From the NCBI GenBank assembly GCA_902800965.1, contig CADCGK010000012.1, positions 1 to 64,000 of the forward strand: a DNA stretch of 64,000 nucleotides, given 5' to 3'. This stretch comes from an uncultured Bacteroidia bacterium (GTDB lineage: Bacteria; Bacteroidota; Bacteroidia; Bacteroidales; F082). A program made the position numbers and the translations under genes. The notes beneath the pieces were generated by a model. That model worked only from the letters and a program-made list of their open reading frames with translations. It searched no databases and had not been told where the DNA came from. Below are positions 1 through 64,000 of the stretch, one piece after another; the first letter of the stretch is position 1, and each line of letters opens with the position of its first letter.

Positions 1-1
1 G

Positions 2-898
2 CTTACAAATGGCGGCGAGTATAATCCAATAAAATGGGATTGGAGCAGTTCCAATACGTATGACGGCATGCTTTTAGGAGGTGTTTTTGGAGGCTTGTCT
101 AGTTGGACAGGTTTTTCCATTGCAGGTATTGGTTTTTCTTTTTGTAATACAGCAGCGATAGCATCATCTTCTTTGATTTATTCTGGCGGGATGTATTTTA
201 CAGGTAAGTTGACGAACTTTAACTACGATATTTCCATCAGTATCGGTATTGCTTCATTAAATATAACTAAAGGTGAATTTGGATATTTATTTAAAAAGGG
301 TAATTCAGTGTTTGAGAACATTGGATATGGTCTCGGAGCAATAACCAATATTAGTGACATCTATCGTTATGCCACTTGGGGAAGATTGTCAAAACAACAA
401 CGGTACGAGAAACTATACAAATGGGCTGCGAAAAACCATGGAGAAAATAATATGGAATACAAACCGCAGCTATTTGATGAAACTGGTAATCCTGTAAATG
501 TAGAAGGTACTTATAATTGGGAAACAGATAAAATTAGAATTACAGATATAGCACTCTCTAACGACTATGGATATGCTAAGTCAACGTATCTTCATGAGTT
601 AAACCACAGATTGGATATGACTCCAATGAAACGACTACTCATTATCAATAAAGCTTTGAGAAATATTGATTGGGATTACTACAATGCTGCATGTGAGTGG
701 CATGATCAGTTTTATGCTGCATGTGATGCAAGATCGTATGCAGTAGAACTTTGTAATGCATCAAAAAACGGTCTCTCTTTGAGTCAATTCAATAGTATTC
801 TTCAAAACTACAACTATTATTCTCAATTGTCAGGAGTTTCTCTTCAAATACCAAGATATTCGTTATGGACATTAATAAAAAGCACATTATTACCGTAA
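2..898 (+). CDS. C-terminal part of an RHS-type polymorphic toxin with a putative zinc-metallopeptidase tip
   Basis: The reading frame is open from the left edge, so the N-terminal RHS shell lies outside the window; the first internal ATG is at 68. The first ~120 visible residues are Gly/Ser-rich and hydrophobic, followed by a segment containing GEFGYLFKKGNS and IGYGLGAITNISD. I know this as the pre-toxin linker of Bacteroidota RHS proteins. The tip carries an HExxH zinc-binding motif, HELNH, at 593-607. About 40 residues later come EWHDQ and DARSYA, where an acidic third zinc ligand would be expected. Inferred role: contact-dependent or secreted toxin acting as a protease. The next gene overlaps by 34 bp, as expected for a toxin/immunity pair. 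The target is unknown and proteolytic activity is inferred from the motif only. Confidence 0.6.
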   Translation, partial: LTNGGEYNPIKWDWSSSNTYDGMLLGGVFGGLSSWTGFSIAGIGFSFCNTAAIASSSLIYSGGMYFTGKLTNFNYDISISIGIASLNITKGEFGYLFKKGNSVFENIGYGLGAITNISDIYRYATWGRLSKQQRYEKLYKWAAKNHGENNMEYKPQLFDETGNPVNVEGTYNWETDKIRITDIALSNDYGYAKSTYLHELNHRLDMTPMKRLLIINKALRNIDWDYYNAACEWHDQFYAACDARSYAVELCNASKNGLSLSQFNSILQNYNYYSQLSGVSLQIPRYSLWTLIKSTLLP

Positions 899-1416
899 TT
901 TTAGTCTTGACTATGACATCCTGTTCAACAGAACAGATCATGAACAGGCTTTTTAATCATAACAGGTCTCATCGGTTGGAACTGTTTCTTGAGACCGCAA
1001 AAGACACCTTGTATAGTAACAAAGAATATCATGATGTATGTTCTGTTGTGCTAAAAAATCTTGAAAGCAATCCCTATTACATTAGGGAACCACGTGTCGT
1101 GCAATATAGCAGGTTTCAAGATCCTCCTTATATCTTCATTGAATACAAAAAAGAAACATGTGAAAAATGTTCTGTTTCAGAAGGGACGACGATTCACAAT
1201 ATACATTTACCGGGTTATATTTTTTTACGACAAAGCAAACCATACCTATCGACATTCACACCAAATTTTAAGGAACTGTTTTGTTGTGGCTGCAAAAAAG
1301 ACGTAATAAAAACCGGAAAAGAAATCTATGGAAAATATCAAATTAGAGCAAGGTTCGTGATAGAGAACGACACCATCTATTCTAATCCGATTAGTATTTG
1401 GTATCTTGAGAAATAA
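865..1416 (+). CDS. Predicted lipoprotein, probable immunity protein for the upstream toxin
   Basis: The 183-residue protein starts with a basic N-terminus, a hydrophobic stretch and a lipobox ending LTMTSC, so it should be a lipid-anchored exported protein. No known domain is recognised. Visible features are an MNRLF segment after the lipidation site and two CxxC-like pairs (CEKC and CCGC) that could bind metal or form disulfides. Its ATG lies 34 bp inside the toxin gene in another frame, so the pair is translationally coupled. The position immediately after a toxin tip suggests immunity. A lipoprotein location would imply the toxin is neutralised outside the cytoplasm. Base composition is AT-rich like the toxin tip and unlike the core genome. 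Confidence 0.5.
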   Translation: MDINKKHIITVILVLTMTSCSTEQIMNRLFNHNRSHRLELFLETAKDTLYSNKEYHDVCSVVLKNLESNPYYIREPRVVQYSRFQDPPYIFIEYKKETCEKCSVSEGTTIHNIHLPGYIFLRQSKPYLSTFTPNFKELFCCGCKKDVIKTGKEIYGKYQIRARFVIENDTIYSNPISIWYLEK

Positions 1417-1417
1417 G

Positions 1418-1873
1418 TTTTTTTGTCGTAATTTAGCCTCGAGAAAAGACCACGTGAAAAACCTAGAAGAGATATTTCAGTACGACAGCCAGAACCGATT
1501 GACAGAAGTGTGGCTCGGGCCCCACGCCATGGACGCCGCCACAACCGCCGAGGGGGTGTTCCCGGCAACAGCGCAAACCGTTACTTATACCGGTTTCGAC
1601 AAAGCCGACAAGATCAAGCAGGACAACGACAGCATCTGTTACACCTACGGCTACGACCACCAACGCATCTTTATGGAAGAGCACATTGGCAGCATTGTCC
1701 GCACCAAGCGCTATGTGGGTAACTGCGAGTATGTGACGGAAACCACAGGAAACACAACTGCCTCTCAATGGCTGACCTACCTGACTGGATCCACGGGTGT
1801 GTATGCCGTCGTTGTTACTGCGAACAACGCGAACACGATCCATTACATCTTGAAGGACAACCTCGGCAGCTAG
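1418..1873 (+). pseudogene. Orphan RHS core fragment, truncated at both ends
   Basis: The frame resembles RHS repeats: NLASRKD and FQYDSQNRLTEVW at the start, YTYGYDHQR in the middle, and the conserved pre-core block YILKDNLGS at the very end. It has no plausible start of its own (a GTG lies at 1455) and stops immediately after DNLGS, exactly where an intact RHS protein continues into its core. It is GC-rich while both flanks are AT-rich, so the junctions at about 1430 and 1870 are sharp. This is the layout of an orphan RHS cassette downstream of a main rhs-immunity pair. Here its tip has been replaced by the minus-strand module that follows, whose last stop codon overlaps this one. Confidence 0.65.
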
Positions 1874-2430
1874 TTACTAACCACCATAAATTCTGGTTCA
1901 ATCAGGTTCTTAGCAAGGTCAGAAGTGTCGTTAATGCGATCTATTGGAATACGAGCCGTATAAGAAGCAAATTGAACCATCATTTGTTCACGATATGGAG
2001 AATCAAGTTGTGCCAAATTCTCAAGTATGTTTATTTCAGCAAAAAGAACAGAAACAACATGCTGAAAGTCAACAAACAAAGGCGGAGATTCCAATATCGG
2101 CTCCATATTAATGAAATAATAGCGCGAAACACCTTTGTTAAAAATATAATCGTCAAGAAAAGGCTTGATTTTGCTGTTCCATTTGGTTTTGCTCAATTTA
2201 TGGTCTTCACCAACACCTGCGACCCTGTTCTTGAATTCCTTGGATTCAAGAATAACGTTCTTTGCTGGTATAAGACTGGCTAAAAGAACAAATCCCATTT
2301 TATCATTTATGAAATCGCAGGCATTGCTCAATACAATTCCCAATGGGTTATTTTCACCAAAGCCAAAGTCAACACCATCCACTATACTACCTTGAGTAAT
2401 ATTCTCTGATGCTTCTGATATCATACTCAT
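1870..2430 (-). CDS. Uncharacterised protein, third gene of a TIGR04255-led module
   Basis: The 186-residue soluble protein has no signal peptide or membrane segment. Its N-terminal third contains LGIVLSNACDF followed by a hydrophobic strand and LIPAKNVI. The C-terminal half has an LFVDF strand and then a helix with DSPYREQMMVQFASYTARI. From memory, this resembles uncharacterised proteins with a (T/S)xxCD motif near the start and a Leu..PYRE...FA..(F/Y).RI end, often in accessory loci. It starts 2 bp after the stop of the 95-residue gene, so it is co-transcribed. Its TAG stop overlaps the TAG of the RHS fragment on the other strand within one CTAG. ATG codons at 2430 and 2424 are both possible starts. 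Confidence 0.6.
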   Translation of the reverse strand: MSMISEASENITQGSIVDGVDFGFGENNPLGIVLSNACDFINDKMGFVLLASLIPAKNVILESKEFKNRVAGVGEDHKLSKTKWNSKIKPFLDDYIFNKGVSRYYFINMEPILESPPLFVDFQHVVSVLFAEINILENLAQLDSPYREQMMVQFASYTARIPIDRINDTSDLAKNLIEPEFMVVSN

Positions 2431-2432
2431 TA

Positions 2433-2720
2433 CTAATACTCTATTTTTATAAAATCACCTAGAGACTTCCCAGAATATGCATCAACAAAAGACTTTGATT
2501 TTGTCAAATTTGCATAACGAGACCTATAGTCCTTTTTGGGCAAGATTTGAGACACCTCAGAATAAACAGCCAAATGGTCTTTCTGTTGGCTATAGACATA
2601 CAAAAGAGTTTTCTGATTCTTTTTATCCATGTCAGAAGTATCATAAATAACATTTGTTGGCATTCCACCGCCAATCACAATTCCTAAACTTGTGTACAAA
2701 AACAATTGGCCCTTATTCAT
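2433..2720 (-). CDS. Small uncharacterised protein, second gene of the TIGR04255-led module
   Basis: The 95-residue protein begins with a short hydrophobic, glycine-rich stretch (LYTSLGIVIGGG) and continues as a charged Lys/Ser/Tyr-rich domain. No family is recognised. Its ATG lies 8 bp inside the preceding gene, and the next gene starts 2 bp after its stop, so the three genes form a tightly coupled unit. It may be membrane-associated through its N-terminus, or the hydrophobic part may be a buried strand; the sequence does not decide this. Confidence 0.5.
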   Translation of the reverse strand: MNKGQLFLYTSLGIVIGGGMPTNVIYDTSDMDKKNQKTLLYVYSQQKDHLAVYSEVSQILPKKDYRSRYANLTKSKSFVDAYSGKSLGDFIKIEY

Positions 2721-3453
2721 ATTCTGGTTGCAGTGATTCTAAAAATTGGTTTGTTAGCAAACTGAAAAACACTTTTTTCTCTGACTTATGAATGTCTTCC
2801 AAAAATTCAGAGGCGTTATCAAAAAATCGTTCACATGTAACAGAAAAAGTATCCACATCAATTACAGATCCAATTCTGATAGGCGTACTATTGTTCAATC
2901 GAGCTTGGTTAATAATGGATACTGTTGAATGATACTCTCCCTCAGAAAAAACCGTCTTAATCGTTGTTTCCTTATATGGAATTTCTTTTTCTCCTATGCG
3001 AATATTCAACTTTATTTTCTCTCCATCAAACACATTGCCATCAATAAAATTAATAACCCTGAAGCCTATACGAACTACCCGACCAATCACACCTGTTTCA
3101 TGGATGACATTCAAATAGCGATTGACAAACGAACGAAATTCTTTCCATCCACAATATTCTGGGGTAAAACTAAATCCAACCGACTTGGCACATATTTGAA
3201 GTACAATATTTTCATTATCTTTATAATGAAGCTTATAAGCGGGTTGGTATTTCAAATTAGGATCTGTGTCACGCATTGATGCTGGAACTTCAGAAAGAGG
3301 TAATGCTTCTATCGTTGGGAAGTCATCTTTCAATTTCCCATAAATCAATGCAAAGACAATATTAGCATCCAAATTGGAATCAAACCTGATTTCAAATACA
3401 GATTCAATTATTGGACACAGATTCAATTTAACAGGTATTTTCATTATCTTCAA
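2713..3453 (-). CDS. TIGR04255 family protein (sporadically distributed, function unknown)
   Basis: The 246-residue protein opens with CPIIESVFEIRF, has YCGWKEFRSFVNRYL at about residues 110-125 and then RVVRIGFRVINFI. This order (P-(L/I)-xE-hxEhRF, Y.GW..F, R.GhRhIN) matches the TIGR04255 family as I know it. The family is scattered through accessory regions of many bacteria and has no established function. It is the first gene of a three-gene minus-strand unit, with a -7 box at 3526-3519 upstream. ATG codons at 3453 and 3444 are both possible. The AT-rich composition and island position point to recent acquisition. Confidence 0.7.
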   Translation of the reverse strand: MKIMKIPVKLNLCPIIESVFEIRFDSNLDANIVFALIYGKLKDDFPTIEALPLSEVPASMRDTDPNLKYQPAYKLHYKDNENIVLQICAKSVGFSFTPEYCGWKEFRSFVNRYLNVIHETGVIGRVVRIGFRVINFIDGNVFDGEKIKLNIRIGEKEIPYKETTIKTVFSEGEYHSTVSIINQARLNNSTPIRIGSVIDVDTFSVTCERFFDNASEFLEDIHKSEKKVFFSLLTNQFLESLQPEYE

Positions 3454-3518
3454 GAATTAACTAATAGCTAAAATGAAAATTATTATTTTTATTCATTATT
3501 AGTTGTAAAATATGCTTG

Positions 3519-3526
3519 CAAATATA
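3519..3526 (-). promoter_or_regulatory. -7 box TATATTTG for the TIGR04255 module
   Basis: On the minus strand the sequence fits the Bacteroidota consensus TAnnTTTG and lies about 65 bp upstream of the first ATG of the three-gene unit. The 135-bp AT-rich spacer shows no other gene. No clear -33 element is visible. Confidence 0.45.
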
Positions 3527-3588
3527 ATGCAATTTTTTAAATTGAAAGCATTTTTTAAACCGGTGTTTAGTCCCGGAGTAAAAAAACA

Positions 3589-4380
3589 TCAAAGATTGGA
3601 AGAATCAAACACCACCTGAATCGTCGAACGGATGTCGATGCCCCAAAGTGAAGCCATCTTGGCGTGGTTGAGGGCAATTTCGAGATAACCGTGCGTGCCG
3701 AACAATGCCACGGGATCCAACGGATCCACATCGTCATAGCTCTCCGATAGCTCATCGATGGTATAAAGGTCACCCTTCACCTTAATGACAAAGTTCCTCC
3801 CCTTCCCCACTTCGTTGAACAACTCCCTGGAGATGTTGGTGATGAGGTTGTCGTAGGCATCGATATGCATGACGATGCCCTCAATGATGTTGTTTTTCAC
3901 GATGGCACAGAAAGAACCTCCGTCGTTGAGACGCTCACGCTTGGCACCAATGTTCGACAGTGGCTCGCCTTTGGCAATCATCACCGCCACCTTGGCAAAA
4001 CGGTCGCGGGTGCTGAAAGTGTAAAAGTCAGTGTCCTGCTCCACGTCGATAAACACCGCCTCCTCATATTCACCATCAAGGATGTGGCTGAAAATACCGT
4101 TGTCGGTGGAGATGAAATACTGCCCATGCGCCTTCACCACTACATGCGGATTCACGTCCGACTCGATGGTCTCGACAGCGATGATGTGGATGGTGCCTTC
4201 GGGAAAGTTACGATAGCAGTTGTGCACGGTAAAACCCGCCTCGGCCACGTTGAAAGGACTGATGTCGTGGGTGATATCGACGATGGTAACGTTCGGCACC
4301 TGTGAGAGAATCACTCCCTTCACCGCCGCAGCGTAGTAATCAGAGGTACCCCAGTCGCTTGTCAACGTAATGATCGCCAT
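3589..4380 (-). CDS. SAM hydroxide adenosyltransferase family protein (DUF62), divergent
   Basis: The 263-residue protein starts TLTSDWGTSDYY and has VDITHDI at about 35-40 and FISTDNGIFS at about 89-98, all typical of the DUF62 family (SAM hydrolase/adenosyltransferase, relatives of fluorinase). The canonical DPGVGxxR segment is replaced by ETIESDVN around 70-77. The later GRDxFAPxAAH segment reads TRDRFAKVAVM, so the Asp-Arg-His triad used to activate water or hydroxide is not evident. Bacteroidota members appear to form this divergent subgroup, so SAM hydrolysis should not be assumed. Transcribed alone, divergently from phoH. Confidence 0.8.
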   Translation of the reverse strand: MAIITLTSDWGTSDYYAAAVKGVILSQVPNVTIVDITHDISPFNVAEAGFTVHNCYRNFPEGTIHIIAVETIESDVNPHVVVKAHGQYFISTDNGIFSHILDGEYEEAVFIDVEQDTDFYTFSTRDRFAKVAVMIAKGEPLSNIGAKRERLNDGGSFCAIVKNNIIEGIVMHIDAYDNLITNISRELFNEVGKGRNFVIKVKGDLYTIDELSESYDDVDPLDPVALFGTHGYLEIALNHAKMASLWGIDIRSTIQVVFDSSNL

Positions 4381-4408
4381 CTGTAACTCGAAAAAAATTT
4401 TGTGATTG

Positions 4409-4416
4409 CAAAGATA
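4409..4416 (-). promoter_or_regulatory. -7 box TATCTTTG for the DUF62 gene
   Basis: An exact TAnnTTTG match on the minus strand, 29 bp upstream of the DUF62 ATG, in the divergent spacer with phoH. Confidence 0.7.
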
Positions 4417-4452
4417 ACACTAAATATGAAAAAAAGAAAAAAAACAATTCAT

Positions 4453-4460
4453 TACCTTTG
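4453..4460 (+). promoter_or_regulatory. -7 box TACCTTTG for phoH
   Basis: An exact TAnnTTTG match 19 bp upstream of the ATG at 4480. It favours the 4480 start over an in-frame upstream codon at 4402, which would lie upstream of the promoter. Confidence 0.7.
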
Positions 4461-4479
4461 CAAAAATTTACGAACAAAA

Positions 4480-5508
4480 ATGGCAGAACAGATACTCCAG
4501 ATAGAAAATGTCGATCCCAAGGACCTCTATGGGCCGAACGACAAGTATCTGGACAAAGTGAAATCCCTGTTTCCCAAGCTGAAGATCATCGCCCGCGGCG
4601 ATTTCGTGAAGGTGATGGGCGACGAGGAAGAGATGGAGTTTTTCATCAACCGTTTCGAGATGCTTACCGTGCAGCTCGAGCGGAAAGGGAAAATTGACGA
4701 ACGCGACATTGACGATGTGATGAAGGCCAACTCCGACACGGAGCTGCAGCAGAAGATGTCGGAGAGCGATGTGCTGGTCTTCGGTCGCGGCGGCATGCCC
4801 GTAAGGGCCATCACCGCCAACCAGAAGCGGATGGTGAGCGCCTCGGAGCACAAGGACCTGGTCTTCGCCATCGGGCCTGCAGGCACCGGCAAGACTTACA
4901 CCGCCGTGGCGTTGGCCGTCAGGGCGCTGAAGGCAAAACAGGTCAGGAGGATCATCCTGACACGTCCCGCCGTGGAAGCCGAAGAACATCTGGGCTTCCT
5001 TCCTGGCGACCTGAAGGACAAACTCGACCCCTACCTCCAGCCGTTGTACGACGCCTTGCGCGACATGATCCCCTCATCGAAGCTGGAAGGCTATCTCGAA
5101 GACCACACCATCGAAGTGGCACCCCTGGCCTTTATGCGCGGCCGCACCCTGGACCATGCCTTCGTGATTTTGGACGAGGCCCAGAACGCCACCCGAAGCC
5201 AACTCAAGATGTTCCTCACCCGCATGGGTCGCTCCGCCAAGTTCATCGTCACAGGCGACATCACCCAGATCGACCTGCCGCCCAAGACCCCGTCGGGGCT
5301 GCCCCAGGCGATGGAGGTGCTCAAGAACGTCCCCGGCATCGAATTCATCATGCTCGACGACAAGGATGTGGTGAGGCATAAGCTCGTGACGGATATCATC
5401 AACGCTTATAAGAGAAGACAGGAGACAGAAGACAGAAGTCAGGAGACAGAAGACAGAAGTCAGGAGACAGAAGACGACGAGAACGTCATTGCGAGGAGCG
5501 GAGCTTAG
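4480..5508 (+). CDS. phoH: PhoH family ATPase
   Basis: The 342-residue cytoplasmic protein has a KH-like N-terminal part, then a P-loop ATPase: Walker A GPAGTGKT at 132-139, TRPAVEAEEHLGFLPG at about 162-177 and Walker B VILDEAQN at 229-236. PhoH proteins bind and hydrolyse ATP and are linked to RNA metabolism. The normal core ends near DVVRHKLVTDIINAYKR. The last ~30 residues are not PhoH sequence: residues 313-333 are encoded by nine copies of a 7-bp repeat (peptide period QETEDRS), and the final residues by the left end of a palindromic interspersed repeat, which also supplies the stop codon. Confidence 0.92.
   Translation: MAEQILQIENVDPKDLYGPNDKYLDKVKSLFPKLKIIARGDFVKVMGDEEEMEFFINRFEMLTVQLERKGKIDERDIDDVMKANSDTELQQKMSESDVLVFGRGGMPVRAITANQKRMVSASEHKDLVFAIGPAGTGKTYTAVALAVRALKAKQVRRIILTRPAVEAEEHLGFLPGDLKDKLDPYLQPLYDALRDMIPSSKLEGYLEDHTIEVAPLAFMRGRTLDHAFVILDEAQNATRSQLKMFLTRMGRSAKFIVTGDITQIDLPPKTPSGLPQAMEVLKNVPGIEFIMLDDKDVVRHKLVTDIINAYKRRQETEDRSQETEDRSQETEDDENVIARSGA
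5416..5478. repeat. Heptamer tandem repeat, nine units (AGACAGA/AGTCAGG), inside phoH
   Basis: Nine consecutive 7-bp units form a 63-bp tract with a higher-order period of 21 bp, which keeps the reading frame and encodes a repeated seven-residue peptide at the PhoH C-terminus. Confidence 0.9.
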
Positions 5509-5585
5509 CGGAGCGACGTGGCAATCCAACCTGACAGTACTAAGTCAAGCTGGATTGCTTCGGTCGTACCTCCCTCGCAATGACG
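5484..5585. repeat. Palindromic interspersed repeat, copy A (complete, 102 bp)
   Basis: The ends are CGTCATTGCGAG and CTCGCAATGACG, a perfect 12-bp inverted repeat. The interior holds GGCAATCC and GGATTGCTTCG blocks in inverted arrangement. The left end is translated as the PhoH C-terminus (VIARSGA). The rest fills the phoH-purC spacer. Confidence 0.9.
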
Positions 5586-5642
5586 AATCGATAGCCTTGA
5601 CGACAAACAACTGAACAACTGAACAACTAACAACTGAATATA

Positions 5643-6593
5643 ATGAACGCTTTAACAAGAACAGATTACCAATTCCCTGGCCAGACCAAGGTATATCACG
5701 GCAAGGTCCGTGACTGTTATTTCATTAATGATGAATACATGGTGATGGTGGCCACCGACCGCATCTCCGCCTTTGACGTCATCCTGCCCAAGGGCATCCC
5801 CTACAAAGGCCAAGTGCTGAACCAGATCGCCGCCATGTTTCTCGACGCCACCGCCGACATCGTGCCCAACTGGAAGCTTGCCACCCCCGACCCGATGGTC
5901 ACCGTGGGTCGCCTCTGCAAGCCCTTCCCCATCGAGATGATCATCCGCGGCTACCTCACCGGCAGCTCATGGCGCACCTACAAGAGCGGACAGCACACCA
6001 TCTGCGGCGTGCAGATCCCCGACGGCATGAAGGAACACCAGCGTTTTGCCGAGCCTATCATCACCCCGACCACCAAGGCCGAAGAAGGCCACGACGAGGA
6101 CATCTCCCGTGAGGAGATCATCAGCCGGGGGCTGATCAGCGAGAAGGATTATGCCCAGATTGAGGACATCACCCGCAAGCTCTTCCAGAGAGGCACCGAA
6201 ATCGCCGCCAAGCAAGGCCTGATCTTGGTGGATACCAAATACGAATTCGGCAAGATCGGCGACCAGATCGTGCTGATGGACGAGATCCACACCCCCGACT
6301 CATCGCGCTATTTCATCGCCGACCAGTACGAGGAACGTTTCGCCAAGGGCGAGCCACAGGTGCAGCTTTCGAAGGAGTTCGTCCGCGAGTGGCTCATGGC
6401 CAACGGCTTCCAAGGCAAAGAAGGACAACAGGTGCCCGAGATGACGCCCGAGTACGTGGAGAGCGTTTCGGAACGCTATATCGAGCTCTACGAAAAGGTG
6501 ACCGGACACAAGTTCGAGAAGGCTCCGGATTCGGAAGATCTGGCGAAGAGGATTGAGGCGAATGTGGGGAGATGGATAAGAGATAAGAGATAA
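5643..6593 (+). CDS. purC: Phosphoribosylaminoimidazole-succinocarboxamide synthase
   Basis: The 316-residue enzyme joins CAIR and aspartate with ATP to make SAICAR in purine synthesis. SAICAR-synthetase blocks are clear: GKVRDCYFI at about 20-28, [10 protein letters not shown] near 38-47, RGYLTGSSW near 107-115 and LVDTKYEFG near 200-208. Length fits the long form seen in Bacteroidota. The last residues (RDKR) and the stop codon fall inside a heptamer repeat that fills the spacer to the next gene, so the true C-terminus was probably altered slightly by the tract. The gene start is preceded by a spacer of irregular ACAACTGA-like repeats. Confidence 0.97.
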
Positions 6594-6622
6594 AAGATAA
6601 AAGATAAGAGATAAAAGATAAA
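6574..6622. repeat. Heptamer tandem repeat (AGATAAA/AGATAAG) at the purC stop
   Basis: Six clean 7-bp units (6581-6622) are preceded by one diverged unit. The tract contains the purC stop and ends AGTT just before the S46 peptidase ATG. A nearly identical tract lies at the pgi stop (20165-20206). Confidence 0.9.
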
Positions 6623-6626
6623 AGTT

Positions 6627-8765
6627 ATGAAGAGGGTATTATTGATTGTAATGGCAATGCTATCCATGATGATAGCAAGAGCCGACGAAGGCATGTGGTT
6701 GCCTTATTCCTTGAACGGCCAGAACCTGGCTGAGATGCAGGCCATGGGCTGCAAGCTCACCGCCGAGCAGATCTTCAGCTTCAACCAGCCCAGCATCAAA
6801 GACGCCATCGTCCAGTTCGGCGGCGGGTGCACCGGCGAGATCATCTCCCCCGAGGGCTTGCTGCTTACCAACCACCACTGCGGCCTGAGCTATGTTCAGA
6901 AGCACTCCTCGGTGGAACACGACTACCTCACCGATGGTTTCTGGGCCAATGAGAAGAGCCAGGAGCTGCCCAACCCCGGTCTTTCCGTCTTGTTCTTGAA
7001 GCAAGTGGAAGACGTGACCGAAGCCGTGTTGGCAGGCGTCACCGCTGAGACTACCGAGGCCGAACGTGAAGAGCTCGTGGACAAGAACATCCGTCAGCTT
7101 GAGAAAGACCGCAAAGGCGACCGCAAAGTACGCGTCGAAGTGGTGCCTTTCTACAGTGGCAACCAGTTCATCCTCTTCGAATATGATGAATACAAGGACG
7201 TCCGTCTGGTGTGCTGTCCCCCGTGGGGCATCGGCAAGTTCGGCGCCGACACCGACAACTGGACGTGGCCCCGTCACAAAGGCGACTTCAACATCTTCCG
7301 CGTCTATACCGACAAGGATGGCAACCCCGCTGAATACAGTGCCGACAACATCCCGATGAAGAGCAAGTGGTTCCTGCCCATCAACCTCGACGGCGTAAAG
7401 CCTGGCGACTATGCCATGATCCTCGGCTATCCCGGCTCTACCGACCGTTATTCGACTTCATACACCGTGAAGAACGTGATCGAGGAAGAAGGTCCCGCCA
7501 TCATCGACTGCCGCACCACCAAGCTCGACAACTACCGCAAGCACATGGACGCCGATCAGGAGGTGTTCATTAAATACGCCTCCAAGCAGGCCAGCGTGTC
7601 GAACTACTGGAAATACTACATCGGCCAAGTGAAACAGCTCAAGCGCAACCACGTTTATGAACGCCGCCAAGCCCAAGAGGAAGATTTCGCAAGATGGGTA
7701 GGTGCCGACCCGAAGCGTATGGCCGAATACGGCGACATCTTTAAGGGTATCAAGCAGAAATGGCAGATCTTGGATAAAATCCAAAAGTCGTTTGTGTACC
7801 ACCGCGAGGCCGGATGGAATGGTGGCGAAGCCATTGCCTTCAGCCGCAGGTTCCGTCGCCTGAACGACTCCATCGTGGCCAAGGCCGACAAAGAATGGAT
7901 CAGGGATTACGCCAGCAAGATGCAGCCCAGTGTTGACGCCTTCTTCAAGGATTATGACATGGCCTTGGATCAGGATGTGACCGCCGCCTTGTTGAGTCTG
8001 TTCTACAAAAACATCACCACCGATCTCATGCCTCATGACGTGATTCTCATTGGCCTAAACAATAATGGCGATTTTACCGAATGGGCGGCCAATGCTTTCG
8101 AGAAATCCATCTTTACCGACAAGGCTCGTTTAGAGAAATGGTTGCAGAAGCCCAAAGCCTTGGACAAAGACCCCATTTACGCCCTAAGCATCAATATTGT
8201 GGACTCTTACGTTGCGCTGTATGACCGTTATGAAGAGGCCCAGAACCTCGGCAATGCCGGCGAGCGCCTTTACATGAAAGGCCTGATGGAGATGCAGCAG
8301 GATCGCAACTTCTATCCTGACGCCAACTTCACCATGCGCCTGACCTACGGCACCGTGGAACCCTATAAAGCTGCTGACGCTGTCAACTACAACTATTACA
8401 CCACCATGGACGGCGTGATGGCCAAGTACGTGCCCGGCAACTGGGAGTTCGACATCCCTCAAGACGTGCGCGACCTCGTGGCCAACAAGGACTACGGCCG
8501 TTATGCCAACGAAAACGGCGAGCTGGTTGTCAACTTTATCACCACCAACGACATCACGGGCGGCAACTCAGGCAGTCCTGTCATCGACGGCGAGGGCAAC
8601 CTCATCGGTCTGGCTTTCGACGGCAACTGGGAAGCCATGAGCGGCGACCTGAGCTTCGAGAACAAGGTGCAGCGTACCATCTGCATGGATGCCCGTTACC
8701 TGCTCTGGTGCATCGAGAAGGTCGGCAAATGCGACAATATCATCAAGGAGTTGGTGATTAAATAA
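6627..8765 (+). CDS. S46 family dipeptidyl-peptidase (DPP7-like)
   Basis: The 712-residue exported serine peptidase has a signal peptide (about residues 1-19). S46 hallmarks are the catalytic His block LLLTNHHCG at about 78-86, and GGNSGSPVI with the catalytic Ser near residue 652. AFDGNWEAMSGD follows. In DPP7 the residue after AFD is Gly and in DPP11 it is Arg, so Gly suggests preference for hydrophobic P1 residues (family knowledge recalled, not checked). Such enzymes release dipeptides in the periplasm for amino-acid catabolism. The TAA stop overlaps the next ATG by one base, so the next gene is probably coupled. Confidence 0.93.
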   Translation: MKRVLLIVMAMLSMMIARADEGMWLPYSLNGQNLAEMQAMGCKLTAEQIFSFNQPSIKDAIVQFGGGCTGEIISPEGLLLTNHHCGLSYVQKHSSVEHDYLTDGFWANEKSQELPNPGLSVLFLKQVEDVTEAVLAGVTAETTEAEREELVDKNIRQLEKDRKGDRKVRVEVVPFYSGNQFILFEYDEYKDVRLVCCPPWGIGKFGADTDNWTWPRHKGDFNIFRVYTDKDGNPAEYSADNIPMKSKWFLPINLDGVKPGDYAMILGYPGSTDRYSTSYTVKNVIEEEGPAIIDCRTTKLDNYRKHMDADQEVFIKYASKQASVSNYWKYYIGQVKQLKRNHVYERRQAQEEDFARWVGADPKRMAEYGDIFKGIKQKWQILDKIQKSFVYHREAGWNGGEAIAFSRRFRRLNDSIVAKADKEWIRDYASKMQPSVDAFFKDYDMALDQDVTAALLSLFYKNITTDLMPHDVILIGLNNNGDFTEWAANAFEKSIFTDKARLEKWLQKPKALDKDPIYALSINIVDSYVALYDRYEEAQNLGNAGERLYMKGLMEMQQDRNFYPDANFTMRLTYGTVEPYKAADAVNYNYYTTMDGVMAKYVPGNWEFDIPQDVRDLVANKDYGRYANENGELVVNFITTNDITGGNSGSPVIDGEGNLIGLAFDGNWEAMSGDLSFENKVQRTICMDARYLLWCIEKVGKCDNIIKELVIK

Positions 8766-9796
8766 TGAGTAGGGCTTTCACAAAAGAAGGTGATCAGGAA
8801 GAGATTCCAAGGGTGCCGCTGAGGGCCTACCTGCCTGAGGGTGTGCCTAATTATGTCACCAAAGAAGGGCTTGCAGCGCTCAACGAAGAGCTGAAAAAAC
8901 TCGAGGCAGAACACGCCAAAGCTGGCGACAACTACATCATGAGCAACTTCATCGAAGCCAAGATGAAGTTGCTCATTAGTCGTATCAATAGCGCAGTCGA
9001 AGTCGATCTTTCCAAGGCCAGCAAAGAAACGGTTAGCTTTGGAGCCTGGGTGCGCTACAACGGGCGCGTGGTAAGGATTGTGGGAGTGGATGAAGCCGAC
9101 ATTTCGAAAGGACTACTCTCGTTCGTCTCTCCCTTGGCCAAGGCCATGACGGGAAAGAAGGCTGGGGATGTCATCGAAATGAAGGGTGCCGAAAGGATCA
9201 TTGTTGAGGTAGTTTCGTATGAACCGATGGAACTGACACAGATGGCAGTTGACAGGCCCTTGTCCTCGTCATTGCGAGGGAGGAACGACCGAAGCAATCC
9301 ACATTCGTCAACTATGGATTTTCCCCCTTCGGTCGAAATGCCTTTGGATTGCCGCGTCGCTCCGCAAAGCTCCGCTCCTCGCAATGACGAACAGGATAAA
9401 CCTTGCCGATTTGAGCCTGAGATGAATCCCATGCAATTCCTGCCTATCGTCAACGAACGAGGCAACATCGTGGGGCGAGCGTTGTACATGGAGTTGCATG
9501 GTGGAAACAAGATGCTACATCCTGTCGCTCATCTGCATGTTGTGAATGGCAAAGGTGAGACTACGAGGCGTTACTGGTGGCATGTGGAATTCGGTGATAC
9601 GCCGGAGAAAACACTCAAGCGGAAGATGGAAGAAACCTTGGGATTGTCAGGGGTAAAGCCGAAGTTGAAGCGGCAATACATCAGAGAGGCCAAGACCGAA
9701 AAGGAGTTGGTTTATGTTTTCACGGTTGTCTCAGAAAAAAACCTGCCGGAAACTCCTTTAGAGAAAGGGTATGTAGAGCTATTTGCAAAAGACTAG
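8765..9796 (+). CDS. GreA/GreB-like elongation factor fused to a degenerate Nudix-like protein through a palindromic repeat
   Basis: Residues 1-165 match the Bacteroidota GreA/GreB-like family: MSRAFTKEGDQEE start, GVPNYVTKEGL, a coiled coil, then VGVDEADISKG and FVSPLAKAMTGKKAGD. These factors rescue backtracked RNA polymerase. Residues ~168-209 are encoded by the interspersed repeat at 9267-9389. From Met220 (ATG at 9422) the sequence looks like a Nudix hydrolase of the MNPMQFLPIVNERG type. Its Nudix box is damaged: the segment reads HVEFGDTPEKT then RKMEETLGL, where REUxEExGU is expected, so two key Glu positions are lost. The gene may act as one fusion protein, or the Nudix part may start separately at 9422. 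Confidence 0.75.
   Translation: MSRAFTKEGDQEEIPRVPLRAYLPEGVPNYVTKEGLAALNEELKKLEAEHAKAGDNYIMSNFIEAKMKLLISRINSAVEVDLSKASKETVSFGAWVRYNGRVVRIVGVDEADISKGLLSFVSPLAKAMTGKKAGDVIEMKGAERIIVEVVSYEPMELTQMAVDRPLSSSLRGRNDRSNPHSSTMDFPPSVEMPLDCRVAPQSSAPRNDEQDKPCRFEPEMNPMQFLPIVNERGNIVGRALYMELHGGNKMLHPVAHLHVVNGKGETTRRYWWHVEFGDTPEKTLKRKMEETLGLSGVKPKLKRQYIREAKTEKELVYVFTVVSEKNLPETPLEKGYVELFAKD
9267..9389. repeat. Palindromic interspersed repeat, copy B (123 bp), inside a coding frame
   Basis: It has the same CGTCATTGCGAG/CTCGCAATGACG ends as copy A. Length is a multiple of three and no stop occurs in the reading frame, so the GreA-like and Nudix-like parts are joined into one frame. Confidence 0.9.
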
Positions 9797-10743
9797 CAGA
9801 TGTTCCCCAGACATACATCTGGATAATTGCTTTTCAAATCATCAATTTTCTTTGTTTTCAGTGCCTCAAACTTTTGATAGGCCTCACTCTCGGGGAAGAG
9901 CGGCTTGTGCTGGAGCATCTTTTTTACTTTTTCAGCGGCGGCCATCGCGGGGTATTCGGAAGGATTAACGGCGAATTGAACGAATTTTTCGAAGATGTAT
10001 CTTACCGCTTGGTCGGTGGGATGCACCATGTCCTCTTTATAGAAACGGTAGTCGCGAAGCTCGTCGAGAAGGATTTCGTAGGCGGGAAAATAGTGGGCGT
10101 TGTCAAAATCCTTGCAGACTTGATCCACCGCCAACAGCAAAGCCGCTTTGCTCAGCTGGTTTTCGTGGAGACCGTCCTTCAGATGGCGCAATGGCGAGAC
10201 GGTAAAGATAAATTGTTTGTCGGGAATCGATCGCAGCATGTTTGAGAGGATCTCGACTGACTGCTCCATACTAAGAAATGTCCTTTCGAATCGGCTGGCA
10301 GGAAGCTTATGGCAGTTGGAGACCACCTGACCCGTCATCTTCTCACGGAAAGCCCAAGAAGTGCCCAAGCTGATCACAACCCACTTCGATTGAAGGAAAT
10401 GGGCATGAGCTTCGACGAGATGTTGATTTACTTTTTCGAGAACGGCTTCTTCGGAAGGGCACCAGAAATCAGTGTTATGACTGAAAGTGCAGTAGTAGTC
10501 CTCCCCCACTTTGACAACTTCCTCATGGCAAAAAGGCTGGCCGCTTTTCAGACGATAGAGCGAATTCGCCACGCTGCAAGGATTGTAGAGCGTTCCAAAG
10601 GGATTCACTTGGGCGTTGAAGCCAAGCCCACGACAGATCCCACCCACCTCGTCGGCGAAGCAGGAGCCAAGAAAGAGCAGGCCGTCGGCGTAGAGGATGG
10701 ATTGTTTTAAGGATTCGATTTTTATTGGGGTGGTTAGTTCCAT
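9793..10743 (-). CDS. GSCFA domain-containing protein
   Basis: The protein of about 316 residues has the family signature FLGSCFADEVG near the start, NPFGTLYNP, and the C-terminal block HPTDQAVRYIFEKF. GSCFA proteins are SGNH/GDSL-hydrolase-like and common in Bacteroidota; the substrate is unknown. I chose ATG 10743. A GTG further upstream lies inside the adjacent inverted repeat. Its TAG stop overlaps the TAG of the convergent GreA/Nudix gene in one CTAG (9793-9796). Confidence 0.88.
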   Translation of the reverse strand: MELTTPIKIESLKQSILYADGLLFLGSCFADEVGGICRGLGFNAQVNPFGTLYNPCSVANSLYRLKSGQPFCHEEVVKVGEDYYCTFSHNTDFWCPSEEAVLEKVNQHLVEAHAHFLQSKWVVISLGTSWAFREKMTGQVVSNCHKLPASRFERTFLSMEQSVEILSNMLRSIPDKQFIFTVSPLRHLKDGLHENQLSKAALLLAVDQVCKDFDNAHYFPAYEILLDELRDYRFYKEDMVHPTDQAVRYIFEKFVQFAVNPSEYPAMAAAEKVKKMLQHKPLFPESEAYQKFEALKTKKIDDLKSNYPDVCLGNIC

Positions 10744-10755
10744 TTCTAGTTTGGA

Positions 10756-11092
10756 CCTCACCCCCCGACCCCCTCTCCATAGTGGAGAGGGGGAGATGGG
10801 CTAGTGATGGTCATTTATTATTATTTCTATTAATTCTTCGAGATGTTGTTTGTCGCATTGTTCATTTCTTAATCGATAGGTTCTAATTCCTCTTGATTCA
10901 AACACGGAAGTGCGATATTCATCATATTCTCCTCCTCTGTTGGATTCTTACGAAAATCTCTAGCTAACTCAAGTTTATCCGGATTAATTATTTGGTTCCG
11001 AACCACACTGTAGGATTTGTCAAACTCTCCCATACCTCAAATCTTAACTCAATCCCCCCTCTCCACCTTGGAGAGGGGGCCAGGGGGTGAGG
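10756..11092. mobile_element. Putative 337-bp inverted-repeat element carrying a DUF559 nuclease remnant
   Basis: The left end (10756-10796) and the reverse complement of the right end (11054-11092) are nearly the same ~40-bp sequence: CCTCACCCCC, then CCCCTCTCC, a 5-6 bp loop and GGAGAGGGGG. Each end is therefore itself a hairpin and the two form terminal inverted repeats. Between them is a broken DUF559 gene. The right end stops 2 bp from the trxB stop codon. I could not see a clear target-site duplication. Confidence 0.6.
10801..11033 (-). pseudogene. DUF559 (Vsr-like endonuclease) gene with internal deletion and frameshift
   Basis: From ATG 11033 the first frame reads VVRNQIINPDKLELARDFRKNPTEEE-like sequence (positions 11030-10925), the typical N-terminus of DUF559 proteins, but stops at 10869. 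A different frame then gives EYDEYRTSVFESRGIRTYR and LRNEQ to a stop at 10801, the typical C-terminal end. About two thirds of the domain, including the catalytic core of this PD-(D/E)XK-type nuclease, is missing between them, near 10920. The gene cannot make an active enzyme. Confidence 0.65.
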
Positions 11093-11093
11093 T

Positions 11094-12035
11094 CTATTTG
11101 TTAGCGATTAGGAACCTCTCCACCTCGATGCCGGCCATGGCACCCGTTCCAGCGGCCACAATGGCCTGACGGTAAATCCGATCCTGACAGTCGCCGCAGG
11201 CGAAGATGCCCTCCACATTGGTGGCTGTTGATTTGGGCTTGGTGATGATGTAACCTTCCTCGTCCATGTCGAGGATGCCTTTGAAAGGCTCAGTGTTGGG
11301 CGTGTGGCCGATGGCCTCGAAAAAGCCATCGACATAGATGGTGCGCTCCTCTTTAGTATCGCTGTGATACAGAACGGCACCTTTCAATTTCTTCATGAAA
11401 CCCTGTTGTTCCCCGAAGAGCTCCTTGGTCTGATGTTTCCAGAGCACCTCGATATTAGGCGTATTCAGCACACGGTGTTGCATGGCCTTGGAGGCGCGCA
11501 ACACGTCACGACGGACGATGAGATAAACCTTGTTGCAGAGCTTGGCGAGATAGGTGGCATCCTCGCATGCGGTGTCGCCGCCGCCTACCACGGCCACGTC
11601 TTTGCCTTTATAGAAGAAGCCGTCGCAGGTGGCGCAAGCCGAGACGCCGCCACCCTTGAACTCCTCTTCGGTGGGGAGTCCGAGGTAACGCGCTGAGGCA
11701 CCCGTAGAGACGATGATGCTGTCGGCCAGCAACTCGCCGTCATATTCCGTCGTCACCTTGAAAGGACGTTGTGAGACATCGATGGCAGTGACTTCGCCCT
11801 CACGGATCTCTGCACCGAAGCGCAAGGCCTGTTGGCGGATGTCTTCCATCATATCGGGACCGTTGATGCCCTTGGGATAGCCTGGAAAGTTTTCGATTTC
11901 AGTGGTCTGGGTCAGTTGTCCGCCAGGCTGCATTCCTTCATAAACAACCGTCTTGATGTCGGCGCGACAAGTATAAATAGCGGCAGTATAACCGGCAGGA
12001 CCGGAGCCGATGATGAGGCATTCGATATGTTCCAT
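11094..12035 (-). CDS. trxB: Thioredoxin-disulfide reductase
   Basis: The 313-residue FAD/NADPH flavoprotein reduces thioredoxin. Visible motifs are the FAD site IIGSGPAGYTAAIY at 8-21, the redox-active CATC at 134-137, the NADPH site VVGGGDTACEDA near 149-160 and the second FAD block GIFACGDCQD near the C-terminus. A TATCTTTG box lies upstream and the gene appears to be a single transcription unit. Confidence 0.97.
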   Translation of the reverse strand: MEHIECLIIGSGPAGYTAAIYTCRADIKTVVYEGMQPGGQLTQTTEIENFPGYPKGINGPDMMEDIRQQALRFGAEIREGEVTAIDVSQRPFKVTTEYDGELLADSIIVSTGASARYLGLPTEEEFKGGGVSACATCDGFFYKGKDVAVVGGGDTACEDATYLAKLCNKVYLIVRRDVLRASKAMQHRVLNTPNIEVLWKHQTKELFGEQQGFMKKLKGAVLYHSDTKEERTIYVDGFFEAIGHTPNTEPFKGILDMDEEGYIITKPKSTATNVEGIFACGDCQDRIYRQAIVAAGTGAMAGIEVERFLIANK

Positions 12036-12042
12036 TATTATA

Positions 12043-12070
12043 GAATTTAGAAGTTAGTAGAAAGAAGTTA
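12043..12070. repeat. Degenerate heptamer repeat upstream of trxB
   Basis: Four 7-bp units of GAAGTTA type (GAATTTA, GAAGTTA, GTAGAAA, GAAGTTA) lie between the trxB ATG and its -7 box, so they would be in the 5' leader. Confidence 0.6.
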
Positions 12071-12085
12071 GAATCAATTATGAAG

Positions 12086-12093
12086 CAAAGATA
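12086..12093 (-). promoter_or_regulatory. -7 box TATCTTTG for trxB
   Basis: An exact TAnnTTTG match on the minus strand, 51 bp upstream of the trxB ATG. Confidence 0.65.
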
Positions 12094-12136
12094 ACATTTT
12101 TTTGCTCAAAGTGGGTCACAATTCAAAAAACCTTTT

Positions 12137-12144
12137 TATCTTTG
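12137..12144 (+). promoter_or_regulatory. -7 box TATCTTTG for tRNA-Pro
   Basis: An exact TAnnTTTG match 17 bp upstream of the mature tRNA 5' end. Confidence 0.7.
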
Positions 12145-12160
12145 CAGCCGCAAAAGCAAT

Positions 12161-12234
12161 CGGGGCGTGGTGCAGTTGGCTAGCATTCTTGCATGGGGTG
12201 CAAGCGGTCGCCCGTTCGAGTCGGGCCGCTCCGA
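12161..12234 (+). tRNA. tRNA-Pro (anticodon GGG)
   Basis: The cloverleaf folds by eye: acceptor CGGGGCG with CGCTCCG (one G-U), anticodon stem CTTGC/GCAAG with loop ATGGGGT giving anticodon GGG, and T arm GCCCG-TTCGAGT-CGGGC. The discriminator is A and CCA is not encoded. A promoter box and a strong terminator flank the gene, so it is a monocistronic tRNA. Confidence 0.95.
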
Positions 12235-12240
12235 CGATTC

Positions 12241-12274
12241 AAAGGACATCAAGTGATTGGTGTCCTTTTTTTTA
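12241..12274 (+). terminator. Rho-independent terminator after tRNA-Pro
   Basis: A stem of about 12 bp (AAAGGACATCAA with TTGGTGTCCTTT, one G-U) and a GTGA loop are followed by a run of T. Confidence 0.85.
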
Positions 12275-12341
12275 ACGGCGACTTTTACGAATTAAACGAA
12301 TTTCTAGAGGGTTCGTAAAATTCGCCGTTCTAATTATTTGT

Positions 12342-13247
12342 TTAATTCGCCGTTAAAAGCAGCACCCCGAAAACTACCGTCAGCAGAAACGTCTGTACCA
12401 CCTGCTTGGGGAGCAACTTGTCGGGAACGCCTGTTTTAAGTGTCTTACGGATGGTCATCAGATCCACGAAAAACAGAGGGAACAGCAGCCAAAAAGCGTA
12501 TGCATACCATGGAAGGTGCTTCAACCAAAGAAAGACCGTAAGGCAGACAAAGGCTCCAACGATCAAAAAGACGTGATATGCGAAAGCCCTTTTTAATCCC
12601 ATCTTCACCACCAAGGTATTCTTGCCATGAGCCTTGTCGTTTTCGCAGTCGCGCATATTGTTGATGTTCAGCACGGCGACAGAGAGAAAACCGATTGCGG
12701 TGGCGGGCAACAATACCAAAGGATCGAAACGGTTGGCTGCCAAATAAAAGGTGCCGGCCACGGCCACCCAGCCGAAAAAGATGAAACAGAACAAGTCGCC
12801 GAGGCCACGATAGCCGTAGGCGTGTTTGCCCAAGGTATAACACAAAGCGGCTGCAACGGCCGCTAGGCCCAAGACACCAAACACAATGAGTTCCTTCCAG
12901 CTGAGATGGAACCACGCCAACAACAGCAGCGCACCTCCCGAAAGCAGCGTAATGAGGGCAACAACAACGATTCCCCACCACATCTGCTGCTCGGTCAGGG
13001 CACCACTTTGAAGGGTGCGCTGAGGGCCCGTGCGGTGGGCGTTGTCAGTGCCCTTTTTATAGTCACCGTAGTCGTTGGCAAGGTTCGAGAGGATTTGAAG
13101 CAGGATGGCGGTCAAGGCGCATAACGCCGCTGTAACAGGATAGAAAAAGCCTGTCGCAACGGCCAAAAAGCCGCCCATCATCACCCCTGACAGCGAAAGC
13201 AGCACCGTCCGGGGACGGGCGGCAGCAATCCAATCTTTTCTGGTCAA
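12342..13247 (-). CDS. menA: 1,4-dihydroxy-2-naphthoate polyprenyltransferase
   Basis: This polytopic UbiA-family membrane enzyme attaches the prenyl chain to DHNA in menaquinone synthesis. The first Asp-rich motif is NDYGDYKKGTD, followed by NAHRTGPQR; the second is NMRDCENDKAHGKNTL. The family N-terminus (DWIxAARPRT) appears as KDWIAAARPRTVLLS. No ATG precedes it. A TTG at 13247 sits right before TRKDW, and a GTG at 13322 lies in a heptamer tract. All codons upstream of KDW come from a truncated palindromic repeat, so the start region was supplied by the repeat. The C-terminal LTAN and stop lie in a TCGCCGTTAA inverted repeat. Confidence 0.88.
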   Translation of the reverse strand: MTRKDWIAAARPRTVLLSLSGVMMGGFLAVATGFFYPVTAALCALTAILLQILSNLANDYGDYKKGTDNAHRTGPQRTLQSGALTEQQMWWGIVVVALITLLSGGALLLLAWFHLSWKELIVFGVLGLAAVAAALCYTLGKHAYGYRGLGDLFCFIFFGWVAVAGTFYLAANRFDPLVLLPATAIGFLSVAVLNINNMRDCENDKAHGKNTLVVKMGLKRAFAYHVFLIVGAFVCLTVFLWLKHLPWYAYAFWLLFPLFFVDLMTIRKTLKTGVPDKLLPKQVVQTFLLTVVFGVLLLTAN

Positions 13248-13294
13248 GCTGGATTGCCGCGTCGCTCCGCTAGGCTCCGCTCCTCGCAATGACG
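13219..13294. repeat. Palindromic interspersed repeat, copy C (right part lost), fused to the 5' end of menA
   Basis: On the minus strand the copy starts CGTCATTGCGAGGAGCGG, continues through GGCAATCC, and reaches TGGATTGC, which coincides with the codons for D-W-I-A of MenA. The second terminal repeat is absent. The element appears joined to menA at a TGGATTGC overlap. Confidence 0.8.
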
Positions 13295-13306
13295 TACCCG
13301 ATGCCA

Positions 13307-13362
13307 ACCTCTCACCTCTCACCTCTCACCTCTAACCTTTAACCTCTAACCTCTAACCTCTC
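13307..13362. repeat. Heptamer tandem repeat, eight units (ACCTCTC/ACCTCTA)
   Basis: Eight consecutive 7-bp units fill the spacer between menA and the DEAD-box gene and contain the stop codon of the latter (TAG at 13355-13353). Confidence 0.9.
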
Positions 13363-15398
13363 CTCTTCCCACCACGACGTTTCGGAGAATAGTATGATGG
13401 CTCCTCGTTGCGGGCAGCACCACGGCGACCACGGTTCGACTCCCGGGAACTTCTCGATGAACGAGGCCCGTCGATATCATAATCACTGGAACGGAAGCCT
13501 GAGCTTAAGCCACTTCCCTTCTTGGAACCACCCGAACGGGATTCCTTCTTCGGGCTTGAACTCTTCTCCTTCTTGGCACCAAAGCCACGTTCTTCGTTGC
13601 GTTTCTTGCGGGATGGACGGACATCGTCATCGTCAACGAACACATCGATGTTGTCTAAATGCTCGCGCCAGTCAGGGTCAAGCCACTCGTGGCCATCGCG
13701 GGAACGCTCAACCTTATATTTAGGCTTTTCGCCGCCTTCTTTCTTCTCCTCATGGACTTTCTTCTCGCGTTTGGGCTGTTCCTTGGCCACCTCCACCACG
13801 ATGCCTTTGGGGTTCTTACGCGGGTCGGAGAAGCACTCCAGGATCATCGGAACGAAGCTCTCTTCGACATCGACGTAGGAATAGTCGCCAAAGAGGTCGA
13901 TACGGCCAATCGGGATGTTCTTGGTGCGCGTCACGTCGTTGATCTTGCCGATGATCTTTTGCGGCAGGATATGGTCGTTCTTACCCATGCCGAAATAGAG
14001 GCGCTTCATGGTCTCGTCCATGCGGTCGCGCTCTTTCTTGCGCTCCTTCTTGTCCTTGTTTGCGTCCTTTTCATCGACATTGAGGTCAACAGCATCCTTG
14101 TAATAGTCGAGGAAACGGTTGAAGTTCAAGGCCACCATGCGAGTTATGAGTTCCTCGCGCGACATCCATTCCAGCTTCTTGAAGATAACGGGCAAGTAGT
14201 CGTCGATGTCCTCGCGGTTGATATCGACATGCTCGATGCGGTCGATGTGGTTGAAAAGCTGCTTTTCACAAACCTCTTTACCCGTAGGGATCAACGCCCT
14301 CTCGATGGGGCGACCCACGATCTTCTCGATCTGTTTGACTTTATGCTTCTCGCGGAGGTGCACCAGACTGATGCAGATGCCACGTTTGTCGGCACGACCT
14401 GTACGGCCGCTGCGGTGCACGTAGGTCTCGATGTCGTCGGGCAGGTTGTAGTTGATGATATGGGTCAGTTCCTTGACGTCGATGCCACGGGCGGCCACGT
14501 CAGTAGCCACCAGCAGTTGCAGGGAGCGTTTGCGGAAGTGGTCCATCACGTTGTCGCGCATGGCCTGTGAGAGGTCGCCATGAAGGGCGGCAGCGTTATA
14601 GCCGTCCTGGATGAGGCTGTCGGCGATCTCCTGGGTCTCCAGCTTGGTACGGCAGAAGATGATGCCATAGATGGAAGGCGTGTAGTCGATGATGCGCTTC
14701 AGCACCGAATAGCGGTCCTTGGCGGCCATCATATAGTACTTATGATCCACGTTGGCGGTACCCGAGTTGCGTTCACCCACGGACACTTTGACGGGATCGG
14801 TCATGTACTTGTTGAGGATAGCTTCCACCTCTTTCGGCATGGTAGCCGAGAAGAGCATGGTGCTGCGTTCCTTGGGCATGTACTCGAGGATGTCATCGAC
14901 TTCTTCCTGGAAGCCCATGTTGAGCATCTCATCGGCCTCGTCGAGGATCATGGTCTTGACGTTGCTGAAATCCACTTTGTTGCGGCGGATCATGTCGCGC
15001 AGACGACCAGGCGTAGCCACGATGATCTGTGGCTTCTTGGCGAGGTCCTTGAACTGCAGCTCGATGCTGGCGCCGCCATAGACCGGCACAATGAGGATTT
15101 CGGGGATGTACTTCGCATAGTTGCGTAGGTCCTTGGTGATCTGCATGCAGAGCTCACGTGTAGGACAGAGGATCAGCGCTTGGACACAGCGCTGTGAGGC
15201 GTCAATCTTCTGGAGCAACGGCAGTCCGAAAGCGGCTGTCTTTCCAGTACCCGTCTGGGCAAGACCTACGAAGTCAACGTCTTGCGCCAGCAACACAGGA
15301 ATCGCTTGTTCCTGTATTGGCATAGGATTCTCGAACCCCAGCTCCCCAATAGCCTTCAACAGAGCGGAGTTCAATCCAAAATCTGTAAATTGTGACAT
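13353..15398 (-). CDS. deaD: DEAD-box RNA helicase with DbpA-type RNA-binding domain and basic tail
   Basis: The 681-residue ATP-dependent RNA helicase has the Q motif region MPIQEQAIP, motif I AQTGTGKT (47-54), Ia PTREL, II DEADEMLNMGF, III SAT, and VI HRSGRTGRADKRG. A DbpA/CsdA-like RNA-binding domain follows (residues near 455-540, with ILPQKIIGKIND and IDLFGDYSYVDV). The last ~130 residues are Lys/Arg/Ser/Gly-rich and disordered, ending RRGGKRRG. Expected roles are ribosome assembly and cold adaptation. A TAATTTTG box lies upstream. The stop falls in the heptamer tract shared with menA. Confidence 0.95.
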   Translation of the reverse strand: MSQFTDFGLNSALLKAIGELGFENPMPIQEQAIPVLLAQDVDFVGLAQTGTGKTAAFGLPLLQKIDASQRCVQALILCPTRELCMQITKDLRNYAKYIPEILIVPVYGGASIELQFKDLAKKPQIIVATPGRLRDMIRRNKVDFSNVKTMILDEADEMLNMGFQEEVDDILEYMPKERSTMLFSATMPKEVEAILNKYMTDPVKVSVGERNSGTANVDHKYYMMAAKDRYSVLKRIIDYTPSIYGIIFCRTKLETQEIADSLIQDGYNAAALHGDLSQAMRDNVMDHFRKRSLQLLVATDVAARGIDVKELTHIINYNLPDDIETYVHRSGRTGRADKRGICISLVHLREKHKVKQIEKIVGRPIERALIPTGKEVCEKQLFNHIDRIEHVDINREDIDDYLPVIFKKLEWMSREELITRMVALNFNRFLDYYKDAVDLNVDEKDANKDKKERKKERDRMDETMKRLYFGMGKNDHILPQKIIGKINDVTRTKNIPIGRIDLFGDYSYVDVEESFVPMILECFSDPRKNPKGIVVEVAKEQPKREKKVHEEKKEGGEKPKYKVERSRDGHEWLDPDWREHLDNIDVFVDDDDVRPSRKKRNEERGFGAKKEKSSSPKKESRSGGSKKGSGLSSGFRSSDYDIDGPRSSRSSRESNRGRRGAARNEEPSYYSPKRRGGKRRG

Positions 15399-15428
15399 GA
15401 AATATTATGTGATGATTAAAAAGTGCGG

Positions 15429-15436
15429 CAAAATTA
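15429..15436 (-). promoter_or_regulatory. -7 box TAATTTTG for the DEAD-box helicase gene
   Basis: A TAnnTTTG match 31 bp upstream of the ATG, in the divergent spacer. Confidence 0.6.
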
Positions 15437-15449
15437 CGGTTTTTTTCTC

Positions 15450-15457
15450 TATTTTTG
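15450..15457 (+). promoter_or_regulatory. -7 box TATTTTTG for the serine hydrolase gene
   Basis: A TAnnTTTG match ending 9 bp before the ATG at 15467. It gives a very short leader and rules out an upstream TTG start that would overlap the box. Confidence 0.55.
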
Positions 15458-15466
15458 TCACTTAAA

Positions 15467-16669
15467 ATGAAGAAACGCACTTACTTCATATTATTTTGCT
15501 GTTGTCTGATCGGATTGGCCATCTGGGGACTCTGTGGAAGAAGGCATGGCGGTCACCAGAATGTTGTTCCCGTCTTGAACACCGACAGCCTCTTTGTTGA
15601 CTTGAACAAGGACAAGGTGGAGAAGCGCACCGCCATGGCCGACCGCTATTTCACTAACCTATGGAATGAAAGGATCCTGAACGGCGTGGTGCTGTATGCC
15701 GAAGAGGGCCAGGTCCTCTACAAGAAAGCTTTCGGATGGCGGAATCTCGTCAAACAGCAGGATTCCTTACGCGTTGACGACCAATTTCAGCTGGCTTCGG
15801 TATCGAAGATGTTCACCGCCGAAGCCATCATGCTGCTCCATTCGCAAGGCAAGTTGGATTATGACGACCTGGTCACAAAGTACATCCCCGAATTCCCCTA
15901 TAAAGGCATCACCATACGCCATCTGCTAAACCACCGCTCCGGCCTATCGCGTTACGAGACCTTGGCTGACGAGCACTGGCCCGACCGCGGCATCGCCGTT
16001 GACAATGAAGACATCGTCAAACTGTATGCGCAATACAAACCCGATCCATACAACCAACCAGATGTCACTTTCCATTACACCAATATCAATTATGCCTTGT
16101 TAGCCAATATCGTCGAGCGAGTTTCTGGGCAGCATTTCGAGGACTTCATGCAACAGCAAATCTTCGAGCCACTGGGTATGACACGTTCCTACATCTTTTC
16201 CATGAGGAATTCCAAGAGGGTGCAACCCCATGTCAGCACCGACGTCCAGGGACATATCATGCTAAGCAAAGGACCCAAAAGAGCCGAGGACGACTACCTG
16301 AACGGGGTGATGGGCGACAAGATGATGTATTCCACTGTCGATGACCTTTACAAGTTCTGCCTGGCCGTGGAGCACAACACCTTCCTTCCCGACAGCATAC
16401 AGCAGAAGGCATTCGTACCTGGCTCTCCGGAGTGGAAAAGCGGAGAGAACTACGGCTTTGGATGGAGGATGAATGAGAAGCATCCCGGAGTCGTGTTCCA
16501 TTTCGGATGGTGGAAAGGCTACCGGTCCTTCTTCATCAGGGACTTGGAAAAACACCGCGTCCTCATCGTCCTGACCAACACTAGTAGCAGTGCAGTCGGC
16601 GAAGAGCTTTGGGATTTCGTCAACGACACAACGGTGAGACTACCCGAGTCCTGCCCTATCGAAAACTAG
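15467..16669 (+). CDS. Serine hydrolase of the class C beta-lactamase/PBP-like family
   Basis: The 400-residue exported protein has an N-terminal hydrophobic signal anchor (YFILFCCCLIGLAIWGLCG). The beta-lactamase-fold catalytic motifs are visible: SxxK as SVSK near residue 122, YxN as YTN near 202, and a C-terminal HFGWWKGY block in place of KTG, as in DD-peptidase/esterase relatives. HRSGLSRY after the SxxK region is typical of PF00144. The likely substrate is a cell-wall peptide or an ester; resistance to beta-lactams is not implied. It converges on rprY, and the two stops overlap in one CTAG (16666-16669). Confidence 0.87.
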   Translation: MKKRTYFILFCCCLIGLAIWGLCGRRHGGHQNVVPVLNTDSLFVDLNKDKVEKRTAMADRYFTNLWNERILNGVVLYAEEGQVLYKKAFGWRNLVKQQDSLRVDDQFQLASVSKMFTAEAIMLLHSQGKLDYDDLVTKYIPEFPYKGITIRHLLNHRSGLSRYETLADEHWPDRGIAVDNEDIVKLYAQYKPDPYNQPDVTFHYTNINYALLANIVERVSGQHFEDFMQQQIFEPLGMTRSYIFSMRNSKRVQPHVSTDVQGHIMLSKGPKRAEDDYLNGVMGDKMMYSTVDDLYKFCLAVEHNTFLPDSIQQKAFVPGSPEWKSGENYGFGWRMNEKHPGVVFHFGWWKGYRSFFIRDLEKHRVLIVLTNTSSSAVGEELWDFVNDTTVRLPESCPIEN

Positions 16670-17355
16670 GCTTTCACCACCAGTTTGAAGCCCACGCCGT
16701 GGACATTGACCAGCTCCACGTTGGGTTCATCCTTGAAATACTTACGCAGTTTGGTGACATAGACATCCATGGAACGTGCGTTGAAATAGGAGTCCTCGTA
16801 CCAAACCTTTTCCAATGCCACCGTCCGCTCAAGGGTCTCGTTCATGTTTTCACATAACAGAAGCAGCAGATCTGCCTCCTTTGAAGTGAGTTTGCGGCTC
16901 TGGTCGCCTTTGGTCAGCACATGTCGAGCAGCATCGAAAGTGTAATTGCCCAATTTGAAGGTGGTTGGGGTCGATGTCTCGACTGAAGTCCTGTTAAACA
17001 CCGCATGGATACGAAGCAGCAGCTCGTCCATGCTGAAAGGTTTCGTGATGTAATCGTCTGCTCCCAGCTTAAAGCCTTCGATCACATCCTTTTGGGTTGT
17101 CTTGGCCGTCAGGAAAATGATCGGGATGCGTTTATTGATCTTCTTGACTTCCTTGGCCAATGTGAAGCCATCCATCAGAGGCATCATAACATCAAAAATA
17201 CAGAAGTTGAAGTTGCCCGAACGGAAAGTCTCGAGCGCTTCTTCTCCATTGGTGCACAAAGTGACAGCGATGTCCTTTGCTTCAAGATACTTCTTAAGGA
17301 TGACACCCAAGTTCTTATCATCTTCAGCTAGAAGTGTGTTGATCTTTTGTGCCAT
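16666..17355 (-). CDS. rprY: OmpR-family response regulator (RprY-like)
   Basis: The 229-residue protein has a receiver domain with the acidic pair ED (about 16-17), phospho-acceptor Asp in FCIFDVMMPLMDG (near 55) and Lys in FLTAKTT (near 105), then GADDYITKPFS. The C-terminal winged helix contains LTSKEADLLLLL and VYVTKLRKYF. The sequence resembles RprY of Bacteroides fragilis. It lies 2 bp downstream of its sensor kinase gene and is co-transcribed with it. Confidence 0.9.
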   Translation of the reverse strand: MAQKINTLLAEDDKNLGVILKKYLEAKDIAVTLCTNGEEALETFRSGNFNFCIFDVMMPLMDGFTLAKEVKKINKRIPIIFLTAKTTQKDVIEGFKLGADDYITKPFSMDELLLRIHAVFNRTSVETSTPTTFKLGNYTFDAARHVLTKGDQSRKLTSKEADLLLLLCENMNETLERTVALEKVWYEDSYFNARSMDVYVTKLRKYFKDEPNVELVNVHGVGFKLVVKA

Positions 17356-17357
17356 TT

Positions 17358-18572
17358 TTAAGTAGTTTTAAAAATTTTCAATGGCAAAGATACAATAAAA
17401 GTCGCTCCCTCCCCCAATTTACTCTCCACTTTTATCGTGCCTTTATGGTATTTCACAACATGCTGGACATAATTCAGCCCCAATCCATACCCTTTTACGT
17501 AATGCTTGTTGTCAGTGTTCACCCTTGCGAACGCCTCAAAGATGATCTTTTGGTCCGACTTGGCAATGCCAATGCCATTATCCTTGAAACTGATCTCAAT
17601 GGTATCCTCCACATTTCTAGTGCTGATGGTGATTAGCGGCGGGCCTTTACGGTATTTGATGGCATTGTCAATCAAATTCGAGAAAGAGTTGGCCAGATGA
17701 ACGGTATCGCCGGAAACAACATCATTCGTAGCTTGGAAATCGAAAACCAACTCCCCATGACACTCATTCAAAGAGAGCCTATGCACTTCAGCGATGGTGG
17801 TCAAAAGCTTGTGGACATACACATCCTTACGCTCTCGTTGGGTCTGCTCGTTACGGAAAATGGTCAACACCTCTTCCAAGAGCCCCTGCATGGTCTTGGT
17901 CTCATCAGAAATCATCCTCAGATATGAGAGCTCGGATTCCCTATCCAGAGCAATGGAATCATCGAGCATCAATTGGGTGGCCAAGCTGATGGAAGTCACC
18001 GGGGTTTTCAGCTCATGCGTGATATTATGCACCATGCGTTCCCTGAAATAATTGATTTTACGCTGCTTGAACAAGATGAAAAAGAAACTGACGAAACACA
18101 GCAAGATCAACACCAACAGGAGAAACATGATGATTCGGTTTACCAATTCATCCCATAAGAACCGCTTCTCAATATTGGGGAAATAAATATAAAGTATGTC
18201 GAGATGCGTCTCCTCATCAGAAATGCTCAACAAGTTGTATTGAAAGCCCTTTTCGAGCATAGACTTTTCGTCGGCGTTGTCCGAGACAGCATGAAAAGAG
18301 TTCTCATCTTCACAAAACAGGCCCAGCTGAAAGACTTCATTAATGCCTTTTTCGCTTAATTTTTCTGCGATATGAGCGCTGATCAAATCCAAATCAACGG
18401 AATCAAACCTTTGCATTGACTCGTCAATAATATCGTCAACCTTGACGCGAAACAATTCCTTCTGGTTGGAAAAAGCCCTGTTAGCCAGATGGATTTGGGA
18501 AATCAGCAGACAAACCCAAACCACCACCAAGCCAATGGTAAACCCAATCAAACTCCAATTGTTGTTTTTCAT
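17358..18572 (-). CDS. rprX: Sensor histidine kinase (RprX-like)
   Basis: The 404-residue inner-membrane kinase has transmembrane segments near 8-27 and 139-165 enclosing a periplasmic sensor domain. The H box is MVHNITHELKTPV (near 182-194), followed by the N box NLIDNAIKYR, G1 DNGIGIA and G2 GYGLGLNYV. First gene of the rprX-rprY operon, with a TATCTTTG box upstream. RprX-like kinases have been linked to envelope and redox responses in Bacteroidota; the signal here is unknown. Confidence 0.9.
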   Translation of the reverse strand: MKNNNWSLIGFTIGLVVVWVCLLISQIHLANRAFSNQKELFRVKVDDIIDESMQRFDSVDLDLISAHIAEKLSEKGINEVFQLGLFCEDENSFHAVSDNADEKSMLEKGFQYNLLSISDEETHLDILYIYFPNIEKRFLWDELVNRIIMFLLLVLILLCFVSFFFILFKQRKINYFRERMVHNITHELKTPVTSISLATQLMLDDSIALDRESELSYLRMISDETKTMQGLLEEVLTIFRNEQTQRERKDVYVHKLLTTIAEVHRLSLNECHGELVFDFQATNDVVSGDTVHLANSFSNLIDNAIKYRKGPPLITISTRNVEDTIEISFKDNGIGIAKSDQKIIFEAFARVNTDNKHYVKGYGLGLNYVQHVVKYHKGTIKVESKLGEGATFIVSLPLKIFKTT

Positions 18573-18598
18573 GAAATGCTACTTTTGACAAAGGCTTA

Positions 18599-18606
18599 CA
18601 AAGATA
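18599..18606 (-). promoter_or_regulatory. -7 box TATCTTTG for rprX-rprY
   Basis: An exact TAnnTTTG match on the minus strand, 27 bp upstream of the rprX ATG. Confidence 0.65.
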
Positions 18607-18676
18607 AGAAAGATTCATAAAAACAAAAAAAGAATAAATTTTTGTATCAGATTGACTCATGTTTCAGGAAAACCCT

Positions 18677-18684
18677 TATCTTTG
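18677..18684 (+). promoter_or_regulatory. Promoter (-33 TTG at 18652, -7 TATCTTTG) for a candidate small RNA
   Basis: An exact TAnnTTTG box has a TTG 22 bp upstream, close to the Bacteroidota promoter spacing. No open reading frame follows before the terminator at 18768-18800. Confidence 0.6.
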
Positions 18685-18690
18685 CATCGG

Positions 18691-18800
18691 TTCTTATCAT
18701 AATGACCTTACAACAGAAGAAATTTTGTTGTAATTTAAAGGTTTCATAAATTTTGGTTTTTGGTTCTAGAAAATCCCTGCTTTTGTAGGGATTTTCTTGT
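18691..18800 (+). ncRNA. Candidate small RNA between rprX and pgi
   Basis: The segment has its own promoter, a perfect 8-bp stem TTACAACA/TGTTGTAA (18708-18715 with 18726-18733, extendable by three pairs to a small loop) and an 11-bp terminator stem followed by TGTTTTATT. pgi has a separate promoter box after the terminator, so this is probably an independent transcript of about 105 nt rather than a pgi leader. An attenuator role cannot be excluded. I do not recognise a known RNA family. Confidence 0.5.
18768..18800 (+). terminator. Rho-independent terminator of the candidate small RNA
   Basis: An 11-bp stem, AGAAAATCCCT with AGGGATTTTCT and an 8-nt loop, is followed by a T-rich tail. Confidence 0.8.
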
Positions 18801-18808
18801 TTTATTCC

Positions 18809-18816
18809 TATCTTTG
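18809..18816 (+). promoter_or_regulatory. -7 box TATCTTTG for pgi
   Basis: An exact TAnnTTTG match ending 17 bp before the pgi ATG, downstream of the terminator. Confidence 0.65.
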
Positions 18817-18833
18817 CCAAAAATACCTCTACC

Positions 18834-20177
18834 ATGAAACTAGAATTAACACACACCAATTCCTTCATTGGCAAGGAAAGCATTCAATCTTACGAATCGA
18901 CGATTGCTTCGACTTACAATACCATTTACAATAAAACCGGCGCCGGCAACGACTTTCTTGGTTGGGTCAACCTGCCTTCTGAAATCGATGAAAACTTCAT
19001 CGCCGACATAGAAAAAACCGCCTACGAGTTGCGCAAAAAATCAGAGATCTTCGTGGTTGTCGGCATCGGCGGATCTTATTTAGGCGCCCGTGCCGTCATC
19101 GAAGCCTTGCAGAACCACTTCGCCTCCCTGACCAACGAGAAACCTCTGATTGTATATGCCGGTCACAACATGAGCGAGGACTACTTGAGCGAGCTGCTGG
19201 CCATTCTCGAAAAGAAAGACTACTCGATGGCCGTGATTTCCAAGTCGGGAACCACGACGGAGCCCGCCATCGCCTTCCGCATCCTGAAGCAACACATCAT
19301 CAAAAAATACGGCGAAACAGAGGCCGCCTCGCGCATCGTCGCCATCACCGACAAGGCCAAAGGCGCTTTGAAACAACTGGCCAACGTGAAAGGCTATAAG
19401 ACCTATATCGTCCCCGACGACGTGGGCGGTCGTTTCTCTGTGCTAACCCCTGTGGGACTGCTGCCCATCGCCATGGCAGGCATCGACATCCGCGCATTGG
19501 TAAAAGGTGCCGTCGAGATGGAGAAGGCATGCAAGAACAACCCCACTTTGAATGGCAATATCGTGTCGGAGTACGCTGTAGTAAGACACCTTTTATATAA
19601 AGCCGGCAAGACCAACGAAATCATGGTCAACTACGAGCCTCGGCTGGTGTATTTCTCCGAATGGTGGAAACAGCTTTACGGCGAGAGTCACGGCAAGGAC
19701 CACAAAGGCATCTTCCCGGCTTCGGTCACCTTCAGCACCGACCTCCACTCCATGGGGCAGTACATCCAAGACGGTCTTCGCAACTTGTTTGAAACAGTGA
19801 TCTCGGTCGAGAACTCCAACCATGAACTCCGCATCCCCCTGGAAAACGAGGATCTCGACCAGCTCAACTACATCGCTGGAAAACGCATCTCTGAAGTGAA
19901 TCACAAGGCTGAACTCGGCACCATGCTGGCCCATGTGGATGGCGGCGTACCCGTAATCCGTATCGTCATCCCCGAAGTGTCTGCTTTTGTGCTCGGTCAG
20001 TTGATCTACTTCTTCGAGATGGGCTGCGCCTTGAGCGGTTACATGCTGGAAGTGAACCCCTTTGACCAGCCCGGCGTGGAAGCATATAAAAAGAACATGT
20101 TTGCCCTACTAGGCAAAAAAGGCTATGAGGCGCAGACTGAGGCGCTGAATAAGAGACTGGGGGGAGATAAGAGATAA
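18834..20177 (+). CDS. pgi: Glucose-6-phosphate isomerase
   Basis: The 447-residue enzyme interconverts glucose-6-phosphate and fructose-6-phosphate. Short bacterial PGI motifs are clear: VVGIGGSYLGARA near 77-89, ISKSGTTTEPAIAFR near 135-149, GGRFSVLTPVG near 198-208, and ESHGKDHKGIFP with the catalytic Glu near 283. The last residues DKR and the stop lie in a heptamer tract that also resembles the end of purC. Confidence 0.97.
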   Translation: MKLELTHTNSFIGKESIQSYESTIASTYNTIYNKTGAGNDFLGWVNLPSEIDENFIADIEKTAYELRKKSEIFVVVGIGGSYLGARAVIEALQNHFASLTNEKPLIVYAGHNMSEDYLSELLAILEKKDYSMAVISKSGTTTEPAIAFRILKQHIIKKYGETEAASRIVAITDKAKGALKQLANVKGYKTYIVPDDVGGRFSVLTPVGLLPIAMAGIDIRALVKGAVEMEKACKNNPTLNGNIVSEYAVVRHLLYKAGKTNEIMVNYEPRLVYFSEWWKQLYGESHGKDHKGIFPASVTFSTDLHSMGQYIQDGLRNLFETVISVENSNHELRIPLENEDLDQLNYIAGKRISEVNHKAELGTMLAHVDGGVPVIRIVIPEVSAFVLGQLIYFFEMGCALSGYMLEVNPFDQPGVEAYKKNMFALLGKKGYEAQTEALNKRLGGDKR

Positions 20178-20206
20178 AAGATAAGAGATAAGAGATAAAA
20201 GATAAA
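20165..20206. repeat. Heptamer tandem repeat (AGATAAA/AGATAAG) at the pgi stop
   Basis: Six 7-bp units hold the pgi stop and end AGTT directly before the TTG start of the next gene, as in the purC spacer. Confidence 0.9.
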
Positions 20207-20208
20207 AG

Positions 20209-21444
20209 TTGAAAGAAATCATTGAGATTATGGCGCCAGTGGGCTCTTATGAGGCACTGGCGGCTGCTATACAAGCTGGTGCTGGAAGCGTGTATTTCGG
20301 CATCGGGAAACTTAATATGCGCTCGCGGTCGGCAAAGAACTTCACCCTCGATGACCTACGACAACTTGCCGAAATCTGCAACGCCAACGGCGTGAAGAGC
20401 TACGTTACGGTGAACACGGTGATCTACGATGAGGAGATGGAAGAAATGCACCAACTGTTGGATGCCATCAAGGCCAACGGCATCTCCGCCATTATCGCCT
20501 CCGACCAGAGCGTGATCCAATACGCCCGTCAGATCGGCGTGGAAGTACACATGTCCACCCAATGCAACATCACCAATCTGGAAGCGGTGAAATACTATTC
20601 CCAATTTGCCGATGTGATGGTGACCGCCCGTGAGCTTAACATCGACCAGGTAAAGCACATCACCGAGGAAATTGAACGTCAACAGATCCGCGGTCCTCAC
20701 GGCAATCTGGTGCGCATCGAGGTGTTCTGCCACGGGGCGCTGTGCATGGCCATCTCGGGCAAGTGCAACTTGAGTCAGGATATCTTCAATGCCTCTTCCA
20801 ACCGTGGCGCCTGCCTGCAACTCTGCCGCCGCAGCTACGACGTGAAGGAACGCGATGACGGCTATGAACTGGCCTTGGACAACGAATACATCATGTCGCC
20901 CAAGGACCTCTGCACCCTACCCTTCCTGGATCGGGTGTTGGACGCTGGGGTGGAAGTGCTGAAGATCGAAGGCCGTGGCCGCTCCCCCGAATACACCAAG
21001 ATGACCGTGGAGGTCTATCACGAGGCGGTGAAGGCCATCCAGGAAGGCACCTTCACCCAAGAAAAAATCGATGCTTGGATGGAACGCCTGAAGAGCGTTT
21101 ATAACCGAGGCTTCTGGGACGGCTATTACCTAGGGCGTCGCACCTTCGAGTGGTCGAGACAATACGGCTCGCAAGCCACCCAGACCAAGGAATTCATCGG
21201 CACCGTCACCAACTATTTCAGCAGATTGAGCGTTGCCGAGATTCGTATCGAAACACATGACCTCAACGTCGATGACCCCATCATGATCATCGGACCCACC
21301 ACCGGTGTCTATGAAGACAGCATTCGCGAACTCCGCCTCGATGATGGGCCAGTACCAAGCGCCGTGAAAGGTGACATCTGCTCCATCCCCGTGAAATCGG
21401 TAGTCAGGAGAGGAGATAAAGTTTATAAGATAGTGAGGAGTTAG
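20209..21444 (+). CDS. Peptidase U32 family protein
   Basis: The 411-residue cytoplasmic protein starts with KEIIEIMAPVGSYEALAAAIQAGAGSVYFG-type sequence. It carries the U32 signature EVFCHGALCMAISGKC near 165-180, with later NRGACLQLCRR and LKIEGRGRSPEY. Several conserved Cys fit the iron-sulfur or zinc site proposed for this family, members of which act in rRNA hydroxylation (RlhA) or collagenase-like roles. The start is TTG at 20209 at the end of the heptamer tract; ATG 20230 would remove conserved residues. Confidence 0.85.
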   Translation: MKEIIEIMAPVGSYEALAAAIQAGAGSVYFGIGKLNMRSRSAKNFTLDDLRQLAEICNANGVKSYVTVNTVIYDEEMEEMHQLLDAIKANGISAIIASDQSVIQYARQIGVEVHMSTQCNITNLEAVKYYSQFADVMVTARELNIDQVKHITEEIERQQIRGPHGNLVRIEVFCHGALCMAISGKCNLSQDIFNASSNRGACLQLCRRSYDVKERDDGYELALDNEYIMSPKDLCTLPFLDRVLDAGVEVLKIEGRGRSPEYTKMTVEVYHEAVKAIQEGTFTQEKIDAWMERLKSVYNRGFWDGYYLGRRTFEWSRQYGSQATQTKEFIGTVTNYFSRLSVAEIRIETHDLNVDDPIMIIGPTTGVYEDSIRELRLDDGPVPSAVKGDICSIPVKSVVRRGDKVYKIVRS

Positions 21445-21462
21445 GAGGGAGGAGGGAGGAGT

Positions 21463-22272
21463 ATGCAGAATTTTAATATTCATACACACAGTATCTACTC
21501 AGATGGCAAATCCACTCCACGTGAGCATGTGGAGGAAGCCCTTCGTCAGGGATTGGTGAAACTGGGCTTTTCGGAGCACAGTCCCCTGCCCTTCGACAAC
21601 ACCTTTTCGGTGAAGAGCGAGCGGATGCCCGAGTATGTGGCTGAGATCGCCACCTTGAAAGAGGAATTCAAAGACCAAATTGAGATTCTTTGCGGTCTGG
21701 AAGCCGATTATATCCCTGGAGTTTCCGAGACTTTTTCCGCAACCAAAGAAAAATACCATCTGGATTATTTGATTGGCGGGGTGCATCTGGTGGGTCATTC
21801 TGCCAATCCAGAAGAGCTTTGGTTCATTGATGGTCCCAAATGGGAAATTTACGACGAGGGTTTAATGAAGTTCTTCGACGGCGATATCCGAAAAGGGGTT
21901 CGGGCTTTTTATGATCAGACCAACCAGATGCTTGAGCACGAGGAATTCGACATCATTGCCCATTTCGACAAAATCAAGATGCATAATCGGGATCGGTATT
22001 TTCATGAGGATGATGAATGGTACCGCAAACTTGCTTTGGAAACCCTCGACTTGATCCATCAGAAAGGCATCGTCATGGAGATCAATACGCGAGGCATCTA
22101 CAAGAAACGGTACAATGGCTTTTATCCTTCGCCATGGTTGCTCAAAGAGGCCTTCAAAATGGGCATTCCCACCATCATTTCCTCTGATGCCCATCATTAT
22201 TCCGAGCTGACACTGGAATTTGATTCCGCTTTTCGTCATTGCGAGGAGGTACGACGAAGCAATCCAACCTGA
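21463..22272 (+). CDS. PHP-domain phosphatase (histidinol-phosphatase-like), C-terminus replaced by a repeat
   Basis: The 269-residue metal-dependent hydrolase has HTHSIYSDG at 6-14, FSEHSPLPF near 33-41, GLEADYI, and SSDAHH near 240-245, the metal ligands of PHP phosphoesterases. Relatives hydrolyse histidinol phosphate or other phosphomonoesters. From residue 258 the sequence (RHCEEVRRSNPT) is encoded by the palindromic repeat at 22234-22327, so the usual ~25 C-terminal residues are missing and were not found after the repeat. Start ATG 21463 follows two GGAGGGA units. Confidence 0.82.
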   Translation: MQNFNIHTHSIYSDGKSTPREHVEEALRQGLVKLGFSEHSPLPFDNTFSVKSERMPEYVAEIATLKEEFKDQIEILCGLEADYIPGVSETFSATKEKYHLDYLIGGVHLVGHSANPEELWFIDGPKWEIYDEGLMKFFDGDIRKGVRAFYDQTNQMLEHEEFDIIAHFDKIKMHNRDRYFHEDDEWYRKLALETLDLIHQKGIVMEINTRGIYKKRYNGFYPSPWLLKEAFKMGIPTIISSDAHHYSELTLEFDSAFRHCEEVRRSNPT

Positions 22273-22327
22273 ACTGTCATAGCCATTTCGAGTCAGGTTA
22301 GATTGCTTCGCTGCGCTCGCAATGACG
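22234..22327. repeat. Palindromic interspersed repeat, copy D (complete, 94 bp)
   Basis: Ends CGTCATTGCGAG and CTCGCAATGACG, interior GAAGCAATCC and GATTGCTTCG inverted blocks. It supplies the last 12 codons and the stop of the PHP gene. Confidence 0.9.
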
Positions 22328-22364
22328 TATCCGACCATTGTCTTTACTTCACCAACGAAAAAAA

Positions 22365-22396
22365 CCCCACTGGGACAAGCCCAGTGGGGAAAAACA
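22365..22396. terminator. Bidirectional terminator between the PHP gene and rpmF
   Basis: A perfect 10-bp stem, CCCCACTGGG with CCCAGTGGGG and a 5-nt loop, is flanked by A-rich and T-rich runs on both sides, so it can stop transcription from either direction. Confidence 0.85.
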
Positions 22397-22421
22397 ATAT
22401 AAAGATTATGAAAAAAATCCG

Positions 22422-22607
22422 TTATTGCTTGGCTGCCATGACGAGCTTTCCTTTGTAATAAAGGTCGCCGTCAACATAATATGCTCTGTGATAGACGTGC
22501 ATGGTGCCAGTCACTGGGCAAACTGCCATTGTAGGGACTTCAGCCTTGTAGTGAGTTCTTCTCTTTGCGCCTCTGGTGTGAGACTGTCTGCGTTTAGGAT
22601 GTGCCAT
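22422..22607 (-). CDS. rpmF: 50S ribosomal protein L32
   Basis: The 61-residue protein begins MAHPKRRQSHTRGAKRR, the conserved bL32 N-terminus, and contains a CPVTG segment. It belongs to the large ribosomal subunit. It lies 33 bp downstream of the DUF177 gene, the usual partner of rpmF in bacteria, and ends before a strong terminator. Confidence 0.96.
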   Translation of the reverse strand: MAHPKRRQSHTRGAKRRTHYKAEVPTMAVCPVTGTMHVYHRAYYVDGDLYYKGKLVMAAKQ

Positions 22608-22640
22608 TTTACTTTTATTTTAAAATGTTAATACCGTTTG

Positions 22641-23165
22641 TTAATTATCTTCAATCTTGACATCCTTCAAAGCCGCCCACCGCGGATCCGTTTCGACTTC
22701 AATCTCCTCCGAGGGTTCCTCATCGTGAGAAAGCAGTGCCAGCACTTGCGGATTACATTCACCTTCGGGATGAACGCGGTGCATTGGTATCGACAGGATG
22801 ATATATTCATAAACCAAAGAACTGATGTCGTATGCGTGCTCCTCAGCAGGCACTACGACCACGTCGTCTGATTCCTCGACTTCTTCGGCGCCGAACTTGA
22901 TGTAGAACACCTGTTCGCTCTGGATCGGGATGAAAAACTCGTCAGCGCAGCGGTCGCATGGAACCTCCACCTTGCCTTCGATGTGGAAGTTCAGCGTCAT
23001 CATCAACTCCTCCCTTACCACTTCAAGATCCACGCTCACCGCGCCATGCTTCACCTCGGAATAGTCCAGGTCGGCAAAGAAGTCGTCCTTGATGTCGAAC
23101 TTGAAGTTGTGGACGCCAAGGGCGAGGCCGCTGACAGGGATCAAGAATTCGTTTTCCTTTTCCAT
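22641..23165 (-). CDS. DUF177 (YceD-like) domain protein
   Basis: The 174-residue protein contains the DUF177 zinc-like block CDRCADEFFIPI near the middle and an acidic C-terminus ending DPRWAALKDVK. YceD proteins are linked to 23S rRNA or ribosome biogenesis and are conserved directly upstream of rpmF, as here. I chose ATG 23165, which gives MEKENEF; an upstream in-frame codon at 23195 overlaps the promoter box. Confidence 0.88.
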   Translation of the reverse strand: MEKENEFLIPVSGLALGVHNFKFDIKDDFFADLDYSEVKHGAVSVDLEVVREELMMTLNFHIEGKVEVPCDRCADEFFIPIQSEQVFYIKFGAEEVEESDDVVVVPAEEHAYDISSLVYEYIILSIPMHRVHPEGECNPQVLALLSHDEEPSEEIEVETDPRWAALKDVKIEDN

Positions 23166-23184
23166 TTGCCTAAAAATCGGGCTG

Positions 23185-23192
23185 CAAAAATA
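23185..23192 (-). promoter_or_regulatory. -7 box TATTTTTG for DUF177-rpmF
   Basis: A TAnnTTTG match on the minus strand, 20 bp upstream of the DUF177 ATG. Confidence 0.6.
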
Positions 23193-23198
23193 CAAAAA

Positions 23199-24827
23199 TT
23201 ATATTGAATGAGAACTAATTTCTGATTTTTTTTCTGAGGACAATACCTCCAAGGCTTTTTGAAGCACATCATCCATCTTCCGGTAGATCGGATAGAAGCC
23301 TTCGTCGTCAAAGAGATCACGGGCAATGTAGGCTTTCAATAAGATGTTGGCCTCCTCACGTGCCACCTGTTTTTCCTTCTCGTTTCCTTTCAAGCCTTTT
23401 TTCTCCGCCCGAAGGGTCATTTCCTTGAACATGGCGTCGGTAACATGAAACGACCTGTCGAAATCGGCTACATTCTTATACCGTGCCAACTCCTGACGAT
23501 GTGTGTCGCAATAATCAAAGGCATATTGATACAAGAATCCGAGGTTCACCATCTTGTTGAAATAATACTCCGTGCTATCGTTGACCAGTGGAACATACAC
23601 ATCAGGCATGATGCCTCCTCCTCCATAAACGACCTTGCCCTTAGGCGTGTAGTATTTTAACGAATCTGCAAAATGAATGCTGTCGGCGGAGAACAACTCG
23701 CCATTCTCATAACGGTCGTATGACTCCAATAGATAGTCTTCTTTCTTACCCGTAAAAGGTTTTTGGATACAACGTCCAGTAGGTGTGTAGTATTTCGCTA
23801 CCGTAAGGCGGATGGCTGATTTGTCGCTGAGCATGATCTGCTCCTGCACCAACCCCTTGCCAAATGAACGGCGGCCAATGATGGTACCGCGGTCATGATC
23901 CTGAAGAGCACCTGCCACAATTTCGCTGGCGCTGGCCGACTCACCATCAATCAGCACCGCCACGGGCATATTTTCAAGAAGGCCTTTCCTGCGGGCAAAG
24001 AAAGCCTGTTTCGGTCTGACACGACCTTCAGTAAACACCACCAGACTGCCTTTCGGAAGGAACTCGTCAGCAATATCAACCGCCTCGTTGAGGTAGCCGC
24101 CGCCGTTGCCACGAAGGTCGAAGATCAACTGCTTCATCCCGGCATCCTTCAGTTTTTTGGCAGCAACGACAAACTCTTGATGTGTCGTGGCAGAGAACTT
24201 GCTCAACTTGATGTAACCCGTCTCGCCATCAAGCATGTAGGCGATATCAACACTATAGGTAGGGATGACATCACGGGTGATGGTGAATTCCTGCAGCCCT
24301 TCGACGCCTCTACGGTAGTTCTTCACTTTGACCTTGGTCCCCTTGGGACCTTTGAGCATCCGCATCACCCCCTCATTCTTAATTTTAACGCCTGCGATAA
24401 GCGAGTCGTCCACATACACGATGCGGTCACCCGCCATGATGCCGACTTTTTCCGATGGGCCTCCTTTGATGGTATTGACAATGGCCACGGTGTCTTCAAC
24501 GATACGGAACTGCACGCCGATACCTTCAAAACCGCCCAGCAACGGGTCGTTGACCGTATTGAATTCTTCTAAAGAGATATACTGGCTGTGTGGGTCGAGC
24601 TCATCCATCATGGCGACGATGGCTTCCTCCTCAAGTTTCGACTCCTTGATGGTGTCAACATATACATTATTAATATAATACATCACCTCGTCGAACTTGC
24701 TCGCGGCGATGACTTGAGGACGCTTTTTCAGGTAGATGTTCTCAGTGACAACACTCACGAAAAAGCCGATAAACAATCCCAAAACCACCATCCATAGGAT
24801 GGGGCTAATGTTTTTATTACGACCCAT
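23199..24827 (-). CDS. S41 family C-terminal processing peptidase with PDZ domain
   Basis: The 542-residue periplasmic serine protease has an N-terminal membrane anchor (near 11-28), a PDZ domain (IGVQF...VGIMAGDRIVYVDD) and the S41 catalytic blocks: DLRGNGGGYLNEA, Ser in GESASASEIVAGAL and Lys in RRSFGKGLVQ. Such enzymes trim envelope proteins or peptidoglycan hydrolases. Last gene of the kinase-sprE-bactofilin-fabD cluster, 17 bp after fabD. Confidence 0.93.
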   Translation of the reverse strand: MGRNKNISPILWMVVLGLFIGFFVSVVTENIYLKKRPQVIAASKFDEVMYYINNVYVDTIKESKLEEEAIVAMMDELDPHSQYISLEEFNTVNDPLLGGFEGIGVQFRIVEDTVAIVNTIKGGPSEKVGIMAGDRIVYVDDSLIAGVKIKNEGVMRMLKGPKGTKVKVKNYRRGVEGLQEFTITRDVIPTYSVDIAYMLDGETGYIKLSKFSATTHQEFVVAAKKLKDAGMKQLIFDLRGNGGGYLNEAVDIADEFLPKGSLVVFTEGRVRPKQAFFARRKGLLENMPVAVLIDGESASASEIVAGALQDHDRGTIIGRRSFGKGLVQEQIMLSDKSAIRLTVAKYYTPTGRCIQKPFTGKKEDYLLESYDRYENGELFSADSIHFADSLKYYTPKGKVVYGGGGIMPDVYVPLVNDSTEYYFNKMVNLGFLYQYAFDYCDTHRQELARYKNVADFDRSFHVTDAMFKEMTLRAEKKGLKGNEKEKQVAREEANILLKAYIARDLFDDEGFYPIYRKMDDVLQKALEVLSSEKKSEISSHSI

Positions 24828-24844
24828 CTTGATCGGTTATTAGG

Positions 24845-25744
24845 TCATTCAGCAGGTTTCTCGATGGAAGCGCTCGACAAGTCGAGGTTGCGGTCCACCT
24901 TCTTGAAAAGGCCTTGCAGTACGGTACCGGGGCCGACCTCCACCACTCTGTTAAGGCCGTTGGCGATCATGTTCTGCATGGTCTGTGTCCAGCACACAGG
25001 CGATGTGAGCTGTGCAATCAGATTCTTCTTGATGATTTCAGGATCCGTAACGGACTGACCGGTGACGTTTTGATAGATCGGGCAGATACCGAGGTTGAAC
25101 TTGGTAGCGTTGATGGCTTCAGCCAATTCCACACGGGCCGGTTCCATCAGTGGACTGTGGAAAGCGCCGCCCACCTTCAGCGGGATCACCCTCTTGGCAC
25201 CGGCTTCCTGAAGTTTCTCGGAAGCCTTAGCCACACCTTCCACCGTTCCTGAAATGACAATTTGTCCAGGTGAATTGTAATTTGCAGGGACAACAATGGT
25301 ATCGTGGATAGAGGCACAGACACTTTCAACAACGTTATCTTCCATGCCGATGACAGCGGCCATGGTGCCTGGCTGGAGCTCGCAGGCTTTCTGCATGGCG
25401 TTGGCACGTTTGGCAACCAAACGGAGACCATCTTCGAAGGTCAACACCTTGTTGGCAACCAAAGCGGAGAACTCACCAAGTGAATGACCAGCGACCATAT
25501 TGGGTTGAAAATCCTCAAGGATGGTGGCAAGAATGACAGAATGAAGGAAAATGGCGGGTTGGGTGACCTTCGTCTGACGCAGATCTTCATCTGTGCCGTC
25601 GAACATCAAATCCGTAATCTTAAACTCTAAAATCTTGTTGGCTTTATGGAACATGTCTTTAGCTTTCGACGAATGGTCGAAAAGATCCTTTCCCATACCA
25701 ACATATTGGGCTCCCTGACCAGGGAAAACAAATGCATTTATCAT
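24845..25744 (-). CDS. fabD: Malonyl-CoA:acyl carrier protein transacylase
   Basis: The 299-residue enzyme loads malonyl groups on ACP for fatty-acid synthesis. Motifs are FVFPGQGAQYVGMG at 4-17, the nucleophile GHSLGEFSA near 88-96 and GGAFHSPLM near 195-203. I chose ATG 25744 because FabD proteins begin with this segment. It sits 16 bp after the bactofilin gene, in an operon with envelope and secretion genes. Confidence 0.95.
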   Translation of the reverse strand: MINAFVFPGQGAQYVGMGKDLFDHSSKAKDMFHKANKILEFKITDLMFDGTDEDLRQTKVTQPAIFLHSVILATILEDFQPNMVAGHSLGEFSALVANKVLTFEDGLRLVAKRANAMQKACELQPGTMAAVIGMEDNVVESVCASIHDTIVVPANYNSPGQIVISGTVEGVAKASEKLQEAGAKRVIPLKVGGAFHSPLMEPARVELAEAINATKFNLGICPIYQNVTGQSVTDPEIIKKNLIAQLTSPVCWTQTMQNMIANGLNRVVEVGPGTVLQGLFKKVDRNLDLSSASIEKPAE

Positions 25745-25760
25745 AAAAAATAACTTTTCC

Positions 25761-26114
25761 TTATTTGGTCTGTTGTTGAACGGTCGGTTGTGACATTTGG
25801 CACTTGCCGGTGAAGACGGCACCTACTTCGATGAAGAGTTGTTTGGTCATCATGTCGATTTCAACTTTCGAAGTGGCTTTGAGTGAGGTGAGTTCCTCAC
25901 ACTTCAGAACTCCTTTGACCATTCCCGAGATTTCGGCTTGCTTACAAGTCAGATCACCCTCAATAACACCTGTCTGACCGACAACGATTTTACCGTTTGA
26001 TTTCAGAGATCCGATGAGATGTCCATCGACTCTGATATCACCGCTGGATTCAATGTCTCCTTTGATGACGGTACCTTTACCAATTAGATTTCTTACTGGA
26101 GATTCAATAGCCAT
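25761..26114 (-). CDS. Bactofilin
   Basis: The 117-residue polymer-forming cytoskeletal protein is a right-handed beta-helix. The repeated G-x-h-x-G-D/h pattern is visible (GKGTVIKGDI, VDGHLIGSL, GQTGVIEGDL, GMVKGVL). Bactofilins self-assemble without nucleotide and help place cell-wall or secretion machinery. It starts 7 bp after sprE, which suggests co-expression with the gliding/type IX lipoprotein. An alternative ATG at 26138 overlaps the sprE stop. Confidence 0.9.
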   Translation of the reverse strand: MAIESPVRNLIGKGTVIKGDIESSGDIRVDGHLIGSLKSNGKIVVGQTGVIEGDLTCKQAEISGMVKGVLKCEELTSLKATSKVEIDMMTKQLFIEVGAVFTGKCQMSQPTVQQQTK

Positions 26115-26121
26115 AGTTATA

Positions 26122-28773
26122 TTATTTTGAAAATTCATCTAAAAATGCTTTATATTCATCCAGTTTCTTTTCTTTGAAGAGAACTGGGTAATTCTTAATA
26201 GAAACAGGCAACACAGAATAACTGGTCTTGTCCATGCCGCCGAAGATATAATCCGTCAGGAACATGGAAGTGATATAGTCCTTTGCTTCCTTTTCATTTT
26301 CAAAAGAGCTGATGGAAACCAGCATCTGTTCGTTGAACACCATGCTCTTAATCTCAAATTCCTTGAAACGGTAGTCTTTCTTGTTAAAGTCGGAGACACG
26401 TACTTTCAAAGGTTCCACACGGATGGTCTTCGGGTTAAAGACGATGACCACTAGATGCTGGGTGTTGGGTTCATAGACGTAAGGTGATTTAGGCTTCTTT
26501 GTCTCATCGGGATTCTTACCCTCAACAACATCTCTCAAATCTAAACCGAGATGATATTCTTCGTTGACATCCTGCAGAAGCGTTGTGGCATAGGTATGGA
26601 TACTGCTGTTTGGATAATTCTTGACCACTCTCAACAATGCGTAAGCCATAGAGTCAACAGTCTCAAGACGTCCACGTGCCACAGCATCCAATAAAGCAAA
26701 GCGAGGAGCTAGCGCCGTATCGGTGGCATACAGCTCAAGGGCTCGCTCAGCATTCATCCTCACACGGTAATATTGTCCCTGTTGATAAGCGTCGTATGTC
26801 CTTGAATAAAGATCAGAAGCCTGTTTCGACTCTTCTTCCAACTTTTTATAATAATTGGGGTCAAGGATGAAGCTGGCGTAGCTTGATTCCGGATATTTAC
26901 TCAGGATACGGCTCTTGTAGTCGTCGGCTTTCTCCTTGTCACTTAAGTCATTGTACATCTTGTACAAGGCATACCAAGCAGGAAGCTCGTTTTTGTTGCC
27001 AGGATAATGGGTGTCGAGCCTCTCATACGCCTCTATGGAGCGGGGATAATCGGAAAGGCGGTCCAGATAGATAAAACCAACATTATACAAAGCGCCTGAG
27101 ATCTGCAAGTGTGCCTGCTGTTTTTGTTCATCTGTAAACGGAAGCGACTGCAGGTAATATCCCCTATCGTGATCAGTAAGCGCTTTATCCGTCTTATCAC
27201 TTTCCTCTTCTTCTTTTCCGGAATCGCTAAAGTCATCGCCAAAGGCCACACTACCGATATTGCGTTTGTCGGTAAGGCGCCAGTTATCTTCGAGTTTACG
27301 CATACCCCATTTCTTGGTAAAATCGCCGAAGCCATTGCCCAAAGTCGTCGGGTTGTAGAAATACCAGGTACCTGAAGATTTGGTGTCGTCTATCTGCACT
27401 ACTGTTGAACCGATGCTGCTGCCCATAAGAGCGAGTTGTTCTTCGTATTGTTGTCTCTCCTTTTCAATGCGCTCATTTTCGATTACTTGAGCGATAATCT
27501 TATCAATCAAGGCATTTCTGCTGACAGAATCCATATTGGCAACTCTCAACAGGCTGTCTTGGTCGCGGATTATCGTCAAGTTACCGACAAGGTCGTTGAG
27601 AGTAAGGGAGATGTTGCGGATGCTGTCGTATCCCGGATAGGCATCCTTATCCATTGCCGTAACAGCTGTGTCGTAATATGCTTGGGCCAACTCATAGTTG
27701 TTGCGGTCGAAAAGGATGGAGGCAACCTTCAAGGATGAGTTGGCGCGTTGGACACGGTTGGTCTTGGCGTTGGCCACTGATTCGCGATAGAAGCCTATTG
27801 CCTTGTTGACATCACCTTCTCGCATAGCCAACTCCGCCATCGCGAAATAAATACGGTCGATGTATTCCTCATTCTTCCTGTCGTCAAGCATGCGGTTGAG
27901 CATCTTGTACAGCTCTTTGGCATTGCCTGCGGAGCCCATCCTCGCCATGTTCATCTTAGATTCGAAGAGCATCTCATAAGGAGGATTCTTCTTCGAGACC
28001 CTCTTAAACCATTCTGTGGCATGTTTGGCATCGTCCAACTCCATGTAAATCTGACCCAGGATAAACATCACCCTAAGGCGCATGTCGCGGTCCTTCGTCG
28101 CCATCATACCCGTCTTGAGATAACTGATAGCATGGCGATAATCCTTGGTGGCGATATAGTAATCGGCTACGGTTAGGTCAAAATTTCGGACCAACTCCTT
28201 GGGAAGTTTTTTTCTTCCTGCCATCTTGCTTTGAAGCAGTTCTATGATGGCAATGGCCTTGGAATATTGCTTTGTCTCAATATAAGTCTTGACAAGCCAT
28301 AGATTGGCCACCAAGGCAATGTCATTATAGCTGAATTCGGTAGTGACAAAATCGAAAGTGCGCTTGGCAGGAATGTAATCTTGCTTGTAGAAGTGAGCTT
28401 TACCCATCACGAGATAGGCATCGTCGATCCATTTCACGCGTTCCTTGCCATTGAACTTCATGGAGTGCTTTTGAACACAGATGGAGGTTTTCTGCAGTGC
28501 ACGGTCCATCTGAGAATTCAGGCTCATGGCATCGTTCTTAGTGCCATAGTTATAAACCCTTAACACCTTGGAATAGTCATCCTTTACGTTTCTTTTCAGC
28601 TGCTGGTCTCCTTCCATTAAGCTGTATTCACCATTCCAAAAGACATTATAATGACTGGTGAGGTTATGGTAGGCTCGTCGAGTGATAGTGTTTCTCTTAG
28701 TGGAGCAACTTCCCAACAACACCAAAGCCGTGGCAAAAGCAAAAATGACTAATATGGATTTCTTTCTTAACAC
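26122..28773 (-). CDS. sprE: Type IX secretion/gliding TPR lipoprotein SprE (PorW)
   Basis: The 883-residue lipoprotein has lipobox LVLLGSC near residue 22 and many TPR-like helical repeats through residues 100-650. The N-terminal signature RAYHNLTSHYNVFWNGE is characteristic of SprE/PorW, required for type IX secretion and gliding. The last part (residues ~770-880) is a small alpha/beta domain. The start is GTG at 28773. It lies 12 bp after the Ser/Thr kinase gene and 7 bp before bactofilin. Confidence 0.92.
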   Translation of the reverse strand: MLRKKSILVIFAFATALVLLGSCSTKRNTITRRAYHNLTSHYNVFWNGEYSLMEGDQQLKRNVKDDYSKVLRVYNYGTKNDAMSLNSQMDRALQKTSICVQKHSMKFNGKERVKWIDDAYLVMGKAHFYKQDYIPAKRTFDFVTTEFSYNDIALVANLWLVKTYIETKQYSKAIAIIELLQSKMAGRKKLPKELVRNFDLTVADYYIATKDYRHAISYLKTGMMATKDRDMRLRVMFILGQIYMELDDAKHATEWFKRVSKKNPPYEMLFESKMNMARMGSAGNAKELYKMLNRMLDDRKNEEYIDRIYFAMAELAMREGDVNKAIGFYRESVANAKTNRVQRANSSLKVASILFDRNNYELAQAYYDTAVTAMDKDAYPGYDSIRNISLTLNDLVGNLTIIRDQDSLLRVANMDSVSRNALIDKIIAQVIENERIEKERQQYEEQLALMGSSIGSTVVQIDDTKSSGTWYFYNPTTLGNGFGDFTKKWGMRKLEDNWRLTDKRNIGSVAFGDDFSDSGKEEEESDKTDKALTDHDRGYYLQSLPFTDEQKQQAHLQISGALYNVGFIYLDRLSDYPRSIEAYERLDTHYPGNKNELPAWYALYKMYNDLSDKEKADDYKSRILSKYPESSYASFILDPNYYKKLEEESKQASDLYSRTYDAYQQGQYYRVRMNAERALELYATDTALAPRFALLDAVARGRLETVDSMAYALLRVVKNYPNSSIHTYATTLLQDVNEEYHLGLDLRDVVEGKNPDETKKPKSPYVYEPNTQHLVVIVFNPKTIRVEPLKVRVSDFNKKDYRFKEFEIKSMVFNEQMLVSISSFENEKEAKDYITSMFLTDYIFGGMDKTSYSVLPVSIKNYPVLFKEKKLDEYKAFLDEFSK

Positions 28774-28785
28774 TTGAAATTCGAT

Positions 28786-29982
28786 TTAATGGGTTTTTTG
28801 ATACCATTGATTGGCTAAGACCAACATCAGAGAGTCGGAAGGTTCAGTGACGCTGGTTCTCATCTTCACTGCGATGCTGTCGGTGGCTTGGCGGAACTCC
28901 GTCATCAGCAAGGCGTCGTAATCGTGCTGGCGGCTGGTGACGATGGCTTGTTTTTGTTTTTCCAAGGCGAGCGATGCGACCTGACGCAAACTGTCCATAT
29001 CCATGAAAGGAGCCAGCTGCTGGCTGAATCTGACACTGTCGGCCTTCCAAGCTTCTGGCAAACCTAAAGCTTCTGTCAAAGAAACCAACTTGTATTTCTC
29101 ACAAAGAGCGTTTGTTTCACCGTTGATCTTATCCATCTCGTGACTGAAGTCGACGATGAGACGCTCGGCTTTCTCGGTCCTTGTTTTTTCTATGATCTTC
29201 GGGACATAGATGTAGGCCGCAATGCCAAGTGCAACCAAGACAAGCAGGAATAGAATGATTTTGAATAACGAATAGCCTTTGGTGATGACAGACTTCACAT
29301 CCGAGATGCTGTCAAAGCGCTGCTCCCTAGAAAACTGGGTGCAGTGGGTGGCTACGCTGGAGAACTGGCTCAGCATGTTGCGCTCGCCGATGAATTCGAT
29401 GATCTTGCCTAACGAATAGACATCGGAACGCGGATCGGCTTCTTCACCCTTGATGAGCTCGGGAGCTATGAACTCGTTTTCCTTGATCAGCAGCTCACGA
29501 TCGGTCTTGTATTCCGTCTCCGGAAGCCCGATGTCGATGATCTTGGCACGGGAATCGGCGGCAGTGACAATGATGTTCTCGGGTTTGAGATCACAATGAA
29601 TGATACCCCGCTGGTGCATGTAGTTCAGACCGTCACAAAGGTCAACCAGCACACTCTTGATCTGTTTCTCGTTCAGCGTACCCACTCGCACATGTTCGGC
29701 GAGCGACTTGCCGTCGATATATTCCAAAACGATGCAGTCGCCAATTCCCTCGATGTTTTCAAAGCCAATGGCCTTGCGGATGAACTTATACTCGAGTTCA
29801 CTGGTCAGCTCGTATTCTTTTTTCAAGTTTTCCTTGCATTCAGGATCGTCGGCAACCTCTGCTTTCAACGCTTTGAGGATCACCTTCCTGCCGTTGTAGT
29901 TGGCGGTAAACAGCCTGCTGTTGCCATGCACGGAGGCATAGAACGGCTTGATGTTCGTGAAGTCCTTAATAGTATCAGACAT
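28786..29982 (-). CDS. Membrane-anchored eukaryotic-like Ser/Thr protein kinase
   Basis: The 398-residue protein has a compact kinase domain. The ATP-anchoring Lys is K37 in KVILKALK, the catalytic loop is HCDLKPENI (129-137), the magnesium loop is DIG (150-152) instead of DFG, and the activation segment ends FIAPELIKGE. No canonical glycine-rich loop is visible. A single transmembrane helix (near 237-257) is followed by a ~140-residue helical region that would be periplasmic. First gene of an operon with sprE, bactofilin, fabD and an S41 protease; a role in controlling envelope secretion is inferred from this context only. Confidence 0.88.
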   Translation of the reverse strand: MSDTIKDFTNIKPFYASVHGNSRLFTANYNGRKVILKALKAEVADDPECKENLKKEYELTSELEYKFIRKAIGFENIEGIGDCIVLEYIDGKSLAEHVRVGTLNEKQIKSVLVDLCDGLNYMHQRGIIHCDLKPENIIVTAADSRAKIIDIGLPETEYKTDRELLIKENEFIAPELIKGEEADPRSDVYSLGKIIEFIGERNMLSQFSSVATHCTQFSREQRFDSISDVKSVITKGYSLFKIILFLLVLVALGIAAYIYVPKIIEKTRTEKAERLIVDFSHEMDKINGETNALCEKYKLVSLTEALGLPEAWKADSVRFSQQLAPFMDMDSLRQVASLALEKQKQAIVTSRQHDYDALLMTEFRQATDSIAVKMRTSVTEPSDSLMLVLANQWYQKTH

Positions 29983-30004
29983 TTTTCAATAATGTATTTG
30001 GGAG

Positions 30005-30012
30005 CAAAGATA
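30005..30012 (-). promoter_or_regulatory. -7 box TATCTTTG for the kinase-sprE operon
   Basis: An exact TAnnTTTG match, 23 bp upstream of the kinase ATG, in the divergent spacer with pheT. Confidence 0.65.
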
Positions 30013-30083
30013 CGGCTTTTTTCCCAACTATTTATGAAAATGCATGAAATAATATTTTTATGTGACATTTTGTCAGATTTTCG

Positions 30084-30091
30084 TATATTTG
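30084..30091 (+). promoter_or_regulatory. -7 box TATATTTG for pheT
   Basis: An exact TAnnTTTG match 26 bp upstream of the pheT ATG at 30118. Confidence 0.65.
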
Positions 30092-30117
30092 CCGCCCAAT
30101 TAAAAATAAAAAATAGA

Positions 30118-32583
30118 ATGAAAATCTCCTATAACTGGTTGAAACAATACGTCAACTGCGATTACCCAGCGGAAAAAGTCAGCGAAGTACTGACCTCGAC
30201 AGGCCTCGAAGTGGAAGACCTCACCCCGTTCGAGTCGGTGAAAGGTGCTTTGAAAGGCGTTGTCGTCGGCAAGGTGCTCACTTGTGTCGATCATCCTAAT
30301 TCAGACCACCTCCATATCACCACCGTCGATTGCGGCGGCGAAGAGCCTCTGCATATCGTTTGCGGTGCGCCCAACGTGGCAGCTGGACAGAAGGTGCTCG
30401 TAGCTACCATTGGCACTGAGTTGTGGATCGGCGAGGAGCACATCACCATCAAGAAAGGCAAGATCCGCGGTGAGGTGTCGGAGGGCATGATATGCGCCGA
30501 GGACGAGCTGCAGCTGGGCGAGTCGCACGACGGCATCATGGTGCTGCCTGATGACTATGAAGTGGGTAAGCCAGCCTCGTACTATTTCCCGGTAGAAGAA
30601 GACTATACCATCGAGATCGGTCTCACTGCCAACCGCAGCGACGCCACCTCGCATATTGGCTCCGCCCGTGACCTCGTGGCCGCCCTCAACCAACGCGAGA
30701 ACACCACACAATACCACCTCATCATCCCTTCAGTGGACGACTTCAAGGTGGAAAACAACAGCAACAACATCGAAGTGGTGGTGGAAGACACCGCCGCCTG
30801 TCCCCGCTACTCAGGCCTGAGCATCAGCGGCGTGAAGGTGGGCCCCTCACCCGAGTGGCTCAAAAACCGCCTCGCCGCCGTCGGCCTCCGCAGCATCAAC
30901 AACATCGTGGATATCTCCAACTATGTGTTGATGGAAGTCGGTCAGCCCATGCATATCTTCGATGCCGACAAGATCGCCGGCAAGAAGGTCGTCGTAAAAT
31001 GCCTCCCAGAAGGCACTCCTTTCGTCACCTTGGACGGCGTAGAGCGCAAGCTCAACGGACGCAACCTGATGATCTGCAACGCCGAAGAGCCCATGTGCAT
31101 CGCCGGCGTGTTCGGAGGACTCAAGTCGGGCGTCACCGAGGAGACCACCAACATCTTCCTCGAGAGCGCCTACTTCAACCCCACCAGCATCCGTAAGACG
31201 GCTAAGTACCATGGCTTGCAGACCGACGCCTCGTTCCGCTACGAACGCGGTGCCGACCCGAACATCACCCTCTATGCACTAAAACGCGCTGCCATGCTGG
31301 TGAAAGAACTGGCAGGAGGCACCATCTCCTCCGAGATTAAGGACGTGAAAAACGGCGACTTCACCCCTGCCCGCGTCGATTTGAAGTTCGACTACCTCAA
31401 CAAGGTGGCAGGCAAGGTCATCGACAAGACCCAAGCCGTCAACATCCTGAAGAGCCTCGACTGCAAGGTGGTGGAGCAAAACGACGCCCACGTGGTCATC
31501 GATGTGCCCACCTGCAAGGTCGATGTGACCCGTCCCGTCGATGTCATCGAGGAGATCCTCCGCATCTATGGCTACGACAACATCGAGATCCCGAGCCGCA
31601 TCCATGCCTCCATCAGCCGCGTCAACAAGCCCGATGCCGACAAGCTGCAGCAGAAGATATCCGACATGCTTGTAGCCAACGGATTCTACGAGATCATGAA
31701 CAACTCCCTCACCAAGTCGGCCTACAGCGAAGCTTTCGCCGACTTCGATCCAGAGCGCAACGTGAAGATCATGAATCCTTTGAGCAGCGACCTCAACGTG
31801 ATGCGCCAAACCCTGCTCTGGGGAGGCCTCGAGAGCATCACCTTCAACCAGAACCGCAAGGTTAACGACATGAAGTTTTTCGAGTTCGGCAACGTCTATT
31901 TCTTCAACGCCAAAGCCGACAACAGCCAAAATCCTCTGGCACCCTATTCTGAATACTGCCACCTCGACCTCTTCCTCACTGGCAACAAGCAGCAGGAACT
32001 CTGGAACAACCAACCCAAACCCGTCGATTTCTTCGACCTCAAGCAATATGTGATGGGAATCCTGCACTTACTGCGCGTCAACCAGAACCAGCTGGAAGTC
32101 AAAGAAGGCGCGTTGAAGCATTATGAATACTCGCTTGAGCTCTACCTCGAAGGCAAACGCATTGCCACCCTGGGCAAGCTCGACAAAAAGTCACTGAAGC
32201 TGTTCGACATCAAGAAGGAGGTCTTCCATGCGACCCTTTGCTGGAACACCCTGATGGACAACTACGGCAAGGCTCCCGAAGTCCACTTCGAGCCCCTGTC
32301 GAAGTTCCCGTCGGTACGACGCGACCTCGCCATGATCTTCGACAAGAACGTCACCTTCGAAGAGGTGAAGAAAGTTGCCATGGCCGCCGAGAACAAGATC
32401 CTTCAGGAGATGAGCCTCTTCGACGTCTATGAAGGCGATAAGATCCCGGAAGGCAAGAAACAATACGCCATGAGCTTCATCCTGATGTCCACCACAGCCA
32501 CTTTGACCGACAAGGCCATTGAGAAGGCTATGGCGAGAATTCAGCAGGCAATGGAGAAAGAGCTTAATGGAGTACTGAGATAA
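30118..32583 (+). CDS. pheT: Phenylalanine--tRNA ligase beta subunit
   Basis: The 821-residue subunit starts MKISYNWLKQYV. It contains the tRNA-binding EMAP-like domain (residues ~40-150, with HPNSDHLHI), the B3/B4 editing domain, B5 (DVIEEILRIYGYDNI), the core fold (residues ~480-680) and the ferredoxin-like anticodon-binding domain (FEPLSKFPSVRRDLAM). It pairs with PheS, not in this window. The frame is open further upstream to 29596 but that stretch is antisense to the kinase and upstream of the promoter. Confidence 0.97.
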   Translation: MKISYNWLKQYVNCDYPAEKVSEVLTSTGLEVEDLTPFESVKGALKGVVVGKVLTCVDHPNSDHLHITTVDCGGEEPLHIVCGAPNVAAGQKVLVATIGTELWIGEEHITIKKGKIRGEVSEGMICAEDELQLGESHDGIMVLPDDYEVGKPASYYFPVEEDYTIEIGLTANRSDATSHIGSARDLVAALNQRENTTQYHLIIPSVDDFKVENNSNNIEVVVEDTAACPRYSGLSISGVKVGPSPEWLKNRLAAVGLRSINNIVDISNYVLMEVGQPMHIFDADKIAGKKVVVKCLPEGTPFVTLDGVERKLNGRNLMICNAEEPMCIAGVFGGLKSGVTEETTNIFLESAYFNPTSIRKTAKYHGLQTDASFRYERGADPNITLYALKRAAMLVKELAGGTISSEIKDVKNGDFTPARVDLKFDYLNKVAGKVIDKTQAVNILKSLDCKVVEQNDAHVVIDVPTCKVDVTRPVDVIEEILRIYGYDNIEIPSRIHASISRVNKPDADKLQQKISDMLVANGFYEIMNNSLTKSAYSEAFADFDPERNVKIMNPLSSDLNVMRQTLLWGGLESITFNQNRKVNDMKFFEFGNVYFFNAKADNSQNPLAPYSEYCHLDLFLTGNKQQELWNNQPKPVDFFDLKQYVMGILHLLRVNQNQLEVKEGALKHYEYSLELYLEGKRIATLGKLDKKSLKLFDIKKEVFHATLCWNTLMDNYGKAPEVHFEPLSKFPSVRRDLAMIFDKNVTFEEVKKVAMAAENKILQEMSLFDVYEGDKIPEGKKQYAMSFILMSTTATLTDKAIEKAMARIQQAMEKELNGVLR

Positions 32584-32671
32584 GTTGGTAGTTATCAGTT
32601 GACCAGTTGATCAGTTTTCGAAACCTGGATTAACTGAACAACTGAACAACTCCAAACTGAAAACTGAAAAA

Positions 32672-33868
32672 ATGGATATTCAAAGCATAAAACGGACCTT
32701 CGGCATCATTGGCAATGACCCACAGTTGCTCCATGCCATTGAGATCGCGGCACAGGTGGCCAACACCGACCTCACCGTGCTCATCACTGGTGAGAGCGGC
32801 ACGGGTAAAGACGTGTTTCCGAAGATCATCCACCAAAACAGCGCACGGAAACACGGTCAGTATTTTGCCGTGAACTGTGGCGCCATTCCTGAAGGCACCA
32901 TCGACTCCGAGCTGTTTGGTCACGAGAAAGGCTCCTTCACCGGTGCCATTGCCGAGCGCAAAGGCTATTTTGAGATCGCCAACGAAGGCACTCTCTTCCT
33001 CGACGAGGTGGCGGAGCTGCCGCTTTCGACACAAGCCCGACTCCTGCGTGTGCTGGAGAACGGAGAATACATCCGTGTGGGCGGCTCCAAGGTGATGAAG
33101 ACCAACGTCCGTGTGGTCGCTGCCACCAACGTCGATCTGCCTTTGGCCATCCAGAAAGGCAAGTTCCGCGAAGACCTTTACTACCGCCTTAACACCATCC
33201 CGATCCACATCCCGGCGTTGAGGGAAAGAAAAGGCGACATCTACCTGTTATTCCGCAAGTTCGCCGCTGACTTCTCCGAGAAGAGCCATATTCCTCCGAT
33301 TTCTTTGACGCCCGAAGCCGTCAAAGTCTTGGAAAACTATCGTTGGGACGGCAACGTGCGCCAGCTGAAGAATGTCACTGAGCAGATCTCCATCATCGAG
33401 CAGCAGCGTGTCATCACAGATACCGTGCTGGAGCGTTACCTGCCCAACAAGATCTCCAATGCCCTGCCGGTGCTGTTCCAAAGAGAGGAGAACGCCGATG
33501 GCATGTCGGAACGCGATTTATTATACAAGGTGTTGTTCGAGATGAAACACGACATTGCCGAGCTTCGCCATACTGTCAACGAACTGACGACGCACCAAGG
33601 CATCATCAACACTAGCTATATCGAGCCCGCTCCTGCTAGCCACGACGATCCTGTCACCATAGAGCCCGATTACATGGAGATCGTGCCTTCCGAGGAAGTG
33701 CCTCACGAACATCACGAGCCTGTGTCTCTTTCCTTGGAACAAAACGAGATCGAGATGATCAAGAGAGCTTTGGAGAAATACAACGGAAAACGCAAGGACG
33801 CCGCCAAGGAGCTGGGTATCAGCGAACGCACCCTATATAGAAAGATCAACGAATTCGGGATTAAATAA
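32672..33868 (+). CDS. Sigma-54-dependent transcriptional activator (AAA+ and Fis-type HTH)
   Basis: The 398-residue enhancer-binding protein has Walker A GESGTGKD near 38-45, the sigma-54 contact loop GSFTGA (for GAFTGA) near 90, Walker B GTLFLDEVAEL near 108-118 and an arginine-rich DLYYRLN sensor region. The C-terminal helix-turn-helix reads GKRKDAAKELGISERTLYRKI. No N-terminal receiver domain is present, so its input is unknown. This type is conserved beside lptE and secG in Bacteroidota. It is directly followed by lptE with no spacer. Confidence 0.92.
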   Translation: MDIQSIKRTFGIIGNDPQLLHAIEIAAQVANTDLTVLITGESGTGKDVFPKIIHQNSARKHGQYFAVNCGAIPEGTIDSELFGHEKGSFTGAIAERKGYFEIANEGTLFLDEVAELPLSTQARLLRVLENGEYIRVGGSKVMKTNVRVVAATNVDLPLAIQKGKFREDLYYRLNTIPIHIPALRERKGDIYLLFRKFAADFSEKSHIPPISLTPEAVKVLENYRWDGNVRQLKNVTEQISIIEQQRVITDTVLERYLPNKISNALPVLFQREENADGMSERDLLYKVLFEMKHDIAELRHTVNELTTHQGIINTSYIEPAPASHDDPVTIEPDYMEIVPSEEVPHEHHEPVSLSLEQNEIEMIKRALEKYNGKRKDAAKELGISERTLYRKINEFGIK

Positions 33869-34372
33869 ATGAAGAGACTGCGTCTTTATATCGTCCTTCT
33901 GCTCGCTGTCGTCTGCAACGGCTGCGGCATCTATTCCTTCTCCGGGGCCTCCATCCCCGCCGAGGCAAAGACGGTATCAGTGCAGTATTTCCCGAACCAG
34001 GCGCAGCTCATTAACCCCACACTGAGCAACGACTTCACCACCGCCTTGCGCGATGCCGTCATGAACCAGACCTCGCTCGACATGGTGGAAGCCGGTGGCG
34101 ACCTGGCTTTCGAGGGCGAGATCGTCGATTACAAGACCACGCCTATCGCCATCACGGCAGGACAGACCGCCGCCTTGAACCGACTCACCATCACGGTCAA
34201 CGTGCGGTTTGTCAACACTTTTGACGAGACCAAGAATTTCGAGTCAAGGTTCACACACTATGAAGATTATCCGAGTGACCAAGATCTGAATTCCGTGCAG
34301 GAATCGCTGACGGGAACGATCATCGAGGCACTCGTGGAAGACGTGTTCAACAAAGCATTGGTAAACTGGTAA
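33869..34372 (+). CDS. lptE: LPS-assembly lipoprotein LptE
   Basis: The 167-residue lipoprotein has a signal peptide ending in LAVVCNGC, then GIYSFSGASIP and an LptE-like alpha/beta domain with TLSNDFTTALRDAV. It should plug LptD in the outer membrane for LPS export. It starts at the base after the regulator stop and ends 2 bp before the next ATG, so regulator, lptE, the 274-residue gene and secG form one operon. Confidence 0.85.
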   Translation: MKRLRLYIVLLLAVVCNGCGIYSFSGASIPAEAKTVSVQYFPNQAQLINPTLSNDFTTALRDAVMNQTSLDMVEAGGDLAFEGEIVDYKTTPIAITAGQTAALNRLTITVNVRFVNTFDETKNFESRFTHYEDYPSDQDLNSVQESLTGTIIEALVEDVFNKALVNW

Positions 34373-34374
34373 CC

Positions 34375-35199
34375 ATGGAAACAAAGGAGCTGCTGGCTTA
34401 TCTCAACAAGCCCGAGATGTTGCGAGGCGACACGGTGAAGGAACTTGAATCCATCGCCGGACGCTATCCTTATTTCAGCCTGACCCAATGCCTGCTGGCC
34501 ATGGCCTACCAAAACGAAGACGACGACCGGTATGATGGGCAGCTGAAGAAAGCAGCCTGCATCATAGCCGACCGCAACAACCTCCGACTGCTTTCGCTCT
34601 TGGCAAGGCAACGTTGGGCGACAAGACCTGCCAAGCAGGAACCCGCCAAGGAACAAGAGGAGACATCCTTCTTCAAGTTTGTCGATTCCGCAAAAATCGG
34701 TGCAACCGAGGTGGATCCTGCCGTCATCCCTGAGAAGATGTTTATCATCCCCGAGATCAACCTGAGCGGCAGCCACGAGGAGCTGTCAGCTGAATTGGCC
34801 CTCTTGGACGAGAAACGCAAGTCGCTCGACGAACTGAAGGCCCTCATCGCGGCAAGGCTGAAAGCCATGGAAGAAGAGAAACTTCAAAAAGAAGAGGGTG
34901 CGGAAGTCCCGAAAAAGAAATTGAGCCGAAAAGAATTAATTGACAAGTTCATCGCTGAAAATCCAAGCATCTCCAAACCCAAGGCAGAGTTCTACAACCC
35001 CATCTCCGTGGCGCAGAACAGCATCATCGACAAAGGCGATATTGTCAGTGAAACTTTAGCAAAAATATACTTCAAACAGGGCTATTTTGATAAAGCAATT
35101 TCAATATATGAAAAATTAAGTTTGAATAATCCAGAAAAAAGTATTTATTTTGCAGCCCAAATTGAAATGATAAAAGAAAGTCAAACAAACAACAAATAA
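34375..35199 (+). CDS. Conserved Bacteroidota protein with C-terminal TPR-like helices
   Basis: The 274-residue soluble protein starts with a helical domain (METKELLAYLNKPEML, RYPYFSLTQCLLAMAYQNE). It continues with a charged coiled coil near 135-185 and an IDKFIAENPSI segment, and ends with a TPR-like hairpin (SETLAKIYFKQGYFDKAISIYEKLS). No function is established to my knowledge. It is always seen next to lptE and secG in related genomes as far as I recall. The final 60 codons are markedly AT-richer than the rest. Confidence 0.75.
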   Translation: METKELLAYLNKPEMLRGDTVKELESIAGRYPYFSLTQCLLAMAYQNEDDDRYDGQLKKAACIIADRNNLRLLSLLARQRWATRPAKQEPAKEQEETSFFKFVDSAKIGATEVDPAVIPEKMFIIPEINLSGSHEELSAELALLDEKRKSLDELKALIAARLKAMEEEKLQKEEGAEVPKKKLSRKELIDKFIAENPSISKPKAEFYNPISVAQNSIIDKGDIVSETLAKIYFKQGYFDKAISIYEKLSLNNPEKSIYFAAQIEMIKESQTNNK

Positions 35200-35205
35200 A
35201 TCGAC

Positions 35206-35535
35206 ATGTACACAGTTTTAGTAATTTTGATCCTGGTTGTCAGTGTTTTGCTTGGGTTAGTCGTCTTGGTTCAAAACTCCAAAGGCGGCGGTTTGATCTC
35301 TAATTTCGGTAGCGCAAACCAGATGATGGGTGTTCGTCAGACGACCGATTTTCTGGAAAAAGCCACATGGACGATGGCCATTATCCTGGTGGTTCTGTGT
35401 TTGATGTCAAGCATGTCCATCAAGACCAGCACTTCTGGTGGTGCCCAAGAGTCACAAATGCGCGAACAAATCGAGCTGAACACTCCTATTGCTCCGGCAG
35501 CAGAAGCACCCGCAGCAGAAATGCCAGCCGAATAA
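35206..35535 (+). CDS. secG: Preprotein translocase subunit SecG
   Basis: The 109-residue membrane protein has two transmembrane segments, around residues 2-22 and 56-74, linked by VQNSKGGGLISNFGSANQMMG, the diagnostic SecG loop, and TTDFLEKATW. The C-terminal tail is Ala/Pro/Glu-rich. It belongs to the SecYEG channel and ends the regulator-lptE operon before a strong terminator. Confidence 0.95.
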   Translation: MYTVLVILILVVSVLLGLVVLVQNSKGGGLISNFGSANQMMGVRQTTDFLEKATWTMAIILVVLCLMSSMSIKTSTSGGAQESQMREQIELNTPIAPAAEAPAAEMPAE

Positions 35536-35566
35536 GACGTATAGATCTTAACAGCGAAACAACTGT

Positions 35567-35606
35567 AAAAAATGTCAGAATGTCATAAATTCTGACATTT
35601 TTTTTG
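35567..35606 (+). terminator. Rho-independent terminator after secG
   Basis: A perfect 12-bp stem, AATGTCAGAAT region with ATTCTGACATT, and a 7-nt loop are followed by eight or more T. Confidence 0.9.
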
Positions 35607-35692
35607 TTTTTTCATTTTGGCATGAATTCTGACCAACACCCGCCGTCAATCATCTTTAAATCTTGAATTTTTAAATCTTTAAATCAATAATT

Positions 35693-35971
35693 ATGGCAAA
35701 ATTAGCAATCAAACCTTTGGCTGACCGCGTGGTGATCGAGCCCGCCGCAGCCGAACAGAAAACCGCTAGCGGTATCATCATCCCCGACACCGCCAAAGAA
35801 AAACCCCAACAAGGCAAAGTAGTCGCCGTTGGTCCCGGCACCAAAGACAACGCCATGACCCTCAAGGTCGGTGACAATGTCATTTATGGCAAATACGCTG
35901 GCACCGAATTCCACCTCGATGGCAAGGATTACATGATCATGCGCGAAAGCGACGTCATCGCAATCATCTAA
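35693..35971 (+). CDS. groES: Co-chaperonin GroES
   Basis: The 92-residue protein begins [17 protein letters not shown] and has the mobile-loop region [15 protein letters not shown] and the [13 protein letters not shown] end. It should cap GroEL. The upstream spacer shows no CIRCE operator and no clear TAnnTTTG box. groEL follows 83 bp later. Confidence 0.97.
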
Positions 35972-35977
35972 TCTGGT

Positions 35978-36005
35978 GTAAAGACGTAGCGCGCTACGTC
36001 TCTAC
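35978..36005. repeat. 28-bp palindrome between groES and groEL
   Basis: The sequence has the form GTAAAGACG, a TAGCGCGCTA core, and CGTCTCTAC, an almost perfect palindrome. A related copy with another core is at 53503-53530. Confidence 0.8.
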
Positions 36006-36054
36006 AAAACAACAATTCAACACTTCAACAGTCAACAAATAAACAACAAATATC

Positions 36055-37588
36055 ATGGCAAAAGATATTCTTTTCAATATTGAATCGCGCGACGGCCTGA
36101 AGAAAGGCGTCGATGCATTGTCAAACGCAGTGAAGGTGACCCTCGGCCCCAAAGGCCGTAACGTGGTCATCGAAAAGTCGTATGGCGCTCCCCAAATCAC
36201 CAAGGACGGTGTGACGGTCGCCAAGGAAATCGAACTCATCGACCCCGTTGAGAACGGGTCTGAAAAACGTCACCGCCGGTGCCAACCCACTTGACCTGAA
36301 ACGCGGTATCGACAAGGCCGTTGCCGCTGTGGTCGCTTCGCTGAAGAAGATGTCGGTGAAAGTCGATGGCGACAATGAGAAGATCAAGCAAGTGGCTACC
36401 ATCTCTGCCAACAACGACAGCGAAATCGGCGGCCTCATCGCCGAGGCCATGGGCAAGGTGAAACAAGAAGGTGTCATCACCGTTGAAGACGCCAAGGGCA
36501 TCAACACATACGTCGATGTCGTCGAAGGCATGCAGTTCGACCGTGGCTACATCTCGCCCTACTTCGTCACCAACACCGAGAAGATGGAAGCCGTCTATGA
36601 GAATCCTTACATTTTGATCTACGACAAGAAGATCTCTGTGATGAAGGACTTACTGCCCGTGCTCGAGAAGACCTTGCAAACCGGCCGTCCGCTCATCATC
36701 ATTGCTGAGGACATCGACGGTGAAGCTTTGGCTACCTTGGTCGTCAACCGTCTGCGTGGCTCGCTGAAAGTCGCTGCCGTCAAGGCTCCTGGCTTCGGTG
36801 ACCGTCGTAAAGAGATGCTGGAAGACATCGCCATCCTGACTGGTGGTACCGTCATCAGCGAAGAGAAGGGCTACAAACTTGAGGATGCCACCCTGCAGAT
36901 GCTGGGTCAGGCCGACAAGGTCAGCATCAACAAGGACAACACCACCATCGTGAACGGTCACGGTGCCAAGAAGGACATCGAGGCCCGCACCGCCCAGATC
37001 AAGGCCCAAATCAAGACCACCACGAGCGACTACGATCGCGAGAAGCTGCAAGAGCGCTTGGCCAAGTTGGCCGGTGGCGTGGCAGTCATCTATGTGGGTG
37101 CCGCTTCCGAGGTCGAGATGAAGGAGAAGAAAGACCGCGTTGAGGATGCTTTGAACGCTACCCGCGCTGCCATCGAAGAGGGTATCATCCCTGGCGGCGG
37201 TGTCGGTTTCATCCGCGCCATCAAGGCCATCGAGAAGATGAAGGGCGACAACGAGGACGAGACCACGGGTATCGCCATCATCAAGCGCGCTTTGGAAGAG
37301 CCGCTGCGCCAAATCGTTGAGAACGCCGGCTTGGAAGGCTCGGTCGTCGTCAACAAGGTGAAGGAAGGCAAGAACGACTTCGGCTTCAATGCCCGCACCG
37401 AGGTGTATGAGAATCTGCTCACCACCGGTGTCATCGACCCTGTGAAGGTATCGAGAGTCGCCTTGGAGAACGCCGCCTCCATCGCTGGCATGCTGCTGAC
37501 TACCGAGTGCGTCATCAGCAACCACAAGGAGCCCACGCCTCCCACACCACCCATGCCCATGGGCGGCGGAATGGATGGAATGATGTAA
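36055..37588 (+). pseudogene. groEL: Chaperonin GroEL gene with a frameshifting ~101-bp internal deletion
   Basis: The first frame (36055-36294) gives a normal GroEL N-terminus through [18 protein letters not shown] and then DPVEN, and stops after a few out-of-frame codons. From position 36256 the +2 frame continues as [19 protein letters not shown] and runs normally to the GGGMDGMM tail at 37588. Comparison with the family shows about 34 residues missing at the junction (36255/36256). These include MGAQLVKEV and GDGTTTAT, which holds the ATP-binding and catalytic Asp. As written no functional GroEL can be made. In an otherwise intact essential gene this is either an assembly or sequencing artefact, or a broken copy with another groEL elsewhere. 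Confidence 0.9.
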
Positions 37589-37597
37589 TTCCTTTGA

Positions 37598-37625
37598 GAA
37601 GACAGAAGTCAGAAGGAAGAAGAAA
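37598..37625. repeat. Degenerate heptamer repeat after groEL
   Basis: Four 7-bp units: GAAGACA, GAAGTCA, GAAGGAA, GAAGAAA. Confidence 0.7.
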
Positions 37626-37642
37626 GAATCCTTTTGTATGAC

Positions 37643-37672
37643 AAAAAGCCGGCCATGAGGTCGGCTTTTTTT
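37643..37672 (+). terminator. Rho-independent terminator of groES-groEL
   Basis: AAAAAGCCGGCC pairs with GGTCGGCTTTTT around an ATGA loop, and a T run follows. Confidence 0.85.
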
Positions 37673-37693
37673 ATTCCATAAACAATAATTATG

Positions 37694-37701
37694 TATTTTT
37701 G
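37694..37701 (+). promoter_or_regulatory. -7 box TATTTTTG for the M23 peptidase gene
   Basis: A TAnnTTTG match 18 bp upstream of the ATG at 37720. Confidence 0.6.
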
Positions 37702-37719
37702 CAGGTTTAATTCCTTACA

Positions 37720-38583
37720 ATGTCGGAAGCAACAGAAAACAAGAAACCTGCAGAGAAAGTCCGATGGTGGCAACAGCTCGACAAGCTAAGCCCAATGCAG
37801 CTCGGCCTCGTCACTGCTCTCATCCTTCTCGTCACGATGGCACTCACCGCTATCGTCCTCTTGTGCACGCCCCTGCGCGAGTACCTGCCTGGCTATTCCG
37901 ACAAATCCAAAATGGAACGCGAGATTTACGCCTTGACACGCCGCACCGATTCCATTGAACGGGAGCTTTACCGCAAGGACATCTACTTCAAAAACCTGAA
38001 AATGGTTATCGAAGGATATGACTTCGCCGCCGACAGCGTCGAACAACGCGACATATATGCCCCACTGCTTGGATTCGACATCGACACGATAGAGATCAGA
38101 AAGTCGGTCCAAGACTCTGCCTTGAGAGCGGAATTCGAAGAAGCCAACCTCTATAACCTGAGGATGAATAGCAGCCTAGTCAAAGGCACACGTTCCTACG
38201 GCGCGGATAATTTCTTCACACCGCTGACAGGCACCGTCATCCAAGACTATGACCCCAACAACGGCCATTATGGTATTGACATCGCCGCCACAGAAAACCA
38301 AGTAATCAAAGCTGTACTCGACGGCACCGTCATCGTGGCCTCGTGGACCTACGATTTCGGCTACACCCTTGGAATCCAACACGAAAACAACTATTTCACG
38401 GCATACAAACACAACGCAGTCCTCTTGAAAAAAGAAGGCGACTTCGTCAAAGCAGGAGAAGCCATTGCCATCCTAGGCAAGTCGGGCGAAACCATCAGCG
38501 AACCCCAACTTCATTTCGAACTTTGGCACAACGGCATGCCGTTGAATCCGCAAGATTATATCAATTTTAAAACGGAAAACTGA
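37720..38583 (+). CDS. M23 family metallopeptidase (LytM-type), membrane-anchored
   Basis: The 287-residue protein has a cytoplasmic N-terminus, a transmembrane segment near 27-48, a coiled-coil stretch near 65-100 and a C-terminal LytM domain. Zinc-site motifs HYGIDIAA near 184-191 and QLHFELWHNG near 265-274 are intact. It should be a peptidoglycan endopeptidase or a divisome-type activator of one. The stop codon TGA lies in a heptamer-like tract. It precedes rseP by 24 bp. Confidence 0.92.
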   Translation: MSEATENKKPAEKVRWWQQLDKLSPMQLGLVTALILLVTMALTAIVLLCTPLREYLPGYSDKSKMEREIYALTRRTDSIERELYRKDIYFKNLKMVIEGYDFAADSVEQRDIYAPLLGFDIDTIEIRKSVQDSALRAEFEEANLYNLRMNSSLVKGTRSYGADNFFTPLTGTVIQDYDPNNGHYGIDIAATENQVIKAVLDGTVIVASWTYDFGYTLGIQHENNYFTAYKHNAVLLKKEGDFVKAGEAIAILGKSGETISEPQLHFELWHNGMPLNPQDYINFKTEN

Positions 38584-38601
38584 AAAAGGAAAACGGAAAG
38601 T
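38574..38601. repeat. Degenerate heptamer repeat at the M23 gene stop
   Basis: Four 7-bp units: GGAAAAC, TGAAAAA, GGAAAAC, GGAAAGT. The stop codon is inside the second unit. Confidence 0.6.
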
Positions 38602-38607
38602 TATATT

Positions 38608-40083
38608 ATGGTCATTTTTGTTAAAGTAATTCAATTCTTTTTAGCGCTCTCTATATTGATTTTTGTCCACGAACTGGGACACTTCGGCGCCGCCAAGCTC
38701 TTCAAGGTCAGGGTGGATAAGTTTTACCTGTTTTTCGACTGGGGTTTCTCTCTCTTCCGCTGCAAGAAAGTGAACGGCAGATGGCGCTTCAAGTTTTTCT
38801 CGAAGAATGTCCCTGAAAAATACAACAAGATAGAAAAACGCAATGAGGATGGCAAAAAAGAAGTGGAGTTCGAACCCATCGATTTGAACACCTTGCCTGA
38901 AGACGATTGGCGCCGTAGTGACTCCACCGAATATGGCATCGGATGGTTCCCACTGGGTGGTTACAATAAAATCGCCGGCATGATCGACGAGTCGATGGAC
39001 AAGGAACAGATGAAACAGCCACCCAAGGATTGGGAGTTCCGTTCGAAACCTGCCTGGCAGCGGTTCATCATCATGGTTGCCGGCGTGTTCATGAATGTGG
39101 TGCTTGCCATCGCCATCTATATCGGGCTGCTTTCGAACTACGGCGAGCAGTACTTACCCACCGCTGAAGTCAACAAATACGGTATCACCGTTGACAGTCT
39201 GGGTTACGAATTCGGTCTCCGTGACGGCGACAAAATCCTTTCCGTTGACGGGAAAACCATTGCCAACTTCCAGGAAATCCCGATGCAGATCATCCTCGAG
39301 AAGGCCAAGACCATCGAGGTGGAACGCGATGGAAAGACCATGGTCGTCACCTTGCCCGACGATGCGCTGAGCAAGCTGCTGAGCAGCCAAAACGGCACTT
39401 TCATCTCTTACAGGATGCCGTTCATGGTTTCAGGCATCATCGACAACAGTGCTGCCCAAGCTGGCGGTTTGGAAGTGGGTGATATCATCATTGGCATCAA
39501 CGACACCCCCACCCCATATTACCAAGACTTTGTCAAGCACATCAAACAGTTTAAAAACCAAGATGTTGCCATCATCGTTGACCGTGATTTCGACACCCTT
39601 GCATTGCCCATGCATCTCGGCGAAGACGCCGTGGTCGGCGCCTACCTGGCTCCTTTGAGTGAGTATTTCAATTTAGAGACCAAAGACTACACCTTCTGGC
39701 AAGCCATCCCAGCGGGATTCTCCAAGACCTTCTCCGAAATCTCCGATTACTGGAAACAGCTCAAGTTGATCTTCAACCCGAGCACCAAGGCTTACGAAAG
39801 TGTTGGAGGCTTCATCTCCATCGGCAAAATCTTCCCCGACACCTGGGTATGGAGTATGTTCTGGAGACTGACTGCTTTCCTGTCCATCGCCTTGGCCGTG
39901 ATGAACATCCTACCCATCCCTGCACTCGATGGCGGACACATCCTGTTCCTCCTCTACGAAATCATCACCAGAAGAAAACCCAGCGACAAATTCATGGAAA
40001 TTGCCGAGTATATTGGCTTGATTCTGGTGCTCGCATTGGTGATTTTTGCCAACGGCAACGACGTTATTAAACTTTTCAAATAA
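38608..40083 (+). CDS. rseP: Site-2 protease RseP (RIP metalloprotease)
   Basis: The 491-residue intramembrane zinc protease has the active-site FVHELGHFGAAK in the first membrane helix (near residues 18-29). A long inserted loop and two PDZ-type modules follow (EFGLRDGDKILSVDG and AGGLEVGDIIIGIND). The third zinc ligand is in NILPIPALDGGHILF near the C-terminus. It cleaves anti-sigma factors and remnant signal peptides. The region between HELGH and the first PDZ is longer than in proteobacteria, as is usual in Bacteroidota. Confidence 0.95.
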   Translation: MVIFVKVIQFFLALSILIFVHELGHFGAAKLFKVRVDKFYLFFDWGFSLFRCKKVNGRWRFKFFSKNVPEKYNKIEKRNEDGKKEVEFEPIDLNTLPEDDWRRSDSTEYGIGWFPLGGYNKIAGMIDESMDKEQMKQPPKDWEFRSKPAWQRFIIMVAGVFMNVVLAIAIYIGLLSNYGEQYLPTAEVNKYGITVDSLGYEFGLRDGDKILSVDGKTIANFQEIPMQIILEKAKTIEVERDGKTMVVTLPDDALSKLLSSQNGTFISYRMPFMVSGIIDNSAAQAGGLEVGDIIIGINDTPTPYYQDFVKHIKQFKNQDVAIIVDRDFDTLALPMHLGEDAVVGAYLAPLSEYFNLETKDYTFWQAIPAGFSKTFSEISDYWKQLKLIFNPSTKAYESVGGFISIGKIFPDTWVWSMFWRLTAFLSIALAVMNILPIPALDGGHILFLLYEIITRRKPSDKFMEIAEYIGLILVLALVIFANGNDVIKLFK

Positions 40084-40146
40084 TTTTCTCACCGTTGCAT
40101 CTATATTTTTTGTAATTTAGCCGCTCGTTTCATAGTCTGTCGGAAA

Positions 40147-41112
40147 ATGTCAAAACTGAAAGTAATCGTCCTCGCAATCACCTTTACAATCCTGTCCGTA
40201 ACAGGATTAAAGGCACAGCAGGCTCCGATATTCACCAACTACAACAACTCCTACACCTACATCAACCCCGGCTTTGCCGGATTGAGCGAAGGCGTGAATT
40301 TGCTTGGTTTGTACAGGCAACAATGGGCTGGTGGATTCACCGACGATACAGGAAACAGCTTAGCTCCTCAGACCCTCCTCGTTACAGGCGACATGCCCAT
40401 CCCAGCGTTGGGAGGCGGCATCAGCTTTTCAGTACTGAACGACCAACTGGGATATGAGAAAAACACCAATGTGGGATTGGGTTATGCCTACCATTTCGAT
40501 TTAGGCGGATCCACCATCGGACTCGGCGTCTCGGCTTCGTTGCTGAACCGCGCCGTCAATTTTGGATCTTTGATCCCCGGCCAACCCGGTGATCCCTTAC
40601 TCAACCAACTGGGCGAAGAAAGCGGCATGCTCTTCGACTTGAGCGCAGGACTGTTCTTCCAGATCCCCGAATCTTTCTATTTCGGCGTCTCGGGCATCAA
40701 TCTGCTTAACACCACAGGCAGATCCTTGGGCGAGAGCGAAAGTGCAGCCAGTTTCACTACCGATCGGACTTTATATTTCGTAGCAGGTTATCCTTTCATG
40801 TTTGATCCCATGTCGAAATTCAAATTCATCCCCTCCGTCAACGTAATGACCAACATCTCCTCTTTCCAAGTCAATGCGGGCATGAAGGCAGTCTACAATG
40901 ACCTCCTCTCATTCGGTGTCAATTACAGACATCAGGAGTCCATTGGCGTTACCGTGGGACTTGCCATCAAAGATTTCGTTTTGGGTTATGCTTACGACAT
41001 CAATATCATGGGACACAACATCCCAGGATCACATGAAATTGCTTTTAGTTATTGTTTCAAATTAGACACCGACAGGACGCCAAGAGACTACCGCAGCGTC
41101 AGATATTTGTAA
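40147..41112 (+). CDS. porP: PorP/SprF family type IX secretion membrane protein
   Basis: The 321-residue exported protein has a signal peptide ending near KAQQAP. It opens with the family block FTNYNNSYTYINPGFAGLSEGVNLLGLYRQQWAG and continues as an outer-membrane beta-barrel with alternating strands, ending FSYCFKLD. PorP/SprF proteins tether type IX substrates or the GldKLMN machine at the outer membrane. It stands immediately upstream of gldK, the conserved order porP-gldK-L-M-N. Confidence 0.93.
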   Translation: MSKLKVIVLAITFTILSVTGLKAQQAPIFTNYNNSYTYINPGFAGLSEGVNLLGLYRQQWAGGFTDDTGNSLAPQTLLVTGDMPIPALGGGISFSVLNDQLGYEKNTNVGLGYAYHFDLGGSTIGLGVSASLLNRAVNFGSLIPGQPGDPLLNQLGEESGMLFDLSAGLFFQIPESFYFGVSGINLLNTTGRSLGESESAASFTTDRTLYFVAGYPFMFDPMSKFKFIPSVNVMTNISSFQVNAGMKAVYNDLLSFGVNYRHQESIGVTVGLAIKDFVLGYAYDINIMGHNIPGSHEIAFSYCFKLDTDRTPRDYRSVRYL

Positions 41113-41220
41113 TGAATTGAAAAAAAATTCCATGTAAATACAATATTTCAAACATTTGGTGGTTATTTGGAATAGACCCTGAACATTTAGAAGATAGACA
41201 ACTATATGATTATCAAGAAG

Positions 41221-42630
41221 ATGAAAAAATTACTGTTTGTTTTTTCCGTAGCATTACTGCTTGCATCCTGTGGAAGAGGCAATCAAGGGGAACTGGTTGG
41301 CGTACGCAAATCATCCTCTTCTTTCAATCAGCCCGACCCATACGGCATGGTTTTTATCCCAATGGGAAGCTACACCATGGGTGTTGGCGGTGAGGACATC
41401 AACTCCGCCATGCTGTATGAGCCGAAGACCGTTTCCGTCTCCGCTTTCTTCATGGATGAGACGGAAATCACCAATAACGAGTACAGACAATTCGTATATT
41501 GGGTAAGAGACTCCATCGCAAGAAGGATTCTCTCCGAAGTCAATCCCGATGTCTATGCCATCAGTGAGACAAGAAATGGCGAAACGCTGGATCCTCCAAT
41601 TCTGAACTGGAAAGAAAAGATCGATTGGAACAGCAAGGACCAAGATGTCAGGGAAGCTTTGGAGCCCATGTATCTGCCGGAACACGAAAGATATTTCCGT
41701 TCCAAGGAGATTGATACCCGTAAGTTGTATTATTCTTACTTCTGGGTTGACCTGCGTGCAGCAGCAAGGAAGGAATTCTCTGGCGAAGACCTCACCCCGA
41801 ACGACTATTCCTTAGGCGAAGCCGACAACGGCATCACTCCTGACAGAAAAGGTGCATGGTCAAACCGTAAACAAGGCTATACCGACCGTTCTGTGTACGT
41901 CCGCCAAGAAGCCATCAACGTGTATCCCGACACTTTATGCTGGATTCACGACTACGCTTATTCCTTCAATGATCCTATGACTGAGCGTTATTTTTGGCAT
42001 CAAGCGTACGACAACTACCCAGTGGTGGGTGTCACCTGGCAACAGGCAAGGGCGTTCTGCACTTGGAGAACTCAGTTGAGAAACTCCTTCCTTTCTTCGA
42101 AGAAGAGTGCTCTGGTGTCAGAGTTCCGTCTCCCCACCGAAACAGAATGGGAATGGGCAGCACGCGGCGGCGACCGTTTGAATCCCTATCCATGGGGCGG
42201 TCCTAACACTCGCAATGTGAAAGGCTGTTTCCTTGCCAACTTCAAGCCTTTGAGAGGCAACTATCTCGCCGACGGCGGTCTGCGCACTCTGATCGTGGGT
42301 TGCTACCCCCCCAACCACTATGGCTTGTATGACATGTCAGGCAATGTGGCTGAATGGACCAACAGCGCCTTCGACCCCACCTCCTATAACTTCACTTGGG
42401 ACATGAATCCCGACTACACCTACAATGCCAAGGAAGACGATCCCCCGGTCATGAAACGTAAGGTCATCCGCGGCGGCTCATGGAAAGACATTTCTTACTA
42501 TATCCAAGTGACCACTCGTGACTATGAATATCAGGATACCGCCAGAAGCTATATCGGCTTCCGCACCATCCAGCCCTTCATGGGCCGTAACAAGGGCGAT
42601 AATCCGAGGATCTCGAGAGTCTATAGATAA
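41221..42630 (+). CDS. gldK: Gliding/type IX secretion lipoprotein GldK (PorK)
   Basis: The 469-residue lipoprotein has lipobox LLLASC at about residues 14-19. It carries an FGE-sulfatase (SUMF1) fold: MVFIPMGSYTMGVGG, DETEITNNEYRQFVYW, RLPTETEWEWAARGG, YDMSGNVAEWT and RGGSWKD. It forms the outer-membrane ring with GldN around the type IX channel. I chose ATG 41221, where the signal peptide begins; an upstream in-frame ATG at 41206 adds only MIIKK. Confidence 0.95.
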   Translation: MKKLLFVFSVALLLASCGRGNQGELVGVRKSSSSFNQPDPYGMVFIPMGSYTMGVGGEDINSAMLYEPKTVSVSAFFMDETEITNNEYRQFVYWVRDSIARRILSEVNPDVYAISETRNGETLDPPILNWKEKIDWNSKDQDVREALEPMYLPEHERYFRSKEIDTRKLYYSYFWVDLRAAARKEFSGEDLTPNDYSLGEADNGITPDRKGAWSNRKQGYTDRSVYVRQEAINVYPDTLCWIHDYAYSFNDPMTERYFWHQAYDNYPVVGVTWQQARAFCTWRTQLRNSFLSSKKSALVSEFRLPTETEWEWAARGGDRLNPYPWGGPNTRNVKGCFLANFKPLRGNYLADGGLRTLIVGCYPPNHYGLYDMSGNVAEWTNSAFDPTSYNFTWDMNPDYTYNAKEDDPPVMKRKVIRGGSWKDISYYIQVTTRDYEYQDTARSYIGFRTIQPFMGRNKGDNPRISRVYR

Positions 42631-42639
42631 GGGGGAATA

Positions 42640-42674
42640 GGTTAAAGGTTAAAGGTTAAAGATTAGAGTTTAGA
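42640..42674. repeat. Heptamer tandem repeat between gldK and gldL
   Basis: Five 7-bp units: GGTTAAA three times, then GATTAGA and GTTTAGA. Confidence 0.85.
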
Positions 42675-42720
42675 GATATTAACAAAAAACTAAAAAAGAA
42701 CATTTTAAGAATTATTTGTC

Positions 42721-43479
42721 ATGGCAAAAAACAAAGAACAACTTAGTGGATTCCAAAAATTCCTCGTGTCGAAAAGGTTCAAGAAAATCATGGGTTATTT
42801 CTATGGTTGGGGTGCCGCAGTGGTAATGGTCGGTGCTTACTTCAAGCTGACTCACATCCAAGGCGCTGACTTCATGTTGGCATTGGGTCTGGGCATTGAA
42901 GCTGTCATCTTCTTCCTTTCCGCTTTCGAGCCCCAGCATGTGGATTATGCATGGGACAACGTCTTCGTGGAACTTGAGGAAGATTGGGATGGTGAGAAAC
43001 ACACTGTTTTTGGCACTACAGGCAACGCGGTCAACAACAATAGCAACATCAACTCGCCCTTGATGGACGAAGCCATGTCAAATGCCGCCTCAGCCACCAA
43101 CAACTACGCCAAGGCTATGGAACAGGCCACTAGAACCATCAGCGATTTCGCCAACAACTATACCAAATCCAACCAACAATTAACTGACTCGTTGAACAAG
43201 CTCGACTTCAGCGCCCTTGACACCAATACCCTCAGAAAAGTGGCCACCAGCATGCAGTCGCTCAACTCAATCTGCGAGATCCAACTCCAAAGCATGGAGC
43301 AGACCTCAAGCGCTTCCAGCAAGCTTGCCGCAACGATGACCAGCTATATGGACAACCTCAACGCCTCTGCCAACAACGCCAACGAGCTCAACAAGCAACT
43401 GACTCAACTGTCATCGCGTTTGAGCGCATTGAACAACGTTTATGGCGGCATGCTGTCAGCAATGAATATCAAGGCATAA
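42721..43479 (+). CDS. gldL: Type IX secretion motor subunit GldL (PorL)
   Basis: The 252-residue inner-membrane protein has two transmembrane helices near 26-45 and 53-70, the second carrying the Glu of GLGIEAVIFFLSAFEPQ that takes part in proton conduction. A long cytoplasmic helical tail follows, rich in Asn/Ser/Thr. With GldM it forms the proton-driven motor of the type IX system. Encoded 90 bp after gldK and 35 bp before gldM. Confidence 0.95.
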   Translation: MAKNKEQLSGFQKFLVSKRFKKIMGYFYGWGAAVVMVGAYFKLTHIQGADFMLALGLGIEAVIFFLSAFEPQHVDYAWDNVFVELEEDWDGEKHTVFGTTGNAVNNNSNINSPLMDEAMSNAASATNNYAKAMEQATRTISDFANNYTKSNQQLTDSLNKLDFSALDTNTLRKVATSMQSLNSICEIQLQSMEQTSSASSKLAATMTSYMDNLNASANNANELNKQLTQLSSRLSALNNVYGGMLSAMNIKA

Positions 43480-43514
43480 TCTACTTCAAGAACTAAAGAA
43501 AGGAGTACGACACT

Positions 43515-45239
43515 ATGTCAGGCGCTAAAGAAACCCCGAGACAGAAAATGATCGGCATGATGTACCTCGTGTACACTGCCCTTCTCGCCATGAATGTCTC
43601 GAAAGATATCCTCGATGCATTCGACACAGTGAACGCAGGTGTCCAAACCACCAACATCACACTGTCGAACCAGATCGACCAAAAATACACCGCCTTCGAA
43701 GAACAGTATGGCCTCGACCAAGAAAAGGTCGGCCCCTACTGGGAACAGGCGCAGAACTTGAGAAAGGAAGCCGACGACCTGATCAACTACGTCGAAGCCC
43801 TGAAATGGGACCTCGTGAAAAGAGTGGAAGGCAAAGATGCCAGCCAGGCACTCGAAAGTGGCTTGCTGAAATCAGCCGATACCCTTCGCAACGGCCGCAA
43901 GATTTACGACATCAACACCGCCATGGTCAAGTCGAGAGACAACTACAACCGTCCCACGGAATACATGATGGGCAACCCTGAAGGTCCAGGTAACGGAGGC
44001 AAAGCCTACGAACTCTCTGAAAAGATCAGACGCTTCCGCGGTGAAGTGGTAAAGGCCATGGGCGCCGATCACATTCATGAAATCGGACTGATCACCGACA
44101 GCATCTATGGTGAGAAAGAATACCTGAAACAAAACGGCTATTCTGAGAGTCAGATGAAGAAGTTGCCTCTGGAAGGCGACGTCTATGGTGCCAAGATCAG
44201 CTACTATCCAGGCATTACCGATGCGGTGCAAGACAGTTGGGAATATGAGAACTTCCATCATACCGTGCTGGTCGCCGACGTGACCTTGCTCAACAAGATC
44301 ATCTCCGAGGCTGAGACCGCCGAGTTGAACGCCATCACCGAATTGATGTCAGACATCCATGCCGACGACTATACTTTCGATGAGGTCGGTGCCAAGGTGT
44401 TCGCCGAGAGCAGCTACATCCTCTCCGGACAGAAGTACCGCGCACAAGCCATGGTGACCGCCTGGCAGAACACGCAAACCACCGCCCGGGTGCGCTTTGA
44501 CGGCGGCCCCGAAAAGGAATACGCCAGCAACAGCCAGGGCGTGATCGACCTGGAATACAACGTGGGCGTAGGTACCCACAAGTACACCGGTGTCATCCCA
44601 ATGCTCAACCCCAAGACCAACGAGATTGAGGACTATCCCTTTGAGGGGAGCTTCACCGTGGCCCCGCCCGCAGTGAGCGTGTCGGCCACCAAGATGAACG
44701 TGGTGTATGCCGGTATCGACAACCCCATCGCCATCGGCGGCGGTGTGGGCGGTGAGATCTCAGCCACTGCCACCGGCGCTAGCCTGACTCGTACAGGCAA
44801 CGGCACCTACAACCTCCGCGTCAATGGCGGCGCCAGCGAAGTGGTGGTGCACGTCAGCTCGCAAGGCAGCTCACTGGGCAGCATGAAGTTCCGCGTGAAG
44901 GAACTGCCCAAACCGACGGCCAAGATCGACAACGTGGGCTCTGACGGCAAAGTCACCAAAGGCGCCCTGCTCGCTGCCAACATGGTGAGAGCCGAAATGA
45001 AGGACTTCGACTTCGAAGGCGTCCACTACGACGTGACAGGCTATACCGTGAAATACAGAACCAAGGCTGGTACCACGAAAGAAGAGAAGGTCACCGGTTC
45101 AAGGTTCAACGAGACCCTGAAAAGCGTGTTCAACTCCGCTAACGCAGGCGACATCTACGTGTTCACCGCCATCCGCGTGCGAGGCAACGACAACAAGGAG
45201 AAAGTGCTCGACACCCAGATTGCTGTGGAAATCAAATAA
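43515..45239 (+). CDS. gldM: Type IX secretion motor subunit GldM (PorM)
   Basis: The 574-residue protein begins with a cytoplasmic tip SGAKETPRQKMIGMMYLVYTALLAMNVS-like segment that forms one transmembrane helix (residues ~14-32). A large periplasmic part follows, with a helical first domain and three Ig-like beta domains. Motifs such as FDGGPEKEY and the KMNVVYAGIDNPI block are typical. GldM spans the periplasm from GldL to the GldKN ring. Codon use here is the GC-rich core type. Confidence 0.95.
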   Translation: MSGAKETPRQKMIGMMYLVYTALLAMNVSKDILDAFDTVNAGVQTTNITLSNQIDQKYTAFEEQYGLDQEKVGPYWEQAQNLRKEADDLINYVEALKWDLVKRVEGKDASQALESGLLKSADTLRNGRKIYDINTAMVKSRDNYNRPTEYMMGNPEGPGNGGKAYELSEKIRRFRGEVVKAMGADHIHEIGLITDSIYGEKEYLKQNGYSESQMKKLPLEGDVYGAKISYYPGITDAVQDSWEYENFHHTVLVADVTLLNKIISEAETAELNAITELMSDIHADDYTFDEVGAKVFAESSYILSGQKYRAQAMVTAWQNTQTTARVRFDGGPEKEYASNSQGVIDLEYNVGVGTHKYTGVIPMLNPKTNEIEDYPFEGSFTVAPPAVSVSATKMNVVYAGIDNPIAIGGGVGGEISATATGASLTRTGNGTYNLRVNGGASEVVVHVSSQGSSLGSMKFRVKELPKPTAKIDNVGSDGKVTKGALLAANMVRAEMKDFDFEGVHYDVTGYTVKYRTKAGTTKEEKVTGSRFNETLKSVFNSANAGDIYVFTAIRVRGNDNKEKVLDTQIAVEIK

Positions 45240-45263
45240 GACAACAACTTAAAACCATAGAAG

Positions 45264-46109
45264 ATGAAAAAAACACTTGTTTCAACACTGACAGCCGCGA
45301 TGCTCTTCGGTATGGTGCTGAGCCTCACCGCCCAGACTACCGACGTCAAGCCTCCCAAGAACAGCATTCTGTCGAAACGTCAGGATATCATGGTCGAGAA
45401 GAAGCTCTCTCCCCTTCCGGAGATCCGCGAGGAGTATGTGATGTGGAAAAAGACCATCATCCGTGAGATTGATTTCCGACAGAAGATCAACCAAGTGTTC
45501 TACTATCCTGTCAACCCCACCGAGGACTGGAGAAACCTCGCCACGGTGCTCTACGATGGCATCCTTGACGGACGTATCACACCCTACCGAGTAGAGAACA
45601 ATATCGACGATATGGTCACACCGCTGACACGCGATGACTTCGAGAAGGAAAACACCAAAATCGGTGATCCGCCTGTCATCATGCGTGACGGCGTGGAAGT
45701 CGCCAACGAAATTGTCTTCAAAGACCGTATGGTCAACGTATCTCGTCTCCGTATCAAAGAAGACTGGTACTTCGACAAGCATTTGTCACAGTTCCTTGTG
45801 AGAATCATCGCCCTCGGACCCATCATCGTTGACGAAGATGGTCTTTCCCAAGCTTGCTGGATTCCTTACGACGACCAGACGCGTAAGGTGCTCTCCGAAG
45901 CTTTCGTGGCCAACCGTAAGAATGGCGCCGAACGTCGCACCTACGAGGAGATCCTCACCAAGCGCGTGTTCGACAGCTACATCGTCAAGGAAGAGAACAT
46001 GTACGACCGCTACATCAACTCCTACGCTTTGAACATTGACGCTCTCTACGAATCAGAGCGCATCAAGACTGAGATGTTCGACTATGAACAGAGCCTCTGG
46101 GAGTATTAA
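45264..46109 (+). CDS. gldN: Type IX secretion protein GldN (PorN)
   Basis: The 281-residue exported protein has a cleavable signal peptide (to about TAQT). Family blocks are VMWKKTIIREIDFRQKINQVFYYP, the central FKDRMVNVSRLRIKEDWYFD and the C-terminal RTYEEILTKRVFDSYIVKEENMYDRYI. It partners GldK in the periplasmic/outer-membrane ring. It ends the gldKLMN run. Confidence 0.94.
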   Translation: MKKTLVSTLTAAMLFGMVLSLTAQTTDVKPPKNSILSKRQDIMVEKKLSPLPEIREEYVMWKKTIIREIDFRQKINQVFYYPVNPTEDWRNLATVLYDGILDGRITPYRVENNIDDMVTPLTRDDFEKENTKIGDPPVIMRDGVEVANEIVFKDRMVNVSRLRIKEDWYFDKHLSQFLVRIIALGPIIVDEDGLSQACWIPYDDQTRKVLSEAFVANRKNGAERRTYEEILTKRVFDSYIVKEENMYDRYINSYALNIDALYESERIKTEMFDYEQSLWEY

Positions 46110-46114
46110 GTTAA

Positions 46115-46199
46115 CAGTTAGCAGTTGGCAGTTGGCAGTTAATAATTTAAGAAGCTGACGATTTGAAAACTGAAAACTGGAAACTGAAAACTGGTAACT
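46115..46199. repeat. Two heptamer tracts between gldN and the EamA transporter gene
   Basis: CAGTTAG/CAGTTGG units occur at 46115-46142 and GAAAACT/GGAAACT units at 46165-46199. The second tract supplies the TTG start and first residues of the downstream gene. Confidence 0.85.
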
Positions 46200-47107
46200 T
46201 ATTTGGTCACTTATCGGTATTAGGGGCCTATACCATTTTCGGATTCAACATCATCATCTGCAAAGAGCTGACCAACAGTGGGTTGGTCGGCTCTTTGGGT
46301 TTATTCTGCTTCAGATCTGTAGGAGCCTGCCTACTGTTTTGGCTCATATCGCTATTTCTCCCTAAGGAGAAGGTGCCATTCAAAGATCTTTGTGGCATCT
46401 TTGTCGCTTCCATGTTGGGCTTCTTGCTGACCCAACTGGCCTATCTAGAATCGAGCAAGTTCACCACGCCACTCGACACCTCCATCATCACCTCCACCAC
46501 GCCTATTTTCACCATGTTCATCGCGGCCATCGCCCTGAAGGAGCCCATCACCTTGAAGAAGGCAGGAGGTGTGGCCATCAGCTTTGTCGGCGTCATCCTA
46601 TTGGTCCTTAATACCATAGGTGTCCATGGCAACGGCATCACCCAATCGAAGCCCATCGGCATCCTGCTGATGATTGGCAACTGCCTGTTTTTCGCCTCCT
46701 ATCTCGGCATCTTCAGGCCTTTGATCCAGCGATACCACGTGGTTACCTTCATGAAGTGGATCTTCCTCTTTTCCACTATTGTAGCCGTTCCTATGGACAT
46801 CAAAGAGTTAACCCACCTCCCGTTTGCCGAAATGAACATCAGCTATTGGCTTCAACTGGGCTACATCATTGTATTTGCCACCTTCATCGCCTATTTTCTG
46901 TTGCCCATCGGACAAAAGCAGCTGCGCCCCACCGTGGTGAGCCTCTACACCTATGTCCAGCCTTTGATTGGCATGGTGACAGCGATCATTTTAGGGATGG
47001 ATAAACTGACCTGGCAGAAGGTATTGGCGGCGGTGTTGGTTTTCACTGGAGTGATCTTGGTGAACAAGAGCCGGGCAAAAGGGGAAAGGTTAGAGGTTAA
47101 AGGTTAG
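46163..47107 (+). CDS. EamA-type (DMT family) transporter
   Basis: The 314-residue inner-membrane protein has about ten transmembrane helices in two EamA repeats (the first with YTIFGFNIIICKELTN, the second with QPLIGMVTAIILG). Substrate unknown; relatives export amino acids or metabolites. The only starts available are TTG at 46163 inside a heptamer tract, or later non-ATG codons. The first ~12 residues (KTENWKLKTGN) and the last three (VKG) are encoded by heptamer repeats on both sides. Confidence 0.88.
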   Translation: MKTENWKLKTGNLFGHLSVLGAYTIFGFNIIICKELTNSGLVGSLGLFCFRSVGACLLFWLISLFLPKEKVPFKDLCGIFVASMLGFLLTQLAYLESSKFTTPLDTSIITSTTPIFTMFIAAIALKEPITLKKAGGVAISFVGVILLVLNTIGVHGNGITQSKPIGILLMIGNCLFFASYLGIFRPLIQRYHVVTFMKWIFLFSTIVAVPMDIKELTHLPFAEMNISYWLQLGYIIVFATFIAYFLLPIGQKQLRPTVVSLYTYVQPLIGMVTAIILGMDKLTWQKVLAAVLVFTGVILVNKSRAKGERLEVKG

Positions 47108-47115
47108 AGGTTAAA
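47088..47115. repeat. Heptamer tandem repeat at the EamA gene stop
   Basis: Four 7-bp units alternate GGTTAGA and GGTTAAA and contain the stop codon at 47105-47107. Confidence 0.85.
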
Positions 47116-47124
47116 GGTTTTTAT

Positions 47125-47132
47125 TATCTTTG
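47125..47132 (+). promoter_or_regulatory. TATCTTTG box directly before recG
   Basis: An exact TAnnTTTG match but only 4 bp before the recG ATG. If used, transcription would start at or within the start codon. Confidence 0.4.
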
Positions 47133-47136
47133 CGGT

Positions 47137-49242
47137 ATGGAAGTCAACCTGTTGCATACCAACATCAGCTACCTAAAAGGCGTCGGGCCGAAAAAGGCGG
47201 AGATCCTGGGCAAAGAGCTCAAGGTGTTCACCTTCATGGACATGCTCAACCAATTTCCTTTCAGGTATATCGACAAGAGCCAGATCCACAAGGTGGCGCA
47301 GGTGAACGACGACCTGGTGTATTACCAGCTCATCGGTACTATCGACCAAGTACAGCTCATAGGGGCTCCAAGGGCAACAAGGGCAACAGCCCGTTTTTCT
47401 GACGACACAGGCTCGATCGAGCTAGTGTTCTTCCGTGGGCTCAAATGGATCAAGAACCGCTTCAAGCCAGGCGTTAAATACGTCCTATTCGGAAAAGCCA
47501 GCGAGTTCAACCATAACTATAACTTCGCTCATCCCGAAATCGAGGAATACAACCCCAATGACCCTTTGATCGGCGAGGGACTGCAAGGCGTGTATAATAC
47601 CACCGAAAAGATGAAGGACCACGGCCTAGGCACAAGGCAAATCGCCAAGATACAACGCCAGATCCTACAGCAGGTGATGGATTTCATCCCAGAAACCCTG
47701 CCATTGAACCTATTGCAGCGAGAACAGCTCATCCCAAGAAAATACGCCTATTACCAAATCCATATCCCTGCCAACAACATCGAGATACAGCAAGCCACCC
47801 GACGGTTGAAATATGAGGAGCATCTCTTCTTCCAACTCAAACTATTAAGGGCCAAAAAACGCCGCGAGAGTCTCAACCAAGGCTATGTATTTAGCCAAGT
47901 AGGTGACTACTTCAACACCTTCTACAAGGATCACCTCCCCTTCCCTTTGACCAATGCTCAAAAACGTGTCATTCGTGAGATCCGCATCGATCTTGGCAGC
48001 GGTCACCAGATGAACCGTCTGCTGCAAGGTGACGTGGGTAGCGGCAAGACCATCGTGGCCCTGATGGTGATGTTGCTGGCTCTCGACAACGGCTACCAAG
48101 CCTGTATGATGGCCCCGACAGAAATCCTGGCCACCCAGCATTACGCCACCCTCAAGGAACTGCTCAAGGACATGCCCGTGAAGTTCGCCCTGCTCACCGG
48201 CTCCACCAAGACCAAAGATCGTCGCGAAATCCATGAAGGATTGGAAGACGGTTCGTTGCAAATCATCGTAGGCACCCATGCCCTCATCGAGGAAAAGGTA
48301 ATATTCAAGAAATTAGGTTTGGCCATCATCGACGAACAGCACCGCTTCGGTGTGGCACAACGCTCCAAGTTCTGGGAAAAAACCGAGCGCCCGCCCCATA
48401 CGCTGGTGATGACCGCCACCCCTATCCCACGCACCCTAGCCATGACCCAATATGGCGACCTGGACGTGTCGAAAATCGACGAGTTGCCGCCTGGAAGGAA
48501 GCCCGTAGAGACTTATCACGTCTATGATGACGACCGCTATCGTATCATGATGTTCATGAAACAACAGATCGCCAAAGGAAGGCAGATCTACGTGGTTTAT
48601 CCTTTGATCAAGGAATCGGAAAAGACCGACATGATCGCATTACAGGAGGGCTATGAAGCCCTACTAAGGGACTTTCCTGAGCCGGAATACAAGATCTCCG
48701 TCTGCCATGGCCAGCTGAAGCCTGAGGACAAGGACTTCGAGATGCAGCGTTTCATCACGAAAAACACACAGATCATGGTAGCCACCACGGTCATTGAAGT
48801 GGGCGTCAACATCCCCAACGCCACGGTCATGATCATCGAGAATGCCAACAGATTCGGCCTCTCGCAGCTGCACCAACTACGTGGTCGAGTGGGCCGTGGT
48901 GCCGACCAGTCATACTGCATCCTGGTCACCGACCACAAGCTTTCTGACGACGGCAAAAAACGCATGAAAACCATGTGCGCCACCAACGACGGCTTCCAAA
49001 TCGCCGAAGTGGATCTGGAACTGCGAGGTCCCGGAGAGACAGGCGGATTGCGCCAATCCGGCCAAATCGAAATGCTCATCGGAGATCTGCAGAAAGATGG
49101 TGCCCTGATTCCTCAAGTGAGGGATGCCGCCATCCGTATTCTCAATGACGATCCGAAGTTAATCAAGCCTGAAAACAGGATGCTGAGGGAACACTATAAG
49201 GAGTTGTTTGCTCAGACGTTTGACTGGAGTCAGATCGGGTAA
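47137..49242 (+). CDS. recG: ATP-dependent DNA helicase RecG
   Basis: The 701-residue helicase rewinds stalled replication forks. It has an N-terminal wedge/OB domain with YLKGVGPKKAEIL at 12-24 and the D-x-TG strand of the OB fold. The helicase core carries motif I GDVGSGKT near 303-310, Ia APTEIL, II DEQHRFGVAQR, III TATPIPRTL and VI QLRGRVGRG. The C-terminus LFAQTFDWSQ is typical. It converges on the next gene with a shared AT-rich stem between them. Confidence 0.97.
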   Translation: MEVNLLHTNISYLKGVGPKKAEILGKELKVFTFMDMLNQFPFRYIDKSQIHKVAQVNDDLVYYQLIGTIDQVQLIGAPRATRATARFSDDTGSIELVFFRGLKWIKNRFKPGVKYVLFGKASEFNHNYNFAHPEIEEYNPNDPLIGEGLQGVYNTTEKMKDHGLGTRQIAKIQRQILQQVMDFIPETLPLNLLQREQLIPRKYAYYQIHIPANNIEIQQATRRLKYEEHLFFQLKLLRAKKRRESLNQGYVFSQVGDYFNTFYKDHLPFPLTNAQKRVIREIRIDLGSGHQMNRLLQGDVGSGKTIVALMVMLLALDNGYQACMMAPTEILATQHYATLKELLKDMPVKFALLTGSTKTKDRREIHEGLEDGSLQIIVGTHALIEEKVIFKKLGLAIIDEQHRFGVAQRSKFWEKTERPPHTLVMTATPIPRTLAMTQYGDLDVSKIDELPPGRKPVETYHVYDDDRYRIMMFMKQQIAKGRQIYVVYPLIKESEKTDMIALQEGYEALLRDFPEPEYKISVCHGQLKPEDKDFEMQRFITKNTQIMVATTVIEVGVNIPNATVMIIENANRFGLSQLHQLRGRVGRGADQSYCILVTDHKLSDDGKKRMKTMCATNDGFQIAEVDLELRGPGETGGLRQSGQIEMLIGDLQKDGALIPQVRDAAIRILNDDPKLIKPENRMLREHYKELFAQTFDWSQIG

Positions 49243-49282
49243 AAATGAAATAATTTTATTTCAAATAGTTTTATTTCATTTT
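49242..49282. terminator. Bidirectional AT-rich hairpin between recG and the convergent gene
   Basis: A perfect 12-bp inverted repeat, AAAATGAAATAA with TTATTTCATTTT, has a 17-nt loop and A/T runs on each side. It includes the last codons of the minus-strand gene. The stem is weak because it is AT-rich. Confidence 0.5.
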
Positions 49283-49972
49283 CAAGACTGTAAAAAAAGG
49301 TCCGCCAAACTCTCCGGGAATTTCGATACCCACCAATTCTTTATTTCCAATACCCAGAGAAAAAACATGCCCCAAGGCTTTATCGTATAATAATAGCATG
49401 TTACCTTGTTGCTTCCATTTACCCTGCAATATCAGGACGTCTTTAAAATACAATTGAAAACAATTGAACCATCCTATCTTTATTGAGTATAGTTTGTTTG
49501 TGTCAGAGTATATTCCAAAAAGAAGTTCTGGAAGGTCGTTATTGTCAAAAAACGATTCGATTTCTCTCTTCCGCTGATTTAAAAAATCATCGCTTGGAGG
49601 ATAGATGTTGGACGGTTGTTGGTTGTAAATCTCAATGCTCTTATTGTTCAAAAAGATGAATCCCTGATTCACAGAAATCACATTGTCAATAATTGACAAA
49701 TCCATATCGTAATCATAGTAGTCATCATGAAGTATCAGTCGCTCCTCCTCACAAGTATAATGTCCCAAGGAAAGCACCGCACTATAAACAATGTCCTCGG
49801 TCTCATTACAATCAAGCGTAATCTGATAGGTCTCGTCAGAAGTCAGAGTCAATCCACACCACACCGAACCTGATTCAATGTCTATGGAATAATCTCCAGG
49901 ATTCATTTGAGCCCAAAGGCTAACGCAAGACAACAAAAGAAGGAGTATTGAAAGGTATTTCTTACTTTTCAT
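49271..49972 (-). CDS. Exported protein of unknown function
   Basis: The 233-residue protein has a clear signal peptide (LSILLLLLSCVSLWAQ). No family is recognised. Two blocks are suggestive of small beta-barrel or lipocalin-like sheets: GSVWCGLTLTSDETYQITL near the N-terminus and GKWKQQGNMLLLYDKAL near residue 190. The middle is Asp/Tyr-rich. It is much richer in A+T than its neighbours, which suggests later acquisition. It lies 8 bp after rfaE2 and could be transcribed with it. Confidence 0.65.
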   Translation of the reverse strand: MKSKKYLSILLLLLSCVSLWAQMNPGDYSIDIESGSVWCGLTLTSDETYQITLDCNETEDIVYSAVLSLGHYTCEEERLILHDDYYDYDMDLSIIDNVISVNQGFIFLNNKSIEIYNQQPSNIYPPSDDFLNQRKREIESFFDNNDLPELLFGIYSDTNKLYSIKIGWFNCFQLYFKDVLILQGKWKQQGNMLLLYDKALGHVFSLGIGNKELVGIEIPGEFGGPFFTVLKMK

Positions 49973-49980
49973 CGTTGGCT

Positions 49981-50469
49981 CTATTTAAAATTTGAAATAA
50001 TGGAAGTCGTAGAATACCCTTCCACCAGCGGCACGGTCTCAACCTTGCCACCGTAGGAAGTGACAATGTCATAGCCAACGATTTCCTCTGGCTTGTAATC
50101 GGCACCTTTCACCAAGACATCAGGACGGATGGCTTTGATCAACTCGTAAGGCGTGTCCTCGTCAAACAACACCACGGCATCCACAAAGCTCAAGGAAGCC
50201 AACACCAAAGCGCGCGCCTCCTCGTTGTTGACGGGACGCCCCTCGCCTTTCAAACGACGAACCGAAGCATCGGTGTTCAAACCCACCACCAACACGTCAC
50301 CCATGTCGGCAGCTTTCGCCAAATACTCCACATGTCCACGATGTAAGATATCAAAACAGCCGTTGGTGAAGACCACTTTCATATCCTTCCATGGGTGAAG
50401 GTGAGAGGTGAGAGGTGAGAGGTGAGAGGTGTTTATGATTTTATTCTTGATTAGCTGAAGACTGTCCAT
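49981..50469 (-). CDS. rfaE2: D-glycero-beta-D-manno-heptose-1-phosphate adenylyltransferase (RfaE2/HldE C-domain type)
   Basis: The 162-residue nucleotidyltransferase makes ADP-heptose for LPS. The core is [20 protein letters not shown] with the HxGH active site at 43-46; VKGADY and [10 protein letters not shown] follow. Residues ~14-23 ([10 protein letters not shown]) come from four exact copies of a 7-bp repeat at 50401-50428, where relatives have an ordinary helix. A change of one or two units would shift the frame, although an internal ATG at 50382 could still start the catalytic core. It overlaps the gtrA-type gene by 29 bp. Confidence 0.88.
50401..50428. repeat. Heptamer tandem repeat, four exact GTGAGAG units, inside rfaE2
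   Basis: Four identical 7-bp units lie in the N-terminal coding part of rfaE2. The tract length (28 bp) is not a multiple of three, so unit gain or loss would change frame. Confidence 0.92.
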
Positions 50470-50977
50470 CGTTTGTTTTGCTTTTCTTGAAAGAAAAATA
50501 TTTATTCGTTAAATAACTGAATGTTACACAGATAACAGAGATGATGATATAAGATACGGTCGGCCACCACTGGAAGACCTCCACAAAGAGTTTCAAACCC
50601 AGGTAATTGATCAAGATGTTGACCACCGTGACGATCAGATAACGGACGATTTGCGTTCTTCCCCTCAACGTGGAGCCCGAGAAACTGATATGTCGTGCCA
50701 ACCAGAAACCCGTCAGGAAAGTGATGGGGAACTTGAATACGAAAGCGGCAATATGGGGCGTAAAGGCAACAAAACCCATATCGAACACCCGACCATGGAA
50801 GACAAAATGGTAGAACACATAATACAACACCCATTCCAGCGCCAAGTTCAAGCCGCCACAACAGCCGTAACGAAACAGATCCAAAGGCATGATCTTCCGA
50901 AACGGCGGATAGAAGAAGTCGATGACGGTAATCAGCAACTTCTCAATGCTTTTTTCTATGTTACGAATAGCACTCAT
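50441..50977 (-). CDS. GtrA family membrane protein
   Basis: The 178-residue protein has four transmembrane helices in the GtrA pattern: [22 protein letters not shown], then [38 protein letters not shown] and the last helix with [10 protein letters not shown]. GtrA proteins help flip or modify polyprenol-linked sugars. The ATG at 50977 overlaps the mevalonate kinase stop by one base (TGATG), so it is coupled to the mevalonate operon. It shares its 3' end with the start of rfaE2. Confidence 0.85.
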
Positions 50978-51861
50978 CACACCCAAATCAATTGATATCC
51001 TTCCATGAAACACTTGGCACGGTCCACATCGTCGGTGAATCCCAACACATAGCCGCCACCACCTGAACCAGAGATTTTGAATCCAATATGAAAATCAGGC
51101 CTTTCTAGAAAAAGGTCTATGGTATTATCGGTAATCATTGGACGGAGGAATCTCAGCTGTCCATCAGTTAATTGACGTAACGAAGCGAAAAAAGCCTCTT
51201 TCTGACCTTCGATCAACTGCTCGATACAAGCCTTCACACAAGGCACATATTCCAACTGGAAGGCATTTAGATAATCAGGATGCTCGCGCTTGCCCTTGAA
51301 ATACTGCACCAGCGGTTTGGTGTTGCTCTTTATTCCCGTGTCAGCCAAAAAAACATGGATATCGGCTGGCATGAAATCCTCTGGCAGCATGGTCGCACCT
51401 GCTGAGGTGATCTTGAACGGCCTGTTAAGGTAACACTGCAAAGGATCGATGCCCGAACTGCTACCATGGAAACAACTTTCCATCTTACCGAGGATCCGTT
51501 TCAGCTCCAATATATCGTCGATGGGAGTATATGCAAACCGTTTATAGACGGCCGCTGTCAGGGTACCAGAGCTACCGAGACCATAGCCAGAAGGCACGTC
51601 GGAATCCAGGAAAAGCCCTTGGTCCAAATCGGCGTCAAAACGCTGGAAATCGAACAGCTGGGACAGCTCAACATCGTTGGCAAGATACTGCCTGAAATTG
51701 CGGATACTTCGGTTGGATGCTTGTTCTCCCGGCTGATCCAAGGCGGGATTCATCTTCCATTCGGCCTTGTACCTCCTCAAAGGAATCATCAAAGCCGTGC
51801 CGTCGAATATCATGGAATACTCGCCGAATAGAATGACTTTGCTGTAGAAGGTCTCGTTCAT
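50977..51861 (-). CDS. Mevalonate kinase (GHMP family)
   Basis: The 294-residue GHMP kinase has the glycine-rich ATP loop PSGYGLGSSGTLTAAVY near 90-106, the HGSSSGIDPLQCYL block near 135-148 and the C-terminal GFKISGSGGGGYVLGF motif. Its start KVILFGEYSMIFDGTAL matches mevalonate kinases. Inferred reaction: mevalonate to 5-phosphomevalonate. It follows diphosphomevalonate decarboxylase by 11 bp. Confidence 0.85.
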   Translation of the reverse strand: MNETFYSKVILFGEYSMIFDGTALMIPLRRYKAEWKMNPALDQPGEQASNRSIRNFRQYLANDVELSQLFDFQRFDADLDQGLFLDSDVPSGYGLGSSGTLTAAVYKRFAYTPIDDILELKRILGKMESCFHGSSSGIDPLQCYLNRPFKITSAGATMLPEDFMPADIHVFLADTGIKSNTKPLVQYFKGKREHPDYLNAFQLEYVPCVKACIEQLIEGQKEAFFASLRQLTDGQLRFLRPMITDNTIDLFLERPDFHIGFKISGSGGGGYVLGFTDDVDRAKCFMEGYQLIWV

Positions 51862-51872
51862 GGTTGATCGTA

Positions 51873-52901
51873 TTATAGTCTTGACGCCCCCTCACCCACT
51901 TGGTCGAGAATCCAACGACCGTCAAAGCAATATTGCTCGAGTTCGTCCATGATGAAACGTTCCACCATCTCGGCGTGCTGGTCAGGATAGAGGACATGCA
52001 CATTAGGACCGGCATCTAGGGTGAAGCACACAGGTATATCTGTTTCCTTACGGAACTCATGCAAGTTGTTGATAATCCTCAAGGTGTTAGGTTTCATCAA
52101 GATAAAAGAAGGTTCGGAGCACATCATCAAGGCATGAAGTTGCATGGCTTCCGACTCCGTGATCTGGATAAAACGCTCCAAGTCTCCCATCCTCAAGGCA
52201 GTCAGCAAGTCCTTGATATTCCTTTTTGCCACCATATAACGGGTCTCGGCGTATGGATTGCTGTCCATCAAGGCATGACCGGCGCGGCTGGAGACGGCTT
52301 TCTTGGCGTCACTGACGATAAGGATACTGTCGCGATAGTTCTTGAAAACCGGATGTATCTCCTGTTCCAAAGACACGGCGTATTCGTCGGTGCTGCCCTT
52401 CAAGGCGTCGGTGCTGCCCCACAAAGCCATCTTGGGAAACAGGGAACGGCAGGCACTGCCGGAGGCGAGACGCGAGAGGCTGGAAGCCTGTTTCATGTCG
52501 ATATCCTGTTCTTCCCTTGCCATACGTTCGATGTCGAGCAGGCACATCACCAATGCGCTCATCGAAGAGGCAGACGAGGCAATGCCGGAAGAATGTGGGA
52601 AGGTGTTGTGGCTGTCAATCTGGAGATGAAGCCTATTAAGCGACGGAAAGCATTCAAGATGTGCCGTCAGGAAATCCTGTATCTTGGATTGAAACTCCGG
52701 GGCTTCTTTTCCATCAAAGCGGAAGTCTAAGCCAAAAGCATCAGATGGCTCGTACGTGACAGCTGTCTCCGTCCTGCAATTTGAAAGCGTGAAGCTGACA
52801 GAAGGATTCTGCGGCAGCTGTTTCCCTCTCTTGCCCCAGTACTTCACCAACGCGATGTTGGAGGGGCTTTGCCATTTCACTGTTCCATTATTTAGATCCA
52901 T
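51873..52901 (-). CDS. mvaD: Diphosphomevalonate decarboxylase
   Basis: The 342-residue GHMP enzyme converts mevalonate 5-diphosphate to isopentenyl diphosphate. Signatures are PSNIALVKYWGKRG near 14-27, PSVSFTLSN near 34-42, SSGIASSASSMSALV near 104-118 and GSACRSLFPKMALW near 155-168. ATG 52901 matches the family start; it lies 14 bp inside the preceding GHMP kinase gene. Confidence 0.94.
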   Translation of the reverse strand: MDLNNGTVKWQSPSNIALVKYWGKRGKQLPQNPSVSFTLSNCRTETAVTYEPSDAFGLDFRFDGKEAPEFQSKIQDFLTAHLECFPSLNRLHLQIDSHNTFPHSSGIASSASSMSALVMCLLDIERMAREEQDIDMKQASSLSRLASGSACRSLFPKMALWGSTDALKGSTDEYAVSLEQEIHPVFKNYRDSILIVSDAKKAVSSRAGHALMDSNPYAETRYMVAKRNIKDLLTALRMGDLERFIQITESEAMQLHALMMCSEPSFILMKPNTLRIINNLHEFRKETDIPVCFTLDAGPNVHVLYPDQHAEMVERFIMDELEQYCFDGRWILDQVGEGASRL

Positions 52902-53826
52902 AGAGTTCGTGATATTTGAAGATGGTATCCAATCCTTTTGAATGAAAATAGGCTTTGACCTGTTCGAAAGGCCATTTGGTAGCCGCAAGCAGGAAATCGC
53001 CGCCCCAGGCACCGAGTGACTTCAACGAGCCTTCGAAGTCGGGGAAATGCAATTTGACAGGATTGCGGTCCAAGCAATGCGCGAGGATGTCCTCGTGAAT
53101 ATCCATAAAACGCTGGAAATCGTCAATTGTTGTAATGTTGGGCAAGGCAAGGCTGATTTCGGAAATGGCTTCGACATCGTCCCGGCAGTCGTAATCCAGC
53201 ATCCGTTCGTTGAAGCTCTTTACCTCTTTGGAGGATCGCTGTTTTTTACCTTGATAAACAAAGAAAAGATGCTCCGCAAAAGACGGATTGAAAGCCGCAG
53301 AACGAACTTGGGGCTCGTCGTATTCCAGCTGGTAGAAAACCGGTGTCTGGGCATTGGCGCAGGCGATGTCGTAACCCGATCCCCCGAAAGTCATCTTCAA
53401 CAACTTGTAGGGATCGACTTCCGCCCACTGTGCCAAGTTGGCGATGAGGGTGGAGCTACTTCCGAGGCCCCATTCCGGATCGAAGTCGAGATGTGTCTCG
53501 ATGTAGAGACGGTGTGCACACCGTCCCTCCTCAAATACCGAGGGATTGAGTTCGCGGACGGCTTTCAGGATTTGCGACAATTTCTCAGCTTTGGGCTGGT
53601 CGTCACATTCGATTAGTTCGAGGGTGTCGAGGTTCAGTATTGTCGAAAACCAATGGCCTTCGGGCTTGTAGGCGTGCCATTGGATTGCCTTGTCGCTATG
53701 TTCTTCGCAATGACGAACCAGCATCGTTTGTCCTAAACGTACTGGTATGGCCAGTGCCAAAGCGCCTTTCAGGACGAGGTATTCGCCTGTCAGCAGCAGT
53801 TTCCCGTTGGCGGTATAGGTATTCAT
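52888..53826 (-). CDS. GYDIA family GHMP kinase carrying two repeat-encoded insertions
   Basis: The 312-residue protein contains GLGSSSTLIANLA near 120-132 and the signature GGSGYDIACANAQ near 148-160, which names the GYDIA family of Bacteroidota GHMP kinases. It starts TYTANGKLLLTGEYLVL. Placed between HMG-CoA reductase and the decarboxylase, it is the best candidate for the phosphomevalonate kinase step (inference from context). Residues 38-49 (RHCEEHSDKAIQ) are encoded by half a palindromic repeat and residues ~99-109 (EEGRCAHRLY) by a 28-bp palindrome, both in frame. It overlaps the reductase gene by 4 bp. Confidence 0.9.
   Translation of the reverse strand: MNTYTANGKLLLTGEYLVLKGALALAIPVRLGQTMLVRHCEEHSDKAIQWHAYKPEGHWFSTILNLDTLELIECDDQPKAEKLSQILKAVRELNPSVFEEGRCAHRLYIETHLDFDPEWGLGSSSTLIANLAQWAEVDPYKLLKMTFGGSGYDIACANAQTPVFYQLEYDEPQVRSAAFNPSFAEHLFFVYQGKKQRSSKEVKSFNERMLDYDCRDDVEAISEISLALPNITTIDDFQRFMDIHEDILAHCLDRNPVKLHFPDFEGSLKSLGAWGGDFLLAATKWPFEQVKAYFHSKGLDTIFKYHELYGSK
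53503..53530. repeat. 28-bp palindrome inside the GYDIA kinase gene
   Basis: Form GTAGAGACG, GTGTGCACAC core, CGTCCCTCC. Same flanks as the 35978-36005 copy but with another core palindrome. It is translated in frame. Confidence 0.8.
53682..53715. repeat. Palindromic interspersed repeat, copy E (half, 34 bp), inside the GYDIA kinase gene
   Basis: Only the GGATTGCC ... TTCGCAATGACG half is present, translated on the minus strand as RHCEEHSDKAIQ. Confidence 0.8.
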
Positions 53827-55148
53827 TTGCGAAGCGATGCCAGGTATTGCTCCACTGCGGCGTAGGAGACGGTCTTGTCCTTGAAATACTCTCGTGCCTT
53901 GCGTTTGTCCTCTTCCGAGGCCTGCAGCTGGTTGAGAATATTGTTGAGGTGCATCTTCATGTGGCCTGCCTGGATGCCTTTGGTAGTCAAGGAACGCACG
54001 GCGGAGAAGTTGTTGGCCAAGCCCATGGTGGCGGCCACCATCATCAGTTCCTGTGCAGTGGGGTTGCCCAGCAGTTCCAGTGATTTCTTGGCAAGCGGAT
54101 GCAGGCTGGTGAGTCCGCCCACAGTACCAAGAGCCATCGGGACTTCCAGTTCGAAATGGAAAATGCCGTCGGTGATGGTGACATTGGAGAGGCTTTCGTA
54201 ATGTCCGCTACGCGAGGCGTATGTGTGTCCTGCCGCCTCCACGGCGCGGAAGTCGTTGCCAGTGGCGATGACCACAGCGTCAATGCCGTTATAGATGCCT
54301 TTGTTATGTGTCGTGGCGCGGTCGGTGTCGATATGGGCGATATCGACCGCCTTCTTGAATTTTAAAGCATATTCAGCTCCCGTCAGATGCTCATCAATGC
54401 CATCCAATTGTTCCACGGGACACTCCACCCATACCTTCACACGGCAGTCGGGCGTGTTGTTGGAGAGGATGGTCATGATAATCTCGCATTTACGAAGTTC
54501 CTCTGGAAGATCGATGCGCTCGGCGAAGAAGTCCTGCAGGCTATGCCCGAACTGTTCCAGCACGGTGTTGATGAAGTTGGCGCCCATGGAATCGCAGGTA
54601 TTGAACTCCACTCGGAACTGATAGTAGTCAGGGATTTTGTCGGTATAATCGATAAGTTGTATGTCAAGGATGCCACCGCCGCGTTTTTTCATGTTGGCGG
54701 TGAAGGTATCGGTGTCTTTCAGCAGACGATCCTTAATGTCGGGAAACAGCTGCTGGAGCTGTTCCATCGAGCCTTTCCATCCAAAATGCACCTGTCCCAC
54801 CTTACGCACGTCAGGCACTTCGGCGTGGAAACCTCCCCGGTCGCCCCAGAACTTGGCGGCAGCAGAGGCAGCGGCTACCACCGAGCTCTCCTCGATGACC
54901 ATGGGGACGATGTAATTCTTCCCGTTGATCATCACATTAGGCGAGATGCCGTATGGCATGATGTAATTGGTGATGGTGTTCTCGCTAAACTCGTCGAAGA
55001 GCTTCTGCTGCTTCTTGTCGCTATGCCAATAGCTCTTCAGCAAGCTGATAACCTCACCAGGATTCTCAAAATAATTGGCAATCGTCTTAAGCTTCTCTTC
55101 CTTGAGAAGTTTCGAAAAGCCTTTTTTGATATGTTCGCGGGAGCCCAT
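53823..55148 (-). CDS. mvaA: Hydroxymethylglutaryl-CoA reductase, class II
   Basis: The 441-residue enzyme reduces HMG-CoA to mevalonate. Class II features are IMPYGISPNVMINGKNYIVPMVIEESSVVAA (catalytic Glu in the EES segment), THNKGIYNGIDAVVIATGNDFRA (catalytic Lys and Asp) and GHMKMHL near the C-terminus (catalytic His). It heads the mevalonate cluster: the GYDIA kinase, decarboxylase and mevalonate kinase follow with overlaps or short gaps. Class II enzymes were first known as degradative, but this operon makes a biosynthetic role far more likely. Confidence 0.95.
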   Translation of the reverse strand: MGSREHIKKGFSKLLKEEKLKTIANYFENPGEVISLLKSYWHSDKKQQKLFDEFSENTITNYIMPYGISPNVMINGKNYIVPMVIEESSVVAAASAAAKFWGDRGGFHAEVPDVRKVGQVHFGWKGSMEQLQQLFPDIKDRLLKDTDTFTANMKKRGGGILDIQLIDYTDKIPDYYQFRVEFNTCDSMGANFINTVLEQFGHSLQDFFAERIDLPEELRKCEIIMTILSNNTPDCRVKVWVECPVEQLDGIDEHLTGAEYALKFKKAVDIAHIDTDRATTHNKGIYNGIDAVVIATGNDFRAVEAAGHTYASRSGHYESLSNVTITDGIFHFELEVPMALGTVGGLTSLHPLAKKSLELLGNPTAQELMMVAATMGLANNFSAVRSLTTKGIQAGHMKMHLNNILNQLQASEEDKRKAREYFKDKTVSYAAVEQYLASLRK

Positions 55149-55157
55149 TTCTTAATT

Positions 55158-55185
55158 GAAAGTTAAAAGTTGGAAGTTGAGAGTG
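55158..55185. repeat. Degenerate heptamer repeat at the DUF2807 gene stop
   Basis: Four 7-bp units: GAAAGTT, AAAAGTT, GGAAGTT, GAGAGTG. The stop of the DUF2807 gene lies inside. Confidence 0.6.
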
Positions 55186-56011
55186 GTTCGAAGGTTGACA
55201 AGTCATCGCAATCGACATTGATGATGGGATTGCCTTGATAAAAGAGCTTGGAGACGCCTGTGACCGTGCCTGAGAGCGTTCCGCTGACGTTGACACAGGC
55301 CTCGGAAGCCTCGCTGACGTTGATATGCATGTTGGTGACAGCGGTCTTCACCATATTGAGATGGCTAGCATCGCGGACTCCCACGATGGCCTCTGGCGTG
55401 GTGCCTCCATACGTAGTCAAGCGTGAGGCGTCTTCCAGATGAACACTCATCGAGTCGGAAGCCGTCAGAAAACCTTTGAAAACGGAAGCGTCATCAAGTT
55501 CCAAGGAACAAAACAAGCCGTTGAAGCAGAAATCAACCATGGTAGATGCATCATTGAGTTTCAGATTTGCAACACCTCCGAAACTACCCCCTTTACAGGT
55601 GACAGCATCATCCAGTTCCATTTCCAACATCGCAGCAGGAAAGTCACCCACCAACAATGCCGTGACGGCTTCAGAGAAGTCGAGCTTTTGTACCGAAGCA
55701 GTGTGAACAATGGCGTTTTTCACGGTGTTGGCCGGAAGATTCAAATACCTACTGAAGCCGATCTTCAGCTCGGGGCCTTCCTTCACAACCCGAAGGTATT
55801 CTTCCAAAAAAGCGGAATATTCCAGTTCCACAAACGACTTCTCGGCATCCTGTACTATGGTGACGTTCCAAGCGTCTTCCGCGGTAATCTCAGTGATGGC
55901 AGCACCATCGAAGAGGGTCTTATGCAACACCGTCATGTCAAGATCCTTATCTCGACAGGACGAAAACAACATCAACCCAATGATAATCCCAAATATTGAT
56001 TGCTTCCTCAT
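55163..56011 (-). CDS. Head GIN domain (DUF2807) lipoprotein
   Basis: The 282-residue lipoprotein has lipobox IGLMLFSSC near residues 11-19. A right-handed beta-helix of the DUF2807 type follows, with repeated D-A/V-S-x-h motifs (LDDAVTC, LNDASTM, LDDASVF, LEDASRL, VRDASHL). Such proteins are exported surface or periplasmic proteins of unknown binding role. It lies between rlmH and mvaA on the same strand with short repeat-filled gaps. Confidence 0.82.
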   Translation of the reverse strand: MRKQSIFGIIIGLMLFSSCRDKDLDMTVLHKTLFDGAAITEITAEDAWNVTIVQDAEKSFVELEYSAFLEEYLRVVKEGPELKIGFSRYLNLPANTVKNAIVHTASVQKLDFSEAVTALLVGDFPAAMLEMELDDAVTCKGGSFGGVANLKLNDASTMVDFCFNGLFCSLELDDASVFKGFLTASDSMSVHLEDASRLTTYGGTTPEAIVGVRDASHLNMVKTAVTNMHINVSEASEACVNVSGTLSGTVTGVSKLFYQGNPIINVDCDDLSTFEPLSTSNF

Positions 56012-56045
56012 TACTTCTTTCTTCTTACTTCTTACTTCTGTCTTC
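56011..56045. repeat. Heptamer tandem repeat between rlmH and the DUF2807 gene
   Basis: Five 7-bp units: TTACTTC, TTTCTTC, TTACTTC, TTACTTC, TGTCTTC. They fill the whole spacer. Confidence 0.85.
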
Positions 56046-56519
56046 TCAATTATGATGATACGGCTCTCCTTTCAAAATGGTAAATGCCCGATACAGCTGT
56101 TCCACGAAAATCAGCCGCACCATCTGATGCGAGAATGTCATGGGGGAAAGCGACAGCTGGGCATTGGCTTTGTCATAAACTTCCTGTGCAAATCCGTATG
56201 GACCGCCTATCACGAACACGATACGTTTCGCACCTGAAGCTGACCATTTTTCGATGGTTTCCGAAAACTCAACGGAGGAACACTGCTTTCCTTTCTCATC
56301 CAATAACACCACATGGTCGCCAGGTTGCAGCTGTTGCAGCAGCAGAAAGCTCTCCGCTTTTTTCTGCTGTTCCTCGCTCAGTGTCTTACGGTTGCGGATG
56401 TCGGGGATCTCCTTCATCTCGAAAGGGGTATAATGTCCCAGTCGTCCGACATATTTCTTGATGCCGGTGATGAGGTAGTCCTCATCGGTTTTCCCTATGA
56501 CAAGGAGGAGGATTTTCAT
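56046..56519 (-). CDS. rlmH: 23S rRNA (pseudouridine-1915-N3)-methyltransferase RlmH
   Basis: The 157-residue SPOUT methyltransferase begins MKILLLVIGKT and has LLDEKGKQCSSVEFSE near 74-89, the SAM-binding knot FVIGGPYGF near 101-109 and the C-terminal HQMVRLIFVEQLYRAFTIL block. It overlaps the DUF4340 gene by 4 bp (ATGA). Confidence 0.97.
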   Translation of the reverse strand: MKILLLVIGKTDEDYLITGIKKYVGRLGHYTPFEMKEIPDIRNRKTLSEEQQKKAESFLLLQQLQPGDHVVLLDEKGKQCSSVEFSETIEKWSASGAKRIVFVIGGPYGFAQEVYDKANAQLSLSPMTFSHQMVRLIFVEQLYRAFTILKGEPYHHN

Positions 56520-57607
56520 TCCAGAACCTGGTAGTGTTCAATCTGATACTGGATGGGGTTACCTGCTTCATAGTAGGTCACATCCTTCAGCACCTTGTCG
56601 AAGATATAATGCTGGATCAGCACCAAGTCACGACCATCGTTGACAAGTCCATAGAGTCTGTCGGGATCGAAATCATGCTCTTCCTCCGGGATGCCCAATC
56701 GCAGCTGTACCCTTTTGGTAAAGGTCTTCATCTCGGTTGTTTCCCCTTCTTTATTAATCAAAGTGAGTTTGTGAAGATAGGGAGAGTTCTTGATGGAATC
56801 CATGCGATGTTGTGTCATCACCGTATTCAACAGCGCTTCGAAGCGAAGGTCACTGAACGACGACAGCAGGTTAATTACTTTCAAAGTGTCGAAGGGCATT
56901 TCTTTCTGGTCGGCGAGACGGGTCAATTTGAACTGGTGTTTTCCGATGTTTTCCACACGGAAGTCAAGTTCCGGATGTCCGCCAAACTCAAGGGTTACCG
57001 ACTGGATGTCGTTCAAAGATTCATGGAAAACGGTATGGTCGCGCCAATCGTCAGGCAAGGCGGTGAAGCGGGTGGAGATATAGCCTCTGAAGCCAGGGAT
57101 ATATACGATATATGCTTGGTCAGCGCCTTCGCGGAGCATGAAAGTGCCGCTGCTGTCTTGTGTGGCGTCGCCGACATAAAACACTTTGGTTCGCTTTTCA
57201 TGATAGAAGAGCTTTATCTTATTGAAAAGATTGATGCGAGGCACCATTTGATATACCTCAACCTTGTAGCTTCTGCTGGCCATTTGTGAGATGATATTGT
57301 CGTGGCTGGCGCGGGAAACGGGCATTTTGACACGGACCCGGTAGAGTGTATAAAGCAGCTGGTCAATTTTTTGTGGATGGGCTTTGTAATCTTTGTTCAG
57401 TGACCAGCCGTCAGCATGACGTTCCAGCAAGGTCTCATTGTCCATACGGTCGGCCAGATAGACCTTCGTGATTGAGGCAGTATCCCAAACCATAAAGTCG
57501 GCTGAGTCGCCACGTAAGGTGGTGAGATAACGGTTGTTCCATATCAGCAGCACCGCAATGGCAAGCAGCACGATGGTCAGGATAATGGCAATTTTATTAT
57601 TTTTCAT
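56516..57607 (-). CDS. DUF4340 domain protein
   Basis: The 363-residue protein has one N-terminal transmembrane helix (residues 5-23) and a large periplasmic beta-rich domain starting TTLRGDSADFMVWDTASITKVYLAD. DUF4340 genes are regularly linked to GldG-like ABC-associated proteins, as here (12 bp after gldG), which suggests a shared envelope complex. Its function is unknown. Confidence 0.85.
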   Translation of the reverse strand: MKNNKIAIILTIVLLAIAVLLIWNNRYLTTLRGDSADFMVWDTASITKVYLADRMDNETLLERHADGWSLNKDYKAHPQKIDQLLYTLYRVRVKMPVSRASHDNIISQMASRSYKVEVYQMVPRINLFNKIKLFYHEKRTKVFYVGDATQDSSGTFMLREGADQAYIVYIPGFRGYISTRFTALPDDWRDHTVFHESLNDIQSVTLEFGGHPELDFRVENIGKHQFKLTRLADQKEMPFDTLKVINLLSSFSDLRFEALLNTVMTQHRMDSIKNSPYLHKLTLINKEGETTEMKTFTKRVQLRLGIPEEEHDFDPDRLYGLVNDGRDLVLIQHYIFDKVLKDVTYYEAGNPIQYQIEHYQVLE

Positions 57608-57619
57608 GATTTGTGTTAT

Positions 57620-59374
57620 TTATTTCTTTGATCCAAACCTCTTCTTTCTAATCAGCGACATGACGACTCCCAACAAGATCACCAGCCCTGTCGGAACAAG
57701 GATGTTGACCATTTGCCAGCGCAGTCTTTGGTTGACTTTTTTATCCGGGTCGAGCAGACGGATTTTGAACTCGCGTGAGCGAATGTCCAGCAGGCTCTCT
57801 CCATCCACCAAATAGCTGATGGCATTTTCGATGAAAGCCTTATTGCTGTAGGTGTTTTGAGTATATTGGTCATAACCAAGCGGCAAAGGTTTCTTGGTTC
57901 TGATTTCGATTTGGTTCCGGATGATGTCACCGTCGGCAACGACAATCATTGAGGTAGGAACGCTCTCAGGAAGGAATTGCATCTCTTCGCTCTCTTCGAT
58001 TTCAGTCGTGATCCGGTTGGCATAAAGTGATGGGAAGGTGCCTTTCAGTAGATAGGCTACATTCTGACTTCTGGAAGGGAACATGCGCTTATCAGGTGAC
58101 TGCCGAAGCATAGCGAGACTGATGAATACCGGTGTTCCCGAAATCTTGGTATAGTCTGAGGTCTTCAGCAATGGTGTCTTCACGATGTTGCCCTCTGAAG
58201 TGGTGGCATCAATAGAGCTGACAAAATCGAGTTTGATGGCATTCATGTTACGCACCATGGGATGGTTGGAAGCCGACTGCACCAGGGGAAAGTAGAACCA
58301 GCGGTAGAACTCAAGCTGAGGCTGTCCCGCCATCTGTCCCGTACGGATAGGCAAAGCAGCGCAGTTCATGTCGAGCAACAAGTTGCGATTCAACCTGACC
58401 CCATATCTGAAGAGCATGTCATCCAAATTGAGGTCCTGTTCCACGCCGATGGTGGATTCCTGTGAGGTGAGGCTGTCCATGGTGGCAAACACGGGCTCCA
58501 CTAGCCACAGCACCTTGCCGCCATGCATGATGTATTGGTCGATGAGGAACTTGTCCTTCTCATCAAAAGGCTCGGTAGGCTTGGCGATGATGATGGCATC
58601 GAAACTGGGGAAAGCCTTGATCTGTCCTTTGGAATCTGGTTCGGTGCGGTGCATCAAGGCATCCACTTTCCCGTCAATCTCCACACGACCCACATTATAG
58701 TTTTGGGATAAAGATTGGGTGATATCATAAACATCGGCTTCTGAAAGTTCGCCATGACCTTCGATAAAGGCGATATTAGGTTTCATAAAACGCGTCACCT
58801 TCTTGATGGCATCGAGCAACCTAAATTCAAGATGCTGCATGGAAGCATTCAAGGCCTCTTCCGAAGATTGTCCAATCTGGTCTTCCAACAGGTCAACGGC
58901 AATCTCTTTGTCATTTCTGTAGCTCACCAATGCTCCTGGCCAGATAATCATCTGTTTGGTACTGCCGTCAGGGTTCTGGTCAATAAGATTAGTAGGATTT
59001 AAGCCTGCCTGATACAGCAGTTTGTAGTTCTCGTTAATCTCTACTTGATTACTTCCTTCAGATGGGTTGACAAACTCGTAATCAATATATTTCGAGTATG
59101 CTCTGAACTCATCAAGCATCTCTTTGGTTTCACGGCGCAGCTTCTTGAAGCCTGCCGGAAAGTCACCTTCCAAATACACTCTGAAATAGACATAATCGTC
59201 AAGGTTGCGAAGGGTTTCCTTGGTGGTTTCCGACAAGGTATAACGCTTTTCGCTGGTCAAGTCGAAACGGGTAAACACGTATGATCCAATGATGTTGATC
59301 ACAACAATGCACACCACCGTGATGACAAAAGCTATCAGCTGATTTTTTTTCAGATTCTTGCGTTTGTTTTCCAT
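57620..59374 (-). CDS. gldG: Gliding-associated ABC transporter component GldG
   Basis: The 584-residue protein has an N-terminal transmembrane helix (near 13-32), the block FTRFDLTSEKRYTLSETTKETL, a long periplasmic IFT52/GldG-type domain (IAFIEGHGELSEADVYDITQSL) and a C-terminal transmembrane helix before a basic tail. With GldF and an ATPase (GldA, not in this window) it forms an ABC transporter linked to gliding. I chose ATG 59374, 10 bp after gldF. Confidence 0.93.
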   Translation of the reverse strand: MENKRKNLKKNQLIAFVITVVCIVVINIIGSYVFTRFDLTSEKRYTLSETTKETLRNLDDYVYFRVYLEGDFPAGFKKLRRETKEMLDEFRAYSKYIDYEFVNPSEGSNQVEINENYKLLYQAGLNPTNLIDQNPDGSTKQMIIWPGALVSYRNDKEIAVDLLEDQIGQSSEEALNASMQHLEFRLLDAIKKVTRFMKPNIAFIEGHGELSEADVYDITQSLSQNYNVGRVEIDGKVDALMHRTEPDSKGQIKAFPSFDAIIIAKPTEPFDEKDKFLIDQYIMHGGKVLWLVEPVFATMDSLTSQESTIGVEQDLNLDDMLFRYGVRLNRNLLLDMNCAALPIRTGQMAGQPQLEFYRWFYFPLVQSASNHPMVRNMNAIKLDFVSSIDATTSEGNIVKTPLLKTSDYTKISGTPVFISLAMLRQSPDKRMFPSRSQNVAYLLKGTFPSLYANRITTEIEESEEMQFLPESVPTSMIVVADGDIIRNQIEIRTKKPLPLGYDQYTQNTYSNKAFIENAISYLVDGESLLDIRSREFKIRLLDPDKKVNQRLRWQMVNILVPTGLVILLGVVMSLIRKKRFGSKK

Positions 59375-59384
59375 ATCTTCCCTC

Positions 59385-60116
59385 CTACCATTTACGGCTC
59401 GCAAGAACCAGTTTTGTCATACTCAGGAAGAGCGCCATCACGCTCACAAAATAAAGGATGTCGCGAGTGTCAACCACACCACGGCTGATGGAACTGTAAT
59501 GGGCTGCCATACCCAAACGCTGGATGAACAAGTCGATGCTGCCGAAAAGCGAAAGCGAGTAAATGAACTCAAACCCGATGTAGATGAAGCCACAAAGGAA
59601 GACCGACAAGATAAAGGCGAGGATCTGGTTGTTGGTAACCGAGGAACAGAAGATGCCTATTGCCACGAAACTGGAGCTCAAGAGGAAGAGTCCAATATAG
59701 GATCCCATGATACTGCCACTGTCAAGATTGCCCATTGGGAATCCCAGACGATAAACCGAGAAATAATAAACTGCCGTAGGGATAAGGGATAGCAGCACCA
59801 AAGCCACGCTGGCCAAAAACTTCGCCAAGATGATCTGCCAATCGGAAAGCGGCTTGGTGAGCAACATCTCAATGGTACCCGTCCTGTTTTCCTCGGCAAA
59901 ACTGCGCATCGTCACAGCAGGTACCAAGAACAAGAATACCCAAGGAGCCAAAATAAACAAGCCATCCAAGTTGGCATACCCATACGTCAACAGATTGAAA
60001 TCACTCTTAAACACCCAAAGAAAAAGCCCTGTGATTAGCAAAAACACCACGATTACCATGATGCCAATCAAGGAACTCAAAAAATTACTGATTTCTTTTT
60101 TGAAAAGTGCGTACAT
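59385..60116 (-). CDS. gldF: Gliding-associated ABC transporter permease GldF
   Basis: The 243-residue membrane protein has six transmembrane helices and starts MYALFKKEISNFLSSLIG. TMRSFAEENRTGTIEMLLTKPLSDWQIILAKFLA near 70-103 is the typical permease coupling region. It heads the gldF-gldG-DUF4340-rlmH unit. A TATCTTTG box lies just upstream. Confidence 0.92.
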   Translation of the reverse strand: MYALFKKEISNFLSSLIGIMVIVVFLLITGLFLWVFKSDFNLLTYGYANLDGLFILAPWVFLFLVPAVTMRSFAEENRTGTIEMLLTKPLSDWQIILAKFLASVALVLLSLIPTAVYYFSVYRLGFPMGNLDSGSIMGSYIGLFLLSSSFVAIGIFCSSVTNNQILAFILSVFLCGFIYIGFEFIYSLSLFGSIDLFIQRLGMAAHYSSISRGVVDTRDILYFVSVMALFLSMTKLVLASRKW

Positions 60117-60137
60117 TCCTTACAAGGATTAAACTTG

Positions 60138-60145
60138 CAAAGATA
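60138..60145 (-). promoter_or_regulatory. -7 box TATCTTTG for gldF-gldG
   Basis: An exact TAnnTTTG match, 22 bp upstream of the gldF ATG, in the short gap after the methyltransferase gene. Confidence 0.6.
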
Positions 60146-60148
60146 CAA

Positions 60149-61396
60149 TTAATTCCCGAACTTCTTTGCTTTACGGGCGGAAATGATGACTTTTTGTTCC
60201 CCTACCAACGTCGTGGCAAAAAGGAACAGTTCATCACCGTCGGCAATCTTCAAAGTTTTCCTTAATTCGGCCACCGAGAGCGGGAAATTACGAACAGCGA
60301 TACTGGCTTTTTCTACGCCTGCCAACAAGGTTTGCCTGACCTTCTTGTTATAAGGAGCCCAAGCTTCCACAGTAAAAACACGTCCCGGAAAATCAGAAAT
60401 CAAGCGATCGGAAGTATAAAGGTGGCTATTGCGATGAAGTTTTTGCACTTCGAAACGCTTTGTCAACAACTTAAAGCAACCGCCTTTCAACAAGGCTGTG
60501 TTGGGCTCATAAAGATATTGGGAAATCTCTTTGGCAAAGACTGCTTGACAAGAGCGTTCCTCTTCTGTTGTAAACCTCTCCGAAGGCTGGTCCGTCTGAA
60601 GATTGACACAAGTGAATGTCGGTTCTCCTTCATAACCCAACTCAAGGAGAAAAAGCAGCTCCTTGCACTCGTTGGCGACGGCAACCACATGAACTTCCTT
60701 CACACTATGAAGCTCACGCAATGCCTTGCTGATGTCGAGCATTGGCGAGAGCTTCAACATCACACGACGGGCTTTTTGTAGCAGCAAGTCTTGCAGCTCC
60801 AATACATTAGGCGTGCAGTCGGAGATGGAAACGGTCTTCCGTCCATGAACATCACGACGGGCTGGATCCATAAAGATACAGTCAACTGGGGCGCAATGGG
60901 TTAAATAGTCTTCGGCTGATTCGTTAAAAATTTGGAGCCGATAGTCGTCATTGCGAGCGCAGCGAAGCAATCCAGCTTGACTCGAAATTGTCAGGTTGGA
61001 TTGCTTCGTCGTTCCTCCTCGCAATGACGTAAAGTTATGTTCAGCCAAAGCGCATAGTTCAGCGCTTTGTTCCACATAATCGGTATGCTGAAAGTTTTTC
61101 GAGATAAAAAAGCAATCCACACCCAAACCGCCCGTCAAGTCTGCAAAGGTTTGCCCTTGGAGCAGGGAAGCCTTGTATCGCGCAGTATCTTCCGAGGAAC
61201 ATTGTTCGATGGACAAATGTGCGGGGAAAAGCAGCTCCTCATTGTCGCTCCACGACGGGACCTTCTTCCGAAGGATCTGACGAGCCTCTATTTGACGCAA
61301 TGCCAAGGCCATATCGACCTTGGCATTGCTGTATTTCAAAGCCAACTCGCGAACATCGTCATTGAGATGCTCCGCTATGAATTGCTTTGTGTCCAT
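60149..61396 (-). CDS. SAM-dependent methyltransferase with THUMP-like domain, interrupted in frame by a repeat
   Basis: The protein of about 415 residues has a Rossmann-fold core with DLTGGLGVDCFFIS near 100-113 and the catalytic-type motif DPARRD near 185. The C-terminal THUMP-like/ferredoxin-like part has KKFGN at the end. It resembles the Porphyromonas PG_1098 type. Residues ~123-151 are encoded by palindromic repeat copy F, which interrupts the loop after AEHNF, between an early Rossmann strand and the next motif. The length is a multiple of three, so the frame survives. ATG 61396 overlaps the upstream TGA by one base. The methylated target is unknown, probably RNA. Confidence 0.85.
   Translation of the reverse strand: MDTKQFIAEHLNDDVRELALKYSNAKVDMALALRQIEARQILRKKVPSWSDNEELLFPAHLSIEQCSSEDTARYKASLLQGQTFADLTGGLGVDCFFISKNFQHTDYVEQSAELCALAEHNFTSLRGGTTKQSNLTISSQAGLLRCARNDDYRLQIFNESAEDYLTHCAPVDCIFMDPARRDVHGRKTVSISDCTPNVLELQDLLLQKARRVMLKLSPMLDISKALRELHSVKEVHVVAVANECKELLFLLELGYEGEPTFTCVNLQTDQPSERFTTEEERSCQAVFAKEISQYLYEPNTALLKGGCFKLLTKRFEVQKLHRNSHLYTSDRLISDFPGRVFTVEAWAPYNKKVRQTLLAGVEKASIAVRNFPLSVAELRKTLKIADGDELFLFATTLVGEQKVIISARKAKKFGN
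60946..61029. repeat. Palindromic interspersed repeat, copy F (complete, 84 bp), inside the methyltransferase gene
   Basis: Ends CGTCATTGCGAG and CTCGCAATGACG, with inverted GAAGCAATCC/GGATTGCTTCG blocks. 84 bp is 28 codons, with no stop in the gene frame. Confidence 0.93.
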
Positions 61397-62760
61397 CAAA
61401 TCTTCTTGAGCTTGGCCACCTCTTGATCGGTGAGGAAGCGCCATTCTCCGCGCGGGAGTTTGTATTTGTCGAGGCCGGCAAACATCACACGGTCGAGTTT
61501 CTCGATCTCGTATCCGAGATGTTCGAAGATACGGCGGACGATGCGGTTGCGGCCTGAGTGGAGCTCGATACCGATGCTTTTCTTGCTGTCGTCATCAGCG
61601 TCGTAGGCGATGCTGTCGGCAGAGATGAAGCCATCGTCAAGTTCAATGCCTTCGGAGATACGAAGCATGTCGTTTCTGGTCAATGGCTTGTTGAGGACCA
61701 CGTGGTAGAGTTTGGTCACTTCGCTGCTGGGATGGGTGAGCTTCTTGGCCAGATCGCCATCGTTGGTGAGCAGCAGCAGACCTGTGGTGTTCTTGTCGAG
61801 ACGGCCTACGGGGAAGATACGTTCGTTGCAGGCGCCTTTCACCAGCTCCATGACGGTTTCGCGGCCTTCCGGATCGTCGGCGGTGGTGATAAAGCCTTTA
61901 GGCTTGTTGAGCAGGATGTAACGCAGCTTCTCGCGGTTGAGGGTCTGTCCTCCATAAACCACCTTGTCACCGGTCTTGACTTTGTAGCCCATGGTGGTGA
62001 CGAGTTCACCGTTGACGGTGACGCAGCCGGCTTTGATCAGCTCATCGGCTTCGCGGCGTGAGCAGACGCCACAGTCGGCCAAGTATTTGTTCAGACGGAT
62101 CTCACCAGTAGCGGCGGGACGGTCGTACATCGGGTCTTTTTCGCGGACATAGCCTTTACGGCCTCTTCTCGGTGCTTCTTCCTCCTCACGGTCTTCGAAA
62201 CGGCGACGGCCACGTGGACGCTCGTCATCGTGGAAACGGCGACGGGGCTTCTCATCATTCTCAAAACGACGGCTGCGCGGTCTCTCTTCGTCATCGTGGA
62301 AACGGCGACGTGGACGTTCCTCATCGTCATTGAAGCGACGTCTTGGACGGTCATCTCCATCGTTAAAGCGACGTCTTGGACGCTCTTCGTCGTTGAACTT
62401 ACGACGGGGCTTCTCGTCGTTCTCGAATCGACGGCTGCGCGGTCTCTCTTCGTCATCGTGGAAACGGCGACGTGGACGTTCCTCATCGTCGTTAAAGCGA
62501 CGTCTTGGACGGTCATCTCCATCGTTAAAGCGACGTCTTGGACGCTCTTCGTCGTTGAATCTGCGACGAGGTCTCTCCTCGTCATCGTGGAAACGGCGCT
62601 CGCCTCTCGGTTTGTCGCCGAACTTTCTTTCTCTTCTCTTTCCTTCTTCGTCACCGTCACGGTGAGAAATTCTGAAGGACTTGCCCTGCAGGAATTCTTC
62701 TTTGTGCTCTGCAGGTTTTCTGGTGCGCGGACGCTTGCCAGTGTTTTCTTTTTCTGTCAT
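61396..62760 (-). CDS. RsuA/RluB-family pseudouridine synthase with long charged repeat N-terminus
   Basis: The 454-residue protein has an S4 RNA-binding domain (IRLNKYLADCGVCSRREADELIKAG near 215-240) followed by the catalytic domain, with the Asp in VGRLDKNTTGLLLLTNDGD and HPSSEVTKLYHV after it. The first ~205 residues are a low-complexity tail of Arg, Asp and Glu with repeats of the type RPRRRFNDEE. A 54-residue (162-bp) higher-order unit is duplicated almost exactly. It should modify 23S or 16S rRNA. The tail probably binds RNA non-specifically. It is coupled to the methyltransferase gene by a one-base overlap. Confidence 0.92.
   Translation of the reverse strand: MTEKENTGKRPRTRKPAEHKEEFLQGKSFRISHRDGDEEGKRRERKFGDKPRGERRFHDDEERPRRRFNDEERPRRRFNDGDDRPRRRFNDDEERPRRRFHDDEERPRSRRFENDEKPRRKFNDEERPRRRFNDGDDRPRRRFNDDEERPRRRFHDDEERPRSRRFENDEKPRRRFHDDERPRGRRRFEDREEEEAPRRGRKGYVREKDPMYDRPAATGEIRLNKYLADCGVCSRREADELIKAGCVTVNGELVTTMGYKVKTGDKVVYGGQTLNREKLRYILLNKPKGFITTADDPEGRETVMELVKGACNERIFPVGRLDKNTTGLLLLTNDGDLAKKLTHPSSEVTKLYHVVLNKPLTRNDMLRISEGIELDDGFISADSIAYDADDDSKKSIGIELHSGRNRIVRRIFEHLGYEIEKLDRVMFAGLDKYKLPRGEWRFLTDQEVAKLKKI
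62240..62563. repeat. 162-bp tandem duplication in the coding region of the pseudouridine synthase
   Basis: CGGCTGCGCGG occurs at 62270 and again at 62432, and the surrounding sequence repeats with few differences over two 162-bp units, each built from smaller units of 24-30 bp. Confidence 0.85.
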
Positions 62761-62783
62761 TATAAGTTTAAAATTTGGGGCTG

Positions 62784-62791
62784 CAAAATTA
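62784..62791 (-). promoter_or_regulatory. -7 box TAATTTTG for the pseudouridine synthase gene
   Basis: A TAnnTTTG match 24 bp upstream of the ATG at 62760; it overlaps the stop of the preceding gene. Confidence 0.5.
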
Positions 62792-63691
62792 GTAATTTTT
62801 TTTAAATCTATCCTTTTGCATCATCTGGAAACTGTTGTAAAGGTTCTGCCAGATCACGTAAAGCGTAGGGACAATGCTGCACAAGGGGTTGAGATAGCTC
62901 TGCGCCATCCAGATGGCAAGCACGGTGTTCTTCTGGCCCAACGCTTGTCCACCAGCCACACGGTCGCCATAACGTTTCCCGATAAGATGTCCCACAAAGA
63001 ACTGTAGGAAACACAGGAAAATGGACACCACCACCATCCAAATGAACATCATCCTGTGGGCTTGGAACTGGGTAAGCAGCAGCCCGATGGCACGGGAGAT
63101 GACCACCGTTAACGAGACCGCCCAGATATAAAAGGAGATGTTTTTGTGCCTATTAATGGCTTCGTTGGCCTTCGGGAAAAGCCAACGGGTAAGCACTGCC
63201 AAGATGAAGGGGGCAATCAGCAAAGGAAACACCTTTTTCAGGATGGCGAAGAACGAGGCCCAAAACGAAATGTTCGGATCAGCACCGATGAGTGTGAACG
63301 ACAAAGGCGCTACCACTGCCACCATCAGGTTGCAGGCAATGAGATAAGTGCTCATCATGCCGATATTGGCACCCAAGATGAGCGACACGGCGATGGCCGC
63401 AGCCGCTGTCGGAGCCAACACGGTGATGAAAGCGCCTTCGGCCACAATCTCGTCAAAAGGCCTTAATGCCAAATACACCCCCGTTGAAACGACCAATTGG
63501 AAAAGCAACAGCCAAAAGTCAAACATGCTGAACTTCATCTTTCTGACATCCAATGAATTGAACGAGAAAAACAGCATCAACCCAATCAAATAAGGCAGTG
63601 CAGGCGCCAATACCACGATGTATTCGTGGAAGAAAACGCCCAACAAAATCGCTATGGGAAGAATCCAACTTCTATATCGCTGCATCACCAT
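62789..63691 (-). CDS. Bile acid:sodium symporter (BASS) family transporter
   Basis: The 300-residue inner-membrane protein has about nine or ten transmembrane helices. Family-like segments are PYLIGLMLFFSFNSLDVRKMKF, LAPTAAAAIAVSLILGANI and the C-terminal GGQALGQKNTVLAIWMAQSYLNPL. Transported substrate unknown. I chose ATG 63691; a second Met codon lies at 63685. Longer upstream reading is antisense to the TatD-type gene and upstream of the promoter. Confidence 0.85.
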   Translation of the reverse strand: MVMQRYRSWILPIAILLGVFFHEYIVVLAPALPYLIGLMLFFSFNSLDVRKMKFSMFDFWLLLFQLVVSTGVYLALRPFDEIVAEGAFITVLAPTAAAAIAVSLILGANIGMMSTYLIACNLMVAVVAPLSFTLIGADPNISFWASFFAILKKVFPLLIAPFILAVLTRWLFPKANEAINRHKNISFYIWAVSLTVVISRAIGLLLTQFQAHRMMFIWMVVVSIFLCFLQFFVGHLIGKRYGDRVAGGQALGQKNTVLAIWMAQSYLNPLCSIVPTLYVIWQNLYNSFQMMQKDRFKKNY

Positions 63692-63702
63692 GTATTTGTC
63701 GG

Positions 63703-63710
63703 CAAAATTA
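63703..63710 (-). promoter_or_regulatory. -7 box TAATTTTG for the BASS transporter gene
   Basis: A TAnnTTTG match 12 bp upstream of the ATG, in a 33-bp divergent spacer. Confidence 0.5.
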
Positions 63711-63712
63711 GT

Positions 63713-63720
63713 TATTTTTG
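63713..63720 (+). promoter_or_regulatory. -7 box TATTTTTG for the TatD-type gene
   Basis: A TAnnTTTG match 5 bp before the ATG at 63725. The two divergent boxes are 2 bp apart. Confidence 0.45.
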
Positions 63721-63724
63721 CCAG

Positions 63725-64000
63725 ATGAATCATTCGGAAGTGCCTTTTATTGATATTCACACGCATCAGCAACCATGGAATTGCTTCGGCATCCACCCTT
63801 GGCGGCTTCGTCCTGTTACCTTCCTTGAATCCCTCTTGAAAGAAAACAAGATCATCGCTATCGGCGAGACTGGCATCGACCGCAATCACAAAGAGACCAT
63901 CGAGCATCAGCTAGAGGTGTTTGAAAAGCATATCCTGCTCTCCGAACAATACCGAAAGCCGTTGATCATCCACAACGTCAAGGCATCTGCAGACATCCTC
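63725..64000 (+). CDS. TatD-family metal-dependent hydrolase, 5' part only
   Basis: The frame runs off the right edge after 92 codons. It has the metal-binding HxH in FIDIHTHQ near residues 8-15, then GIHPWRLRP, AIGETGID and PLIIHNVKA, the typical order of TatD nucleases/hydrolases. Only about five residues separate HTHQ from the GIHPW block, where relatives I know have 25-35, so a loop seems to be missing. Whether this is a real short form or a deletion cannot be decided here. Confidence 0.85.
   Translation, partial: MNHSEVPFIDIHTHQQPWNCFGIHPWRLRPVTFLESLLKENKIIAIGETGIDRNHKETIEHQLEVFEKHILLSEQYRKPLIIHNVKASADIL

What the first reader, a model, noticed from the sequence alone, without database searches (positions are those of the whole stretch)
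1418..3453. Three-gene TIGR04255-led module that cuts an orphan RHS cassette
A coupled AT-rich trio (246, 95 and 186 residues; overlap 8 bp, gap 2 bp) sits where an RHS core fragment ends exactly after DNLGS. The trio occupies the place of the toxin tip. TIGR04255 proteins are sporadic and without known function, and the 186-residue partner belongs to no family I can name. Tight coupling, accessory location and its own promoter are the marks of a defence, toxin-antitoxin or interference module. This is the best candidate here for an undescribed gene system.
Basis: inference. Interest (0 to 1): 0.65.

Follow-up and report, generated by a model that had tools for sequence, protein, structure and literature searches.

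The report
Mobile three-gene toxin–antitoxin-like cassette
Three overlapping genes next to a broken RHS gene form a widespread, phage-carried cassette that looks like a toxin (MazF/CcdB-like fold), a small antitoxin-like protein and a dedicated third protein of unknown role, an arrangement for which I found no description.

Summary
The trio is real and is a genuine conserved gene system. Gene 1 (3453-2713) is TIGR04255, gene 2 (2720-2433) is a 95-aa protein with an uncharged hydrophobic N-terminus, and gene 3 (2430-1870) is a 186-aa orphan. A genome scan selecting on gene 1 alone finds gene 3 two genes downstream in 30 of 40 loci, across several phyla. Every viral or prophage locus examined with enough upstream DNA carries all three genes in order. 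In Pseudomonas phages VW-6S and Dobby the trio sits in accessory slots (repressor-integrase, integrase-portal) that match or resemble published prophage defence hotspots. The gene 3 model has a MazF/CcdB toxin fold. In other TIGR04255-led operons the third gene is a PemK/MazF toxin, a PIN toxin or a probable HEPN protein. I conclude that gene 3 is a toxin, gene 2 its antitoxin-like partner, and TIGR04255 the constant third component, probably stabilising gene 2 as SecB does in toxin-antitoxin-chaperone systems although it is not SecB-like. Toxicity, neutralisation and phage defence are inferred, not shown. The RHS context is incidental. No library or open-access paper searched describes the system. 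It is best rated a new variant of tripartite toxin-antitoxin systems.

The parts
2713..3453 (-). gene 1: TIGR04255 family protein, 246 aa (TTG start; ATG at 3444 gives 243 aa); constant component of the module, predicted duplicated TBP-like alpha/beta fold
   Evidence: NCBIfam TIGR04255 E 1.2e-30, phrog_5464 E 1.9e-33; AlphaFold2 pLDDT 95.3; Foldseek and VIA-align
2433..2720 (-). gene 2: 95-aa antitoxin-like small protein; uncharged hydrophobic segment at residues 7-25, linker, C-terminal segment 'SFVDAYSGKSLGDFIKIEY' that goes with the gene 3 subtype
1870..2430 (-). gene 3: 186-aa protein with predicted MazF/CcdB fold (residues 9-162), conserved QG...LSNxCD motif; predicted toxin
   Evidence: AlphaFold2 pLDDT 80.4; Foldseek top 50 all MazF/CcdB family; VIA-align Z 12.0 to MazF, 11.4 to CcdB
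3519..3526 (-). TATATTTG, a possible Bacteroidota -7 element 66 bp upstream of gene 1 (weak evidence)
1445..1870 (+). RHS core remnant broken at DNLGS; flank, not part of the system
   Evidence: 66% identical to an intact RHS gene (1921-aa frame) in the same genome, which continues past DNLGS

Best explanation
The trio is a mobile, tripartite toxin-antitoxin-like module. Gene 3 is a toxin on a MazF/CcdB scaffold. Gene 2 is its small antitoxin: its C-terminal tail contacts the toxin and its uncharged hydrophobic N-terminal segment makes it dependent on gene 1. Gene 1 (TIGR04255) is a dedicated chaperone-like or sensor partner that keeps gene 2 folded and the toxin silent; when gene 1 is titrated or gene 2 is lost, for example on infection by another phage, the toxin is freed and stops growth. 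Temperate phages and other mobile elements carry it to defend their host or to addict it. Shown here: conserved three-gene order, mobile carriage, predicted toxin fold of gene 3, replacement of gene 3 by known toxin families beside other TIGR04255 genes, and the layout of gene 2. Inferred: toxicity, neutralisation, the chaperone role, the trigger and defence.
For: (1) Co-occurrence: scan by gene 1 alone; gene 3, detected with a profile built only from viral copies, lies downstream in 30 of 40 loci and nowhere else in them; the trio is intact in all 25 viral loci examined with upstream DNA. Gene 1 and gene 3 distances correlate (Mantel r 0.79, 0 of 2000 permutations, 33 loci). (2) Fold: every one of the 50 listed Foldseek hits of the gene 3 model is MazF/CcdB family; VIA-align Z 12.0, rmsd 3.0 over 109 residues. 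(3) The third slot holds toxins: PemK (E 6.4e-13 and 4.1e-13) and PIN (1.3e-9) beside TIGR04255 in other operons, probable HEPN. (4) Gene 2: most hydrophobic 19-mer starts within the first 20 residues in 36 of 39 copies, usually with 0-1 charges; its C-terminus goes with the gene 3 subtype (NFWDLI-like with long gene 3; GKSLG..I.IE with the window type). (5) In phage VW-6S the trio lies between CI and integrase, the position of a published anti-phage hotspot in a P2-related phage; in P2-like phage Dobby between integrase and portal, the portal being one border of the published P2 hotspot (PMC9122126). (6) The gene 3 domain is also the C-terminal domain of receiver-like proteins beside HATPase genes and Vsr/DUF1998-like genes, as expected of an effector.
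Against: No experiment exists. Gene 3 lacks detectable sequence similarity to PemK (hhalign 0.4-4% probability) and lacks the Arg-Pro motif of PemK/MazF; its conserved Cys-Asp is not a MazF feature. TIGR04255 is not SecB-like, so a chaperone role rests on analogy. The gene 2 segment could equally be a membrane anchor. In two loci (L002, L006) gene 1 is replaced by an unrelated-looking protein, so TIGR04255 itself is not indispensable.
Confidence: 0.62

Rival explanations
1. Membrane-linked abortive-infection system: the hydrophobic segment of gene 2 anchors it in the membrane, TIGR04255 senses a phage product, and gene 3 is the effector; there is no classical antitoxin.
For: Uncharged hydrophobic N-terminal segment in nearly all gene 2 copies; prophage accessory-slot positions.
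Against: Mean hydropathy mostly 0.8-1.8, marginal for a membrane helix; the third gene is swapped for classical type II toxins PemK and PIN, which normally need antitoxins.
Confidence: 0.2
2. Plain addiction module: a tripartite toxin-antitoxin system that only stabilises mobile elements, with no role in phage defence.
For: Carried by phages, a plasmid-borne element and integrative elements; singleton in its genus.
Against: Prophages that already integrate carry it in slots known for anti-phage genes (PMC9122126); a related module on a Methylocystis plasmid lies beside an abortive-infection family gene.
Confidence: 0.25
3. The trio is a phage anti-defence or lysogeny-conversion factor, for example a protein inhibitor of host defence, and the MazF-like protein is not toxic.
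For: Carried by temperate phages next to repressor, integrase or portal; the MazF catalytic motif is not conserved.
Against: Also in many bacterial chromosomes across phyla; toxin families replace gene 3.
Confidence: 0.1
4. Part of the RHS system: the trio replaces the RHS tip as a toxin-immunity cassette.
For: It abuts an RHS core remnant.
Against: The RHS frame stops at DNLGS, about 105 residues short of the tip boundary, and the trio is on the opposite strand; no RHS gene is needed elsewhere.
Confidence: 0.02

Closest known systems
Toxin-antitoxin-chaperone (TAC) systems, e.g. HigBA1-SecB of M. tuberculosis and CmdTAC
   Same: Three-gene operon with swappable toxins, a small antitoxin-like protein with a possible dependency segment, and a dedicated third protein; CmdTAC is an anti-phage system (PMC5105189, PMC11618068).
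   Different: The third protein is TIGR04255 with a different predicted fold, not SecB; the hydrophobic segment is N-terminal rather than a C-terminal ChAD; gene 1 (not the toxin) comes first.
MazF/PemK/Kid and CcdB toxins
   Same: Predicted fold of gene 3 (Z 12.0 and 11.4); true PemK proteins fill the same slot in other TIGR04255 operons.
   Different: No detectable sequence similarity; the PemK Arg-Pro motif is absent; invariant Cys-Asp and an inserted helical region; biochemical target unknown.
TIGR04255 (NCBIfam), phrog_5464, phrog_5728, phrog_4575
   Same: Window gene 1 matches TIGR04255 and phrog_5464; phage copies of genes 1, 2 and 3 match phrog_5464, phrog_5728 and phrog_4575.
   Different: These are names without function; none describes the three-gene unit or its toxin fold.
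Anti-phage hotspots of P2-like prophages (Rousset et al. 2022, PMC9122126)
   Same: Slot between cI and integrase (VW-6S); neighbourhood of the portal gene (Dobby).
   Different: The trio is not named in the passages read, and no PADLOC model matches it; in Dobby the other border is the integrase, not the replication gene.

Membership tests
Toxin-antitoxin-chaperone (TAC) systems | Third component is a SecB-family chaperone | tested here: not met
   Gene 1 hits TIGR04255 only, not Pfam SecB; hhalign of three SecB-like proteins against 52 TIGR04255 proteins 0.4% probability.
Toxin-antitoxin-chaperone (TAC) systems | Antitoxin carries a C-terminal chaperone-addiction (ChAD) extension | tested here: not met
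   The hydrophobic segment of gene 2 is N-terminal in 36 of 39 copies. A ChAD grafted at the N-terminus still worked on model proteins (PMC5105189), so the analogy stays open.
Toxin-antitoxin-chaperone (TAC) systems | Toxin released when chaperone or antitoxin is lost | not testable with these tools
   Needs expression experiments.
MazF/PemK superfamily toxin | MazF/CcdB fold | tested here: met
   AlphaFold2 model pLDDT 80.4; all 50 listed Foldseek hits MazF/CcdB; Z 12.0, 109 residues, 3.0 A.
MazF/PemK superfamily toxin | Sequence match to PemK/MazF family PF02452 | tested here: not met
   No Pfam match; hhalign to a PemK profile 0.4% and 3.9%.
MazF/PemK superfamily toxin | Catalytic residues conserved | tested here: inconclusive
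   The weak profile alignment shows no Arg-Pro counterpart; a structure-based residue alignment was not available.
CcdB-type gyrase poison | Gyrase binding | not testable with these tools
   Fold similarity only (Z 11.4, 96 residues, 2.1 A).
TIGR04255 | Score above NCBIfam cut-off (30 bits) | tested here: met
   107.2 bits.
Known anti-phage defence system | Match to a catalogued system | tested here: not met
   No PADLOC 2.0.0 model hits for the window or for Dobby, Salinimicrobium or IMG/VR copies; newer catalogues were not available.

The most novel reading that the evidence does not exclude
TIGR04255 proteins are the constant hub of a large, undescribed class of tripartite toxin-antitoxin or defence systems with interchangeable toxins (MazF-fold Cys-Asp proteins, PemK, PIN, HEPN and several unknown families), using a TBP-like-fold protein where TAC systems use SecB, and spread by temperate phages in defence hotspots.
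Probability: 0.45. Interest if true: 0.75.

Novelty: new variant of a known kind. Interest (0 to 1): 0.62.

Why it matters
TIGR04255 is a functionless 'sporadic' family. Showing that it heads modular three-gene units whose last gene is a toxin fold gives the family a testable role and joins three unexplained phage protein families (phrog_5464, 5728, 4575) into one system. If the chaperone-like model holds, dependence of an antitoxin on a dedicated partner evolved with more than one kind of partner protein.

Tried and rejected
SecB-like fold for gene 1, suggested by the strand-helix order of its C-terminal half: no SecB in the Foldseek lists (absence alone proves nothing) and no profile match. 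Guanido kinase or McsB similarity of gene 1 (VIA Z 8.1-8.6) is in the range the tool calls common; no kinase claim is made. The replacement first gene of L002/L006 looked TIGR04255-like by eye but hhalign gives 0.4%. Sequence link of gene 3 to PemK failed; only the fold shows it. A VapB-like reading of the L068 gene 2 tail could not be confirmed: no Pfam, NCBIfam, PDB or plasmid match. Viral scans with A1 and A12 found no relatives, so the short window-type gene 3 was not found in viral contigs. Papers naming TIGR04255 or the PHROG numbers: none in the open-access library. The RHS-tip replacement idea was rejected.

Full report
OBSERVATION. TIGR04255 is confirmed; the other two match no family. 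GC is 34.8% against 49.2% for the window, and gene 1 is found in only 1 of 99 genomes of the genus.

RHS FLANK. The fragment 1445-1870 is 66% identical to an intact RHS gene in the same genome. There the core continues about 105 residues past DNLGS before the DPDG boundary, so the break lies inside the core. The trio runs on the opposite strand and occurs elsewhere without RHS. The RHS setting is incidental.

A CONSERVED UNIT. A scan of 84,980 species genomes by gene 1 alone returned 43 loci. A profile built only from viral copies of gene 3 finds gene 3 downstream of gene 1 in 30 of the 40 loci with enough downstream DNA, and nowhere else in those loci. Hosts include Bacteroidota, Delta-, Gamma- and Betaproteobacteria, Pseudanabaena, Hydrogenedentes and Mcinerneyibacteriota; a Peregrinibacteria locus (L062) carries the short form by alignment. 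The closest match to the window type is in a Candidatus Coprenecus MAG (L077: 242/90/204 aa). A scan of viral contigs by long-type gene 3 returned 40 loci; of 27 inspected, all 25 with a readable gene 3 and upstream DNA show the small gene and a TIGR04255-type gene in the same order. Several viral loci are near-identical, so these are not 25 independent events. Gene 1 and gene 3 distances correlate (Mantel r 0.79 over 33 loci). Part of that reflects host relatedness.

THE WINDOW TYPE AND THE LONG TYPE. Gene 3 has a short form (window, L077, L058, L062, L002, L006) and a longer phage-type form. They are homologous by profile comparison (94.9%, E 4.5e-8), and the viral profile recovers two short forms independently (E 0.002 and 0.006). 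The short form is still closer to the C-terminal domain of receiver-like proteins beside HATPase genes (99.0%, E 2.2e-18), some next to Vsr-like and DUF1998-like genes (the last two named from sequence by eye).

GENE 3 IS A TOXIN FOLD. The AlphaFold2 model (34 sequences, pLDDT 80.4, pTM 0.77) matches MazF and CcdB structures in all 50 listed Foldseek hits (E 0.003-0.03, probability 0.97-1.00), and VIA-align gives Z 12.0 to S. aureus MazF over 109 residues and 11.4 to CcdB. I had predicted this fold from the sequence pattern before the model was made. Sequence methods alone do not reach PemK. The PemK Arg-Pro motif is missing and a Cys-Asp pair is nearly invariant, so the activity may differ from MazF. 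CcdB shows that the fold supports non-RNase toxins.

THE THIRD SLOT HOLDS TOXINS. Beside other TIGR04255 genes the last gene is PemK (L061, L026) or PIN (L068) above Pfam cut-offs, and a probable HEPN in L024 (below cut-off; PDB HEPN match E 0.039) and in Sulfurimonas phage SNW-1 (R..DY motif). Several other third genes are unknown. In an even sample of 198 phylum genomes TIGR04255 occurs in 9; in the loci inspected, only the window's has this gene 3, so TIGR04255 is broader than the trio.

GENE 2. In 36 of 39 copies the most hydrophobic 19-residue stretch begins within the first 20 residues, usually with no or one charged residue, followed by a variable linker and a short conserved C-terminus. 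The C-terminus changes with the gene 3 subtype, as expected of a toxin-binding tail. The segment is marginal for a membrane helix.

GENE 1. The model is very confident (pLDDT 95.3) and shows a duplicated alpha/beta saddle; nearest folds are TBP, the AdoMetDC prozyme and, at middling Z, guanido kinases. It is not SecB-like. In L002 and L006 a different protein takes its place.

CARRIAGE. Pseudomonas phage VW-6S has the trio between CI and integrase; Rousset et al. report an antiviral hotspot between cI and integrase in a P2-related phage (PMC9122126). Phage Dobby has it between integrase and portal; the P2 hotspot lies between gpA and the portal gene. A Phocaeicola plasmid record has it beside a tyrosine integrase.

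MECHANISM. The best reading is a tripartite toxin-antitoxin module: gene 3 toxin, gene 2 antitoxin with a toxin-binding tail and a dependency segment, gene 1 the dedicated partner. In CmdTAC, phage capsid protein titrates the chaperone, the antitoxin is degraded and the toxin released (PMC11618068); the same logic would fit here. Everything from toxicity onward is inference.

NOVELTY. No PADLOC model matches, PHROGs lists the phage families as unknown, and no open-access paper names TIGR04255. Subscription papers and newer defence catalogues were not searched.

Noticed in passing
L025, L028, L063, L070, L074, L075, L079: Other TIGR04255-led operons share unknown third genes with a 'HA(N/S)I' or 'WHFSI(R/Q)W' motif; some of their second genes carry 'NWDGYGA'. 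Possibly another effector family.
   Followed up: partly
L004, L007, L008, L009, L010, L016, L022: The gene 3 MazF-like domain is the C-terminal domain of receiver-like proteins next to HATPase kinase-like genes, in L008, L010 and L016 with a Vsr-type gene alongside (DUF1998-like gene in L008): a second, separate system using the same effector domain.
   Followed up: partly
window 2-898 and 865-1416 (+): C-terminal part of an RHS-type protein with an HELNH metallopeptidase-like motif, overlapped by a 183-aa lipoprotein-like gene that may be its immunity protein.
   Followed up: no
L141 (Rhizobium sp. CB3060 plasmid): A TIGR04255 operon lies beside multiubiquitin, ThiF and DUF6527 genes.
   Followed up: no
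L002 and L006: Genes 2 and 3 of the window type occur with a different first gene (205/213 aa) that has no detectable similarity to TIGR04255.
   Followed up: partly
L139 (Methylocystis iwaonis plasmid): TIGR04255 with a 70-aa gene and a 'TQDCDL' gene 3 relative, next to an abortive-infection family gene and WGR-domain genes.
   Followed up: no
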